From NCBI GenBank assembly GCA_903844635.1, contig CAIMUF010000021.1, positions 1-54,461 of the forward strand: a DNA stretch of 54,461 nucleotides. The letters run 5' to 3'. The notes beneath the pieces were generated by a model. That model was given only the letters and a program-made list of their open reading frames with translations, was not told the DNA's origin and did not search any database. Within the stretch, counting starts at the first letter, position 1. Each line of letters starts with the position of its first letter. Source of the DNA: an uncultured Sulfuricurvum sp. (GTDB lineage Bacteria > Campylobacterota > Campylobacteria > Campylobacterales > Sulfurimonadaceae). A program made the translations under genes and the position numbers. Of this stretch, positions 1 through 54,461 are shown in pieces.

Positions 1-852
1 ATTCCTATCTTTTTTTCTGGTATTAATGATATGGAATTAATAAATACTCTAGATCGAACAAAATTCACAGGTGTCTATGAGACTAAGGATATTGAACCAA
101 ATATAAAGTTAATTCATGAATTTTCTCCTCAAAGTCATGATATCTGGTTTATAGGAGATACTTCTAATACCTATAAATCGATTGCGCAAGACATTAAAAC
201 GTCAATGTCTAAATTCTCAAATTACAAATTTCATTTTATTTCTTTTAACAATATTGACGATATCATGAGCCATCTTCCAAATAAACCAAAGTCGTTTGTT
301 ATTTTGACAACGATAGGTGGCTTTACTGATGCTAAAGGTGAAAGTTTATTGCCAAAAGAGTCTATAAAGAGATTAAAACAAAATAAAAATATTATTGTGT
401 GCAGCATGGAAGATTCCTATATGGTTGGTGATGTTATTGGTGGGTATGTAACGAGTGGAAAGCAGCATGGCTCTAAGACTGCAGAACTTATGATACGTTA
501 TTTTAATGGTGAATCACTTCAAGCAATCAAATCAATTAGTAAAAGTCCAAATATTTATATGTTTGATCGTAAAGCATTGAGTGAATCAAGGTTAATACTC
601 TCTGAGTACATTAGACGAAATGCAGTAATTTTACACGAAAATAAAACTTTTTTTGAGCGCTATGAACATGTTATTTTAAATACTTTTTTTATATTATTTG
701 TCTTCTTTTTACTTTTTCTTTTAGTTGTATTTCTCATTGCTTTACAAAAAAATGCTTTATTAAAAACATTAAAAATCAATCTTGAAAATTGTACTGGTGA
801 ATTAGCAAGGATGAAAGAAAAATTTTCTTTGTTTAAAAATAAAAATGAATAA
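1..852 (+). CDS. ABC-type substrate-binding sensor protein, 5' partial
   Basis: The reading frame is open from the first base of the window (I-P-I-F-F-S-G-I-N before the first internal Met at 31), so the gene begins outside. The PIFFSGIN stretch and the following fold resemble the ABC substrate-binding family (PF04392-like) that often forms the periplasmic sensor half of Campylobacterota histidine kinases. Near residues 215-240 of the visible part lies one strongly hydrophobic membrane helix, followed by a short charged, coiled-coil-like tail and a stop. There is no kinase, GGDEF or other output domain, so signalling would have to pass to another protein. Its last 8 bases overlap the next gene, which in turn abuts a GGDEF/EAL gene, so the three form one operon. 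The ligand is unknown. Family assignment is fairly sure; the sensor role is inferred. Confidence 0.7.
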   Translation: MPIFFSGINDMELINTLDRTKFTGVYETKDIEPNIKLIHEFSPQSHDIWFIGDTSNTYKSIAQDIKTSMSKFSNYKFHFISFNNIDDIMSHLPNKPKSFVILTTIGGFTDAKGESLLPKESIKRLKQNKNIIVCSMEDSYMVGDVIGGYVTSGKQHGSKTAELMIRYFNGESLQAIKSISKSPNIYMFDRKALSESRLILSEYIRRNAVILHENKTFFERYEHVILNTFFILFVFFLLFLLVVFLIALQKNALLKTLKINLENCTGELARMKEKFSLFKNKNE

Positions 853-1426
853 AAAAATCACGCTAGCAGTAGTTTTTTTTATTTTTTTAGGCATTCTACT
901 TCCTCTGTTGTTTTCTTTGTTATTTTCTAATCAACGCAGTAGTACAATAGTCATAGATCAAAGGATACAGGCACCTTATCTTCGTCATACAAGTAAAGAT
1001 TGGATATTAGTTTATTTTTGATATGTAGGTTGTGTTAAAGTTTGTACCCCAATACTTCAAAATTTAGATAATTTTTACGATTCTCAATCTTTTGAATCTT
1101 TGAAAGAATCTGTAGGGTTTGTTTTTATAAATTTAATGCCTGAGGTTGAGCGAAGCCAGCCTGATGCATTTGCAAAATCATTTAATCCAAAGTTTGAAGG
1201 TTTTTATTTAACCCAAAAAGAGTTGATGTCTATTGATCGAGAGTTCAATGTCTTTTTTTCAAAGAGTTTACGTGATGTTACTGAAATTAACCACAGTGAT
1301 TATGTTTATTTGGTGCAACGTAAACAAAATGGGGATTTGATTTTGAAAAATATTTATCCTACGCACCCCTTGAATCGTGAATTGATTATTACCGATATAG
1401 ATAGACTGCAAAAGGAAACCAAATAA
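845..1426 (+). pseudogene. Sco1/SenC-like thiol protein interrupted by an in-frame TGA
   Basis: Reading from ATG 845 gives a lysine-rich start and a membrane anchor (residues about 5-28), then W-I-L-V-Y-F, a TGA stop at 1019-1021, and in the same frame Y-V-G-C-V-K-V-C-T-P continuing to TAA at 1424-1426 (about 193 codons in all). Sco/thioredoxin-like proteins carry F-G-Y/F-x-x-C-x-x-x-C at exactly this place, so the TGA stands where glycine (GGA) is expected; one base change explains it. Both metal/thiol cysteines lie after the stop. The start overlaps the preceding gene by 8 bases and the stop overlaps the next ATG (TAATG), as in an intact operon. A nonsense mutation, a sequencing error or programmed readthrough are all possible. 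I see no convincing SECIS hairpin after the TGA. An internal TTG at 1100 could at best make a 108-residue fragment without the cysteines. Confidence 0.75.
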
Positions 1427-3351
1427 TGGCCATTGATATGAATAATTTATTCACAGTTCCTACTGTTCCTGAATTTGCACAAGATAATTTTGATATGCAT
1501 TTTATAAAAGCTGACAGAGTTATGTTAGTTCTTCTTAGTATTCAGTGGCTTGTAGCAACGTTTATTACATCGATCAGTTATTTGACGTATAGTTATGGAT
1601 TTATTAGTGGAGGACTTATTACAGTGTCTTTATTTGTTGCCTATCGCTACTTTAAAGGAACACAAGTGATGCGTTCTCTTGTAGCGGTTGGTATGATGCT
1701 CTTTTCTTTAGTTTTCATACAGCAGCATTTAGGCCGTATTGAAATGCACTTCCATATTTTTATAGCAATGGCCATACTAACCCTTTATAAAGATATTGTA
1801 CCAGTATTTGTGGCTGCAGTAACAACTATTGTGCATCATGTCGTTTTTAACTTTCTTCAGTTATATGAAGTATCCTTATTTGATATGCCTGTTATGATTT
1901 TCAATTATGGATGCGGTTTTGATATTGTTTTCTTGCATGCAGCATTTGTTATTGTAGAAGCTTTTGTTTTGGGTTATATCATTAAATTGCAAATCGAATA
2001 TGGCGTTGGATTGAATAAGTCTGAAAAAGAGATATCAGGATTAAATCAAGAACTGAGCTATACATCGCTTCATGATGCACTGACGGGTCTTTCAAATCGG
2101 TATAGCTTGCACTCTCAGCTTGGTCTTATGGTGGCCAATGCAAATCGATATAAGAGGAAGTTCGCCGTTTTATTTTTAGATTTAGATCATTTTAAAAATG
2201 TTAATGACACACTAGGTCATGGTATTGGAGATATACTTCTTGTGAAGGTTGCTAATAAATTAAAATTATTAGTACGAGAAAATGACCTTATTGCCCGCAT
2301 AGGTGGAGATGAGTTTGTCATTATTCTAAATGATATTGAGAATAATCAATTTCTAGAACAGATTATTGTAAAAATATTAGATGAGTTTCGTAATGAATGG
2401 GTCATTGATAATCATTTTTTAAGACTTTCAGTCAGTATAGGGGTGTCAATTTATCCAGACGATTCAAAAGATATTGATGAGTTAATGAAATTTGCTGATA
2501 TTGCAATGTATAAAGCAAAAGCTGAGGGGAGAGATCAGTTTAGTTTCTTTACCAGTAACTTGAATCATAAAGTTCATGAAGAAGTTGCGATTGCTAATGA
2601 TTTGCATCGGGCATTGGATGACAATGAATTTGTACTCTATTATCAGCCAAAAATTGAAATAATGAGCGGTAAAATAATTGGAGCAGAAGCCTTAATTCGC
2701 TGGATACATCATGAAAAAGGTCTTATTCCACCAATAAGTTTCATCCATATTGCTGAAAATACCGGTTTTATATTAAAACTTGGTACATGGATTATTAATG
2801 AAACTGCCAAGATGATTAGTCGTTTAAATCATTTGGGGTACAACGATATTCATGTTTCTTGTAATGTGTCAACACGACAGTTTCAAAATTTGCATTTGTA
2901 TTCGGATATTAAAAATTCTCTTTTACAAAATAATATAGATCCAGCTTTATTCGCTATTGAAATTACCGAAAGTGTTATGATGGAGTATTTGGATGTTACA
3001 CTGGAAACAGTCAAAAAAATCAAATCACTGGGTGTTCATATTTGTATGGATGATTTTGGTACTGGATACTCATCATTATCGTATTTACGCCAATTCCCGA
3101 TTGATTCATTAAAAATTGATAAAAGTTTTGTTGATGATATAGTACAGGGTGGTAATAATGATCATATCCTTCTCAATACAATTATTGCCATGGGACAAAC
3201 ATTAAATCTTCATGTAATAGCAGAGGGTGTGGAAGAAGCATATCAAAGGGACTATTTATATGAAAAAGGATGCCATTACTATCAGGGATATTATTTTTCA
3301 AAGCCTGTTCCTGAAGAGATATTTTTTACATTAGTTAAAAATAATCGCTGA
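1426..3351 (+). CDS. Membrane GGDEF/EAL cyclic-di-GMP protein
   Basis: 641 residues. The N-terminal about 200 residues form about six membrane helices with a histidine-rich pattern (QQHLGRIEMHFHIF, then a HH pair about 30 residues on), a sensor type also found before chemotaxis and cyclase domains. A short linker leads to a diguanylate cyclase domain with intact GGDEF at residues 293-297 (preceding DxLTGLxNR seen as DALTGLSNR), then an EAL phosphodiesterase domain with EALIRW at 421-426, DDFGTGYSSL, KIDKSF and AEGVEE. Both catalytic sites look intact, so it could make or break cyclic-di-GMP; which dominates cannot be read from sequence. I see no RxxD inhibitory site call that I would trust. 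Start ATG overlaps the upstream stop (TAATG), indicating coupling to the substrate-binding/Sco-like genes. The signal sensed by the His-rich membrane part (metal, haem or redox) is unknown. Confidence 0.9.
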   Translation: MAIDMNNLFTVPTVPEFAQDNFDMHFIKADRVMLVLLSIQWLVATFITSISYLTYSYGFISGGLITVSLFVAYRYFKGTQVMRSLVAVGMMLFSLVFIQQHLGRIEMHFHIFIAMAILTLYKDIVPVFVAAVTTIVHHVVFNFLQLYEVSLFDMPVMIFNYGCGFDIVFLHAAFVIVEAFVLGYIIKLQIEYGVGLNKSEKEISGLNQELSYTSLHDALTGLSNRYSLHSQLGLMVANANRYKRKFAVLFLDLDHFKNVNDTLGHGIGDILLVKVANKLKLLVRENDLIARIGGDEFVIILNDIENNQFLEQIIVKILDEFRNEWVIDNHFLRLSVSIGVSIYPDDSKDIDELMKFADIAMYKAKAEGRDQFSFFTSNLNHKVHEEVAIANDLHRALDDNEFVLYYQPKIEIMSGKIIGAEALIRWIHHEKGLIPPISFIHIAENTGFILKLGTWIINETAKMISRLNHLGYNDIHVSCNVSTRQFQNLHLYSDIKNSLLQNNIDPALFAIEITESVMMEYLDVTLETVKKIKSLGVHICMDDFGTGYSSLSYLRQFPIDSLKIDKSFVDDIVQGGNNDHILLNTIIAMGQTLNLHVIAEGVEEAYQRDYLYEKGCHYYQGYYFSKPVPEEIFFTLVKNNR

Positions 3352-3361
3352 TTTTTGTATT

Positions 3362-3378
3362 TTAGAAGCCTCTTCTAA
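3362..3378 (+). terminator. Short hairpin after the GGDEF/EAL operon
   Basis: TTAGAAG-CCT-CTTCTAA forms a perfect 7-bp stem with a 3-base loop, just after the stop of the GGDEF/EAL gene and before the rnpB promoter. A few bases later comes CTTTTCTC, a weak U-rich tail. Plausible terminator for the sensory operon; AT-rich and short, so only moderate confidence. Confidence 0.4.
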
Positions 3379-3390
3379 TGCACTTTTCTC

Positions 3391-3396
3391 TATAAT
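3391..3396 (+). promoter_or_regulatory. -10 box of the RNase P RNA gene
   Basis: A perfect TATAAT lies 5 bases before the first paired base of the RNA (3402), which is the expected distance to a transcription start. No clear TTGACA is seen upstream, as is usual for sigma70 promoters of Campylobacterota. Confidence 0.6.
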
Positions 3397-3401
3397 TATA
3401 A

Positions 3402-3733
3402 TAGGTACACAGGTGATAGCTTGAATTACAATTCAAGAGGAAAGTCCGGGCTGCTGTAGGACACGGTTCCATCTAACTGATGGCCATGGTAACATGAGGG
3501 ACAGTGCAACAGAGAGTAAACCGCCTTGTCAAAGAGGTGAGGGTGAAACGGCGGGGTAAGAGCCCACCAGTCTCATAGGTAACTATGAGAGCTATGTAAA
3601 CCCAACCGTGCAGCAAGAAACAGATGGTTAGCGTCCTACATTGCTATTGTTTCGCTAGAGGCTCAGAGTAATCTGGGCAGTAGATTAATTATCACTTTAT
3701 CCAGAACCCGGCTTATGTGTACCTAACTTTTTT
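3402..3733 (+). ncRNA. rnpB: RNase P RNA (bacterial type A)
   Basis: Catalytic RNA that cuts the 5' leader from pre-tRNAs. The conserved GAGGAAAGTCCGGGCT block (P4/CR-I) starts near 3439, internal conserved GGTAAGAGCCCACC-type and GTAAACCC elements follow, and CAGAACCCGGCTTAT closes the molecule near 3700-3715. Terminal helix P1 is visible directly: bases 3402-3411 pair perfectly with 3716-3725. P1 is followed at once by six T residues (3728-3733), so the end doubles as an intrinsic terminator. The length of about 325 nt fits a compact epsilon-type molecule. It is oriented against the downstream sdh genes. Confidence 0.95.
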
Positions 3734-3808
3734 ATCTGCTAAGTAACAATCAAAGTATATATCAAAATAAATTTATGGTAAATACCCCAAACGGGGAAAG
3801 AGAAGAAG

Positions 3809-4690
3809 TTAAATAAAATTAACTTTGGTAACGTGGTGATTGAGTCCTAATTCGGCTGGAGTACATCCTAGTGCAAGACCGATCATCTGCTGCATATGAA
3901 GGACGGGAAGAGAGACGTCACGTCCAATAGCAACTGAAGCATGGTGTGTTTGGGTATCGAGCTTAAGGTGACAAAGAGGACATGGCGTAACCATCCAATC
4001 CGCATTGGCATCCATAGCACCTGCTACTGCATTTCCGGTTAGAACAGCAGCCGTATGAGGTGCTTGAAGCTCAGCATGGAAACCGCAACATTTGTTTTTC
4101 TCAACATAATCAACATTCTTACCGCCACATGCGATGATAAGATCATCGAGCGATGTTGGGGTATAAGGATTTTCGTGACCTTTATGAGTCTCATTTTGAA
4201 GCTCTGAGGGACGAATGTTGTGACAACCATAAAACGGTGCAATATTAAATTGGCTTAAAGGTTTTACAACCATTTCTTTAATCTTATCTAAACCAAAATC
4301 GTCGATGATAGCATACAAGAAGTGAGTGATCAGTGAAGTACCTTTATACTCCAAACCAACTTCTGCAAGTTTTTCATTGACTTTAGCTTTTAGTGCTGCA
4401 TTCTGGTCAAGTCTATGTTTTGTCATCGCTGTGTTGAGCTGACACGTATTACAGATAGTAACCATTGTTAGACCATGCATTTCAGCATAAGCAATATTCC
4501 GTGCATTTAAAACTAACGATAAAAAGTCATCATAATCTTGTAAGTGTGAAGCGCCACAACATGAAGCCTCAGTAAGTTCTATGAGTTCTATTCCAAGTTT
4601 CTTTGCAACTGCCAGTGTAGACATCATTTGCTCAGGAGTACTCTCTTTAGCAGTACAACCGGTAAAAAGTGCGTATTTTAATTCTTTCAT
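3809..4690 (-). CDS. sdhE: Type-E succinate/fumarate dehydrogenase subunit, HdrB-like (CCG domains)
   Basis: 293 residues with two cysteine-rich CCG repeats: first half T-G-C-T, A-S-C-C-G-A, C-N-T-C; second half Y-G-C-H, K-C-C-G-F, T-P-C-P-L-C. These motifs define the HdrB-like membrane-associated subunit of type-E succinate:quinone oxidoreductases and of Wolinella methylmenaquinol:fumarate reductase (MfrE). It is thought to hold an unusual iron-sulfur centre and pass electrons between the SdhB clusters and quinone without haem b. No membrane helices are evident, so it probably sits on the inner face of the membrane. It is the last gene of sdhA-sdhB-sdhE, 13 bases after sdhB. A small C4 hairpin lies at 3784-3795 downstream but is too weak to call a terminator. 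Family is sure; the direction of catalysis is not. Confidence 0.9.
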   Translation of the reverse strand: MKELKYALFTGCTAKESTPEQMMSTLAVAKKLGIELIELTEASCCGASHLQDYDDFLSLVLNARNIAYAEMHGLTMVTICNTCQLNTAMTKHRLDQNAALKAKVNEKLAEVGLEYKGTSLITHFLYAIIDDFGLDKIKEMVVKPLSQFNIAPFYGCHNIRPSELQNETHKGHENPYTPTSLDDLIIACGGKNVDYVEKNKCCGFHAELQAPHTAAVLTGNAVAGAMDANADWMVTPCPLCHLKLDTQTHHASVAIGRDVSLPVLHMQQMIGLALGCTPAELGLNHHVTKVNFI

Positions 4691-4703
4691 TGCGTATAAC
4701 TCC

Positions 4704-5681
4704 CTAAAACTTGACTGTTGATGACGACTTGATAAGCTTTTGGATCTCGTCTAACTTATCTGATTTTGGCATATTCCATGGTAGAATAATTTTACCTTTA
4801 GTAAACATTTTGAGTGCAACTGGAACGTGTTTAAGAACACCGAAATTCCCTTCAGAGTAACGTACAAGCTCTCCTTCATCCAAAAGACCATGTTTGGCGA
4901 TAGAGTGCGCAAAACCAACAGCGTGACGTGTTGCAACATTGTTCTTAGCGATATTGGCTTCAAAAATCATGTTGTGAAGTTTCGTTATTTTTTCAATTGG
5001 ATTGACATCTTTAGGACAAGCTTCCGCACATTCCATGCATTTGACACAATCCCAAACACCGCTAGCTTCTTCATTCACAATATGAAGACGCTCAAGCGCT
5101 GATTCATCACGTACATCCGCAGAGAAACGATACGCTGCAGCAAAAGCAGCAGGCCCTATAAATTGTTCATTGATGGCAAGTGCAGGGCAAGAGTAATGAC
5201 AGGCTCCACATTGGATACAATAATCCGCTTCCAATAACTTTTCAGCATCATGCGGGCTAACAAGGTGCTCTGACTGAGGAGTCTCTTCAATTTCACCGGT
5301 CAAAAATGGTTTAACTTCAGCGTGTTTGTCCCAAAAATCTTTTTTGTCAATAATTAAATCTTTGATAGCACGTTTAGTGCTGAGTGGTTCAATGACAAGC
5401 TCAGTCCCAAATACATTAACAAGATCAAATAGACGTGATTTACAGGCTAAAATGGCTTTTCCATTAACCTTGATTGAACAAACGCCACAAATACCATGAC
5501 GGCAGCTTCGACGATAAGATAGACTTCCATCGTGATCCCATTTGATACGATTTAATATATCCAGAACAACTTCTTCGTGAGTAACGTCTAGGGTATAGGT
5601 ATTATAATAAGGGAGGTAATCGGTCTCTTCGTTAAAACGAAAGACTTTAAACGTTACCTTTTGTGATGTTAATGCATCCAT
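4704..5681 (-). CDS. sdhB: Succinate dehydrogenase/fumarate reductase iron-sulfur subunit
   Basis: 325 residues from ATG 5681, which has AAGGA spaced 7 bases upstream; the longer open frame to 5768 would run back inside sdhA and has no better site. An N-terminal plant-type ferredoxin domain carries the 2Fe-2S ligands (SCRHGICGVC and a later C), followed by a domain with two CxxCxxCxxxCP blocks, CIQCGACHYSCP and CVKCMECAEACP. Two full four-Cys blocks rather than the classical 4Fe-4S plus 3Fe-4S pattern agree with the type-E class. The subunit relays electrons between the FAD of SdhA and the SdhE subunit. It starts 10 bases after the sdhA stop and precedes sdhE by 13 bases, so the three are one transcript. 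Confidence 0.92.
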   Translation of the reverse strand: MDALTSQKVTFKVFRFNEETDYLPYYNTYTLDVTHEEVVLDILNRIKWDHDGSLSYRRSCRHGICGVCSIKVNGKAILACKSRLFDLVNVFGTELVIEPLSTKRAIKDLIIDKKDFWDKHAEVKPFLTGEIEETPQSEHLVSPHDAEKLLEADYCIQCGACHYSCPALAINEQFIGPAAFAAAYRFSADVRDESALERLHIVNEEASGVWDCVKCMECAEACPKDVNPIEKITKLHNMIFEANIAKNNVATRHAVGFAHSIAKHGLLDEGELVRYSEGNFGVLKHVPVALKMFTKGKIILPWNMPKSDKLDEIQKLIKSSSTVKF

Positions 5682-5691
5682 AGTCATATCC

Positions 5692-7404
5692 TTAGTAAGA
5701 TCTAGCTTTGAGTTCATGGCGACCGAGGGTAACGTCCATGTAGTCAAGAGTAAGTGCGCCGTTTTCATCCATGTATGCCATGGTGTGTTTTAAGAATTTT
5801 TCGTCATCACGTGTTGGGAAATCTTCACGGAAGTGTGCTCCGCGACTCTCTTGACGTGCAAGACCGCTAGCTACAATAAAGAGTGAATAATCTAACATGT
5901 GTCCAAATTCGATTGCTTCTTGGAGTTCGGTATTGAAAATTTTTGATTTATCTTTGATACTAATATTTTTATAGCGTTTACGTAATTCTTCGAGTATTCC
6001 CATTTGAGCGGTTAATGTCTCAGCGGTACGGAAAACACCTGCATTATCGGTCATAGAGCTTTGAAGTTCATCGCGCAATACAGCAACGGATTCTTGACCA
6101 TGATTGGTAAGCACCCAGTTGAGCTCATCATTCATACGTGCTGCATCGTCTGAAGTTGCTTCATGCAGTTTAATACCATCGACTTCATCTACCATTGTTT
6201 TACCGACAAAACGACCAAACAACAATGCTTCAAGAACTGAGTTTGCACCCAAACGATTGGCTCCGTGAACACTTGAACATGAACATTCCCCCGCAGCATA
6301 AAAACCTTCAACAAATTCAGTATTATTTTTACGAACGTGTCCGAGTTTATCCATAGGTATTCCACCCATGGAGTAGTGAGCGGTAGCAGAAATCAAAATA
6401 GGCTCTTTGATCATATCAAGACCTAGGAAAGTAATCGCAAGGTCACGAAGTTCTGGAAGACGTTCCATGATTTTTTCTTTTCCTAAATGGACAAGATCAA
6501 TGAAAACCGCATCTTTACGTGGTCCTACTCCGCGTCCTTCCCGAATCTCTTGGATAATAGCTCGTGCGACAACGTCACGAGATGCGAGCTCCATTGCATT
6601 GGGAGCATATTTTTCCATAAAGCGTTCGCCCAGTGAGTTGAGTAGTTTTCCACCCTCACCACGAGCAGCTTCAGAAATCAATACACCGTTTCCGGATAAT
6701 CCCGACGGATGAAACTGAACGAACTCCATGTCTTCAAGAGGAAGACCATGACGAGCGACCAATGATAAGCCATCACCGGTATTGGCATGGGCATTAGAAT
6801 TGATTTTGAAGGCGCGTGCATAACCGCCTGTTGCAAACATAACGGCTTTTGCATTGAAAATAGCTTTTTCACTGTTTCGGATATTGTAAGCACTAACTCC
6901 GTATACCTTCCCATCGGTATAAAGAAGATCTGCAACGTACCACTCATCCCAAAAGTCTACACCCTCACGGAATGCTTGCTCATAAATGGTTTGAAGAAGA
7001 GTGAGACCAGTACGGTCTTTTGCAAAACAAGCACGCGGCGAAGATTGTCCGCCAAAAGGACGCTGAGCAATCGTACCGTCTTCATTACGGCTAAATGCTG
7101 CACCCATTCTCTCAACCCATCGGATTGTTTCTGGAGCTCTTTGACACATAAATTCAACAACATCCTGATCCGCTAAGTAATCCGAACCTTTTACCGTATC
7201 AAATTCATGTAATTCAACACTGTCTGCATCACTAAAAGCAGCATTGATTCCACCTTGTGCAGCACCTGAGTGAGAACGTAGTGGGTGGAGTTTTGTTATA
7301 ACGGCTACTTTTTTACCAGCCTTTTGCAATTCGCGAGCTGCAGCACATCCGGCTAAACCAGCTCCGACTATAATCGCATCATACGTATGAACGGGAATAC
7401 TCAT
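5692..7404 (-). CDS. sdhA: Succinate dehydrogenase/fumarate reductase flavoprotein subunit
   Basis: 570 residues. The Rossmann start V-G-A-G-L-A-G-C, the covalent-FAD region HPLRSHSGAAQGG, and the active-site signatures FHPSGL, ARGEGG, HYSMGG and GANRLGANS are all present, so the enzyme should be catalytically competent for succinate/fumarate interconversion. The N-terminus goes straight into the FAD domain: there is no twin-arginine signal peptide. That separates it from the periplasmic MfrA of Wolinella and places it in the cytoplasm, suiting a TCA-cycle (oxidative or reductive) role. ATG 7404 is preceded by AAGGA at good spacing. First gene of the sdhABE operon, with a likely -10 box about 55 bases upstream. 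Confidence 0.93.
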   Translation of the reverse strand: MSIPVHTYDAIIVGAGLAGCAAARELQKAGKKVAVITKLHPLRSHSGAAQGGINAAFSDADSVELHEFDTVKGSDYLADQDVVEFMCQRAPETIRWVERMGAAFSRNEDGTIAQRPFGGQSSPRACFAKDRTGLTLLQTIYEQAFREGVDFWDEWYVADLLYTDGKVYGVSAYNIRNSEKAIFNAKAVMFATGGYARAFKINSNAHANTGDGLSLVARHGLPLEDMEFVQFHPSGLSGNGVLISEAARGEGGKLLNSLGERFMEKYAPNAMELASRDVVARAIIQEIREGRGVGPRKDAVFIDLVHLGKEKIMERLPELRDLAITFLGLDMIKEPILISATAHYSMGGIPMDKLGHVRKNNTEFVEGFYAAGECSCSSVHGANRLGANSVLEALLFGRFVGKTMVDEVDGIKLHEATSDDAARMNDELNWVLTNHGQESVAVLRDELQSSMTDNAGVFRTAETLTAQMGILEELRKRYKNISIKDKSKIFNTELQEAIEFGHMLDYSLFIVASGLARQESRGAHFREDFPTRDDEKFLKHTMAYMDENGALTLDYMDVTLGRHELKARSY

Positions 7405-7458
7405 ACACCATCCTTATATAGAATATTTTCGAATACCAAATTGGCATAAGTTGATATG

Positions 7459-7464
7459 ATTATA
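7459..7464 (-). promoter_or_regulatory. Candidate -10 box for sdhABE
   Basis: TATAAT on the minus strand, 54 bases before the sdhA start codon. It lies in a 156-base AT-rich gap shared with the end of the gene at 7561. No firm -35 is seen. Assigned by sequence match and position only. Confidence 0.45.
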
Positions 7465-7560
7465 GCGTTCTAACTCTTGCGTATAATTAAATGGCGAAAG
7501 AGTAACACTTTGAAAAAATATGAGAGTTTAAGTGTCCAAAAATGTAACAAAAAGATAAAG

Positions 7561-8754
7561 CTAACGGAACATATCCGCTTTTTCTCGTAGTTGTGCGATA
7601 CGATTTCCACCGGACTCTTTTGCTTTTACGACCAATTTTGCAACATCCGGCAGTGATTCTTCAAGAGTTTTAGAAGGGAGTTTTAGGATTATCCCACCAC
7701 TGAGAGTAATTTTTTCTATACCTTGTTGGGTTGTAAAACTAGAGTCTTTAACCGATTCAACAATATTTTTTGCTTCTGACAATGCTAAATCCTTGGAATT
7801 ACGTGCCATGATAAAGGCAAAACAATTATCATCGAGATGACCAATGACATCTAATGGCTGTTCATACATCGTTAAAATATCTGCTAATTTTTTATAAACA
7901 CTTCCCATCTCTTCTTTCGATAATTTTGCTTCTAACTCTTTATGTTGATCAATTTCAAGTAAAACAATAAAGAGTGATCCCACCGCTTTTGTATTACGTT
8001 TGATATTAAAAATAGAAAACATACCTTTTTGATTATTAAGTCCACTTTGGGGATGTAAAAGTGTTGGATTTGTATTAACTAAAGGTACTTTACGAGCAAG
8101 GCGTTTGATAATAAAATCAATTTCTTCAGTAACAACTTCATGTTGTGTCCCATCTGTATCAACGGAATATGCTTTTTTAATATCACGATAGATTTGATTT
8201 AAGCGCCATTGGTAGAAGAAAAAAGTAATTAGACCTAGCAGGGCTATAACCAAAGCAATGATTTTAGCCATGAGTACAGATTGATTTATTAGGCGTATTT
8301 GATAGTCAATCACACCGTCAATATCAATAAGATAAAGATTTCGTGCTGAAATCATACGGTCATACATTGCATTTCTGGAAACAGGCATGGACTCTAACCA
8401 AAACAATGCCGACTCTTGAAATCTAGATGATGTAGAAAAAAGGGATTGACTCAAAGATTTTTCTTCTTCGTCGGACGTAAAAATTGAATCTAACAATGTT
8501 TCTTTATTGGAAAGTTTGGTATGTAAAGCCAATTCGGCAATATCACCATTGATTGTAATATTCGCCATATCCGAATCCTGAAGATCAGTAGATATAATTT
8601 TTTTAATAAGTATATGTTGATTTTTTAGTGCACCTAGACGATCAGAAAATTGAGAAATATTAACAAGAATTATAGTTAATAAGATTATTCCGCTTATTAG
8701 AATAAAAAGGGCGATTTTAAGATTAAAAAAGATTTGTCGAATAGAAAGTTTCAT
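7561..8754 (-). CDS. Membrane protein with a degenerate GGDEF domain
   Basis: 397 residues. A membrane helix at about 10-30, an extracytoplasmic region of about 130 residues, and a second helix at about 165-185 frame a periplasmic sensor. The C-terminal about 170 residues have the spacing of a diguanylate cyclase domain, but the signature that should read GGDEF is LDDNC and the D-x-LTGL-x-NR entry motif is reduced to HPQSGLNNQ. The domain therefore cannot be an active cyclase; it may bind nucleotide or act as a protein-interaction module. It is a single gene between sdhA and thiL, transcribed toward sdhA. GGDEF ancestry is inferred from overall pattern and is fairly but not fully certain. Confidence 0.7.
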   Translation of the reverse strand: MKLSIRQIFFNLKIALFILISGIILLTIILVNISQFSDRLGALKNQHILIKKIISTDLQDSDMANITINGDIAELALHTKLSNKETLLDSIFTSDEEEKSLSQSLFSTSSRFQESALFWLESMPVSRNAMYDRMISARNLYLIDIDGVIDYQIRLINQSVLMAKIIALVIALLGLITFFFYQWRLNQIYRDIKKAYSVDTDGTQHEVVTEEIDFIIKRLARKVPLVNTNPTLLHPQSGLNNQKGMFSIFNIKRNTKAVGSLFIVLLEIDQHKELEAKLSKEEMGSVYKKLADILTMYEQPLDVIGHLDDNCFAFIMARNSKDLALSEAKNIVESVKDSSFTTQQGIEKITLSGGIILKLPSKTLEESLPDVAKLVVKAKESGGNRIAQLREKADMFR

Positions 8755-8864
8755 GAAAAAGCCTTATGTCATAATTTATCACATTATGTGAGTATTTTAT
8801 CATACATTTATATTTTTTTGCAGTGCAAGCTCTTGGTTTAACCAATGCATAACATCAAATAGTT

Positions 8865-8870
8865 TATAAT
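8865..8870 (+). promoter_or_regulatory. Candidate -10 box for thiL-truD-psd
   Basis: TATAAT 35 bases before the GTG start of thiL in the divergent gap 8755-8905. No clear -35. Confidence 0.45.
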
Positions 8871-8905
8871 ACTTTTTACATTCAAAGGCATACATTGGGT
8901 CACTC

Positions 8906-9730
8906 GTGAATATTGAAAACCACTTTATTACTCTTATGAGTCAAAAAAAATCTCGTATAGGTGACGATGGTGCAGTAGTAGGAGAATGGATTTTTAGTAA
9001 AGATATTTTTTTTGAAAATGTCCACTTTAAACGCCAATGGCTTACATGCTACCAAATAGGTTACAAAGCGATGATAATTAATATTTCAGACGCCATTGCT
9101 ATGAATGCACAAGCAAAATATGCATTAGTGGGCGCAGCAATGCCGAAGTATTTGAGCTTGTTTGATATGGGTGAGCTTGCACGCGGGATGAGAGAGTGCG
9201 CGTCAGAATTTGGAGTGGAAATTATTGGGGGAGATACGATTAGCAATAGCAAGTTGGATCTTTCGATTACGATTATTTCAAAAAGTACAAATCCTCTTAC
9301 CCGACGGGGTTTAAAAGTAGGGGATATTTTCGCACATACTGGGAATATCGGTTCGTCGCTGCGTCATTTGCGTTATTTAATGGCAGGAGGGGTTGTTAAT
9401 ACCAATAGCCGCTTTATTCGTCCCCATCTACGTGGTCCATTTATCCAAAAAGGGCGTCCTTTTTTGCGTTGCGGAATGGATATTTCGGATGGACTGTTTA
9501 GCGATTTAGAAAAACTGTGTTCTGCGAATCGTCTTGGAATACGATGGAATAAACGTCCGGATAAAAGCCATGGATGCAGTGGAGAAGAGTATGAGATGTT
9601 GTTTGCCTTTAATCCAAGACATACACAGAAATTAAAAAGAATTTCAAAATTAACACGAACACCGATACAGATCATTGGAGCCGCTAAGCGGGGAAAGATG
9701 ATTAATCGTTGCAAATCACATCATTTTTAG
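8906..9730 (+). CDS. thiL: Thiamine-monophosphate kinase
   Basis: ATP-dependent phosphorylation of thiamine monophosphate to the diphosphate cofactor. 274 residues, shorter than the usual 310-330, as in compact epsilon versions. Recognised by IGDDGAVVG near the N-terminus (Mg/ATP site), NISDAIAMNA in place of the common NLSDLAAMGA, IGGDTI, and MDISDGLFSDL toward the C-terminus. The start is GTG; the upstream ribosome site is poor, so the exact start is uncertain. Ten bases separate it from truD, and truD overlaps psd, so the three form one operon. Confidence 0.85.
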   Translation: MNIENHFITLMSQKKSRIGDDGAVVGEWIFSKDIFFENVHFKRQWLTCYQIGYKAMIINISDAIAMNAQAKYALVGAAMPKYLSLFDMGELARGMRECASEFGVEIIGGDTISNSKLDLSITIISKSTNPLTRRGLKVGDIFAHTGNIGSSLRHLRYLMAGGVVNTNSRFIRPHLRGPFIQKGRPFLRCGMDISDGLFSDLEKLCSANRLGIRWNKRPDKSHGCSGEEYEMLFAFNPRHTQKLKRISKLTRTPIQIIGAAKRGKMINRCKSHHF

Positions 9731-9740
9731 GAAGTATTTC

Positions 9741-10838
9741 ATGGAACGCCAATATTATCTCCCCCACAGTGTCATCGAATTTCATTTTCGTCAATCAGCT
9801 CGTGATTTCGTTGTCGACGAAATACCTCTCTATCCTTTCAGCGGGGAAGGCGAGCATTTAGTCTTGCACGTACGCAAGAAAAACCTCTCAACATGGCAGA
9901 TGGTGGATATTTTCAGCAATCATTTAGGGATTAAAAGTCGAGATATCGGCTATGCCGGATTAAAAGATAAGAATGCTCAAACAAAGCAATACATTTCTAT
10001 CCCAAAAAAATACGAGCCCATGTTGGAAAATTTCGAGCATGAGGGAATTAAAATTCTTGAAAAGCAGTATCACAACAATAAAATTCGGATTGGGCATCTC
10101 AAGGGAAACCGATTTTTTGTCCGTCTTAAAAAAGTTAATCCTACGTCAGCTATGAAAATCCAAGAAGCTCTTAAAGCCATTAAGAAAAATGGAATGCCTA
10201 ACTATTTTGGATTTCAACGTTTTGGTTTGGATGGTGAAAATTATAAAAAAGGGCAAGCAATTTTAGACGGAACATTGAAAGAGAAAAATAGAAAATTAAA
10301 TCAATTTTATATTAACTCATATCAAAGCTATCTTTTTAATGCTTGGCTTGCTCGTCGTATTGAAATTTCGAAACTGGTTGAGAGTTTTAAAGTAGAAGAA
10401 TTAGCCAATGTTTTAACGCTTCCAAAAGAAGAAATGGTGTTAATGAAAGCTCAAAAACATCCTTTTAAACTCATCCATGGTGATGTGTTGATGCATTATC
10501 CTTACGGAAAACTGTTTCATTATGAAAGTGAAGATGAAATAGAGCGTTTTAATAAACATGATATTTCGGTGAGTGGACTTCTTAGTGGTAAACGGGCAAC
10601 ACGAGCTGTTGGTTTAGCACAAGAGATCGAGCAAGAATTTGACACGATTACAAGTGGTATCGATGGTGCTCGTCGTTATGGATGGGTTTATCCTGAAGAA
10701 GTTGAGGGTCAATATAAAGAAAATGAAGCATGGTTTGAGCTGCATTTTACCCTTCCTAAGGGATGCTATGCGACAGTATTAATCGAAGAAATTGCTAAGA
10801 GAGAGATTAATAGCGATGAAAGTCAGGAAGAAGAATGA
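9741..10838 (+). CDS. truD: tRNA pseudouridine(13) synthase
   Basis: 365 residues. Converts U13 of certain tRNAs to pseudouridine. The catalytic motif G-Y-A-G-L-K-D-K-N-A-x-T-x-Q, with the nucleophilic Asp in LKDK, is intact, followed by NYFGFQRFG and N-x-Y-Q-S-Y-L-F-N-x-W-L, all TruD hallmarks. The insertion domain is short, giving a length near the family norm. Its stop overlaps the psd start by 4 bases (ATGA). Confidence 0.95.
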   Translation: MERQYYLPHSVIEFHFRQSARDFVVDEIPLYPFSGEGEHLVLHVRKKNLSTWQMVDIFSNHLGIKSRDIGYAGLKDKNAQTKQYISIPKKYEPMLENFEHEGIKILEKQYHNNKIRIGHLKGNRFFVRLKKVNPTSAMKIQEALKAIKKNGMPNYFGFQRFGLDGENYKKGQAILDGTLKEKNRKLNQFYINSYQSYLFNAWLARRIEISKLVESFKVEELANVLTLPKEEMVLMKAQKHPFKLIHGDVLMHYPYGKLFHYESEDEIERFNKHDISVSGLLSGKRATRAVGLAQEIEQEFDTITSGIDGARRYGWVYPEEVEGQYKENEAWFELHFTLPKGCYATVLIEEIAKREINSDESQEEE

Positions 10839-11650
10839 AGCAACATATAACCTCGTCTTTATCTAGAGTTTTTGGCAAATTTGCCTCTAAGAAACATACA
10901 AAGTCAGTCCAGAATTTAATTAATCGTACTTATGTATCGATGATGGGATTGGATATGAGTGATTTTAAAGCTCCAGAATCGTATGAGACGCTTAATGCTC
11001 TTTTTACGCGCCATCTCAATACTCCGAGACCTTTTTCGAACAATTCAAGCGATATAATCAGCCCATGTGACTCACTCGTTACTGAAGCAGGCATCATGAA
11101 TGCCGATCAAGCATTACAGATCAAAGGTATGAGTTATAGCGTGGACGCTTTTTTAGGAGAGAATATTGTAATTGAGCATAAAAAGCGTATTCATGGTGGA
11201 GATTATATAAATTTTTATCTCTCACCGCGTGATTATCATCGTTATCATGTTCCTTTAGATATGCAAGTGACGAAGGCCGTTCATATCGCAGGTAAGCTAT
11301 ATCCGGTCAATATTCCGACATTAAAGCGTAAAGTTGATTTATTTATTGAAAATGAGCGTGTTGTACTTGAATGTGTCGCTGCAAATGGAAAGCTTTTCTA
11401 TTTGGTGCTAGTAGGTGCTTTAAATGTAGGAAAAATGGAAGTAAACTTTGAGCCTCGTATTCAAACAAACACACTTTCCAATGGCGGTGTCTATACGTAC
11501 GAAAATCTGCACCTTAAAAAAGGTGATGACTTTGGATGTTTTCAAATGGGTTCAACTATTATTTTCTTGGCAGAAACTGGGATGATGGAATCAGACGTAA
11601 CGGTAGGCGAAAGCGTTAAATTTGCACAAACAATCGGAAAACTGCTTTAA
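10835..11650 (+). CDS. psd: Phosphatidylserine decarboxylase proenzyme
   Basis: 271 residues. Makes phosphatidylethanolamine from phosphatidylserine at the membrane. The region GGDYINFYLSPRDYHRYHVP is a Psd hallmark, and the self-cleavage site appears as M-G-S-T (usual L-G-S-T) near residue 232, where the Ser becomes the pyruvoyl group of the small chain. Overlaps truD by 4 bases at its start. Its end overlaps the convergent gene at 11647 by 4 bases, leaving no room for a terminator between them. Confidence 0.93.
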   Translation: MKQHITSSLSRVFGKFASKKHTKSVQNLINRTYVSMMGLDMSDFKAPESYETLNALFTRHLNTPRPFSNNSSDIISPCDSLVTEAGIMNADQALQIKGMSYSVDAFLGENIVIEHKKRIHGGDYINFYLSPRDYHRYHVPLDMQVTKAVHIAGKLYPVNIPTLKRKVDLFIENERVVLECVAANGKLFYLVLVGALNVGKMEVNFEPRIQTNTLSNGGVYTYENLHLKKGDDFGCFQMGSTIIFLAETGMMESDVTVGESVKFAQTIGKLL

Positions 11651-12249
11651 TGTAAAATTTTGAGTTCAACTACCAAATGCTCTTTTTTTTCAAAAATATC
11701 AATTTCTGAATCAATAGGGGGCTGAAGGTGACGTAACGCGCCTTGTATTGAGTGGAAAATGTGAAGTAATTTCGGTTCCATAGTTGTACTGACATGGTCA
11801 ATATGGTGTTGTTTAATAATAGAGGCTAAAATATCGGCTCCTACATAGTAAACACTCTTATTAATACTGCGTTGAATCTGATAGGCGCGCATGATTTCAA
11901 TATTATTCAATAATGCTTCTCGCTCTTCAGTGTTGATAAGAAGATTGTTGCGAGCACGTGCAAGATCATTTTCAATATCTTCGGTTGTTGATCTGATTCT
12001 ATCTTCAATCTTTGCATCAAGATTTGGAATGTAATTACGGATTAAATCAAAAATACTTTTATCATCAAAATATTTTTGATCGATTTGAACATTATGTTTT
12101 TCACTGCCTTGATATTCGCAGTCAAGTGCGTCAATAAGCTCACAAAGCGGACCAAGATAAATAAATTTATCCTCTTTTGTCGCATGATAATCGATTCCCG
12201 TAGCCGAACATATTGGTTTTGGACCCGTATAGCACAGTGTATATGGCAT
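11647..12249 (-). CDS. Conserved-looking protein of unknown function
   Basis: 200 residues, not recognised. Soluble, no signal peptide or membrane helix. The middle (about 75-130) is rich in charged helix-forming residues. It has four Cys (CYTGPKPIC near the start, then LCELIDALDC) that could be a metal site but the spacing matches no motif I know. Last gene of the long minus-strand housekeeping run, 13 bases after ychF. Codon use is like its neighbours. Confidence 0.6.
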   Translation of the reverse strand: MPYTLCYTGPKPICSATGIDYHATKEDKFIYLGPLCELIDALDCEYQGSEKHNVQIDQKYFDDKSIFDLIRNYIPNLDAKIEDRIRSTTEDIENDLARARNNLLINTEEREALLNNIEIMRAYQIQRSINKSVYYVGADILASIIKQHHIDHVSTTMEPKLLHIFHSIQGALRHLQPPIDSEIDIFEKKEHLVVELKILH

Positions 12250-12262
12250 TGGTTTTCCTGTT

Positions 12263-13363
12263 TTAAACGTTAAATCTAAAATGCATTATATCACCATCGG
12301 CAACAATATACTCTTTTCCTTCTAAACGCATTTTCCCTGCTTCTTTTGATTTATTCTCTCCGCCGCATGCTATATAGTCTTCATAGGCGATGACTTCAGC
12401 ACGGATAAATCCTTTTTCAAAATCATTGTGGATAACTGCTGCGGCTTTTGGTGCAGTAGAATTTTTGTGTATGGTCCATGAACGGACTTCTTTGACTCCA
12501 GCGGTAAAATAGCTCATGTAGCCTAATTTATCAAACCCTTTACGAATTATTTGCTCTAAACCTGATTCTTCAACACCCATTTCGCGTAAAAACTCATCAC
12601 GTTCATCGTCTTCAAGTCCGATAAGTTCTTCTTCGATTTTTGCACACAATTTGATGACTTCACATCCTGTTTTTGTCGCATGTTCTTTGAGTGCAATGAC
12701 AAAAGCATTGTCTTCCGTTAGTCCGTCTTCATCAACATTGGCACCGTACATAATCTCTTTGGCACTTAGAAAGCGAACTTCACGGTTAAGCTGTTCAAAC
12801 ATCTCAGTATTGGCTTTTGGAAAATTACGGGCAAGATTGCCATCACCTAAAAATTCTAATAGCTCTTCAGCGATAATAAGTAATGCAGCAGCATCTTTTT
12901 CATTTTTAGCTTGTTTTTTTAGGCGTTCGATACGGTTGCTAAGAACCTCAAGGTCTGCAAAAATAAGTTCATTTTCAATAATTTCAACGTCTTGAAGAGG
13001 ATCAATACGACCTTCAGTATGGACAATATTTTCATCCTCAAAACAACGGACAATTTGCAAGATAACTTCGGTTTCACGGATATTGGAAAGAAATTTATTT
13101 CCCAAACCTTCACCTTTACTCGCACCTTTGACAAGACCTGCAATGTCAACAAAATCAAGAGTTGAATACTGAACGCGTTCTGGTTTAACGATTTTTACCA
13201 ATTCATCAATACGAGCATCCGGAACCGGAACGGTTGCTTTATTCGGTTCGATCGTACAGAAAGGATAGTTAGCCGCTTCGGCATTTTGTGCTTTGGTTAG
13301 TGCGTTAAAGGTAGTTGATTTTCCGACGTTTGGTAATCCTACGAGTCCGATTGATAATCCCAT
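12263..13363 (-). CDS. ychF: Ribosome-associated ATPase/GTPase YchF (Obg family)
   Basis: 366 residues from ATG 13363, preceded by AAGGA spaced 8; the open frame continues 33 bases upstream but inside pepA. G1 is GLPNVGKST, G3 DIAGLVKGASKGEGLGNKFL, followed by the coiled-coil insert and a C-terminal TGS-like domain (NSTAPKAAAVIHNDFEKGFI-type region, split here). YchF binds ATP and associates with ribosomes and stress adaptation. Its ATG overlaps the pepA stop by one base (TAATG), so translation is coupled. Confidence 0.95.
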   Translation of the reverse strand: MGLSIGLVGLPNVGKSTTFNALTKAQNAEAANYPFCTIEPNKATVPVPDARIDELVKIVKPERVQYSTLDFVDIAGLVKGASKGEGLGNKFLSNIRETEVILQIVRCFEDENIVHTEGRIDPLQDVEIIENELIFADLEVLSNRIERLKKQAKNEKDAAALLIIAEELLEFLGDGNLARNFPKANTEMFEQLNREVRFLSAKEIMYGANVDEDGLTEDNAFVIALKEHATKTGCEVIKLCAKIEEELIGLEDDERDEFLREMGVEESGLEQIIRKGFDKLGYMSYFTAGVKEVRSWTIHKNSTAPKAAAVIHNDFEKGFIRAEVIAYEDYIACGGENKSKEAGKMRLEGKEYIVADGDIMHFRFNV

Positions 13364-14805
13364 TATTGTAATCCTTGTTGTAATTTTAGTAGCCACTCAA
13401 GTGTCATACGAACACCTGCACCTGTTCCACCATAGGTGTGTACATCCCAAGCACTCTCAGTATAAGCAGAACCTGCGATATCGAAATGAACCCATTTGTC
13501 TTTCATGTTTTCATCAATAAAATTATCCAAAAAGAGTGCAGCAGTTATTGCTCCACCATAAGGTTTTGATGAAACATTACAGATATCAGCAATCTCACTT
13601 TTAATGAGCTTTTTAAGATGTCGATTAAAAGGGAGGTTTCCACAATATTCACCACTATCTTGGGCGGCTGTAAGCCATGATTGTTTTAACTCTTCATTGT
13701 GTCCCATTACGCCAGTAGTATAGGGTCCAAGAGCTACCATGCAGGCACCGGTAAGTGTTGCATAGTCGAATATATAGTCACTTTTTATTTTTTCTTGAGC
13801 ATATCCAAGAACATCGGCGAGAACCAATCTTCCCTCCGCATCCGTGTTGCGTACTTCGATGGTTTTACCGTTTTTCGCGCGTAAAATGTCATCAGGTTTG
13901 TAAGCATTTCCACCAATCATGTTTTCAACTGCACCTACAAAAGCGTGTACTTCTATATCGAGCCCCAGTTCACTCACTGCTTTGATAATCCCCATTACGG
14001 CGCATCCGCCTGCTTTATCCATTTTCATCGTTACCATTGATGCAGCAGCTTTTAGACTTAATCCACCACTGTCGTAAGTGAGTCCTTTACCAACGAGGGT
14101 AATGACTTTTTTTGGATTTTTTGGTTTATAGGAGAGATGGATAAGACGAGGAGGATTGATGGATGCCCGGCCTACCGCCATCATAGCTTCCATTTTTTCG
14201 TCCATTAAGCCATTGACATCTAGAATAGTACATTCTAAATGGTTGCTATTGGCTATATCTTCTGCCGTGATAGCCATGCCTTGAGGCGTCATATCATAAG
14301 GAGTCTGATTTACTAAATCACGTACAAAGTTCGTTGCTTTAGAAATTATGAGTGTTTGAGTTAGAGTTTTTTCAAGTTTAGTTGTATCTAAATCTAAGCC
14401 ATTGATTTCCTCATTGGAAAAAATAACTTCTGTAAGCTGAGATGGTTTAGGTTCAGATTTGTATGCGTTTAAACGATGAGATCCAAGTATTACCCCTTCT
14501 ATTAGGGCTTTAAAATGGTTGTCACCATATTGGAGAAGCTTTAATGAGTTATAGCTGTACTCCATAACTAATTTAATGGCTTTAGCCATGGTAGTTCTAA
14601 AAAGTTCATCACTTAGATTATTAATACCGCACACTAAAAGACGCTGTTCATGCAAGGCACAAATTTGTTCTTCTTCGGCTTTAAATCCTGCCATCAGTAA
14701 TATTTCTTTTTGCGGATGACGCAAGAGCTGTTGAGGAGTAATAAATTCAAGAGTTAAATCTGCATCAATGGATGCTAAGGGTTGATTAACGAGTTTGACG
14801 TTCAC
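13363..14805 (-). CDS. pepA: Leucyl aminopeptidase (M17)
   Basis: 480 residues from GTG 14805, which has GGAG 7 bases upstream and gives the expected N-terminus (V-N-V-K-L-V); the open frame extends to 14865 within dedA without support. The metal and active-site motifs VGKGLTYDSGGLSLK, MDKAGG and NTDAEGRLVLADVL are intact, so a two-zinc cytosolic aminopeptidase is expected. It overlaps the end of dedA by 20 bases and shares a TAATG with ychF. Confidence 0.95.
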   Translation of the reverse strand: MNVKLVNQPLASIDADLTLEFITPQQLLRHPQKEILLMAGFKAEEEQICALHEQRLLVCGINNLSDELFRTTMAKAIKLVMEYSYNSLKLLQYGDNHFKALIEGVILGSHRLNAYKSEPKPSQLTEVIFSNEEINGLDLDTTKLEKTLTQTLIISKATNFVRDLVNQTPYDMTPQGMAITAEDIANSNHLECTILDVNGLMDEKMEAMMAVGRASINPPRLIHLSYKPKNPKKVITLVGKGLTYDSGGLSLKAAASMVTMKMDKAGGCAVMGIIKAVSELGLDIEVHAFVGAVENMIGGNAYKPDDILRAKNGKTIEVRNTDAEGRLVLADVLGYAQEKIKSDYIFDYATLTGACMVALGPYTTGVMGHNEELKQSWLTAAQDSGEYCGNLPFNRHLKKLIKSEIADICNVSSKPYGGAITAALFLDNFIDENMKDKWVHFDIAGSAYTESAWDVHTYGGTGAGVRMTLEWLLKLQQGLQ

Positions 14806-15379
14806 GGCGTTTCTCCAAAAGGTTTTTTTCGATTCTATTAAACATAAAACTAATACTTCCAACAATAGTGATTACGAGCGGTATGGCAAAATACCAGTGA
14901 CTTTTAATCCAAGCAAGAAGTTTAAGTAACTCGTCCCCGAAATAAAAAGCTGGAATAATGGTCAATGCTGCCCAGAAAACTGCACTTACAAAGTTAATGA
15001 TGGCAAAATCTCGAGATGAATATTTAGTTAATCCTATTGCCATGGGTATTACTGTACGCATTCCATACATATAGCGTTGAACAAAAATAAGCGGCCATCC
15101 ATATTTTTTGAGTAAGAGATGGGCAATAGCAAATTTACGTCGTTGTGATCGAAGTTTATTGTGGATATATTTTTTATTAAAGCGTCCAATGTAAAAATAA
15201 ATTTGGTCCCCTACAAATCCGCCAAAAGCTCCAACCATTAAAGCAATGGGAAGCAGCATATCACCGGTATGGGACATAATTCCGGCCATAACAAGTCCAA
15301 GCTCACCTTCTAGGATACTCCAAGCAAAAAGGACAATATAGCCATACTCTTTGAGCCATTCAATAAATAAGTGTTCCAC
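14786..15379 (-). CDS. DedA-family membrane protein
   Basis: 197 residues with four to five membrane helices. The DedA/VTT signature is visible as an acidic E-x-E pair in the first helical hairpin (LEGELGLVMAG), then G-D-Q-x-x-F-Y-I-G-R and a later R-Y-x-x-G-x-R-x-x-x-P-x-x-x-G. The family flips or transports lipids (undecaprenyl phosphate or phospholipid) and affects envelope integrity; which substrate applies here is unknown. A Lys/Arg-rich tail ends in the cytoplasm. Sits between trpB and pepA in the operon, overlapping pepA by 20 bases. Confidence 0.85.
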   Translation of the reverse strand: MEHLFIEWLKEYGYIVLFAWSILEGELGLVMAGIMSHTGDMLLPIALMVGAFGGFVGDQIYFYIGRFNKKYIHNKLRSQRRKFAIAHLLLKKYGWPLIFVQRYMYGMRTVIPMAIGLTKYSSRDFAIINFVSAVFWAALTIIPAFYFGDELLKLLAWIKSHWYFAIPLVITIVGSISFMFNRIEKNLLEKRRERQTR

Positions 15380-15388
15380 TTTAATTCC

Positions 15389-16588
15389 TTAATTATCGAA
15401 ATTTAATAACTGTTTTGCCTGAATCATATCTTTATCGCCACGACCTGATATATTGACGATAATCAGCTTATCTTTGATGTTGTCCATTTTTTTCAAATAA
15501 GCAATCGCATGAGCTGTTTCAAAAGCAGGAATGATTCCCTCTGCACGACTAAGCCAGACAAAAGCATCCAATGCTTCATCGTCGGTAATGTTGTCATAGC
15601 TAACGGTTCTGTTGTCTTTATGAAAAGCGTGTTCGGGTCCAATCCCTGGATAGTCAAGTCCAGCTGAGATAGAATGTGCTTCAAGTATTTGACCATCTTC
15701 ATCTTGGAGAAGATAGCTCATCTGACCGTGCAATACTCCCGGACGACCTTTGAGAAGAGAGCAACCATGTTTATCCGTATCGACTCCATGTCCACCCGCT
15801 TCGATACCAATACAGCGCACCTCTTTGTCTTCCAAAAAGTGCTGAAACGTTCCGATGGCATTGCTTCCTCCACCGATACATGCAATAACATAATCGGGAA
15901 GACGATTTTCTTTTTCTAAAATTTGAGCACGTGCTTCACATCCTATGATGGCTTGAAAATCACGTACCATCATAGGGTAGGGGTGAGGACCTGCAACCGT
16001 GCCGATGATGTAAAATGTATCGCGTGCATGGGTTACCCAATGACGGATCGCATCATTCATAGCATCTTTAAGAGTTTTAGAACCACTCTCAACGGCATGA
16101 ACTTTTGCACCCAAAAGTTTCATCCGAAAGACATTGAGTTCTTGACGTTCAACATCTTTTGCTCCCATGAAGACTTCACATTCTAATCCTAAGAGTGCAG
16201 CGATGGTTGCTGTCGCAACACCATGCTGTCCCGCTCCAGTTTCAGCGATGACTTTTTTCTTGCCTAAACGCTTTGCCATAAGTCCCTGAGCAATAACATT
16301 ATTGATCTTATGTGCTCCGGTATGATTGAGATCTTCACGTTTTAGATAAATTTTAGCTCCCAATTCTTCAGAGAGATTTGCCGCATAATACAAGGGACTA
16401 GGGCGACCGACATAATCGGTAAGATAGCCATCTACCTCTTTCCAGAAGGTTTCATCAAAACGAATTTCATTGTATGTTTGTTCAAGCTCCAAAAGTGCGG
16501 GCATTAGCGTTTCAGGGACATAGCGTCCGCCAAAAATTCCAAAATGTCCATCAATAGGGTCAAAGGGGGAAGGTTTAGGTATGTACAT
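15389..16588 (-). CDS. trpB: Tryptophan synthase beta chain
   Basis: 399 residues. Condenses indole with serine using PLP. The PLP lysine motif H-T-G-A-H-K-I-N-N, the GGGSNAIG phosphate-binding loop and the start [13 protein letters not shown] are intact, typical of TrpB1. No trpA or other trp gene is nearby; instead it lies between apt and dedA. The ATG overlaps the apt stop by one base (TAATG), so it is translated together with apt. Confidence 0.96.
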
Positions 16589-17136
16589 TATTCTACTCCA
16601 ATTACAGTATAAACAGGGGTTAAAGTTTTAAGTTTAGATTGTCCATCAAGAAAATCAAGACCCAAAATAAAACAAGCTTCTATGCATTGGGCACCCACTT
16701 TATTGATAAGATTAGTAGCCGCATACGCTGTTCCACCCGTTGCGATCAAATCATCAATCAATAAAACTTTTGGATTCTCAACTGATGAGAAAGCATCAAT
16801 ATGAATTTCGACTTCATCGAAACCGTATTCTAACGAGTATTTTTCTGACACAGTAGTGTAGGGGAGTTTTCCTTTTTTACGAATCGGAATGAAGCCCACG
16901 CCTAGCATTTGTGCAAGTGCAGCACCAAATATAAATCCACGAGCATCAATACCCGCAACATGGGTTAATCCATAGCTGCTATATCGTTCATGAAGATGTT
17001 TCATAAGGAGTGAATAGGCTTCTTTATTTGACAAGAGGGTGGTAATATCTTTGAATACAATACCCGGTTTTGGAAAATCAGGAATGTCACGGATAGAATG
17101 GTTTAAAAAAGTTTTTTCTTCTAATGTAAGTATCAT
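16588..17136 (-). CDS. apt: Adenine phosphoribosyltransferase
   Basis: 182 residues from ATG 17136, preceded by AAAGGGGAA; the open frame runs on upstream to 17205 but that part is the translated repeat element. Salvages adenine with PRPP to AMP. The PRPP loop [13 protein letters not shown] and the [10 protein letters not shown] motif are clear. Follows the hairpin repeat at 17159-17226 and overlaps trpB by one base. Confidence 0.94.
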
Positions 17137-17158
17137 AAAATTCCCCTTTAAATTTTCT

Positions 17159-17226
17159 GCCTCAAAAGAGGCAAGCTTTAGTGCCTTAGCGGCGAGCGTA
17201 GCCAAAGGGATGAATTCCTTTGGCGT
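17159..17226 (-). repeat. Dispersed hairpin repeat, copy A
   Basis: Lies two bases after the stop of the coiled-coil gene (minus strand) and ahead of apt. On the plus strand: hairpin GCCTC-AAAA-GAGGC (17159-17172), a conserved core (17171-17203), then hairpin stem 17201-17208 with 17217-17224 (GCCAAAGG/CCTTTGGC). The core matches copy B at 30421-30453 in 30 of 33 bases. The stem differs from copy B by a compensated pair, so the hairpin is probably a selected RNA structure (terminator, processing site or REP-like element). Confidence 0.75.
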
Positions 17227-17559
17227 TTAAATTAATGCGTCAATCCGACCTTCCAATTCTCGTATTTTATTTTGAAGGCGATCGGTATCGATTCGGTGTT
17301 TTGAGTTACGCTGCTTAAGCATTTTGACTTCATTACGTAAATTATTAAGTTCTTCACTAAGAATATCTACATTTCCTAATGCTCGTTGAAGTTGAATTTG
17401 ATATTTTCGAATCAAAATCTCTGCTTCTTTGAGTGTCAGTTTCATCATTTCACTGGTGCGCTGTTCTTTGACGGTAATGCTTCGAAAATAAAACATTTTG
17501 ACTAAGAAAACAAGAGCTCCCAATGAAACTATTGTAAGAAGTGACCACTCTAAAAACAT
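17227..17559 (-). CDS. Small single-pass membrane protein with a coiled coil
   Basis: 110 residues. One N-terminal membrane helix (about 3-25), then a long charged helix with heptad-like spacing (about 35-108). No known motif; the layout recalls small scaffold or division-associated proteins but nothing specific supports that. Sits 3 bases after rpiB and before the repeat/apt, in the housekeeping operon. Function unknown. Confidence 0.65.
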   Translation of the reverse strand: MFLEWSLLTIVSLGALVFLVKMFYFRSITVKEQRTSEMMKLTLKEAEILIRKYQIQLQRALGNVDILSEELNNLRNEVKMLKQRNSKHRIDTDRLQNKIRELEGRIDALI

Positions 17560-17562
17560 TAT

Positions 17563-18000
17563 TTATCCCTTAATGGCTTCGATTTTATCTACGCGGCCAC
17601 AATGGCGACCACCTTCAAATGTCCCAGCAATCCATGCATCTAATATGGATTCTGCAACACCCTGACCAACGATACGTTCACCAAAACACAGTACATTAGC
17701 ATCATTATGCCCACGCGCAACTTTGGCGGTGTAGGCATCATGGCACAGCGCCGCACGAATGCCGTGAAAACGGTTAGCAGCCATTGACATACCGATACCT
17801 GAACCACAGATCAAAATCCCTTGAGACACAGTATCGGATAAAACATGTTCACATACTTTTACTGCATAGTCAGGATAATCAACACGTTCTTTATCAAATG
17901 GGCCAAGATCAATGACTTCATGCCCTTTTTGACGAAGGAGTTCAACCGTAAAGTTTTTAAGTTCAATCCCAGCATGGTCTGTTGCGATGTAAAATTTCAT
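17563..18000 (-). CDS. rpiB: Ribose-5-phosphate isomerase B
   Basis: 145 residues from ATG 18000 with AAGGGA upstream; the 16 codons before it in the open frame overlap the M50 gene and are not family-like. Interconverts ribose-5-P and ribulose-5-P. The hallmarks D-H-A-G, ICGSGIGMSMAANR, with the catalytic Cys in C-G-S-G, and the later HDAYTAKVARGHNDANVL are all present. Ends three bases before the coiled-coil gene. Confidence 0.95.
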   Translation of the reverse strand: MKFYIATDHAGIELKNFTVELLRQKGHEVIDLGPFDKERVDYPDYAVKVCEHVLSDTVSQGILICGSGIGMSMAANRFHGIRAALCHDAYTAKVARGHNDANVLCFGERIVGQGVAESILDAWIAGTFEGGRHCGRVDKIEAIKG

Positions 18001-18008
18001 TTTTTCCC

Positions 18009-18674
18009 TTAACTTAGTAATAGTTGCAATAATGTTTGAGTTGGCCATACCAAAAGAGGTATTTTTAATGGCGTCATTAATATGATGATGATAACAATCA
18101 TTCCATAAGGTTCGGCTTTAGCAAAGAATTCTGCCACCTTATAAATTTTAAATTTTAATGCGACATAGCTAACAAAATGAGATCCGTCAAATCCAGGAAT
18201 TGGCAATAGATTCAACACCGCAAGGACAACATTGATTTGAACCAATGACCATGCAAGTAAGATAAAGAAACTGTCTTTTGTCTCCGGTGTATACATGGTG
18301 GTCAAAATAACTGAAAAGAGTGTTGCCATAAAAAGATTATAAGCAATTCCAGCCAAACTAACTTGCATCGCAGCAGTATAGCCGCCATTACGAATAACGG
18401 TTTGCATATTAACCGGAACGGGTTTTGCCCACCCAAATAAAAATCCGGTAGTACCAAATAAAAGTACAGGCAAATAATACGTCATAAGTGGGACAAAAAT
18501 AGAGCCCATTGGATCAATATGAACCAGGGGGTTAATACTAAGACGTCCAGCACTTTTTGCTGTGTGATCGCCATATTTATACGCAACCCAACCATGCATG
18601 ATCTCATGACCAATAATAGCGATTAATAACGCTATGATTGAAGCTAGAATAGGTAAAAAATCAGTAGAGTTCAT
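18009..18674 (-). CDS. Site-2-protease-like membrane metalloprotease (M50 family)
   Basis: 221 residues from ATG 18674; the longer frame begins only with TTG. Five to six membrane helices. The zinc motif is H-E-I-M-H in the first helices (GHEIMHGWVAYKYGD), and the third ligand motif appears as N-L-L-P-I-P-G-F-D-G-S near residue 155. These compact rhomboid-like-fold M50B proteases cleave membrane-bound substrates; the target is unknown. Start overlaps the lepB stop by 14 bases, and rpiB follows after 8. Confidence 0.88.
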   Translation of the reverse strand: MNSTDFLPILASIIALLIAIIGHEIMHGWVAYKYGDHTAKSAGRLSINPLVHIDPMGSIFVPLMTYYLPVLLFGTTGFLFGWAKPVPVNMQTVIRNGGYTAAMQVSLAGIAYNLFMATLFSVILTTMYTPETKDSFFILLAWSLVQINVVLAVLNLLPIPGFDGSHFVSYVALKFKIYKVAEFFAKAEPYGMIVIIIILMTPLKIPLLVWPTQTLLQLLLS

Positions 18675-19479
18675 TATCGTTTGCGTCTTCAATGACTCGT
18701 TGATCTTGTGCCCGTTTTAAAATATTACCTTGTTCCAAATCATGAGGTGTTTTACCGATACGGTCCCATCTTACTTTATAATCATCATCGATACTAAAAT
18801 AGACGAACCACGGTGTTCCCTCAATAAGACCATACGGAACTGCTCCCCAAAAACGGCTGTCATTGGAGTGGTCACGGTTATCTCCCATCATAAAGTATTG
18901 TCCATCAGGAACAACGATATGGGTTGTATTAAATATTTCTGCAGGATATATACCATTATCGATGACATGATCATCATGATGAATTCCTTCATGCTCTAAT
19001 GTATAGGGATCTTTTATCCAAAGTTTGCCATCTATATCAACAAGCTCATAATTGGCAAACATTTTTCGTGCGTATTCATTACCTTCATGCGGATGCAGAT
19101 AAAGAATTTTATCTACCAAAAATAGTTCATCACCCGGTAATCCAACACATCTCTTGACGTAGTGCATTTTTGTATCATTAGGATAGCGAAAAATAACAAT
19201 GTCACCACGAGAAGGAGTGTCACCGTCCAAAATGTGTCCATCTGTCCCAGGAATAAGAGGGATTTCGAGAAAAGGGATGTGTGGAGTAGAAATACCATAA
19301 GCAAACTTTTTCGCAAATAGATGATCACCGATCAGAAGTGAATCTTTCATGGAACCACTTGGAATTTTAAAGGCTTGTGCAATAAAAAAGATGACAAACA
19401 ATACGATAATAATCGTCCCTGTCCATGAGTTAGAAAATTTATAGGCACTGTGAAGACCGTTCATTACTTTTGTTTTCAT
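18661..19479 (-). CDS. lepB: Signal peptidase I
   Basis: 272 residues. One N-terminal membrane anchor (about 21-37), then the catalytic Ser43 in P-S-G-S-M-K, the general-base Lys in H-Y-V-K-R-C-V-G-L-P-G-D, and the box GDNRDHSNDSR. Removes signal peptides on the outer face of the inner membrane. A loop of about 70 residues between the Lys box and GDNR is longer than minimal versions. folD ends immediately before its start with no gap. Confidence 0.95.
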   Translation of the reverse strand: MKTKVMNGLHSAYKFSNSWTGTIIIVLFVIFFIAQAFKIPSGSMKDSLLIGDHLFAKKFAYGISTPHIPFLEIPLIPGTDGHILDGDTPSRGDIVIFRYPNDTKMHYVKRCVGLPGDELFLVDKILYLHPHEGNEYARKMFANYELVDIDGKLWIKDPYTLEHEGIHHDDHVIDNGIYPAEIFNTTHIVVPDGQYFMMGDNRDHSNDSRFWGAVPYGLIEGTPWFVYFSIDDDYKVRWDRIGKTPHDLEQGNILKRAQDQRVIEDANDNELY

Positions 19480-20334
19480 TTAAACTTCTTCTCCGTGATT
19501 TTGGGCTGCTTTAAGAGTATTAGAGAGGAGCATTGCGATAGTCATAGGTCCAACTCCGCCTGGAACTGGAGTGATATACGATGTTTTTGGAGCAACCGTA
19601 TCGAAGTTGACATCACCGACTAATCGACCGTCCTCTGTTCGATTGATCCCAATATCAACAACAACACACCCTTCGCTTACCATATCTTCACCTATAAGAT
19701 TGATCACACCTGCACCCACAAAAAGCATATCTGCTCCAAGGGTGTGAGCACGTAAGTCTTTGGTATGGATATGCGTGATGGTGACGGTTGCATTGGCGTT
19801 GAGCAGTAGTGCAGCCATCGGCTTCCCGACGATATTGGATGCACCGACGATTACTGCATTTTTTCCCTTAGGATCAATGCTGTACTCACTTAGAAGTTCC
19901 ATAACACCCAATGGAGTACAAGGGACGAATCCATCGAGTCCTGTAGCTAAACGTCCGACATTAAAAGGGTGGAAACCATCAACATCTTTAGACGGTGCAA
20001 CAACCTCAAGAATCTTAGTGGTATCTATATGAGCTGGAAGAGGAAGCTGGATTAAAATACCATCAATATTGGGATTTAGGTTCATCATTTCAATGGTTTT
20101 AATGATGGCTTCTTGGGAAATATCATCGGGCATTTCATGGGTTACCGAATAAAAACCTGCACGATCGCACGCTTTTTTCTTCATGCCGACATAAGCTTGG
20201 CTTGCTGGATCATGACCGACCAAAATTACCGCTAAACCAGGTACGCGTCCAGTCGTTTTCTTGAACTCTTTGGCTTCGAATGAAACCTTTTCTTCGATTT
20301 TTTTGGCGAGGGTTTTACCATCAAGTAGTTGCAT
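19480..20334 (-). CDS. folD: Bifunctional methylene-THF dehydrogenase/cyclohydrolase
   Basis: 284 residues. Interconverts methylene-, methenyl- and formyl-tetrahydrofolate for purine and fMet synthesis. The substrate/catalytic motif Y-V-x-x-K-x-K-A is seen as Y-V-G-M-K-K-K-A, with VDGFHPFNVGRL, PCTPLGV, the NADP loop V-G-A-S-N-I-V-G-K-P and PVPGGVGPMTIAMLL. First gene of the long minus-strand run; a TATCAT at 20362-20367 could be its -10, overlapping a TATGAT (20361-20366) facing the divergent cytochrome gene. Confidence 0.96.
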   Translation of the reverse strand: MQLLDGKTLAKKIEEKVSFEAKEFKKTTGRVPGLAVILVGHDPASQAYVGMKKKACDRAGFYSVTHEMPDDISQEAIIKTIEMMNLNPNIDGILIQLPLPAHIDTTKILEVVAPSKDVDGFHPFNVGRLATGLDGFVPCTPLGVMELLSEYSIDPKGKNAVIVGASNIVGKPMAALLLNANATVTITHIHTKDLRAHTLGADMLFVGAGVINLIGEDMVSEGCVVVDIGINRTEDGRLVGDVNFDTVAPKTSYITPVPGGVGPMTIAMLLSNTLKAAQNHGEEV

Positions 20335-20402
20335 TTAATCACCGTAAAATAGTTTTTGGGTATGATACCGATAAATAACTAACAGTTGGTTAAAGGGGCA
20401 GT

Positions 20403-20765
20403 TTGAAAGTATTATTGATTTTATTCATAGCCCTGCAAGTCTACGGTACTACCTCGTTTATCACTAAAGAAGAGTATGCCTCAGGTCTTTATCACAACCC
20501 TAGAGGCATTGGATGCCAAATGTGTCACGGTGAACTAGGTGAAGGTCGAAAAATTGCTGCTTATAAAGAAAAAGGTGAACAAAAAGTATTTCAAGGTACT
20601 CCAATCAACCATATCCCGTTTTCAGAATTTTATCATCATGTAAACAGTAAAATTGTGGGGATGCCTCGTTATTATCTTACCGATACTGAAATTCAGATTC
20701 TTTATTATTATCTCCATCGTGAAGAGTTTCGACGTGCCGCTTCAAAACATATTAACGCTAAATAA
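20403..20765 (+). CDS. Small periplasmic cytochrome c
   Basis: 120 residues starting at TTG 20403 behind AAAGGGG. A short hydrophobic signal peptide (about 1-16) is followed by one haem c site C-Q-M-C-H at about residues 38-42. A Met ligand candidate is in GMPRYYLTDTEI, a common pattern for the axial Met and final helix of class I cytochromes. Probably a periplasmic electron carrier; partner unknown. Divergent from folD. The next gene probably starts inside its 3' end. Confidence 0.82.
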   Translation: MKVLLILFIALQVYGTTSFITKEEYASGLYHNPRGIGCQMCHGELGEGRKIAAYKEKGEQKVFQGTPINHIPFSEFYHHVNSKIVGMPRYYLTDTEIQILYYYLHREEFRRAASKHINAK

Positions 20766-21666
20766 TCTCGTAGAGAAAAGAGATTTAGAAGCACTAAAAC
20801 AACTTGTATTTCCCGTTTATCGGAATCAAAACCATACATTAACTTTTCGAAGTGCACTGATGGTTTCGACCCATAATGTGAAACATTTGATGAAAATACC
20901 CACATTAAACGCTGAGTGTCTGATATTAAACCTCGAAGATGGAGTAAGTCCTGAGGAGAAACCGTATGCGCTGGTTTTATGTGCTTTAGCCCTTGCCTCG
21001 AATCCTGTGATTGATAAAAAGATAGTCGTTCGAGTCAATGCTTTGGATGAAGGTGGTGTTGAAGAAATTATATACCTCAATGCTTTTATGCCAGATGCTA
21101 TTCGCATTCCAAAAATTCGAAGTGTTGAAGATGTCAAGCGTGCCTTGGAGCTTATCGACGAGGGAATTGAAGTCCATCTCTCTATTGAGACCAAAGAAGC
21201 ATGGTTACATTTAGGAGAATTGGCGATTAGTCCACGTATCAAAGCCTATTATCTTGGAATTTTAGACCTTTTTGCTGATTTGGGACTTTCACAAGGTTTA
21301 TTTACACCCGATAATCCAATGACTCATTATATTCTCTCCCATTTTTTGATTACCACTCGCGCCTGTGGTGTGAAGCCTGTTTCTTTTGTTTATCAAGAGT
21401 ATAAAAATAGCGATGGATTACGTCGTTGGCTAGAGTTGGAGAAAACCATGGGATTTAATGCCAAAGGTTGTATTTCACCGTCTCAAGTGGAGCTAATAGA
21501 TGAAACTTTTGACAGCAGTGAATTTGAGCTTGCTCGAGCATGCGAGATTATTCGACTGTTTGAAGAATATGCTTCCCGTGGGATTACAGGCTTTGTCGAT
21601 GAGCGATATGGATTTATTGACGAGCCGATTTATAAAGGTGCGTTGGCGGTGATTAATAACCGCTAA
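20734..21666 (+). CDS. HpcH/HpaI aldolase, CitE-like protein
   Basis: About 310 residues. The pattern R-S-A-L-M-V-S, then C-L-I-L-N-L-E-D-G-V-S-P-E-E-K, R-V-N-A-L-D, P-K-I-R-S-V-E-D-V and the I-E-T-K-E-A-W segment match CitE-like members of the HpcH/HpaI aldolase family (malyl/citramalyl-CoA lyase relatives). The Mg-binding Glu/Asp appear kept (LED; IETK; then LGILDLFADLGL). The start is uncertain: GTG 20734, with GAAGAG upstream, gives a sensible N-terminus and overlaps the cytochrome gene by 32 bases; ATG 20860 would cut off conserved residues. The exact reaction cannot be named. Ends 14 bases into the convergent TonB-like gene. Confidence 0.75.
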   Translation: MPLQNILTLNNLVEKRDLEALKQLVFPVYRNQNHTLTFRSALMVSTHNVKHLMKIPTLNAECLILNLEDGVSPEEKPYALVLCALALASNPVIDKKIVVRVNALDEGGVEEIIYLNAFMPDAIRIPKIRSVEDVKRALELIDEGIEVHLSIETKEAWLHLGELAISPRIKAYYLGILDLFADLGLSQGLFTPDNPMTHYILSHFLITTRACGVKPVSFVYQEYKNSDGLRRWLELEKTMGFNAKGCISPSQVELIDETFDSSEFELARACEIIRLFEEYASRGITGFVDERYGFIDEPIYKGALAVINNR

Positions 21667-22507
21667 GGTTATACCAAACACGATAACGAATGTACGTTTT
21701 TTGTGCAGGTCTTGGGTATTTTGAGTAAGCCAGCTCAATGGTCTCTTTTGTTGTGTCATCTAAAATCGCGAAACGGCTATTTTTCAAATAGCGAATATCA
21801 GAAATACTTCCGTCGGGATAAAGATAAAACTCGATTGTATTGGTCTCATCAACACGAAGATTATCAGGAATACGGGATCGCCCATATCGATCCAGTACAG
21901 CTTGTGTTATCCGCCGCATTGCCTCTTGATTATCCAGAATATATTTTTGTTCACCCTCAGACAACTCACCAAATTTGTCTCCATAGAGTTTTTTAACACT
22001 ATCATTAATTTTGATACTGGATTTTGAAGAAGATTTGACTTCAGGATCAGCTTGAGAGAGAATGTCATAGAGCCCTTTTGGTTGTTGCTTACGCTCTATA
22101 GCGGCTACTTCTTTAGCAACATGTCTCTCGAACGCTTTTTTAGGTTCAATAGGGGCTGCTTCTTGCACAGGAAGTGTTGGCTGAACCGCTGTTGTAGTTT
22201 GTTTCGGAACCATTTTTTGCTGCTTCGGGCTTGGATTTTTGAGCTGTTCCCCTTTTGGCATTGGACGAGCTTTGGTGATTTTTGGAATTTTATTTTTTAC
22301 TAACGCCTCTTTAGCTGCCATGGGCTGTTCTTTTAGCGAGAGTTTAAATCGTGATTCACTTGCCTTTTCATCTTTCGGAGGAAGTGGAGGGACAGGGGAT
22401 ATTTTTTCTATAAATGCTAGCAAGAGAACAACGATGATATGCACCATTACAGCGATAAGTAATGCATAAAGAGAAAAAGAGGGACGCTGCTGCAATGAAA
22501 TATCCAA
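21653..22507 (-). CDS. TonB-family energy transducer-like protein
   Basis: About 284 residues. One N-terminal membrane helix, then a long Pro/Lys/Gln-rich linker (about 50-150) typical of TonB, and a C-terminal domain with V-D-E-T-N-T-I-E-F-Y-L-Y-P-D-G-S-I-S-D-I and a Y-P-R-P final strand (TonB/TolA-like). It would span the periplasm, coupling ExbBD energy to outer-membrane transport, or serve in a TolA-like role; no exbB/D is adjacent. The open frame reaches 22597, but a minus-strand TATAAT at 22530-22535 argues for TTG 22507 (or TTG 22495) as start. Confidence 0.75.
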   Translation of the reverse strand: MDISLQQRPSFSLYALLIAVMVHIIVVLLLAFIEKISPVPPLPPKDEKASESRFKLSLKEQPMAAKEALVKNKIPKITKARPMPKGEQLKNPSPKQQKMVPKQTTTAVQPTLPVQEAAPIEPKKAFERHVAKEVAAIERKQQPKGLYDILSQADPEVKSSSKSSIKINDSVKKLYGDKFGELSEGEQKYILDNQEAMRRITQAVLDRYGRSRIPDNLRVDETNTIEFYLYPDGSISDIRYLKNSRFAILDDTTKETIELAYSKYPRPAQKTYIRYRVWYNLSGY

Positions 22508-22529
22508 ACATAGTGTGTAAATTGTGGGA

Positions 22530-22535
22530 ATTATA
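22530..22535 (-). promoter_or_regulatory. Candidate -10 box of the TonB-like gene
   Basis: TATAAT on the minus strand, 22 bases before TTG 22507. Its presence inside the longest open frame is the reason for preferring the shorter TonB-like product. Confidence 0.4.
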
Positions 22536-22582
22536 GCTAAATCATTGTAAACGACCTTATACCGGGTTAATAGAGGTGTGGT

Positions 22583-22588
22583 TATAAT
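22583..22588 (+). promoter_or_regulatory. Candidate -10 box of hemL
   Basis: TATAAT 29 bases before the hemL ATG, followed by an AAGGA ribosome site. No clear -35. Confidence 0.5.
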
Positions 22589-22617
22589 ATGAATCATTCA
22601 AATAAGGATAGATATTT

Positions 22618-23901
22618 ATGACTATTAATCATTCGCAAGAAGCATTTATAAAGGCGCAAGAACTCATTCCTGGAGGTGTAAATTCACCTGTTCGTGCATT
22701 CAAAAGCGTTGGAGGTATTCCTCGTTTTATCGCCAGTGGTGAGGGTGCATATCTCATTGATATTGATGAAAATCGGTACGTTGATTATGTTCAAAGCTGG
22801 GGTCCATTGATTTTTGGACATCGTGATGAAAGTATCGAAAATGCTGTCATTGAAGCAGTAAAACACGGACTGAGTTTCGGTGCACCCACTGAAGCGGAGA
22901 GTGATTTAGCAGAGTTGATTATATCTATTTACGATTCCATCGAAAAAATTCGTTTTGTTAGCAGTGGAACGGAATCTGTTATGAGTGCAATTCGCCTTGC
23001 TCGTGGATTCATGCTTCGTGATGATATTATTAAATTTACCGGATGTTACCATGGTCACAGTGATGCTTTACTTGTCCAAGCGGGTTCAGGTGCAGCGACA
23101 TTTGGAACACCAAGCTCACCAGGTGTACCAGCTGATTTTACGAAACATACACTTTTGGCTGAATACAATAATATTGAAAGCGTGCGTCAATGCTTTATGG
23201 ATAGTCCTGGTATTGCATGTGTTATTATTGAACCTATTGCAGGCAATATGGGACTCGTACCTGCGGATAAAGATTTTCTCGCCCAACTGCGTGCGGTATG
23301 TGACGAGTACGGTGCATTGCTGATTTTTGATGAAGTAATGAGCGGATTTCGTGCGTGCTTACATGGTGCAGAGAGTATCACTGGAACCAAACCTGATTTG
23401 GTAACACTGGGTAAGGTTATCGGTGGCGGCATGCCTGTTGGGGCTTTTGGCGGTCGTCGTGATATTATGGCACACCTTTCACCAGAGGGTGGAGTGTATC
23501 AAGCTGGAACGCTGAGCGGTAATCCTGTAGCCATGGCAGCAGGATTGGCATCCATTCGTAAGATCAAACAAAATGCTCGTTTATACGGAATTCTTGAAGC
23601 GAGAGCAAAGCGTCTGATGCAAGGGTTTAATGATGCAGCGCATAAATACAATATCGGATTACAAACCGATGTTCGCGGATCGATGTTTGGGTTTTTCTTT
23701 TCGGATGAGCCTGTCCATAATTTTGCCGATGCTCTAAAAAGTGATACGTCACGATTCGCCCGTTTTCATTCTGCTATGCTGGATGCAGGGTTTTATTTTG
23801 CGTGTTCACAGTTTGAAACAGGGTTTATTTGTACAGCGATTACGGATACAATGATTGAAGAGACGATTGCTGCGGCAGAGTCGATATTTGGAGCATTATA
23901 A
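22618..23901 (+). CDS. hemL: Glutamate-1-semialdehyde 2,1-aminomutase
   Basis: 427 residues. Makes 5-aminolevulinate in the C5 haem pathway with PLP. Start region [10 protein letters not shown], then [16 protein letters not shown], the PLP lysine motif [16 protein letters not shown] and Q-A-G-T-L-S-G-N-P are all intact and the length is normal. Own promoter likely at 22583; the AtpI-like gene begins one base after the stop. Confidence 0.97.
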
Positions 23902-23902
23902 T

Positions 23903-24205
23903 ATGGAAACTGAAGAACATAAACCACGAATAAAACCAATCATTGAAGGAGCGGAGAGTTTATCGCTTGGGATTTCAATGGTGGTTGCTGTCTTAATCGG
24001 TGTGGGAATAGGGCTGGGGCTGAAAAAGCTCACGGGTATCACATGGCTCTTATGGGTTGGGGTTGTAATCGGTATTGGCGCAGCATTTTTAAATGTCTAT
24101 AAAGCTTATAGTAAACAATACAAAGAGTTTGAAAAAATGGCAAAAGACCCTCGTTACAATATGGGTAAATCTCAAAAAGATGATGACGATGATGACGAAG
24201 ATTAA
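23903..24205 (+). CDS. AtpI/AtpZ-like small membrane protein
   Basis: 100 residues from ATG 23903, one base after hemL. Two membrane helices (about 22-42 and 50-68) joined by a short L-K-K-L-T-G-I-T turn, as in the AtpI-type F0F1 assembly proteins with N-terminal polar and C-terminal charged tails. The tail ends in eight consecutive acidic residues coded by GAT/GAC repeats, the same bases from which the next gene starts in another frame. No ATP synthase genes are in the window, so the link to ATP synthase rests on family resemblance. Confidence 0.7.
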   Translation: METEEHKPRIKPIIEGAESLSLGISMVVAVLIGVGIGLGLKKLTGITWLLWVGVVIGIGAAFLNVYKAYSKQYKEFEKMAKDPRYNMGKSQKDDDDDDED

Positions 24206-24692
24206 AAGAACGGCCATTTTTTTAATCGTTTTACAAACGGCAGTAGCTCTATTACTCTTTATTTCGAAAGCAGTTTTTGCAAGCTTTGAGGTTGCGCTTC
24301 TTTCAGGAGCGGTGATTATCATGGGATCGTTGTACGCATATCGTAATATGATTCGGACACGAACGCTTGGTGTAGAGATTGAGGATAACAAAGACATCAT
24401 CGATATGATGGATGATCCTTACGACTTGTACGAAGAAGAACGACAAGACGAAGTACAAGATATAAAAGAGCTAATTAAAGAAGAAAAAGCGAAACAGAAG
24501 CAAAATATTATTGAAAATACCACTAAAAATTCAGCTGCATGGGTTTCGGTTTATCGATTACTACCGTATGCGTTTTTAGTATTAGGCTTTCTCGGACTTC
24601 AAAATAATCACTCATTGATACTTCTCCCCTATATGACAGGCTTAGGTGTTGGTATGATTACTGGATATCTCTTGGCAAAAGAGTGGTTTTAG
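24180..24692 (+). CDS. Membrane protein, AtpI-neighbour, unknown function
   Basis: About 170 residues. Two helices near the N-terminus (about 10-50), an acidic/basic helical cytoplasmic segment (about 65-110), and two more helices at the end. The start lies in the GAT/GAC run of the upstream gene, which in this frame offers ATGs at 24180, 24183, 24189 and 24192; no Shine-Dalgarno decides between them, so translation is probably coupled. Overlap is 14-26 bases. Not recognised; context with the AtpI-like protein suggests a membrane complex, but that is only inference. Confidence 0.6.
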   Translation: MMTMMTKIKRTAIFLIVLQTAVALLLFISKAVFASFEVALLSGAVIIMGSLYAYRNMIRTRTLGVEIEDNKDIIDMMDDPYDLYEEERQDEVQDIKELIKEEKAKQKQNIIENTTKNSAAWVSVYRLLPYAFLVLGFLGLQNNHSLILLPYMTGLGVGMITGYLLAKEWF

Positions 24693-24708
24693 CAATTAAA
24701 AGCTAAAA

Positions 24709-25395
24709 CTACGTTGTAATCATCGGAATATTGATGGTTATTTTCGTCTCTTTTATATCGATAGAGAGATGATTTTCTTCAGCGAGATGGGTGAGGTCAG
24801 CGATGTATTTACGGTTCATAACAGGGGCTGAGAGTTCAATGGCGAAAAGTGAATATTTAACATTCTCAAATTTAACGTGTTCACCAACCCTAAAATAAAG
24901 TCGTGTCAATATACTCATATTATCTGTAAACGATTGATAGATTTTATTGAGTAATTTGATAAAATATTCTGCATGCAGACGTATTTCAGGCAAAGTAGGG
25001 TCAAGTTCTTTGGGATAGCGAATCGTACTGCCTATCGAGTTGGAACTGATACACAAATCAATCAATGTATAGATGTTGATTAACTGACCTTCAGGTTTTT
25101 GCTTGGCAAAATTAAAAGAGGGGAGTTGATAGAGTCGTATACCTATTTGTTCTTCATCTTCGTATCCTATGGTAATACCGAAAAATTTAAAACGTCCAAA
25201 TTCAAGATCTAAAAAGGTTGTTTTGAATCCAAAAGATGAGCTTGCGTAAGTAGTGGCTATTTCATAAAGAACAGAAGCTTCAACCGCACCAAGTACGTAT
25301 TGAGCTTCCGTATTGAGAGAGAGTATTTTACCATTCGAACTAAAAAGAACAAAGGGGTTGAAGTCGAATTCAATCCACTGTTGATCGAATGTCAT
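24709..25395 (-). CDS. PAS-like protein coupled to rpoD, unknown function
   Basis: 228 residues, soluble. The start (I-E-F-D-F-N-P-F-V-L-F-S-S-N-G-K-I-L-S-L-N-T-E-A) reads like a PAS fold in which a sensor residue list is followed by L-N-x-E-A. The second half has an HxxYFxxLLNxIYQ helix and a beta-rich end (KYSLFAIELS, ETKITINIPM) that could be a degenerate kinase ATPase-like fold, but no N/G boxes remain. Its ATG overlaps the rpoD stop by one base (TGATG), a tight coupling to the housekeeping sigma factor. Function unknown. Confidence 0.6.
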   Translation of the reverse strand: MTFDQQWIEFDFNPFVLFSSNGKILSLNTEAQYVLGAVEASVLYEIATTYASSSFGFKTTFLDLEFGRFKFFGITIGYEDEEQIGIRLYQLPSFNFAKQKPEGQLINIYTLIDLCISSNSIGSTIRYPKELDPTLPEIRLHAEYFIKLLNKIYQSFTDNMSILTRLYFRVGEHVKFENVKYSLFAIELSAPVMNRKYIADLTHLAEENHLSIDIKETKITINIPMITT

Positions 25396-27263
25396 CAGTC
25401 CTCGATATAATTTTTAAGTTTACGACCCACTTTTGGGTGCTTGAGTTTTTTGATTGCACTGCTTTCAATTTGACGGACACGCTCACGGGTAACATTGAGC
25501 TCTTTACCAATCTCTTCTAATGTACGATCACTCTCGTCATCCATAATTCCGAATCGCATTTTAATAACGGCTTTTTCACGCTCATTGAGTTGCTCAAGAA
25601 CCCCTTCAATTTGCACTTTCAAGTCATCTTTGAGAATGGCATCGGATGGAGAAATGGACATTTTATCTTCGATAAAATCACCAAAACGACCATCTTCTTC
25701 ATTACCGATTGGAGCTTCAAGAGAAATTGGCTCTTTCGTGATCTTAATAACGTTTTTGACTTTTTCAACCGACAAGCCCACTTCTTCCGCGATGGTTTCA
25801 ACATCCGGCTCTTTCCCGTGCTCTTGAAGATGCTTACGCATAATTTTATTAATACGATTGATGGTCTCAATCATATGAATCGGGATACGAATTGTTCGCG
25901 CTTGGTCAGCAATAGCACGGCTGATTGCTTGACGAATCCACCATGTCGCATAGGTTGAAAATTTGTACCCTTTTTTGTATTCGAATTTATCGACAGCTTT
26001 CATCAAGCCGATATTTCCTTCTTGAATCAAGTCTAGGAACGGTAAACCACGATTGGTATAGCGTTTTGCTATCGAGACAACAAGACGGAGATTTGATTTT
26101 GCCATACGGGTTTTAGCAATTTCAGAAATACTTTTACCCCGTTTGATTTGCTCTAAAATATCAGCAAGTTTTTCAGGCTCCATATCAAATCCGCCTTTTG
26201 AGGCTTCTTTGGTTTGAATCAGTTTTTTAATCTCCATGTAGGTACTGACCATAGTGGCTTCAGGTACTTTACTTGAAATTTCTTCTTTGGTAAGATCACA
26301 AATTTTTTCCAAAATTATTTTGTGATTTTTTTTGAGCTGTTCATTGAAAAGAGGAAGTTTGTATTCTAAGCGCTTAAGTTCACGATCAAATCCTTCATCA
26401 CTTCGTAGTGCAGTTTCCATAGAACGAACTAACTCATTAATAAGTTTAGACGTAGGTCCTAGATCTAGCAATGCTTCTTTGAGTGTTTTTTTCTTGAAAC
26501 TGAGAGTAAGAAAAAACAAAACATAATCTGAGTCCATTTGTTCAAGAGTACGCTCTTCAAGCATTTTTTCTGTTGCTTTGGACCATTCTTTTTTTGCTTT
26601 TTCAAGAGCTTTAAAAGAGGTAACAACTTTTTCAATACGTTTTTTATCTTTGACAGAAGGAGCTTTTTCTTTTACTTCTTCATCATCATCATCAGTTGTT
26701 TCATCATCACTCTCACTCTCTGTTTCTTCTTCGCCGTCTTCAAAGCTTTTGAAAAGTTCTTTGACACGACGTTCACGATTAATTAGAGGGTCTTTATAGT
26801 CTAGGATAAAATCGATTAAATACGGGACAGAACAAATAGCATCGATAATAATACCTTCACCTGACTCCATACGTTTTGAGATTTCAACTTCTTCTTCTTT
26901 GGTTAAAAGAGGAATTTGTCCCATTTCTCGTAAGTACATACGAACAGGAGAATCAGAGCGTGACCACTCAAGAAGCTCATGCTGTTTGAGAATATCAAAC
27001 TGATCACTGCTTGCTTCTTCAATGTATTTAAGTTGTGCTATACGACGTGCTTCAGCTTCTTGCTGATTGAGCATTTTTGCATGTTCAGATGACGTAAAAA
27101 GACAAATTTTGAATTTTTCGGCCAATTTTAAAATATTTTTGGCTTGAGCAGAGGTGGGCTGCTTGTCGTAGGCTTCGACTATTGCTTCATAGGTTAAGCA
27201 ATTTTTCGATTTGTGTTCTGAAAATAGTGTTTCGAGATGTTTGTTTAAATCTTTGACGCTCAT
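25395..27263 (-). CDS. rpoD: RNA polymerase primary sigma factor (sigma70)
   Basis: 622 residues. Region 1.2 begins [10 protein letters not shown]; an extended non-conserved insert follows with a run of Glu/Asp/Ser/Thr (about 177-200); then region 2 ([12 protein letters not shown], the [20 protein letters not shown] core, [10 protein letters not shown]), region 3 and region 4 ending in T-R-E-R-V-R-Q-I-E helix-turn-helix. All DNA- and core-binding regions are intact. Probable -10 at 27301-27306 minus; ribosome site GGGAG. The downstream PAS-like gene shares its stop/start. Confidence 0.97.
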
Positions 27264-27300
27264 ACGCTAAAAGCTCCCTTGCGGTTTTAAAAAGAATCGG

Positions 27301-27306
27301 ATTATA
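27301..27306 (-). promoter_or_regulatory. Candidate -10 box of rpoD
   Basis: TATAAT on the minus strand, 38 bases before the rpoD ATG. It lies back to back with the sigma54-type promoter of flgF. Confidence 0.5.
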
Positions 27307-27349
27307 CCGAAATATTATTAAGTACGTCTAAATTGGAGTTATTAAAAAG

Positions 27350-27365
27350 TGGAATAGCCTTTGCT
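27350..27365 (+). promoter_or_regulatory. Sigma54-type -24/-12 promoter of flgFG
   Basis: TGGAATAGCCTTTGCT keeps the invariant GG (27351-27352) and GC (27363-27364) with exactly 10 bases between, as required for RpoN. It sits about 35 bases before the flgF ATG, giving a leader of about 23 bases. In Campylobacterota many rod and hook genes are RpoN/FlgSR-dependent, which agrees. Confidence 0.7.
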
Positions 27366-27398
27366 TAAGATGTCTAATATTGAATTTGGAGTGTGCCA

Positions 27399-28223
27399 AT
27401 GCAAACTGGATATTATGCTGCGACCGGAGGAATGATTGCTCAATTCAATCGTATGGATACGATTGCAGCAAACCTTGCAAATGCTAATACAGCTGGATAT
27501 AAGCACGATCAATTGATTACAGGTGATTTTGCAAAAATTTATAAAGAGGCGCGTGATACGCTGCCAATTGAGAATAATACGACAGAGGCTGCTTTATATT
27601 TAAATCGATCATTGGCTCGTGTTCCTCAAATCACCGATTCGTACACAGATTTTTCGCAAGGTACACTTCAAAAAACTGACAACACACTCGATTTGGCTCT
27701 TTCTAGAAATGATCAATTTTTTGCGGTAAAAACTCCACAAGGTGTACGTTTAACACGGGATGGGCTCTTTACTCTTAATGATGAAGGGAAACTGGTCAAT
27801 AAACAAGGATATGAAGTTCTTTCCAGCGATTATTTTCAGTCTAAAACTACCATTACTCTTAATCCTCAAGATTCTATTATAACCATTGATAAAAATGGAC
27901 TTATTAGTACAAATGTTCCCGGTTCTACCCAAATGATTGCCGGAAAAAAGATTATGGTAGTTGAACCTCAAAACTTACGATTGCTCAAGAAAGAAGGTGA
28001 CAATCTCTATATTCCTGATCCTTCTGTTGAAATAACCCCCATTGATCAAAGTGGTGGCGTTTTGCAAGGTTATACGGAAAAAAGTAACGTTAATGCCGTT
28101 AGTGAAATGATAGGACTGGTAGAAGCCAATCGGCTAGTAGGAATGTACCAAAAAGCAATGGATGCACAAATGAATGATATGAATCGCGATGCTATTGAAA
28201 AAATCGCTGTAACTCGACGATAA
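27399..28223 (+). CDS. flgF: Flagellar basal-body rod protein (FlgF/FlgG1-type)
   Basis: 274 residues from ATG 27399, with GGAG 7 bases upstream (an in-frame GTG at 27393 is too near that site). N-terminal rod motif M-D-T-I-A-A-N-L-A-N-A-N-T-A-G-Y-K and C-terminal motif N-V-N-A-V-S-E-M-I-G-L-V-E-A-N-R mark the family, which builds the axial rod via the flagellar type III export route. It lacks a Sec signal, as expected. The neighbour is FlgG, so this is most simply the proximal-rod FlgF. 17 bases separate the two; driven by the sigma54 promoter. Confidence 0.88.
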   Translation: MQTGYYAATGGMIAQFNRMDTIAANLANANTAGYKHDQLITGDFAKIYKEARDTLPIENNTTEAALYLNRSLARVPQITDSYTDFSQGTLQKTDNTLDLALSRNDQFFAVKTPQGVRLTRDGLFTLNDEGKLVNKQGYEVLSSDYFQSKTTITLNPQDSIITIDKNGLISTNVPGSTQMIAGKKIMVVEPQNLRLLKKEGDNLYIPDPSVEITPIDQSGGVLQGYTEKSNVNAVSEMIGLVEANRLVGMYQKAMDAQMNDMNRDAIEKIAVTRR

Positions 28224-28240
28224 TTTAAGGAGATAAGACC

Positions 28241-29029
28241 ATGATGCAATCACTTTATACCAGTTCCACGGGAATGATGGCAATGCAAACCCAAATCGAT
28301 ACTACGGCGAATAATATTGCCAACGTTAACACCATGGGATATAAAAAATCTCGTGCAGAATTCGCGGATTTGATGTACAAAGTTATGACGTATGCAGGAA
28401 CATCCACCAGTGATACTACTAAATCTCCAACAGGAATTGAAGTAGGTCTTGGGGTTCGTCCAACGGCCATTAATAAAATATTTTCTGAGGGAAGTTTAAA
28501 ACAAACGGACAATTCTCTTGACTTGGCGATTACGGGAAAAGGATTTTTGAAATTGCAATTGCCAAATGGTACTGAAGTGTACACCCGTAATGGATCATTG
28601 AAAGTGGATCAAAATGGGACATTGGTAAATTCTGACGGGTATACAGTTATTCCTGAAATCGTTATTCCGGATGATGCCATTGATATTAGTATTGGAACAG
28701 ACGGTATTGTCAGCGTCACGCAACCGGGGCAAGCACAAGCTACTCAAGTAGGGCAGCTTACTCTCACCAATTTTATCAATCCGGCGGGTCTGCATGCTAT
28801 GGGAGATAATCTTTTTGTCGAAACGGACAGTTCTGGTCAACCGGTTGAGGGGACTCCTGGAGATACGGGGTTGGGAAATATTAGACAAGGATTTGTGGAG
28901 CTTTCAAACGTTCAGTTGGTTGTTGAACTTACCGATCTTATTACGGGTCAGCGTGCATACGATGCGAATTCAAAAGTAATTACTACGAGTGATGAAATGT
29001 TGGCAACAACCAATGGATTGAAACGATAA
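28241..29029 (+). CDS. flgG: Flagellar distal rod protein FlgG
   Basis: 262 residues, behind AGGAG. The start M-M-Q-S-L-Y-T-S-S-T-G-M and D-T-T-A-N-N-I-A-N-V-N-T-M-G-Y-K-K-S-R-A are diagnostic for FlgG, as is the end region F-V-E-L-S-N-V-Q-L-V-V-E-L-T-D-L-I-T-G-Q-R-A-Y. Forms the distal rod that passes the LP-ring bushing. Followed by an unusual perfect palindrome and a second hairpin before the convergent adk. Confidence 0.96.
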   Translation: MMQSLYTSSTGMMAMQTQIDTTANNIANVNTMGYKKSRAEFADLMYKVMTYAGTSTSDTTKSPTGIEVGLGVRPTAINKIFSEGSLKQTDNSLDLAITGKGFLKLQLPNGTEVYTRNGSLKVDQNGTLVNSDGYTVIPEIVIPDDAIDISIGTDGIVSVTQPGQAQATQVGQLTLTNFINPAGLHAMGDNLFVETDSSGQPVEGTPGDTGLGNIRQGFVELSNVQLVVELTDLITGQRAYDANSKVITTSDEMLATTNGLKR

Positions 29030-29044
29030 CATCTGATATTACGC

Positions 29045-29070
29045 ATTAAAACGAATGCATTCGTTTTAAT
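29045..29070. terminator. 26-bp perfect palindrome between flgG and adk
   Basis: Every base of 29045-29070 is self-complementary: stem ATTAAAACGAA with TTCGTTTTAAT around a TGCA centre. In RNA it gives an 11-bp stem with a 4-base loop from either strand. The T4 in the 3' arm and its place 15 bases after the flgG stop suggest a bidirectional terminator; a protein-binding palindrome is the alternative. Confidence 0.55.
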
Positions 29071-29106
29071 AGCATGGACAAATGTCCCTGCAACCCCCTA
29101 AAGCTA

Positions 29107-29127
29107 CCCACATCTCTCGGATGTGGG
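29107..29127. terminator. Hairpin after adk (minus strand)
   Basis: CCCACATC-TCTCG-GATGTGGG gives a perfect 8-bp stem and 5-base loop, 18 bases beyond the adk stop. No U-run follows on either strand, so it may be an mRNA-end stabiliser rather than a classical terminator; together with the palindrome at 29045 it fills the convergent gap. Confidence 0.5.
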
Positions 29128-29145
29128 AGAAAAACAAACTTTATA

Positions 29146-30386
<1,241 letters not shown>

Positions 30387-30410
30387 TAATTTGATCCTTT
30401 TTATAATCTT

Positions 30411-30479
30411 CCCTGAAAGGGCAAGCTTTTGTGCCTTAGTGGCAAGCGTAGCCGATGGGGCTTTTGCTCCATTGGCGTC
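30411..30479 (-). repeat. Dispersed hairpin repeat, copy B
   Basis: Immediately after the aspS stop and before the short adenylate kinase gene. Same order as copy A: small hairpin CCCT-GAA-AGGG (30411-30421), conserved core (30421-30453, 30 of 33 bases as in copy A), and hairpin 30451-30458 with 30469-30476 (GCCGATGG/CCATTGGC, including one G-U pair). One stem position is A-T in copy A and T-A here, a compensatory change. Confidence 0.75.
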
Positions 30480-32234
30480 TTATTTAATGGTTTCACGAAG
30501 GCGGATATGAAGTTCACGAAGTTGAGTGAGCTCCACCGGACTTGGTGCTTGCGTCATAATACAAGATGCTTTTTGTGTTTTCGGGAACGCGATAACGTCA
30601 CGAATACTATCTTTTTTCGATAATAGCATCATGAAACGGTCAAATCCGATCGCAAAACCACCGTGTGGAGGTGCTCCGAATTTGAGAGCATCGAGAAGGA
30701 ATCCGAATTTTTCTTGTGCTTCTTCTTCTTCAATCCCCAACAATCTAAAGATTTGTTCTTGAAGGGCTTGTTTGTGAATACGAATCGATCCGCCACCAAG
30801 TTCTGTACCGTTTAGAACGATGTCATACGCGATGGATTCTATGTCTTCGAGATGCTCATGATTCAAATCACGTGGCATAGTAAAGGGGTGGTGAAGCGCT
30901 TTGACACGACCGTCTTCTATTTCGAACATTGGGAAATCAACAACCCATACGAATTCAAAACGGTCTTTGTCGATAAGATTCATTTTTTCATGTTCTGCAA
31001 TGAAGATACGGAAACGCCCCATATAGTCCCAAACCGTTTTCTTATCTCCGGCACCGAAGAATACAACGTCGCCAACTTGAAGCTCTGTGCGATCCACAAG
31101 AAGCTGTAAATCTTCAGCCGTAAAGAATTTTTCCAATGGTCCTTTGAGACCGTCTTCTTTCATTTGGAAATAACCAAGTCCTTTTGCTCCGAATTTACGG
31201 ACATAATCTTCAAAACTTTTCATTTCACGTTTTGAGAAGACCAAATCAGCACCTGGTACACGAAGCGCTTTGATACGATTCATCTTAGAATTTGCAGCAA
31301 TTGCAGTAAAAATTTCATTGTCACAACGTTCAAAAATATCAATAACATCAACCATTTTTAGGTCGTAGCGAAGATCCGGCTTATCTGATCCGTACCATTC
31401 CATTGCGTCCGAGTATTTGATACGGTTAAATGGGGTAACCACAGTATGTCCTGCACTTGCAAACATTCCGACAATTAATTCTTCTGCAACACGGATAACG
31501 TCTTCTTGATTACAAAATGACATCTCGACATCGATTTGAGTAAATTCCGGTTGACGATCAGCACGTAAATCTTCATCACGGAAACATTTTGCGATTTGGA
31601 AGTAACGGTCAAATCCGCCCACCATCAAAAGCTGTTTAAACAACTGCGGTGATTGTGGAAGAGCATAAAATTCACCTTCATGAACACGGCTAGGGACGAG
31701 ATAATCTCGGGCACCCTCAGGGGTTGATTTTGTCAAAATCGGAGTTTCGACTTCCAAAAATCCTAGACTGTCAAGAACGTTGCGTGCAGCAATAGCAGCT
31801 TTTGAGCGAAGTAAAAAGGTGTTGTACATCGCTGGGTTACGCAAATCTAAATAGCGGTATTTAAGACGTATCTCTTCACCGACATTGTTGTCACCAATCA
31901 TAAAAGGGACAGCTTCAGAACGGTTTTCGATAATCAACTCATCCACGATCACTTCGATAGCCCCGGTTTTGAGACGCGGGTTAACCAGTCCTTCTCCACG
32001 AGCGCGAATACGTCCATGTGCTATGAGGACAAATTCATCACGAACTTCACTTGCCAATTTGTGCGCATTTGCATTGTCAGCAGGGTCACAAACGAGTTGG
32101 ATCAAACCGCTTTTATCGCGTAAATCAATAAAAACGATACCACCGTGGTCGCGGTGACTGTTCGCCCAACCACATAAAACGACTTTTTCGCCAACGTTTG
32201 TTTCATTTAATTCAGTACAAAAATGACTTCTCAA
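30480..32234 (-). CDS. aspS: Aspartyl-tRNA synthetase
   Basis: 584 residues, class II. N-terminal OB-fold anticodon domain, motif 2 [18 protein letters not shown], bacterial GAD insertion domain (about 290-420), and motif 3 G-F-A-I-G-F-D-R-F. In Campylobacterota this enzyme is usually non-discriminating, charging both tRNA-Asp and tRNA-Asn, with GatCAB correcting the latter; that is family knowledge, not shown here. ATG 32234 has AAGGA upstream and a TATAAT at 32263-32268. Confidence 0.96.
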
Positions 32235-32262
32235 ATCAAAGTCCTTGGGTTAATTTTTCGCA

Positions 32263-32268
32263 ATTATA
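32263..32268 (-). promoter_or_regulatory. Candidate -10 box of aspS
   Basis: TATAAT on the minus strand, 29 bases before the aspS ATG; back to back with the recQ promoter. Confidence 0.5.
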
Positions 32269-32322
32269 CCGCTTACAATCTTTTGGTTTGATAATAGTGA
32301 GGTTAGAGATCGGCGATGGTGC

Positions 32323-32328
32323 TATAAT
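32323..32328 (+). promoter_or_regulatory. Candidate -10 box of recQ
   Basis: TATAAT 37 bases before the recQ ATG at 32365. No clear -35. Confidence 0.45.
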
Positions 32329-32364
32329 TCGCGAATAAAAGAACTGTATTGAATAAGGATGTCC

Positions 32365-34164
32365 ATGTTAGCTGAGAATAAAAAGTACTCTGTACTTAAA
32401 AGCGTATTTGGACATTCTTCTTTTAGAGCATTTCAAGAAGAAGCCGTTGATGCCATTGTTGCAGGACAAGATGTAATGATGATTTTACCTACAGGTGCGG
32501 GGAAATCATTGTGTTACCAACTGCCTGCTTTGTTAATGAATGGTGTGACGGTAGTTGTTTCTCCTCTATTAGCCTTGATGCACGATCAGATTACAGCGCT
32601 GTCGGCTTTTGGGATAGATGCTGCCATGGTATCCTCTATGCAAACAGCTCAAGAAATTGAGATAACGATGAAAAAGGCAATGAATGCAGAGCTCAAATTT
32701 TTGTATGTTGCACCGGAGCGTTTAAAAAGCGGAGAGTTTATCCGATTTTTACGCAATGTTCCGATGGATTTTTTTGTCGTCGATGAAGCGCACTGTGTCA
32801 GCGAATGGGGACATGAATTTCGTGAAGACTATCGGCAACTGTACCGTTTGCGGGAACTTTTTCCCTCTGTACTCATAGCCGCATTTACAGCAACGGCTAC
32901 CCATTTGGTCGAGCACGATATTCTTTCACAGCTCAGGCTTAATGATCCGGTACTTATACGGGCAAAAGTGTCAAGAGAAAACCTCAGAATTACAGCACAA
33001 AATCGCAACGGAAATGGTCGTGAGCAGCTGATGGAGTTTTTGGGCAGTTATGAGAATGAAAGCGGTATCGTTTACACATTTACTCGCAAAGAGGCGGAAG
33101 CACTGGCCCAATTTTTGAGTCTCAAAAAAATTCCTGCCCAAGCGTATCATGCAGGATTACCAACGCATCAAAAAAATGAGACGTATCGAGCATTTTTGAA
33201 TGATGAGATCAGAGTTGTTGTTGCTACTGTCGCTTTTGGAATGGGAATTGATAAAAGTAACATACGCTTCGTCGTTCACACTTCACTGCCTAAAACCATC
33301 GAAAATTACTATCAAGAGATCGGACGAGCAGGGCGAGATGGTTTGGATGCTTCCACTTTACTGTTGTTTTCTACCTCGGATTTTTTAGAGCGACGACGGA
33401 TGATCGAGGCACAACCTGAATCGGCGTATAAAAAATTAGCGTTTGAAAAATTGGAGGCAACATCCAAATTTGCATCCTCCCAAGTATGCCGTCATCAACT
33501 GATCGCCGAGTATTTCGATGACAGTGCAATAGCATGCCAAACACGATGTGACAATTGTCTGCAACCGGATAAAGAGAGCATGGACATTACCCAAGAGTCA
33601 CTCAAGCTGCTTTCTTGCGTTTATCGCAGCGGACAGCGGTTCGGGCTCCACTATGTTGTTGATATTTTATTGGGGTCTGGGAATGAAAAAATAATACAAA
33701 ACGGGCACAACACGCTTTCGGTCTATGGGATCGGAAAAGACAAAAGTCGTGGTCAGTGGCTCACAATAGGAGACAGACTTCTCGAATTAAAAGCTCTGAG
33801 ACAAGGCGAGTTTAAAGTTATGCAACTCGATGAACACGGATTAGAGATAATCAAAAAGTCTCTCCCTGTGACAATTCGAAAAGAGAGGATGGCAGAGAAG
33901 AAAAAAGGATCTTCCAGTACGACTAAAGTAACCTACGCTTCCGGGGCAAATCACCTTATTTTTGAGAAATTACGGGTTCTTAGAACGGATATTGCCAAAC
34001 GAGCCGGCGTTCCTCCTTATGTCGTATTTAGTGATAAAACACTTCAGGACATGGCAGTAAAACTTCCGAAAAATAAAGACGAAATGCTGCAAGTTGGCGG
34101 AGTAGGTGATGTAAAGTTTGAACGATACGGCGAAGCATTTTTAGCGTTGTGTATATCATTATGA
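32365..34164 (+). CDS. recQ: ATP-dependent DNA helicase RecQ
   Basis: 599 residues from ATG 32365, with AAGGA 5 bases upstream; the ATG at 32359 touches that site. Superfamily 2 motifs: LPTGAGKSLCYQ (Walker A), D-E-A-H-C-V-S-E-W-G-H (DEAH and RecQ aromatic loop), F-T-A-T-A-T, and motif VI Q-E-I-G-R-A-G-R-D-G. A zinc region with four Cys (C-R-H, later C-x-x-R-C-D-N-C) and an RQC-like part follow, then one HRDC domain at the end (about 525-599). Unwinds DNA in recombination repair. Length matches E. coli RecQ. Confidence 0.95.
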   Translation: MLAENKKYSVLKSVFGHSSFRAFQEEAVDAIVAGQDVMMILPTGAGKSLCYQLPALLMNGVTVVVSPLLALMHDQITALSAFGIDAAMVSSMQTAQEIEITMKKAMNAELKFLYVAPERLKSGEFIRFLRNVPMDFFVVDEAHCVSEWGHEFREDYRQLYRLRELFPSVLIAAFTATATHLVEHDILSQLRLNDPVLIRAKVSRENLRITAQNRNGNGREQLMEFLGSYENESGIVYTFTRKEAEALAQFLSLKKIPAQAYHAGLPTHQKNETYRAFLNDEIRVVVATVAFGMGIDKSNIRFVVHTSLPKTIENYYQEIGRAGRDGLDASTLLLFSTSDFLERRRMIEAQPESAYKKLAFEKLEATSKFASSQVCRHQLIAEYFDDSAIACQTRCDNCLQPDKESMDITQESLKLLSCVYRSGQRFGLHYVVDILLGSGNEKIIQNGHNTLSVYGIGKDKSRGQWLTIGDRLLELKALRQGEFKVMQLDEHGLEIIKKSLPVTIRKERMAEKKKGSSSTTKVTYASGANHLIFEKLRVLRTDIAKRAGVPPYVVFSDKTLQDMAVKLPKNKDEMLQVGGVGDVKFERYGEAFLALCISL

Positions 34165-34306
34165 ATTTAATATTAATTAATAATAGCTCTTTTTAATTTA
34201 TTCTTTCAGTCTTTAAAATCTATTTAAATATAGTTGTATCTTGAGATTCTTTTGTAACTTTTTTCATATATGATGTGTTTCATAAAATGATACTAAAGGG
34301 AACAGC

Positions 34307-35401
34307 ATGGGTTGGTTTGGTAATGATGACGTTTTAAATAATGAGATAGTGCGTGTCAAAAAAGAAAATGAGGAACTTAAACTGCAGAACCAAAGTTTAA
34401 GTGATAATCTTCGTGAAAAAGAGATGTTTATCCAAGCTCAAATGACAGAGCATAAATGTGAAAATGCGTCATCAATAATGACCTATCAAAATCAGCAACT
34501 CAAAAAAAATCTTGTTGATATTCAAGGCAATATGGCAACATCTGTTACCTCTTCAAAAGAAAATATTGCACAATCAACATCCCTATTGGAAAACATTATG
34601 GACCTTGGAAGCAAAGCATCGGCGATTTCAGTAACGTTAGAGGATTTGAACCATTTGGCTTTAGATTCAATGGACACAGTACAAGCGCTTTCTCAGCGAG
34701 CTCAAGACGTAGCCAGCATCTTAGGTCTTATAAAAGATATTTCTGATCAAACAAATCTATTAGCGCTTAATGCTGCGATTGAAGCCGCACGTGCAGGAGA
34801 ACATGGTCGTGGGTTTGCTGTTGTTGCAGATGAAGTACGTAAGCTTGCCGACCGAACCGATAAAGCGATCAGTGAAATTAATATATCCTTGCAGTCCATG
34901 AAACAAGACGTTAGTACTATTGGAGAAAAATTTGAACAGATTCAAGAAAGAATTACGGATTCTAACAAATCCGTAGCAAGTTTCAACACGAATATGGAGC
35001 AAAATGCGTCGCTAATGCGCCATACGTTTACGAATACTGCACATACGGCGGAACGGATTTTTATGAGTTTAGCGAAGCTTGATCATGTTATTTGGAAAAT
35101 AAACACCTACCTCTCAGCGGTCATGAAAAAAGAAGCTTTTGCATTTGTAGATCATCATAATTGCAGATTAGGAAAATGGTACCTCGAAGGCGAAGGTGCT
35201 GATTTTTTCAAAAAAACATCCAGTTATCCAACGCTTGAAGCCCCTCATGCCATTGTCCATAATTCAACCCATAAAATTTTTGATCTTATGCAAAAAGAGA
35301 GTATCGGATCCGATGCATTTGTTAAAATATTTCAAGATATGGAACAAGCCAGTGATGATGTATTTACTATTTTAGATAAAATGCTCCAAGAAAAGCAATA
35401 A
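34307..35401 (+). CDS. Cytosolic methyl-accepting chemoreceptor with CZB domain (TlpD-like)
   Basis: 364 residues with no membrane helix. An N-terminal coiled coil (about 10-45) precedes the signalling tip, seen as [19 protein letters not shown] and [18 protein letters not shown]. The C-terminal about 110 residues are a chemoreceptor zinc-binding domain: D-H-V-x-W-K, then [10 protein letters not shown], then H-A-I-V-H provide the His3Cys zinc site. Helicobacter TlpD and Campylobacter relatives share this layout and respond to oxidants or energy state; a like role is inferred. Own ribosome site AGGGA; followed after 25 bases by yaeQ. Confidence 0.9.
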
Positions 35402-35426
35402 ATTACGATTTCAAGACAGGAAAAAA

Positions 35427-35954
35427 ATGGCAATAGGTTCAACGATTTACAAAGTACAGCTAAGTATTGCCAATATGGATCAAAACTACTATGAAACACA
35501 TGAATTGACCCTTGCCCAGCACCCATCTGAAACCAATGAACGACTCATGATACGTTTGGCAACTTTTGCCCTTAATGCATCCCAACGACTGATCATAACC
35601 AAAGGAATCGGGGCAGATGATGAACCTGATGTATGGCAAAAAAATTACAGCGGAGAGATCGAACTGTGGATTGATTTGGGACAAGTGGATGAAAAGCGTC
35701 TCCGTAAAGCCTGCGGCAGAAGCGAAAAGGTAATCGTATATACTTACAATCCAAAAAGTGCAACAGCTTGGTGGCGTCAGAACAGTGCCACCTTCGCACG
35801 CTTTAAAAACCTAAGTGTCATTCATCTGAATTGCGAAGGGATAGACGCATTGTGCGAACGTTCTATGCGTCTGCAGTGCAATATCAGTGATACTGAGTTA
35901 ACACTTCATAGTGATAAAAAAGATGTACTCATCACGCAAGAATGCTGGCAATAA
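35427..35954 (+). CDS. yaeQ: YaeQ-family protein
   Basis: 175 residues. Start I-Y-K-V-Q-L-S-I-A-N-M-D-x-x-Y-Y, then R-L-M-I-R-L-A-T-F-A-L-N, P-D-V-W-Q and G-E-I-E-L-W-I-D-L-G-Q are YaeQ hallmarks. The family has a PD-(D/E)xK nuclease-like fold but no established reaction. The E-L-W-I-D-L-G-Q segment probably holds the fold's core acidic residues. Downstream of the chemoreceptor on the same strand; ends 3 bases before the convergent M29-like gene. Confidence 0.88.
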   Translation: MAIGSTIYKVQLSIANMDQNYYETHELTLAQHPSETNERLMIRLATFALNASQRLIITKGIGADDEPDVWQKNYSGEIELWIDLGQVDEKRLRKACGRSEKVIVYTYNPKSATAWWRQNSATFARFKNLSVIHLNCEGIDALCERSMRLQCNISDTELTLHSDKKDVLITQECWQ

Positions 35955-35957
35955 TTA

Positions 35958-37001
35958 TTAAACCGTCCAAGCTCCATTACTATAGACAATCTCATCTCCA
36001 AGTGTAAAGGTTTGAGTGTCTGCAAAAACATCTACATGATAGGTACCATCTCGGCGTTTGAAGCCCGGTTTTCCATAAATACCATGTTTTGCCCCTAAGG
36101 ATAAATGGACACCGCACATGCGTTCATACGTTCCAGTATCGGCAACCGTACGCGTCTTACTAAAGGCCCTGTTGAGTCCAAGACCAAGCTCACGAACCCA
36201 GATAACACCGCCTTCATCCCTACGTATATTGGAAAGTATGAGATCAAATGCCGGAGTTGAATTTTCACACTCAATCACTTGCCCTTGCTCTATAATAAGA
36301 GTAATAGGTGTTTCAGGATAATTCAGTTTATAGGTAACATCTCCGAAACTAAAGATCTTTACACGTCCATTGACGGCTCGTAAATCTTGTGCTTCGGTGA
36401 ATACTTCACCCAGAGGAAACTGACCGCCGGTATTGGTCATATCCGTATAATCACCGATATTAAGCTTAGCCGACTCAAAAGGTGATCCATACACTAAAAG
36501 TTCTCCGCCAGTGTCAAGTACTCCTGTGGAAACAGAATCTATCTTGCTTTTGAGAGTACGACCCACATAACGATAATAATCGGAGTCATACGCTAATGAA
36601 TCAACATAGTAGGGTGCTTCATCATCTGACATACGACTGAGATGAGGATGCTCAATAACTTTGATTTTGCGCTTAAACAACTCGACACGTAAGCGAAAAG
36701 CATCAAGCCTAAAACTGGTAGATTGAACCAGTGCAACAAAATCAGATGGCTGTAACGTAAGTAATATTTCCAGAGTTTTCTCAGGTGTTTGCCCATTAAA
36801 ATCAATCAAAATAGCATCCGGTAAACAGCGCTTATATGCTTCCATCAAAATCCTAGATAATGTGCAATGTGTGTCATACACAACAACAGCTCGTTCATTC
36901 TTCGTATGATGAAAGACTTCATTCAAAAGACCATTTAGATGATTGTGGGCTAACATAATTAGCGACTCAAGGTCTTGTGAAGAGTGCAGACTATCATTCA
37001 T
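35958..37001 (-). CDS. M29-type metallo-aminopeptidase-like protein
   Basis: 347 residues from ATG 37001, behind AGGA at 8 bases; the longer frame has no support. The second half follows the M29 (aminopeptidase T/AmpS) pattern: G-E-V-F for the first Glu, R-E-L-G-L-G-L-N, Y-E-R-M for the second Glu, G-V-H-L-S-L-G for a His, the H-G-I-Y-G Tyr, and the Y-H-V-D-V-F His and Asp. All six expected metal/catalytic positions seem present. The N-terminal half is divergent, so substrate may differ from simple peptides. It is a single gene converging on yaeQ. Confidence 0.65.
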   Translation of the reverse strand: MNDSLHSSQDLESLIMLAHNHLNGLLNEVFHHTKNERAVVVYDTHCTLSRILMEAYKRCLPDAILIDFNGQTPEKTLEILLTLQPSDFVALVQSTSFRLDAFRLRVELFKRKIKVIEHPHLSRMSDDEAPYYVDSLAYDSDYYRYVGRTLKSKIDSVSTGVLDTGGELLVYGSPFESAKLNIGDYTDMTNTGGQFPLGEVFTEAQDLRAVNGRVKIFSFGDVTYKLNYPETPITLIIEQGQVIECENSTPAFDLILSNIRRDEGGVIWVRELGLGLNRAFSKTRTVADTGTYERMCGVHLSLGAKHGIYGKPGFKRRDGTYHVDVFADTQTFTLGDEIVYSNGAWTV

Positions 37002-37095
37002 AATTTTTTTCCTACCTGTGACGAAGATTAATGTCATTTGATAGACGAAGTATAGCTTAGCAGTCATATGAAGAACAAATGCTTAAAAAAATGTA

Positions 37096-37581
37096 TCATT
37101 TCACGATAAAATCAGTAAAATATACATGCTTTATCTTGCCATTTTTAAGATGCAAATTAACCTTACGCATAATTTCATTTTTTAATTTCTCATTCCCTTT
37201 ATTTTTTGAAATTATTTCTATATCTTTAGATGAGAGTATTGTAATAATAGTGTCTCGAATTATTGGCTTTTTTTCTTCCAGTTCTGCTGCAAGTGCTTCA
37301 TTCTCTATCTCAAAATTCATTGATATTTTAAGTGTACATTTCCCTTCTTTTGAACGTACATTGAGAACGAATTGATCAAGAGAGTAAATTTCTCCTATCT
37401 CCGAAAGAAATCTAGAATCTCCAGATTTATTTTTCATCTGTAAGATAACTTTATTTTTCATGTTACTATCAGCTATGGAATTATTATTATCCATTAGTAT
37501 GGTGCTTACAATGGCGCTAATGGAAATAATGACAATTATAAACAATAGAATTAAAAAAATTAATATTTTTCGAGCTTGCAT
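37096..37581 (-). CDS. FliL-like flagellar-associated protein
   Basis: 161 residues. One N-terminal membrane helix (about 5-28) and a periplasmic domain whose end, I-x-H-V-Y-F-T-D-F-I-V-K, matches the FliL C-terminus, with the preceding I-Y-S-L-D-Q-F-V-L-N-V and I-I-R-D-T-I-I-T-I-L-S-S-K also typical. FliL sits around the stator and supports torque. No other flagellar gene is near, so it may be a second, stand-alone FliL paralogue. An ATG with a modest ribosome site begins it. Confidence 0.75.
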   Translation of the reverse strand: MQARKILIFLILLFIIVIISISAIVSTILMDNNNSIADSNMKNKVILQMKNKSGDSRFLSEIGEIYSLDQFVLNVRSKEGKCTLKISMNFEIENEALAAELEEKKPIIRDTIITILSSKDIEIISKNKGNEKLKNEIMRKVNLHLKNGKIKHVYFTDFIVK

Positions 37582-37634
37582 TGACAGTTCCTTTTAGAAT
37601 ACTTTTATTGTACAAACCAATATTATCACCGCTT

Positions 37635-37656
37635 TGTTGCAGTTGTGTTGCATTTT
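37635..37656 (+). promoter_or_regulatory. 22-bp direct-repeat element, copy 1 (candidate regulator site)
   Basis: Two TGTTGCA units, 37635-37641 and 37646-37652, are separated by four bases and followed by TTTT. The 11-bp period puts both half-sites on one face of the helix, the usual layout for response-regulator dimers. Copy 2 at 42955-42976 matches in 20 of 22 positions. This copy is 127 bases before the small gene that opens the signalling cluster. Confidence 0.6.
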
Positions 37657-37748
37657 GAAGGTATTTTTATTTGATATAAATAAAATTAAAATCCATAAAA
37701 TTCAGTCTTCTGACAGCATAAACGCCTTAATATGCTTCACTTATCTAG

Positions 37749-37754
37749 TATAAA
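37749..37754 (+). promoter_or_regulatory. Candidate -10 box of the signalling cluster
   Basis: TATAAA 28 bases before the ATG at 37783, about 92 bases after the direct-repeat element. A TATAAT at 37776-37781 style position overlaps the ribosome site and is too close to serve. Confidence 0.35.
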
Positions 37755-37782
37755 AAATTGAAAAATATAATGGAGACTAAAA

Positions 37783-38001
37783 ATGAAAAATATTAAGCCG
37801 CTTTTTGATTGGGCGAAAGCAAATGGAGAATCGAAAATTGTTGATCGTATTTTATTAAAACTTTTGCCTGAATTATTAAAATATAATCAAAAAATGACAG
37901 CTGATATGGTTGAAAATGCCGAAGAACTTTTGGTGGAAGAATCATTGTATGCTCTAGTAAAACAAACTGCTGAAAATATTGTAGGTGATCACTATGAATA
38001 A
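37783..38001 (+). CDS. Small protein opening the V4R/kinase cluster
   Basis: 72 residues with a GGAG ribosome site 7 bases upstream. Predicted to be all helical, soluble, with no Cys and an acidic second half. No family recognised. Its last 8 bases overlap the start of the V4R-like sensor gene, so the two are made together; a partner or adaptor of the sensor is the natural guess. Confidence 0.65.
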   Translation: MKNIKPLFDWAKANGESKIVDRILLKLLPELLKYNQKMTADMVENAEELLVEESLYALVKQTAENIVGDHYE

Positions 38002-39244
38002 GCAATCTGAATTGTTATTCGATATCAACCATTTTAATTTTGATGTTGAACACAATTATATTGAGGTTGCAGGTGAGGCTATGATTTTTCACTGCCACCA
38101 TTACATCAACTATCTACAGCGTTCCATCTTGGATGCTGAGTACATTGAGAGTCATTTATTTCTCATTGGTTCGGCTGCCGATGCGGTTTATAATCAGCTC
38201 AGTTCACTTTGTAACGGTTTGGATGTAGAATCTTCCAAGCGATTGGCAGAGCAGATGTATAAAGCGTTCGGTTATGGGTTGATTGATTTGTCTTCGATGA
38301 ATGAAAATGGCATTGAATTGCAAAGTGATAAATCGTTTTTTTCAAAAACATGGCTAATGAAATTTGGTGCGAGTCAAAAACCGGTTGATTATTATACAAC
38401 GGGATATTTGGCTGCTGCGTATGCAGTGATTTACCATAAGCCGCTTAATGAGATTCAAGCAACACAAACAGAATGTATGGCTTGTGGGGCATTGGCCAAT
38501 AGCCATTCAATCAAAAGCGGAAAAGGAAATTTTACTACCTATCCTCCAAAAGAGAAGACTGTTTTTAAAAACATTCCTAAGCTCAAGCTTGGTTGGGAGC
38601 ATGAAGATACGATTAGCAATACATTTTTAGGGGCACATGCCAGTTTTGTTGGAAACGATGAGGGTCTCATTCCTGCATTTGGTGTTTATCTTGTTCGCAA
38701 TCAAAGTGATTACGTCAATCGACTTCAGTTTGAGTTTATCAAAGCGATGGGAGAAATCGCAGGAGAGTATGGTGAAAAACTAGGGAGCGAACTTCTATTG
38801 GAAGCTGGCCATGCTTGCGGATTTTTCACGTACAGCGGATTGATGACATCCAAAGAGTGGGAGGGAGCGGTTAAGCCTTACCTAAAAACAAAAGAGGATT
38901 GGATAAGAGGGCTTATATCTGTCATTAATACCATGGGTTGGGGCTATCATACCATTGTGGAGCTTTCACCAGATAAAGCAATTTTTCGTAATTATAATGA
39001 TTTTGAAGATCTTAGCTTTGTTCGTATGTACGGCAAGAGCAACCATCCTGTTCATTGGGCTAATAGTGGTGGTTTTACAGGATTGATGCAGTTGATTTAT
39101 AATACCGATTTGGTCACAGGAAATCCTATTGAAAGTGAAGAAGGATTTTTTCAAATGCGACGATCTCATATGGCTTACGAAACAAATATGTCCAAAGGAA
39201 TTTCCTGTGGCGATGATTATTTGGAAGTTGAAGTGTATCGGTAG
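37994..39244 (+). CDS. Soluble sensor with two V4R-like domains
   Basis: 416 residues from ATG 37994 (AGGTG 6 bases upstream). The protein looks like two related halves. Each ends in a V4R-like stretch: first Y-T-T-G-Y-L-A-A-A-Y-A-V-I-Y followed by T-E-C-M-A-C-G-A, second G-G-F-T-G-L-M-Q-L-I-Y followed by G-I-S-C-G-D-D-Y-L. V4R (4-vinyl-reductase-like) domains bind small hydrophobic or aromatic ligands and often feed signalling proteins. No membrane helix. The histidine kinase gene starts 3 bases later, so the protein is most likely its input partner. The V4R call is by pattern and only moderately sure. Confidence 0.6.
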   Translation: MNKQSELLFDINHFNFDVEHNYIEVAGEAMIFHCHHYINYLQRSILDAEYIESHLFLIGSAADAVYNQLSSLCNGLDVESSKRLAEQMYKAFGYGLIDLSSMNENGIELQSDKSFFSKTWLMKFGASQKPVDYYTTGYLAAAYAVIYHKPLNEIQATQTECMACGALANSHSIKSGKGNFTTYPPKEKTVFKNIPKLKLGWEHEDTISNTFLGAHASFVGNDEGLIPAFGVYLVRNQSDYVNRLQFEFIKAMGEIAGEYGEKLGSELLLEAGHACGFFTYSGLMTSKEWEGAVKPYLKTKEDWIRGLISVINTMGWGYHTIVELSPDKAIFRNYNDFEDLSFVRMYGKSNHPVHWANSGGFTGLMQLIYNTDLVTGNPIESEEGFFQMRRSHMAYETNMSKGISCGDDYLEVEVYR

Positions 39245-39247
39245 ACG

Positions 39248-40231
39248 ATGAAATCAGATCAACAGTTGAAAGACAAAGAAGATAAATTAGATCAGATTGT
39301 GTTCTTAATGGAGCAGTGTACTCTTCAAAAAATGGAGCTAGAAGCTGAACTTAAACAAATAAAAGAAGCTCAAGCGGAACAAAATGCAGTGAAGGAAAAG
39401 ATTCAGCGTTCCAATGCGATTTTATTACAAAGTGTTCAAGCCAGGTCTAAAGAACTCGAAGAAATTAATTATTCTCTTGATCAGAGAATCAAAGAAGAGA
39501 TTGAAAAAAGTAAAAAACAAGTCCAAACTCTTCTGCATCAAAGCCGACTTATTGCGATGGGGGAAATGATTGGTAATATTGCCCATCAATGGCGTCAACC
39601 GCTCAATGTTTTAGGGCTAAAAATTCAAGATATTGAGGCAGCATATACTTATGGCGAGCTCAATGAGGACTATATTCAAGAAATGACCTCCGAATCAATG
39701 AAGCAGATCAATTATATGTCAAAAACCATTGATGATTTTCGAGATTTTGTCAATCCAAACAAGGCTGAAAATAATTTCGAAGTTAGTGCTTGTGTCGATG
39801 ACGCAATCAAATTACTCAAAGGAAGTCTCAATGTATCTGCTATAACGATAGAGATTGAACATTCATCTCAAATGGCTAGAATTAGAGGTAGTGCCGGAGA
39901 ATTGAAACAGGTTATTGTGAATTTACTCAATAATTCGAGAGATGCTTTTTTAGAAACGGATGCTAAAAATCGTCATATTATCATTACTACCAATAGTGAT
40001 GAGTTGAACTCTATCATTACTTTGGAGGATAATGCGGGAGGGATTCCTTCGGGTGTAATTCATCGGATTTTTGAACCTTATTTTACAACAAAAGAGGAAG
40101 GAAAGGGTACCGGAATCGGATTGTATATGTCCTATATGATCATTCATGATAAAATGGAAGGAAATATCATTGTTGAAAATATACGTGATGGAGTACTCTT
40201 TACGATAACTCTCCCTAAATTTTACGAATAA
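39248..40231 (+). CDS. Soluble histidine kinase, HWRQP type
   Basis: 327 residues, no membrane helix. A long coiled coil (about 5-100) leads to the H-box G-N-I-A-H-Q-W-R-Q-P with phospho-accepting His113, then the ATPase domain with the N-box N-L-L-N-N-S-R-D-A, D-N-A-G-G-I, F-E-P-Y-F-T-T-K and G-T-G-I-G-L-Y. All catalytic boxes intact. Lacking its own sensor, it probably reads the V4R-like protein encoded 3 bases upstream; the following hybrid kinase, with an N-terminal receiver, is the obvious phospho-acceptor. Confidence 0.9.
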   Translation: MKSDQQLKDKEDKLDQIVFLMEQCTLQKMELEAELKQIKEAQAEQNAVKEKIQRSNAILLQSVQARSKELEEINYSLDQRIKEEIEKSKKQVQTLLHQSRLIAMGEMIGNIAHQWRQPLNVLGLKIQDIEAAYTYGELNEDYIQEMTSESMKQINYMSKTIDDFRDFVNPNKAENNFEVSACVDDAIKLLKGSLNVSAITIEIEHSSQMARIRGSAGELKQVIVNLLNNSRDAFLETDAKNRHIIITTNSDELNSIITLEDNAGGIPSGVIHRIFEPYFTTKEEGKGTGIGLYMSYMIIHDKMEGNIIVENIRDGVLFTITLPKFYE

Positions 40232-40246
40232 TTTTACAGATTTATT

Positions 40247-42922
40247 ATGAAAACACATGAGGTGAGGCACGTGAAAGATCAAAAAAAGTTTTGTATTTCA
40301 GTTTTAGTGGTTGAAGATGAACCGGAGATATTAAAAAGTCTTGTTCAAATTTTATCCCGTATGGTTGAAAATGTCTATAGTGCTAAAAATGGGATTGAAG
40401 CATTTGAATGCTATCATCGAGAGATGATTGATTTAATTATTAGCGATATTGACATGCCTCAAATGAGCGGAATTGAGCTTTTAAAATTGGTACGCCAAGT
40501 CGATCGTCGTCTTCCATTTATATTATCCACCGGACTCAAAAGCCTTGATATTCTAACGGAAGCGATTGAACACGGAATTAGTGCATTTTTACCCAAACCA
40601 CTTCAACTCAAAGATCTGATTTCTAAAGTAGAAGATATTGCTCAAAATAAAGAGTTGGAAAAAAAGGTTCTAGAAGAGCAAAAAAAACTTAATACGATTC
40701 TCAATCATGTGGACAGTATTGTTGTTATGGTAAGTTTAAGTGAGAAACTGCTTTTTATGAATCAAAAGTTTTTTGATATCTTCCCTTATGACAGTTTTGA
40801 TGAGTATCGCGAACAATATGATTGTATCTGTGATATGTTTGAGAGTGCTGAAGGACTGATCCAATCCACAATAGGAGACCAGTATTGGATTGCTTATATC
40901 AATGAACATCCTCTACAAACACATCATGTCATGATGATTGATAAAGATCATAATGAGCGGATTTTTTCCGTATCTGTTCAATCACTAGACAAAGATGAAC
41001 TTTATGTTGTAACTTTTGCTGATGTCACCGAATTGCAGCGTGCTAAAGATGAAGCAAAATTGGCAGCTAAAATGAAAGGTGAATTCTTGGCCAATATGAG
41101 CCATGAAATCCGAACTCCAATGAATGGGATTTTAGGGTTTACCAATTTACTTGAAAAAAGCGGTTTAAGCGATAAACAGCAGCGTTATATTGAAATAATC
41201 AATGGTAGTACAATGACTTTACTGGCGATTATTAATGATATTCTGGATTTTTCAAAGTTGGAAAGCGGTAAATTAGAGTTAGAGCTTCTTCCCTATGATC
41301 CTATTGTTGAGATGAATAAGCTTGCTCAATTATTCGTTCCGAGATTGGAAGAAAAGAACATTCGATTTAAAGTGAAAATTGATCCATTGATCAGCGAGTG
41401 TATTTATATTGATCTACTGCGTATTCAGCAAATTATTTCAAACCTGTTAAGCAATGCCATTAAGTTTACATCTCATGATGGGGAAATTATTTTCGAAGTT
41501 ATTCTTTTAGAAAAAATGGAAAACTCTTTATCCATACGTATTGGTGTTCGTGATAACGGCATTGGAATTACGGCACAGCAGCAAGAAAAAATCTTTGAGG
41601 CATTTGGTCAGGCAGATGGATCGACAACTCGAAAATTTGGTGGGACCGGTCTTGGACTCTCAATTTGCTCTTATTTAGTTGGTTTGATGAACAGTTCAAT
41701 ACACGTTGAAAGTATTTACAGCGAAGGAAGCTATTTTTATTTTGATCTTCCAGTCAGCGTGTGCCATGTTGAGGCCACAATGGTATCTTATTTTAAAAAT
41801 AGGATTATCAGAATCATTAAAACAAGCCAAGATATGTCATGTCAGGAAAAGGTAATTGCGTACATATCACAGCTAAATCTGCCTTATGTTTTACAAGAAT
41901 CCTTGCAAGAATCTCCTAGAACTGATGTCTATGTCGTGTTTTGTGATACTGATCCTCAACTGATTGAGATTCTTCAAAATCGAAAGAATGATATTGTCTT
42001 CATTTGCAGTGAAACAGAGATGGAAGAGCAATTTGATTCGGTTTTACATATTAGCGGACTGGATAATAACTTTTCTGCACTCTATAACGCTTTATTAACC
42101 GTTTCGACAAAGGAAGGCGGTCACGGTTCGACCGTAAAATCTTGCAATAAGTTTTTAACATTTAGTGGAAAAGTACTCGTTGCAGAAGATAATCCAACAA
42201 ATCAGTTACTTATCAGAGAATATTTTAACAACTACAATTTGGAGGCTGATATAGTAGAAAATGGTCAAGAAGCTGTTGATATTGTCCGTTCAAATAAATA
42301 TGATTTAATTTTAATGGACATTAATATGCCAGTAATGTGTGGAAGTGAAGCATTACACCATATACGTGCTAATGGAATCAAAACACCTATTGTTGCTTTG
42401 ACTGCGAATGCAATGGCTGGAGACAAAGAACGATTTTTAAAAGAAGGCTTTAATCGATACCTCTCTAAACCAATTATCCAAGAAGAGTTAGAGTCAGTGC
42501 TCAGTAAATATCTCTTATCAAAAATTGTCGAGCAGAATACTCCGGTAGTAGAGGCTTTAGAAACCAGAGAGATGATATTTGAATTGTTAGACATGGAACT
42601 TATACAAAAAAAACTTCCTTTTCCAAAAGCAATAATCCAAAAATTATTTCAAAGTTTCTTGAGTAATTCAGATAATTCTTTGATGCGGTTAAAGATAGCT
42701 GTTGATGAAAAAGACATAGAAAAGATACGTCAAGCATCACATTCACTAAAAGGTGTAATAGGTAATTTACATATCGAATCAATGCGCAAATTGGCAGAAG
42801 AAATGGAGCATAAAAGCAGAAATGGTGAGATCAATGGTATCCATGAACTTTATGCAGATTTCGAAGAAAAAATGTTCCGTTTACAACTGGAAATTAAGAC
42901 TTTTTTACTTGTAAACGATTAG
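40247..42922 (+). CDS. Hybrid kinase: receiver-PAS-like-HisKA-ATPase-receiver-HPt
   Basis: 891 residues. In order: receiver with Asp67 (L-I-I-S-D-I-D-M-P) at about 15-135; a PAS-like region (about 145-265); HisKA with His286 in N-M-S-H-E-I-R-T-P-M-N-G; ATPase with S-N-A-I-K-F-T, D-N-G-I-G-I and G-G-T-G-L-G-L-S; a divergent, non-phosphorylatable pseudo-receiver-like stretch (about 510-620); a second receiver with Asp691 (L-I-L-M-D-I-N-M-P); and HPt with His832 (A-S-H-S-L-K-G). It can carry a complete relay but has no DNA-binding or enzymatic output, so the final acceptor is elsewhere. ATG 40247 lacks a ribosome site; GTG 40271 is an alternative start. Confidence 0.9.
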   Translation: MKTHEVRHVKDQKKFCISVLVVEDEPEILKSLVQILSRMVENVYSAKNGIEAFECYHREMIDLIISDIDMPQMSGIELLKLVRQVDRRLPFILSTGLKSLDILTEAIEHGISAFLPKPLQLKDLISKVEDIAQNKELEKKVLEEQKKLNTILNHVDSIVVMVSLSEKLLFMNQKFFDIFPYDSFDEYREQYDCICDMFESAEGLIQSTIGDQYWIAYINEHPLQTHHVMMIDKDHNERIFSVSVQSLDKDELYVVTFADVTELQRAKDEAKLAAKMKGEFLANMSHEIRTPMNGILGFTNLLEKSGLSDKQQRYIEIINGSTMTLLAIINDILDFSKLESGKLELELLPYDPIVEMNKLAQLFVPRLEEKNIRFKVKIDPLISECIYIDLLRIQQIISNLLSNAIKFTSHDGEIIFEVILLEKMENSLSIRIGVRDNGIGITAQQQEKIFEAFGQADGSTTRKFGGTGLGLSICSYLVGLMNSSIHVESIYSEGSYFYFDLPVSVCHVEATMVSYFKNRIIRIIKTSQDMSCQEKVIAYISQLNLPYVLQESLQESPRTDVYVVFCDTDPQLIEILQNRKNDIVFICSETEMEEQFDSVLHISGLDNNFSALYNALLTVSTKEGGHGSTVKSCNKFLTFSGKVLVAEDNPTNQLLIREYFNNYNLEADIVENGQEAVDIVRSNKYDLILMDINMPVMCGSEALHHIRANGIKTPIVALTANAMAGDKERFLKEGFNRYLSKPIIQEELESVLSKYLLSKIVEQNTPVVEALETREMIFELLDMELIQKKLPFPKAIIQKLFQSFLSNSDNSLMRLKIAVDEKDIEKIRQASHSLKGVIGNLHIESMRKLAEEMEHKSRNGEINGIHELYADFEEKMFRLQLEIKTFLLVND

Positions 42923-42954
42923 CAATTTCACTTTTTAGAGCTAATATGGAAATT

Positions 42955-42976
42955 AAAATGCAACACGATTGCAACA
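42955..42976 (-). promoter_or_regulatory. 22-bp direct-repeat element, copy 2 (candidate regulator site)
   Basis: On the minus strand it reads TGTTGCA, four bases, TGTTGCA, TTTT; 20 of 22 positions match copy 1 at 37635. The orientation relative to the downstream gene is opposite to copy 1. It lies 69 bases before the PhnD-like start and 33 after the hybrid kinase stop. Confidence 0.6.
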
Positions 42977-43044
42977 TAAAGTCATCATAATACGAATGGA
43001 ATTAGTCGATGTAATGTATTAAGATAAAATGTAGGAGGATAATA

Positions 43045-43866
43045 TTGAATAAATTATTTCTTTTTATTGTGCTTGTTGTCGGAATGATAGGGGCAGTGAA
43101 TGCTGCCCAAAAGTTTACGGTATCGGTTGTACCTCAGATGCAATCCATGGAGATTCAACAAACATGGGGACCCTTTCTTAAAGAGCTAGGTGAAAAGACG
43201 GGATTTGAGTTTGAATTACGTCATTATAAGACAATTCCTTTGTTTGAAAAAGCATTGAGTGAGGGTGAACCTGATATCGCGTTCATGAACCCCTATCATG
43301 CTGTGATGGCATATGAATGGGAAAAATATGAGCCGATCATTCATGATAAAAAAGGGCTTGTTGGCATATTGGTTGTTAAAGAGGGGGGCAATATAAAGCA
43401 GCTTTCGGATCTTAATGGAGAAAATATTGCTTTTCCTGCACCCAATGCTTTTGCTGCCTCGTTGTACATGCGTGCTTTATTGGAAAAACGTGAGCACATC
43501 AAGTTTAAACCTGTCTACGTAAAAACGCACACCAATGTGTACAGAAATGTTATGTTTTCACTGATGCCAGCAGGTGGCGGTGTTAATAACACTTTTAATC
43601 GTGAAGAACCGGAAGTGCGCCAGAAGTTAAAAATACTTTATACTACGCAGCCAACTGCTCCTCATCCTCTATGTGTTCATCCTAGAGTCGGTAAAAAAAC
43701 AATGCTCAGTATTCAGCAAGCTATATTGGATATGGGAAGAAATCCAGTTAATAAAAAATTATTGGATGATATTCAGATTCCAACTCCCGTAATCGCTGAT
43801 TATTCCAATGAATATCTTCCACTGAAAAAATTAAAAATTGAGGATTATGTTGTTTTGGATTATTAA
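43045..43866 (+). CDS. Periplasmic PhnD-like binding protein (sensor partner)
   Basis: 273 residues starting at TTG 43045, set by a strong GGAGG 6 bases upstream. A signal peptide (about 1-21, ending A-N-A-A) precedes the PhnD/phosphite-phosphonate binding fold: P-D-I-A-F-M-N-P-Y-H-A-V, A-F-P-A-P-N-A-F-A-A-S, then A-G-G-G-V-N-N-T-F. No permease or ATPase genes lie nearby; instead the next gene, overlapping by 20 bases, is a membrane histidine kinase. It thus more likely presents a ligand to that kinase than feeds a transporter. The ligand (phosphonate, phosphite, phosphate or another oxyanion) cannot be told. Confidence 0.85.
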   Translation: MNKLFLFIVLVVGMIGAVNAAQKFTVSVVPQMQSMEIQQTWGPFLKELGEKTGFEFELRHYKTIPLFEKALSEGEPDIAFMNPYHAVMAYEWEKYEPIIHDKKGLVGILVVKEGGNIKQLSDLNGENIAFPAPNAFAASLYMRALLEKREHIKFKPVYVKTHTNVYRNVMFSLMPAGGGVNNTFNREEPEVRQKLKILYTTQPTAPHPLCVHPRVGKKTMLSIQQAILDMGRNPVNKKLLDDIQIPTPVIADYSNEYLPLKKLKIEDYVVLDY

Positions 43867-45403
43867 TAAATACGCTTATTTATCACCAAAATCACTTATG
43901 GGGAGATTGATAATCATCCCTTCTATCGCCACCATTTTGATATTTATTGTCATGGGTGTAATGGCAGGATATTTTCAATACCATACTCTTTATAATCAAC
44001 TCATCCGTCATACAAATATTTTAGGCAAAGAAATATCGTACAGCATACAAACGTATCTTTTACTGGATGATTATGCGGAAGCCGAATCTGCAATGTCCCG
44101 CTTTTGTGAATTAGACAGCATTACTGCTTTGTCATTGATCAATGCTGAGGGAAAAGTACTTATTAAAATCGTAAAAGACAGTGATAACAAGCTTAGTAAA
44201 AAATATGCATTAGCAGAAATCTACACCTCTTTAAATCCTAAGAAGAGTGTGTATACGGATAAGTCAAAATCAATAGTTCTTTTTAGTCCTCTTGCAAAAG
44301 GAGCAGAAACTTGGTGGATCAGGGTTGAGATTGACAAAAGTTATATGTATTCAAATTTATTGAATTTATTTGTATTCGGTGGATTCCTAGTTATGTTTTT
44401 TTTACTTATCTTTATCTTTCTGGTCATCAATATTTTGCATAAACCTATTCAAGAAATTGGTAAGCTAACCGAATTTTCCTCAAAACTCAGCGATCACTTT
44501 GGGACTAAAATTGATATTGTCACACAAGTCGATGAAATACAAGCTCTGGCGCATTCACTCAATATACTGTCGGAAAAGCTTTACAGTAATAAAACAATCA
44601 TGCTGGAACAACAAGAAAAACTTCAGAACTTTAACGATGAATTGTGGAAACAAGTAGAAGAAGAAACAGCAAAAAATAGAGAAAAAGATGCTATTTTGAT
44701 TCAGCAGTCACGTTTGGCAGCGTTGGGTGAAATGATCGGTAATATCGCTCACCAGTGGCGTCAGCCGCTCAATGCTATTGCAATTGAAATACAAGATTTA
44801 GACTTATCCTGTCAACTGGGGGAACTGAGTGATAAAGAAGTAAGTACATCCACGCAAGAGATCATGAAACATATTTTACATTTATCTCAGACTATTGATG
44901 ACTTTAGGGACTTGATTCGTGCGGATAAAAGTTATGCACCTTTTCTCGTTTCAGATGTTATTTTTAAAATACTTGATTTGATGTCTTCAACCTTTAAAGC
45001 TTCGTCCATTAAGATAATAACGCATATTGATGAATCCATTGTGGCGAATCACGGATCCGCACAGGGATTTAATCAAGCAGTCATTAATCTTTTATCCAAT
45101 GCGAAAGATATTTTAGTACAAAACAATAGTGAAAATGAGCGTGAAATCATACTAAGCTTGAGTCGAATTTTAAACGGCAAGCATTCTAAAATATCTCTAT
45201 CTATAGAGGACAATGGCGGAGGGATTGAGAGTGATATTGTGACTAAGATCTTTGATCCCTATTTTACGACAAAACATCAATCTCAGGGAACAGGTTTGGG
45301 TCTTTATATTAGTAAAAATATTATTGAACAAGAGATGCTAGGAACTTTACACGTGGTTAATACCCAATACGGTGCGCTATTTAGCATAGAATGGGAGAGT
45401 TGA
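43847..45403 (+). CDS. Membrane histidine kinase, HWRQP type
   Basis: About 518 residues from ATG 43847 (TTG 43850 equally possible; GAGG is 3 or 6 bases away). A helix at about 17-45, a periplasmic sensor of about 120 residues, and a second helix at about 165-195 lead to a HAMP-like linker, a coiled coil and the kinase core: H-box G-N-I-A-H-Q-W-R-Q-P with His302, N-box N-L-L-S-N-A-K-D, D-N-G-G-G-I and G-T-G-L-G-L-Y. Closely alike in core to the soluble kinase at 39248, suggesting both feed the same acceptor. Overlaps the PhnD-like gene by 20 bases. Confidence 0.9.
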   Translation: MLFWIINKYAYLSPKSLMGRLIIIPSIATILIFIVMGVMAGYFQYHTLYNQLIRHTNILGKEISYSIQTYLLLDDYAEAESAMSRFCELDSITALSLINAEGKVLIKIVKDSDNKLSKKYALAEIYTSLNPKKSVYTDKSKSIVLFSPLAKGAETWWIRVEIDKSYMYSNLLNLFVFGGFLVMFFLLIFIFLVINILHKPIQEIGKLTEFSSKLSDHFGTKIDIVTQVDEIQALAHSLNILSEKLYSNKTIMLEQQEKLQNFNDELWKQVEEETAKNREKDAILIQQSRLAALGEMIGNIAHQWRQPLNAIAIEIQDLDLSCQLGELSDKEVSTSTQEIMKHILHLSQTIDDFRDLIRADKSYAPFLVSDVIFKILDLMSSTFKASSIKIITHIDESIVANHGSAQGFNQAVINLLSNAKDILVQNNSENEREIILSLSRILNGKHSKISLSIEDNGGGIESDIVTKIFDPYFTTKHQSQGTGLGLYISKNIIEQEMLGTLHVVNTQYGALFSIEWES

Positions 45404-45505
45404 TTTAGCTATTTGGAACATTGCACTATCTTATTTCCGACGTTTGTCGTAACGTAGCATGATGTCGTCTCTCAAAATATGAGAGTGACATATAAGAACT
45501 AGAAC

Positions 45506-45685
45506 TTACTTAACAGCATTATCGATTGCTGTATTACCTGCAGTTTCTACTGTTTTTTGAGCATTTGTCATATAAGTTTTTACCCCTGCAACCAAGCCAA
45601 CACCGACTACTACGAGTAGAACGGCTACGAGTACACCGCTCATACCTTTTTGAGATTTTAAGTTTTTAATGATAGTTTTGAACAT
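45506..45685 (-). CDS. Flp-like (type IVb) pilin, 59 residues
   Basis: ATG 45685 to TAA 45506 with AAGGA 7 bases upstream. The protein begins M-F-K-T-I-I-K-N-L-K-S-Q-K-G, the short basic leader of Flp prepilins, then a continuous hydrophobic helix of about 20 residues and a small polar tail (A-Q-K-T-V-E-T-A). The usual Glu-Tyr pair after the cleavage Gly is missing (M-S-G-V-L-V instead), so processing by the prepilin peptidase may be altered, or it may be a minor pilin. Placed right after the secretin gene of the Tad locus, with its own promoter candidate and abundant-product features. It is too short for many gene finders. Confidence 0.75.
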   Translation of the reverse strand: MFKTIIKNLKSQKGMSGVLVAVLLVVVGVGLVAGVKTYMTNAQKTVETAGNTAIDNAVK

Positions 45686-45702
45686 GTTTTTTCCTTATTT
45701 GA

Positions 45703-45716
45703 ATGCTTGTAATCAA
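45703..45716 (+). other. Small hairpin in the pilin leader
   Basis: GCTTG-TAAT-CAAGC forms a 5-bp stem within the 5' leader of the pilin gene (read on minus). It may affect leader stability; followed by TTATTTTT on the plus strand. Low confidence as a functional element. Confidence 0.25.
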
Positions 45717-45721
45717 GCTTA

Positions 45722-45749
45722 TTTTTAATGTGTTGATTGAGTATGTCAA
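45722..45749 (-). promoter_or_regulatory. Candidate sigma70 promoter of the pilin gene
   Basis: TTGACA at 45749-45744 (minus) and TAAAAA at 45727-45722, spaced 16 bases, would start RNA about 30 bases before the pilin ATG. A perfect -35 is rare elsewhere in this window. The -35 box overlaps an inverted repeat (45731-45755). Confidence 0.45.
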
Positions 45750-45755
45750 TCAACA
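45731..45755. promoter_or_regulatory. 9-bp perfect inverted repeat at the pilin promoter
   Basis: TGTTGATTG (45731-45739) and CAATCAACA (45747-45755) with a 7-base centre. It overlaps the -35 candidate, which is the typical place of an operator. A hairpin that separates the long tad transcript from the pilin is the other reading. Confidence 0.45.
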
Positions 45756-45831
45756 AACGATAGTTCCTTTTGAGCTGATGATTTCGTACATTTAGTGATA
45801 CAATTTACCTCCTTTTTTAAATTGAAATGGA

Positions 45832-47481
45832 TTATTCTTCTTCAAATTTGATGTGGTTTTTAGAAATCCACATTGGCTCTTTAACTTTTACGCATTGATC
45901 AATTTTGCAATCTTCTGTGATTTTTATCCATGTAATGTCCTCTATATTTTGTGATTCACCTATGGCAAAACGGTGTCCCTCTTGCCATGTTCTCACGGGT
46001 GTACCATTTTTTGGTGACATACGAACGTAGAGATACTTGCTGGTTACTCTTGCGTATTTTGATGTGTTATCCTTGGTTACCGCAACCGGAGAGGAGGGGA
46101 TTGTTTTTGTCTCAATGGTTGTTGGAGATGTGGGAGTGTTTTTTTCTTCATAGATCACTTTTGATTCTATACCTAGTGCCTTGGTATCTATTTCTGAGGC
46201 ATTGTTATCCATGATTTGGCTATGAAGGACTTTGGAGTCATCTATAAAGTTCTGATAAAAATCTCTGTCATCGATATTTTTATTGGAATCAATGATTTCA
46301 GGCACCAAAAAAATGAGGAGATCATTTGCGTGACTTGATTTAATGGTTCGTTTAAAAAGATGTCCCAAGAAAGGTATATCACCCAAAAAGGGAATTTTTT
46401 CTTCTTGATCAATTATTTCAGTGTGAAGACGACCGCCCAGTGCGATAACCTCGCCATTTTTAGCAACAACATCGGTCGTAATATTTTTGGCAGTAAAGGC
46501 AGGAACAAATATGTCTTGACCAAGTTGTACCTGATGGGTAGGATCGGTATCAAACTGACTGTCGGAGATGTTGACTACGATTGCCATATAACCGTCTTTT
46601 TCTAGGAATTTAGGACGTATGGTGAGTCTGAGACCGTATTCTTTTTCTTCTAAACTAATGGTAGGAAAATTAGCCGTGTTATAGGTTAATCCGATAGGAA
46701 TGTAAACTTCGCCACCTACATGGAAGGAAGAGTTTTGATCTTCAGTGCTTAAGAGGGCTGTATCGTCGAGAATTTTCGCGACCCCTTTGGATTGCAAAAA
46801 ATTTAAATTTGCTAAAAGAGAATTTCCTGTACTGGCAAAAGCTCCGGTTTGGTCGAGTAAAAATCCGCTAAATGTTGCATAGGTTTTTGCATTTGCATTC
46901 AAAGCTACTTTGCCTTTTTCAGCAAAGTAGTTTAGACCGACTGCTCCGCCTAGCTCTTCTGCTCTATCATTATCGATCGCTACAAGATAGAGTTTGGTTC
47001 GCACCATTTTTTCAACGTTTTTTGTTTTACTCAAATCCATTGTCTTATTGGCATCAATTCCTGCGCTGACAAGCAGATCATAGACCCGTTTTTTCTGATG
47101 GGGATTTGAAAATGCTCCACCAAGAACCACCGAGCCATCACCTACTCGATAGAGTGTCATATCGGGTGCTACCGTATTGATCATTTTTTGGACAAAGCCT
47201 AAGTTTTGGTTTACATAGACTTGATAATTTTCAATCGTACCGTCAGTGTAATTGATCAGTAAAGAGGTATTACCACTTTTTTTCCCAAAAAGACGAAGTT
47301 TCTGATTCGATTTTAGGCCCTCTGACATGAGTGTTACTGTCAGTAAGTCTTTGTTGCCAACAACAATTTGTGAAAAAGGTTTTTCAGCTGTGAATAGATT
47401 AAATTCATTTTCAAAAACAACAATATCTTTCCCTAAAAGAGAGATAGTAAGTGCGAGCAATAATGCAATTGCTATTTTCAT
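45832..47481 (-). CDS. rcpA: Tad secretin (RcpA/CpaC) with SH3-like C-terminus
   Basis: 549 residues. Signal peptide (1-17), an N-terminal pilus/BON-like part, then the secretin core about 165-400 with V-A-K-N-G-E-V-I-A-L-G-G and I-P-F-L-G-D-I-P-F-L-G-H-L-F, the invariant end of type II/III secretins. This forms the outer-membrane ring of the Tad pilus. After the core is a Ser/Thr/Pro linker (about 430-470) and a tail of about 75 residues (Y-L-Y-V-R-M-S-P, G-H-R-F-A-I-G-E-S, T-W-I-K-I, W-I-S-K-N-H-I-K-F) that reads as a bacterial SH3 domain, uncommon on secretins and perhaps a peptidoglycan contact. Two bases after the TadE-like gene. Confidence 0.88.
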   Translation of the reverse strand: MKIAIALLLALTISLLGKDIVVFENEFNLFTAEKPFSQIVVGNKDLLTVTLMSEGLKSNQKLRLFGKKSGNTSLLINYTDGTIENYQVYVNQNLGFVQKMINTVAPDMTLYRVGDGSVVLGGAFSNPHQKKRVYDLLVSAGIDANKTMDLSKTKNVEKMVRTKLYLVAIDNDRAEELGGAVGLNYFAEKGKVALNANAKTYATFSGFLLDQTGAFASTGNSLLANLNFLQSKGVAKILDDTALLSTEDQNSSFHVGGEVYIPIGLTYNTANFPTISLEEKEYGLRLTIRPKFLEKDGYMAIVVNISDSQFDTDPTHQVQLGQDIFVPAFTAKNITTDVVAKNGEVIALGGRLHTEIIDQEEKIPFLGDIPFLGHLFKRTIKSSHANDLLIFLVPEIIDSNKNIDDRDFYQNFIDDSKVLHSQIMDNNASEIDTKALGIESKVIYEEKNTPTSPTTIETKTIPSSPVAVTKDNTSKYARVTSKYLYVRMSPKNGTPVRTWQEGHRFAIGESQNIEDITWIKITEDCKIDQCVKVKEPMWISKNHIKFEEE

Positions 47482-47483
47482 GG

Positions 47484-47927
47484 TTATCCTTTACATTCCA
47501 GTTTAAATGATCCGTTTTGATCACGATACGAATACGATGTGATGATGGAACTGAGCTCTTTTGTTCCAAGTCGGTTGAACTTGTCGTATTTGACAAGCGT
47601 TTGTATTTTCGTCTGACCTGAGGGCATATTTCCCTCGCGGGTAAATGTGACATTAGGCATGCTTGAAGGGCACATTGAGCTAATAAGTGTTTGTTTGTCG
47701 GATGTCATTGAGGCTAAAAGAGTATTCGTCGATGACAAATCTTCAGAATTATTGATCGCCATAATCGCTCTGTGGCTCATTAGCTTTAGACGATTATCGA
47801 TTTGCATCGCTGCCCAATAATCAAAAAGCAAAGTAATAATGAACAAAGAGGTCGGGATGACAACGAGTATCATCGCCATAATCTGTGCGAACCCAAACCC
47901 TCGACGCCATTTTGGTCTATTTTTCAT
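47484..47927 (-). CDS. TadE-like pseudopilin
   Basis: 147 residues. Short basic N-terminus K-W-R-R-G-F-G, one membrane helix (about 12-38), then a periplasmic domain with two Cys (S-M-C-P and the C-terminal E-C-K-G) that could form a disulfide. The layout equals TadE/TadF minor pilins, but the +5 Glu is absent, as in the Flp-like pilin here. Overlaps cpaB by 11 bases and precedes the secretin gene by 2, so it belongs to the Tad machine; the exact subunit is uncertain. Confidence 0.65.
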   Translation of the reverse strand: MKNRPKWRRGFGFAQIMAMILVVIPTSLFIITLLFDYWAAMQIDNRLKLMSHRAIMAINNSEDLSSTNTLLASMTSDKQTLISSMCPSSMPNVTFTREGNMPSGQTKIQTLVKYDKFNRLGTKELSSIITSYSYRDQNGSFKLECKG

Positions 47928-48825
47928 ACGTAATCATCGGTTTTGGTGTTGATACAAGCCTTGGAAGAGGGGGTAACACACTCTGTCGTACTACAGGTTT
48001 TGGCTTATGTGTAACCTTAGGATTCATCATTCCCAGCTTAAGTGCATCATCGTGTGTTTGAAGATTAGATTTAACCATCCATAGATGTCCTTGATAACTA
48101 TCACGCGGATTATGCACGCGATTGTTGTTAAGTTCTTGGGCACGATAGTACATGGACAGCATGCGAGCAATCTCGACGGGGGTCATCTCTAAAATAATTT
48201 CATCGGCTAATGCAGATGTCGTAAGACCTGTTTTATCATCGGTCGATACCGATGAAATTTCTGGCAGTTTTTTGCCCTCTTTCATAAAACCATTTATCCG
48301 AACATGCAGTGCGATGTATCGCGTGGCAAATTGAGGTTTTTCCTCACCTAAAGCAGATATGCCGATCAAATCTATTTGATCTCCACTGCGCAAGGTCGTA
48401 TCTGGATTTTTAAATAAACTCAGGGGGACGCTGATAGTATCGTGGAGGGTATTTTGGACAAATTCCTCTGTAGCGTTATTCTCTCTCTTTTCAATAGAAT
48501 TTATTTTAGAAGGGAGGTCTAACGTCAATTTTTGAGCTCGAATAAGATCATTCATAGCAATTTCCACTTGAGCGTAATGTCCTAAAATATCTTTCATTTC
48601 CAAAGCATCTGTCCCAATATAACTTTGTGGAAGTTCACGGAGTTCAATGTCGTTTAAATCAATTTTATGACCAATACTGATGTTTTTAATCGCAATATAG
48701 CCTTTGGATGTTTCTAAAGCAGGAACAGCACTTTTTTGCATGTAGATCATTAAGGCAACAATAATTCCAAAGACAGTCAATGAGATTGATCCAATCACAA
48801 TGAGAAAATTTCGTTTTTTATTCAT
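47917..48825 (-). CDS. cpaB: Flp pilus assembly protein CpaB (RcpC)
   Basis: 302 residues. One N-terminal membrane helix, then an SAF domain (Y-I-A-I-K-N-I-S-I-G-H-K-I-D-L-N-D-I followed by the L-I-R-A-Q-K-L turn) and the CpaB/RcpC region with L-R-S-G-D-Q-I-D-L-I-G-I. Found in the periplasm linking inner and outer parts of the Tad system and perhaps binding glycans. The C-terminal tail is Pro/Lys-rich. ATG has AAGGA upstream; 13 bases after tadC. Confidence 0.85.
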   Translation of the reverse strand: MNKKRNFLIVIGSISLTVFGIIVALMIYMQKSAVPALETSKGYIAIKNISIGHKIDLNDIELRELPQSYIGTDALEMKDILGHYAQVEIAMNDLIRAQKLTLDLPSKINSIEKRENNATEEFVQNTLHDTISVPLSLFKNPDTTLRSGDQIDLIGISALGEEKPQFATRYIALHVRINGFMKEGKKLPEISSVSTDDKTGLTTSALADEIILEMTPVEIARMLSMYYRAQELNNNRVHNPRDSYQGHLWMVKSNLQTHDDALKLGMMNPKVTHKPKPVVRQSVLPPLPRLVSTPKPMITYEK

Positions 48826-48838
48826 AGGGTTCCTTGTG

Positions 48839-49672
48839 TTAAAATCCGCTCATTAAGCCATCGCCTGAGAGAGGGAAAGCAATCATGGCTATCATTGAGG
48901 GTAAGATAAATAAAAACATGATCAGCGTCAAGTTGATATTCATCATGGCAGCTTTTTTTTCTATTTCGAGCATATCTTTTTCTTTGATTTCACGGGATTG
49001 ATTCTCAAAAATGGTTTTAACCCCAATTCCCGTCTCTTCAGATAAGCGCATAAAATTCACAATGGTTCCAATAGCCTCTGAACCTGTTCTTTGTACCAGA
49101 TTCGTGTATGCTACTTCACTGCTGTACGTGACATAATCATTTTTAAACAATCGTGATTCTTCGAGCAAATCTTTTCGAATAACGCTGCCTCCGTCTTTGG
49201 TCACTTGATCGATTGCATTGTTGAGTCCTCCTCCCCCTTCGAGTATTATGATCAGTAAATCAATAAAAATGGAGAGGTCTTCTTCTATTCTTTTGATTCG
49301 TTCTTTGATTTGTTCTTCGAGATAAAGCGGAGCTGTGCCGATGGCAATTCCTAATCCAAACACCATAATTATGAAATTCATAAAAAAAGACATATCCAGG
49401 ATTAAAGGAAGTAACCCCAATGCAACGCCTCCGATGATGCCTGCTAAAGCGACCTCAATCAGCTCTTTTTGTGTAATGCCTGCTCTCGTTAATTTCAATC
49501 GAAGTGTTTTTTGAAACAGTGTTGATTCAGCTTCAAGAATATTTTGCTGTTTTACATTGAAAATTTTATGAATCCATTGATGAGAAACATAACTAATATA
49601 GGCATAATACGCAAATGAACCAATCGCCATGAAAAGTGCTGTCAAGGCCGTAATCATAAGAAAAGCATTCAT
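48839..49672 (-). CDS. tadC: Tad inner-membrane platform protein TadC
   Basis: 277 residues from ATG 49672, which overlaps the tadB stop (ATGA) and has AAGGA 7 bases upstream. T2SS-F domain with helices at about 5-25, 75-120 and 255-275, and E-E-D-L-S-I-F-I-D-L-L-I-I-I-L-E-G-G-G-G-L, the conserved acidic start of the family. With TadB it makes the membrane core that the CpaF ATPase works on. Confidence 0.9.
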   Translation of the reverse strand: MNAFLMITALTALFMAIGSFAYYAYISYVSHQWIHKIFNVKQQNILEAESTLFQKTLRLKLTRAGITQKELIEVALAGIIGGVALGLLPLILDMSFFMNFIIMVFGLGIAIGTAPLYLEEQIKERIKRIEEDLSIFIDLLIIILEGGGGLNNAIDQVTKDGGSVIRKDLLEESRLFKNDYVTYSSEVAYTNLVQRTGSEAIGTIVNFMRLSEETGIGVKTIFENQSREIKEKDMLEIEKKAAMMNINLTLIMFLFILPSMIAMIAFPLSGDGLMSGF

Positions 49673-50592
49673 CCTTGAATCCTTGTGAGCCATCGATTAA
49701 CGGCCAAACCAATCATCATCCAAAGGCTAATTCCTAGCAATTGCCATCGTCCCCATTCTGAACTCATAAAGTATTCCGTCACTTTTCCGTTAAAATTCAT
49801 ATCAATCATAAAATAGAGAAGAATATTTAATGAGGCGACTACATACGAGCCAATAGTCGATTCTCGTGTGACTACATTGATTTTATCTTGCATTTTTTTT
49901 CGGTACCGTAAGGTCTCTTCTACTTTTTCCAGTGTAGAAGAGAAGTGCCCACCGCTTGCTCGTCCTATTTTTACCGATAAAGCAAAAATTCTAAGTTCTT
50001 TAGAATGAATAATTCGATTCATATTTTCAAACGCTTCAATCTCGCCTATACGATTTTTTTCTTGAAAAAATTGTTCAAACAATTGGCTAAAGAGCTTAGA
50101 ATTTGAGGTTTTAACCGCTTTATAGAGCGCTTGCTCAAACCCGATACCATTACGCATCATTTTTACCAAAACGGAAATTGCAATGGTAAAAGAGCGGTTA
50201 AACTCGAGTTTTCGTTGCAAAATTTTCTCTTTTATGAACATAGTTACAAGGATGTAGGTAAAAAGGCCTCCTAGAATAAATCCAAACCAGTGATGTAAAA
50301 AGGAGCTAAAAAGTGTTCCTAAGATGCTAAATAAAACTAAGTTCATGCAATAAAACAGAGTAGTATTGATCTTCACTCCTGCCATTTCTAATGTATGTTG
50401 AATTTTTATATTGAATTTTTTTGAATTAAGAAGGTTAGATTGTTTGTCCAAAAAATCTTCGTTTTGAATTTTCTCTCCGGTTACAATTTTTTTTAGTCGT
50501 AAAAGTCTCATATACTGAATATATTGATGACTAAACCAATACAGTGTGATTGCAGCAAAGATGGATAGTAGGAAAAATATTGGGTACATCAT
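49669..50592 (-). CDS. tadB: Tad inner-membrane platform protein TadB
   Basis: 307 residues from ATG 50592, overlapping the cpaF stop (ATGATG). The start at 50610 in the same frame is possible but no ribosome site supports it. T2SS-F domain with R-N-G-I-G-F-E-Q-A-L, the R-I-F-A-L-S-V-K-I-G-R-A-S-G-G-H-F motif and helices at both ends. Tandem tadB-tadC is diagnostic for Tad loci. Confidence 0.9.
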   Translation of the reverse strand: MMYPIFFLLSIFAAITLYWFSHQYIQYMRLLRLKKIVTGEKIQNEDFLDKQSNLLNSKKFNIKIQHTLEMAGVKINTTLFYCMNLVLFSILGTLFSSFLHHWFGFILGGLFTYILVTMFIKEKILQRKLEFNRSFTIAISVLVKMMRNGIGFEQALYKAVKTSNSKLFSQLFEQFFQEKNRIGEIEAFENMNRIIHSKELRIFALSVKIGRASGGHFSSTLEKVEETLRYRKKMQDKINVVTRESTIGSYVVASLNILLYFMIDMNFNGKVTEYFMSSEWGRWQLLGISLWMMIGLAVNRWLTRIQG

Positions 50593-52163
50593 CGTAATAA
50601 ATTTGGCCATCTTTCTAAGATATTTTTACCGTCTAAAAACGTATTTTTTATGATTTCACTCATATAGCTCTCTTCCCAACCGCACATACGAATGGGGTGA
50701 TAGCCCTTTAATTCATCTATAACCATCTCTTTTGTAACTACAAAGTCAGAATCAAAAATTCTTTTTTCGATTTCAATTCCATTCTGTCCCATTTTAGTGA
50801 TGGATCGTATGGGAGAACTGATAACATTGAAATGACCACCGGAATCGCTGACGCCATTGGCACTAGTACTGCGTTTAAATTCAAATATATCGAGCATCGA
50901 AACAATGCCGTTTTCTTCCATCCTTTTTTCAGGTTCGGAAACTTTTACGATACGACGTTTCCCATCCGGAAAGCGGACCAGTTGTATGACCAAATCAACC
51001 GCACTTATGATTTGAGAACGTACAAAATTCATATTGGCACTTGGACGAGCTTCTAGGAACATGTTCTCGATACGGATAATCGCTTCTTTGGTATCATCAG
51101 CATGAACGGTGGTCATAGAACCTGGATGACCTGTATTCATGGCATTGAGCATGGTGACGATCTCTGGTCCACGGCACTCACCTACAATAATACGACGCGG
51201 GCTTGATCGAAGTGCCGTACGCAAGAGCTGTTCTATAGTGATGGCTCCCACCCCTTCTTCATTTTCGGTACGCGCTTCAAAAGAACGGATGCTGTGGCAG
51301 GGCATTTGAGGTTTCATCTCTTTCGTGTCTTCAATGGTTAGCAGCTGATCGCCTTCGTCAATAAACCGGGTAATGGCATTGAGAAAGGTTGTCTTACCGC
51401 TAGATGTTCCCCCAGAGATGACAATATTGAGTTTCCCTTGCACTGCTTTGAGTAAAAAATACGCCATCTTTAAATCCATTTGTAAACCATCAAGCATGGT
51501 CTCAAAAAGGAGTGGAATTTCACGAAATTTACGAATCGTGACATACGAGCCTTGGCGACCTTCTCTGTCCAAATTCGCTGCAACGGGAGGAATCTGAACC
51601 TCGATTCGAGAGCCATCGGAAAGTTTGGCAGAGGCTATAGGATGCGCTTCATCGATTTTTCGGTTGGATTCACTGAGCATTCGATTGATAACGCGTCTTA
51701 GCTCCTCTTCAGAACGAAATTTAAAAGGAGTTGAAATGGTTTGACCGCCGTAGATGACATCGATATAATCTTTAGTGTTGATGATAATGTCATTGAGATC
51801 ATGTCCCGCATTTCGTATGATTCCTGAGATCGGACCATAATAAAAAAGATTGTCGATAATGAACTCAATAATCTCGTTTTTTAGATTGACCTTGGGGAGC
51901 GTGTACTCAGCAATATGACGCGCCACAACTTCTCGTATCATTTTTTCGGTCAGCTGAACCTTTGGATTAAGCTTTTCGACGAGTGAATCGTAAATCTGAT
52001 ATGCCAGTTTAAAATACTCTTCATGTTGGTAGAGCAACGGGAAGCAAAATATCTGACAGGCTTGGATATGGGTATTCGTGTCGTTTTGTGCTTCATGCGT
52101 GTGTTCAATTACCAATGGTGCTACGTATTCGGTATGGCGCAGCATTTTTTCTTTTAGAGCCAT
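50589..52163 (-). CDS. cpaF: Tad pilus secretion ATPase CpaF/TadA
   Basis: 524 residues. Walker A S-G-G-T-S-S-G-K-T-T-F, Asp box I-E-D-T-K-E, Walker B-type R-I-I-V-G-E-C-R-G-P-E and His box N-T-G-H-P-G-S-M-T-T-V-H-A-D are intact: a bidirectional secretion/assembly hexameric ATPase. The N-terminal domain (about 50-140) is of the CpaF kind. A C-terminal extension of about 100 residues follows the core. Overlaps cpaE by 10 bases. Confidence 0.95.
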   Translation of the reverse strand: MALKEKMLRHTEYVAPLVIEHTHEAQNDTNTHIQACQIFCFPLLYQHEEYFKLAYQIYDSLVEKLNPKVQLTEKMIREVVARHIAEYTLPKVNLKNEIIEFIIDNLFYYGPISGIIRNAGHDLNDIIINTKDYIDVIYGGQTISTPFKFRSEEELRRVINRMLSESNRKIDEAHPIASAKLSDGSRIEVQIPPVAANLDREGRQGSYVTIRKFREIPLLFETMLDGLQMDLKMAYFLLKAVQGKLNIVISGGTSSGKTTFLNAITRFIDEGDQLLTIEDTKEMKPQMPCHSIRSFEARTENEEGVGAITIEQLLRTALRSSPRRIIVGECRGPEIVTMLNAMNTGHPGSMTTVHADDTKEAIIRIENMFLEARPSANMNFVRSQIISAVDLVIQLVRFPDGKRRIVKVSEPEKRMEENGIVSMLDIFEFKRSTSANGVSDSGGHFNVISSPIRSITKMGQNGIEIEKRIFDSDFVVTKEMVIDELKGYHPIRMCGWEESYMSEIIKNTFLDGKNILERWPNLLR

Positions 52164-53350
52164 TGTTTAACCTTTGTAAAAAATGACGGTTTAACTTGTT
52201 TTGATTTTGGATAATTGGCTATTTCAGGACTAAAGAAATAACGCTGAATCATCTCATCAAGCCGTTTTACAAAGACACTATCGGGAAACTCTTCACACAC
52301 GAGAATTGCATCATTCCAGCATGCTCGTAAATGTTTAGCATCGTTAGGAAGGGTAAAATCAACTTCAAATTTATGCAATGAGTCTTTGGAAAGAATCATC
52401 ATCGCATCGTCTTTTGTGATAGTCCCAAAAGAGTCTTCTCGATTAACAACTATGTGGGTTTTACTGTACCAGCCGCTTTTATCGATAATATCAATGTGGG
52501 TTTTTAGGATGGACATTGAAGGTATACTAAGCTCTGTTACTACAAAGATTTGATCCGCTATCTCCTGGAGATCGATTTCCAGTTCAACATCTTCAAACAT
52601 ACCGACATCGATAAGTATCACATCAAAAAGTTGTTTCGCAAAATTAATAAAAGCCAAAATCTTTTGGATATTTTCTGCTCTTTCGAGTACTTCTCTGTCC
52701 GTATGACGTTGAATTCCTGGGATAAAAAATAAATTCTTATCGTATTTCATCAACCCGTTAGCAAAAAGCTCATCGAGCTCCAGTCGCGGAAGTATGGCTA
52801 TGTCAACAATACTTTTTTCAGGCTGATAAGCATCAAAAAAGAGATTTGAAATTGATTTTGTATAGGCAAAATCCAAAAAAAGAACATTTTTATCAGGATG
52901 TTTTGCTGCGATCATGGCCGCTAAATTCATGGTGATAGTGGTAGTGCCTACTCCGCCGCTGTTACCTGTAAAGACGGCAATGTTGCTTTTTCCGCGTCGC
53001 TCTTTGATAATCGTTTGTGAGTACATTACAATTTTTTTGATGACTTCAGGATTGACATCATTACGACTGATGTATTTATCCACACCTATTTTCCCAGCTC
53101 TTAAAGAGATATTGATATCGTCGGGTCCAATGACGATGATATAAATGTTATTACTAAACTTGATATTTTCCAGTGCCTCTAGCGTGTGGATAGATTCAAC
53201 ACGGTGGATCAACACTACGTCTCGGTTTCGATGAGAGGCATAAAAACTAATAAATTCATCAATTGAATCGATATTGACAACATCATCAAAATATTCTCTA
53301 AGGCGGGTAAAACACTCTTTCTCGATTGTTGATACGTAAGCAATGACCAT
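52154..53350 (-). CDS. cpaE: Pilus localisation ATPase-like CpaE/TadZ
   Basis: 398 residues. An atypical receiver-like domain (about 1-120) lacks the phospho-Asp pattern; a ParA/MinD-like domain follows with V-F-T-G-N-S-G-G-V-G-T-T-T, a deviant Walker A in which the usual signature Lys is absent, as common in CpaE. V-L-F-L-D-F and D-V-I-L-I-D-V-G form the later motifs. It places the Tad machine at a cell site. First visible gene of the tad unit with a clear role. Confidence 0.88.
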   Translation of the reverse strand: MVIAYVSTIEKECFTRLREYFDDVVNIDSIDEFISFYASHRNRDVVLIHRVESIHTLEALENIKFSNNIYIIVIGPDDINISLRAGKIGVDKYISRNDVNPEVIKKIVMYSQTIIKERRGKSNIAVFTGNSGGVGTTTITMNLAAMIAAKHPDKNVLFLDFAYTKSISNLFFDAYQPEKSIVDIAILPRLELDELFANGLMKYDKNLFFIPGIQRHTDREVLERAENIQKILAFINFAKQLFDVILIDVGMFEDVELEIDLQEIADQIFVVTELSIPSMSILKTHIDIIDKSGWYSKTHIVVNREDSFGTITKDDAMMILSKDSLHKFEVDFTLPNDAKHLRACWNDAILVCEEFPDSVFVKRLDEMIQRYFFSPEIANYPKSKQVKPSFFTKVKQWL

Positions 53351-53358
53351 CTTTTCTC

Positions 53359-54345
53359 CTAGTGTTTTACATTTAACAGTTTGAACTGCGTAGAATTTAG
53401 TGTATTGGCAGGGGTTAAAGTCTCTTTTTTTAGATCCAAAATCAGCCCGCGTTTTAAAATATTTTTAAATTCGGTAATTGTGTAACTTCCACCAAAAAAA
53501 CTGCTAAACATAGACCACATTCCCTGCATCCAGTTGAAAGGATTAAAAACTCCTCCGCTGTTCCAATCGGTCAAATAGTCAAACATTCCCTTTTTGCCGG
53601 TTGATTCCTGACACCAAGCTATCCATTCTTCATGAGTATTGATGCTGCCTTTTGTTCTGGTTGTTACGATTGATCCCTTGGATGCGTAAAATGTATCGTT
53701 CCATGCACCAAAACCAAAAAATGCCCCACTGTACTTTACGCTGCATTGATTCATCATATCGCCATACGACGAACGCAAGGCCGTGAGTTTAAAATATTGA
53801 AAATTGTCAATATGAGTCCCATCATTGGTAACCGCAAGCGTGAGGCTAATAGGTTGTGAGCTGAGATCATATGTCATCTCTACAGGATTAGAGACAATCG
53901 TTGATTTGGAACTACCAAACATCATGGTCTTCATCATGGTCATCATCGTCGTCATCGGTTTTAACATTTGCTGTAAGAATGAGAGCTTTTGGGTATCGGT
54001 TGAAGCGGTAATTTGCTGATACGATTTTCCTGATGCTTTTCCAGCGGCAGCAAGCAGGGCATTTTCAGTATCGATGGTGATCATAGAAACATCTACTTCA
54101 CTAATTTTTGCATTGGTAAAAAAAGGCATCCACGCATCCATTCCAAATCCGGTCATCGCTCGACACATAAAACCGTCCGAAGTTAGTGATAAAAACATTA
54201 ATTTACATTGAGACGCTTCCGTTGCTTTTTTAGCTTCATCGTAGTGCAAAAGCGAAACAGGATTGTTTAGGATATTGGTTTTAATCGCTGTTCCGGAGGC
54301 ACCTTTGTGGGGCTTGCTTAACCAAAATTTAAATCTGAAGTGCAA
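53359..54345 (-). CDS. Unrecognised protein ahead of the Tad genes
   Basis: About 328 residues, start uncertain: only TTG 54345 is available without a good ribosome site, and the frame remains open 75 bases further back to a TAA at 54421-54423, coding a hydrophobic stretch (F-F-I-L-F-V-S-L-I-L) that could be a signal peptide with a rare start. The body has paired Cys, a Met-rich segment (K-P-M-T-T-M-M-T-M-M-K-T-M-M-F-G) and aromatic/Gly-rich parts (G-F-G-A-W-N-D-T-F-Y), looking secreted or periplasmic. 8 bases before cpaE, so probably part of the pilus operon. No family recognised. Confidence 0.55.
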   Translation of the reverse strand: MHFRFKFWLSKPHKGASGTAIKTNILNNPVSLLHYDEAKKATEASQCKLMFLSLTSDGFMCRAMTGFGMDAWMPFFTNAKISEVDVSMITIDTENALLAAAGKASGKSYQQITASTDTQKLSFLQQMLKPMTTMMTMMKTMMFGSSKSTIVSNPVEMTYDLSSQPISLTLAVTNDGTHIDNFQYFKLTALRSSYGDMMNQCSVKYSGAFFGFGAWNDTFYASKGSIVTTRTKGSINTHEEWIAWCQESTGKKGMFDYLTDWNSGGVFNPFNWMQGMWSMFSSFFGGSYTITEFKNILKRGLILDLKKETLTPANTLNSTQFKLLNVKH

Positions 54346-54420
54346 TTTTTGAAAATCTCTTAAAATAAGAGAAACGAATAAAATAAAGAATTGTAGTTTT
54401 GGATTTGAAGAGGTTAAATG

Positions 54421-54461
54421 TTAAACTCTACCTTCAAATTCTAACCACAGAAAAGGAGAGG
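54421..54461 (-). CDS. Possible 3' end of an upstream gene
   Basis: From the right edge the minus strand reads S-P-F-L-W-L-E-F-E-G-R-V and then TAA. Too short to identify; it may be the last codons of a preceding gene, or chance. Confidence 0.25.
   Translation of the reverse strand, partial: SPFLWLEFEGRV

Follow-up and report, generated by a model that had tools for sequence, protein, structure and literature searches.

The window analysed here, the whole stretch of 54,461 nucleotides from an uncultured Sulfuricurvum sp., contains two copies of a non-coding element of about 70 nt, and both are confirmed as members of a dispersed family in Campylobacterota, spread among free-living sulfur bacteria. 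The element is mobile DNA and not an old RNA gene, and the strand that folds is its own + strand, as in strand-specific single-strand transposition. Our best explanation, to which we give even chances, is a miniature non-coding mobile element that would move as a folded single DNA strand with the help of an HUH/Y1-like mover acting in trans. The dispersal, the presence/absence polymorphism, the covarying hairpins and the folding preference of the + strand are direct observations.

Two copies beside stop codons

Copy 1 extends from TCT to CGTT over positions 17156-17227 of the + strand (cmsearch 90.2 bits, E 4.9e-20), and copy 2 over 30407-30479 of the same strand (72.7 bits, E 8.6e-16). A sequence-only reading had placed them at 17159-17226 and 30411-30479; these locations are confirmed in the sequence, as is a common 33-nt core in which the copies differ at 3 positions. 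Within the window, a 32-nt pattern matches these two copies and nothing else, with 0 expected from 100 shuffles, and the core match of the two copies cannot be due to chance. Copy 1 lies between an apt-like phosphoribosyltransferase gene (16588-17136, minus strand) and a 110-aa ORF (17227-17559, minus strand) that matched no Pfam family, and copy 2 between adk (29814-30386, minus strand) and aspS (30480-32234, minus strand), both assigned with Pfam. As had been noticed earlier, both copies adjoin a stop codon in the same orientation, the stops of the minus-strand genes appearing as TTA on the + strand (17227-17229 and 30480-30482).

Two hairpins had been described in each copy, but there are three, a short core hairpin (GCC-loop-GGC inside GCT/AGC) being located between the outer ones. 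In copy 1, hairpin 1 (17158-17173, + strand; TGCCTC-AAAA-GAGGCA) is followed by the conserved core hairpin (17175-17197, +; GCTTTAGTGCC-TTAGC-GGCGAGC), which has compensated variants in relatives, then by the GTAG tag at the foot of hairpin 3 (17198-17201, +), by hairpin 3 (17202-17223, +; CCAAAGGGATGAATTCCTTTGG), which includes a conserved G.T wobble, and by the right end CGTTTA (17224-17229, +), which overlaps the TAA stop (17227-17229) of the adjoining minus-strand ORF. Copy 2 has a shortened hairpin 1 (30411-30421, +; CCCT-GAA-AGGG), a core hairpin matched by the covariance model (30425-30447, +), the GTAG tag (30448-30451, +), hairpin 3 (30452-30475, +; CCGATGGGGCTTTTGCTCCATTGG) and a right end CGTC (30476-30479, +) that abuts the aspS stop codon. 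The changes reported for the right-hand stem are exact, with pair 3 being A-T in one copy and G.T in the other, and pair 5 A-T and T-A. The region of copy 2 folds at -34.6 kcal/mol on the + strand vs -24.8 kcal/mol on the - strand.

No Rfam family matches the element at gathering score, the window's only match being the RNase P RNA of bacterial class A (RF00010) at 3402-3729 (+). Hairpin 3 is flagged as terminator-like on the + strand at both window sites, which would suit intrinsic terminators that have arrived at the same hairpin by convergence. However, no T run is found downstream of the hairpin (GTTTAAATTA, GTCTTATTTA), hairpin 3 points against the flanking genes at both sites, and convergence cannot yield the conserved linkers and core, making this account extremely improbable. 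As a full account, terminators are refuted by the conserved core and by the empty sites described below.

Structure and covariation of the element

Across copies, the element is made up, in order, of TCT, hairpin 1, AGCTTTAGT, GCC.WTAGC.GGC, NAGC, GTAG, hairpin 3 and CGTTYAAA; on the wobble-bearing strand, the core hairpin GCC-WTAGC-GGC is nested inside GCT/AGC. CT is found at the left end (TCT) in 108 of 136 copies, and in 63 of 126 the CGTT is followed by CA or CT; the 3' side of the element reads CGTT, rarely CGTC. The outer stems are highly variable across copies, with complementarity kept far above shuffles. In 50 copies that share one loop length, at least 10 stem sequences of hairpin 1 were counted. 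For hairpin 3, 102 copies gave 59 distinct 5' arms, nearly all of them complementary to their own 3' arm. In hairpin 3, 91% of cells pair; exchanging arms between copies at random lowers this to 60%, and sliding the arms to 52% or less. Double changes were counted in 120 cells vs 41 in shuffles (covariation score 0.464 vs 0.155; none of 500 shuffles as high), cell counts that overstate independent events because the copies share ancestry. The sequence-only reading had named just two copies without covariation as a refutation; its proposed core search and covariation check gave instead many copies and strong covariation.

The apparent invariance of the core results from its use as the search pattern: a search tolerating mismatches found the variants GTGGC..GCC, GTGAC..GTC, GTGTC..GAC and GTACC..GGT, every one of them compensated. 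The invariant GTAG of the copy alignment A1 likewise reflects the search pattern, which included it, but GTAG is retained with the mismatch-tolerant pattern and with the covariance model, at the foot of a palindromic hairpin.

Copies are mostly single, with a few head-to-tail doubles and no inverted REP pair. The doubles are 98-193 bp apart (L040 at 3342 and 3440, L075 at 343 and 536, L097 at 4574 and 4685), and in L040 near-identical flanks were duplicated together with the copies. At L046, L048 and L114, the loop of hairpin 3 itself contains an extra hairpin. A sister family in the same genome (L266:900-975, L268:975-1054, L261:1662-1727, L256:1329-1412 and 1483-1546, L223:1274-1344 and L267:969-1034) has the right module TTAGCGTAG-hairpin-CGTTTAAA in common with the element and differs in its left module, CTCTCTGCYGAAGAGA-ACTTAGCGTTAGCGTAG. 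With this swapped left module, the repeats look modular. At L060, L085, L119 and L128 of the genome contigs, the core and right module stand behind another left module, whose hairpin in L085 and L119 is GCCTGCACTACGTTAGGC or the compensated GTCTGCACTACGTTAGAC.

Family size and distribution

The genome of origin (2.67 Mb, Sulfuricurvum-like, assembly completeness 96.4%) gave 48 matches to a covariance model made from 34 diverse copies, 22 copies by pattern search and 30 with a shorter pattern. All but one of the 41 genomes of the genus contain copies, 3-48 each (0-48 when all 41 are counted). A scan of GTDB genomes gave at least 113 matching stretches, and among the 80 matches listed all 80 carried the label Campylobacterota or a former name of it (Sulfuricurvum, Sulfurimonas, Sulfurospirillum and relatives). 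At the level of the order, with at most 2 mismatches, matches were found in 47 of 299 genomes and 12 of 81 genera. No phage or plasmid record matched the element and just three IMG/VR contigs have one copy each, leading us to reject carriage by phages or plasmids. In open-licence papers, no account of the element was found for Sulfuricurvum or Sulfurimonas. Altogether, it is well supported that the family is real and REP-like in its working; it is not a demonstrated member of a RAYT system.

Filled and empty sites

At the site of copy 2, the aspS/adk spacer is at most 5 bp in 25 of 30 loci (about 3 bp in most Sulfuricurvum genomes). The junction is filled in the genome of origin, G331 and G307, and also in G137, in the opposite orientation, and G326 has a different hairpin there. 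A junction that can be filled, empty or reversed points to mobile DNA rather than to an old RNA gene. The site of copy 1 is filled in the genome of origin, G331 and G330, and empty in 23 of 30 loci, with just a remnant of the left hairpin in G317 and G321. When the element was excised in silico from 14 further loci of the genome of origin, these matched continuous empty sites in many relatives, and the closest relative (G331, 92-96% identical) lacks the element at 3 of the 14. At one orthologous site (L207 in the genome of origin, L346 in G331), the copies differ at 20 of 77 positions with flanks differing by about 4%, which means that these are different copies, resulting from a replacement or from two insertions. 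At another (L305 in G331, L200 in the genome of origin), G331 has a small hairpin, TCCAGCCGAAGCTGGA, in the element's place downstream of the gene.

Being short, non-coding and dispersed, with empty sites present, the element could also be seen as a MITE of a DDE transposase, with terminal inverted repeats and target-site duplication. This is very unlikely, considering that its ends, TCTGCC and CGTTYAAA, do not form an inverted repeat, that its structure consists of three separate hairpins, and that no target-site duplication is visible at the aligned loci, where spacers have diverged. Spacer turnover also blurs the insertion ends, making the exact cut sites uncertain.

Placement relative to genes and the strand that folds

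Copies are extragenic and close to gene 3' ends, in either orientation. Using mechanical ORFs, 56 of 136 copies are antisense to both neighbours, 34 are sense, 17 convergent and 9 divergent. In co-directional gene pairs, the element lies -15 to 25 bp from the upstream stop codon in 63 of 90 cases; in antisense copies, the right end runs into the stop (median 0.5 bp), and the reversed strand of CGTTYA itself contains TGA or TAA. The post-stop placement proposed earlier therefore holds for most copies, with an orientation relative to genes that is not fixed.

The sequence-only reading had attributed the kept pairing to selection on an RNA or a REP-like structure. The dispersed, structured and REP-like character is borne out by the many copies and very strong covariation; a role as RNA in the host transcript is not, since the asymmetry between wobbles and mismatches goes with the element's own strand and not with the transcribed one. 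In hairpin 3, G.T wobbles outnumber A.C mismatches 75:8, leaving out 66 cases of one conserved wobble. Antisense copies give 24:4 and sense copies 14:1, counts in which events are not independent since the copies are related; yet decay after insertion should yield both mismatches alike. If pairing were driven by transcription, G.U would be expected on the transcribed strand and thus A.C on the + strand of antisense copies, which is not what is observed. The G.T excess, whichever way the neighbouring genes run, shows that the element's own + strand folds, and not the host mRNA. In copies 1 and 2, this wobble-bearing strand is antisense to the flanking genes, and the mRNA carries its mismatched complement. 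The wobble-vs-mismatch count is a simple test of the folding strand that can be applied to dispersed palindromes from sequence only, and it distinguishes a function in mRNA from a mobile intermediate that is strand-specific.

As a cis-acting RNA, the hairpins would protect or process the upstream 3' end or tune the next gene, with selection in place keeping the pairing. The adjacency to stop codons in co-directional pairs fits this, as does the presence of another small hairpin at the same spot in some relatives. At sites shared with G331, moreover, copies have diverged by 2.6%, less than the mostly coding flanks (4.7%). However, this divergence is like that of the adjoining 20 bp (2.0%, p = 0.50), so that after insertion copies change no slower than the sequence alongside, and several of the differences break stem pairs. 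Orientation is free, with antisense copies being commoner, wobbles favour the + strand of the element even where the transcript is the other strand, and most relatives do without the element at a given site. A cis-acting RNA is accordingly unlikely, and a strict mRNA function as the main account is rejected on the strand asymmetry and the free orientation. The divergence data, from a small sample, suit a constraint acting while copies spread better than a strong one persisting after insertion.

Search for a mover

REP-like repeats are usually linked to RAYT transposases. The sequence-only reading had suggested looking for such a tyrosine transposase, and PF01797 (Y1/RAYT/IS200) was searched for in the genome of origin, in 299 genomes of the order and in 41 of the genus. 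No PF01797 gene was found in the genome of origin, at an assembly completeness of 96.4%, or in the single-contig relatives G159, G192 and G294, which each have copies (10-14). None of the 30 PF01797 loci from the genus has a copy beside it, and copy number does not depend on PF01797 presence (medians 11 and 12, p = 0.54). Some members of the genus, G331 among them, do have a Y1 protein. RAYT/IS200 is thus rejected as the present mover, being absent from the genome of origin and linked to the copies neither by locus nor by copy number. It is because the genome of origin and several closed relatives lack Y1/RAYT, with none beside a copy, that the element is not filed as a RAYT REP. A reverse transcriptase (PF00078, RVT_1) is rejected on the same grounds: it is absent from the genome of origin, and in the genus, where 9 of the 41 genomes encode it, its loci have no copies and its presence is unrelated to copy number. 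Among the genes between closely spaced copies of the genome of origin, no transposase was recognised by eye.

A related reading keeps the same mobile family but replaces the HUH/Y1 mover with an unknown protein or an RNA-level route that spreads the folded single strand. PF01797 is absent in copy-rich genomes and has no association with copies in the genus, which favours this possibility, as does the lack of replication-strand bias (45:44 copies in five genomes with clear GC skew). The latter also counts against our best explanation, since a lagging-strand mechanism could give such a bias. Against the alternative, RVT_1 is missing from the genome of origin and most of the genus and is not near copies, and GTAG with a hairpin is a known signature of the Y1 branch. 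We consider it possible but doubtful.

Under our best explanation, an HUH/Y1-like mover in trans, copies would be inserted, and still be gained and lost, mostly at the stop codon of the upstream gene and in either orientation. The movement as a single strand and the nuclease are suggested by analogy: the element would move in the form of one folded DNA strand, and a hairpin-binding HUH/Y1-like nuclease that recognises this strand in trans might read GTAG and hairpin 3, as TnpA-REP does on REPs. Stem sequence could then drift freely provided that the arms remain complementary, and any influence on mRNA would be incidental. The nuclease, not recognisably encoded in the genome of origin, might have been lost, be too divergent to detect or act from elsewhere. 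A REP-like family with clear empty sites in RAYT-less genomes makes other movers testable in culturable bacteria.

Comparison with known repeat systems

Di Nocera 2013 (PMC3733652) describes a REP superfamily of GTAG repeats whose stems vary and which lie near gene ends, and also reports GTAG REPs from epsilonproteobacteria, with both GTAG and CGTC repeats in Sulfurovum NBC37-1. GTAG-tagged REP-like repeats are thus already known, and our family may overlap with the Sulfurovum GTAG family. The element resembles GTAG REPs in having GTAG directly 5' of a stem-loop, variable complementary stems, G.T pairs and an intergenic position near gene 3' ends, but in our family the tagged hairpin is the rightmost of three, in a unit of about 70 nt that also has a conserved core and a CGTT tail. 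With CGTC-tagged REPs (PMC3733652), it shares palindromes close to gene ends and the want of a known dedicated transposase, whereas its tag is GTAG on the 5' side, with CGTT, rarely CGTC, on the 3' side. GTAG REPs mobilised by RAYT, unlike the element, have a RAYT gene in the genome, flanked by the repeat, and RAYT-mobilised REPs are single palindromes of 20-40 bp, often in inverted pairs (REPIN/BIME), instead of three hairpins.

Elements derived from IS200/IS605 and associated with palindromes are similar in that one defined strand folds. They duplicate no target, and at the aligned loci of the element, where spacers have diverged, no duplication is visible. The genome of origin has no IS200/IS605 transposase, and no replication-strand bias is seen. 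A bolder reading, possible but doubtful, is a three-hairpin single-strand family of Campylobacterota that would spread independently of Y1/RAYT or reverse transcriptase, with left modules exchangeable on a GTAG-hairpin-CGTT right module. The REPIN/RAYT system (TnpA-REP) of E. coli and Pseudomonas differs in its inverted REP pair and its adjoining or correlated transposase gene. The cues that TnpA-REP recognises are GTAG at the hairpin foot, irregularities in the stem and neighbouring CT/CA dinucleotides (PMC8266576). The element is like this system in its strand-specific, single-strand GTAG hairpin, in its tolerance of stem changes, in its non-autonomous spread and in the CT/CA dinucleotides that flank the hairpin (PMC8266576), and judged by this analogy it is a repeat that appears to work like a GTAG-tagged REP.
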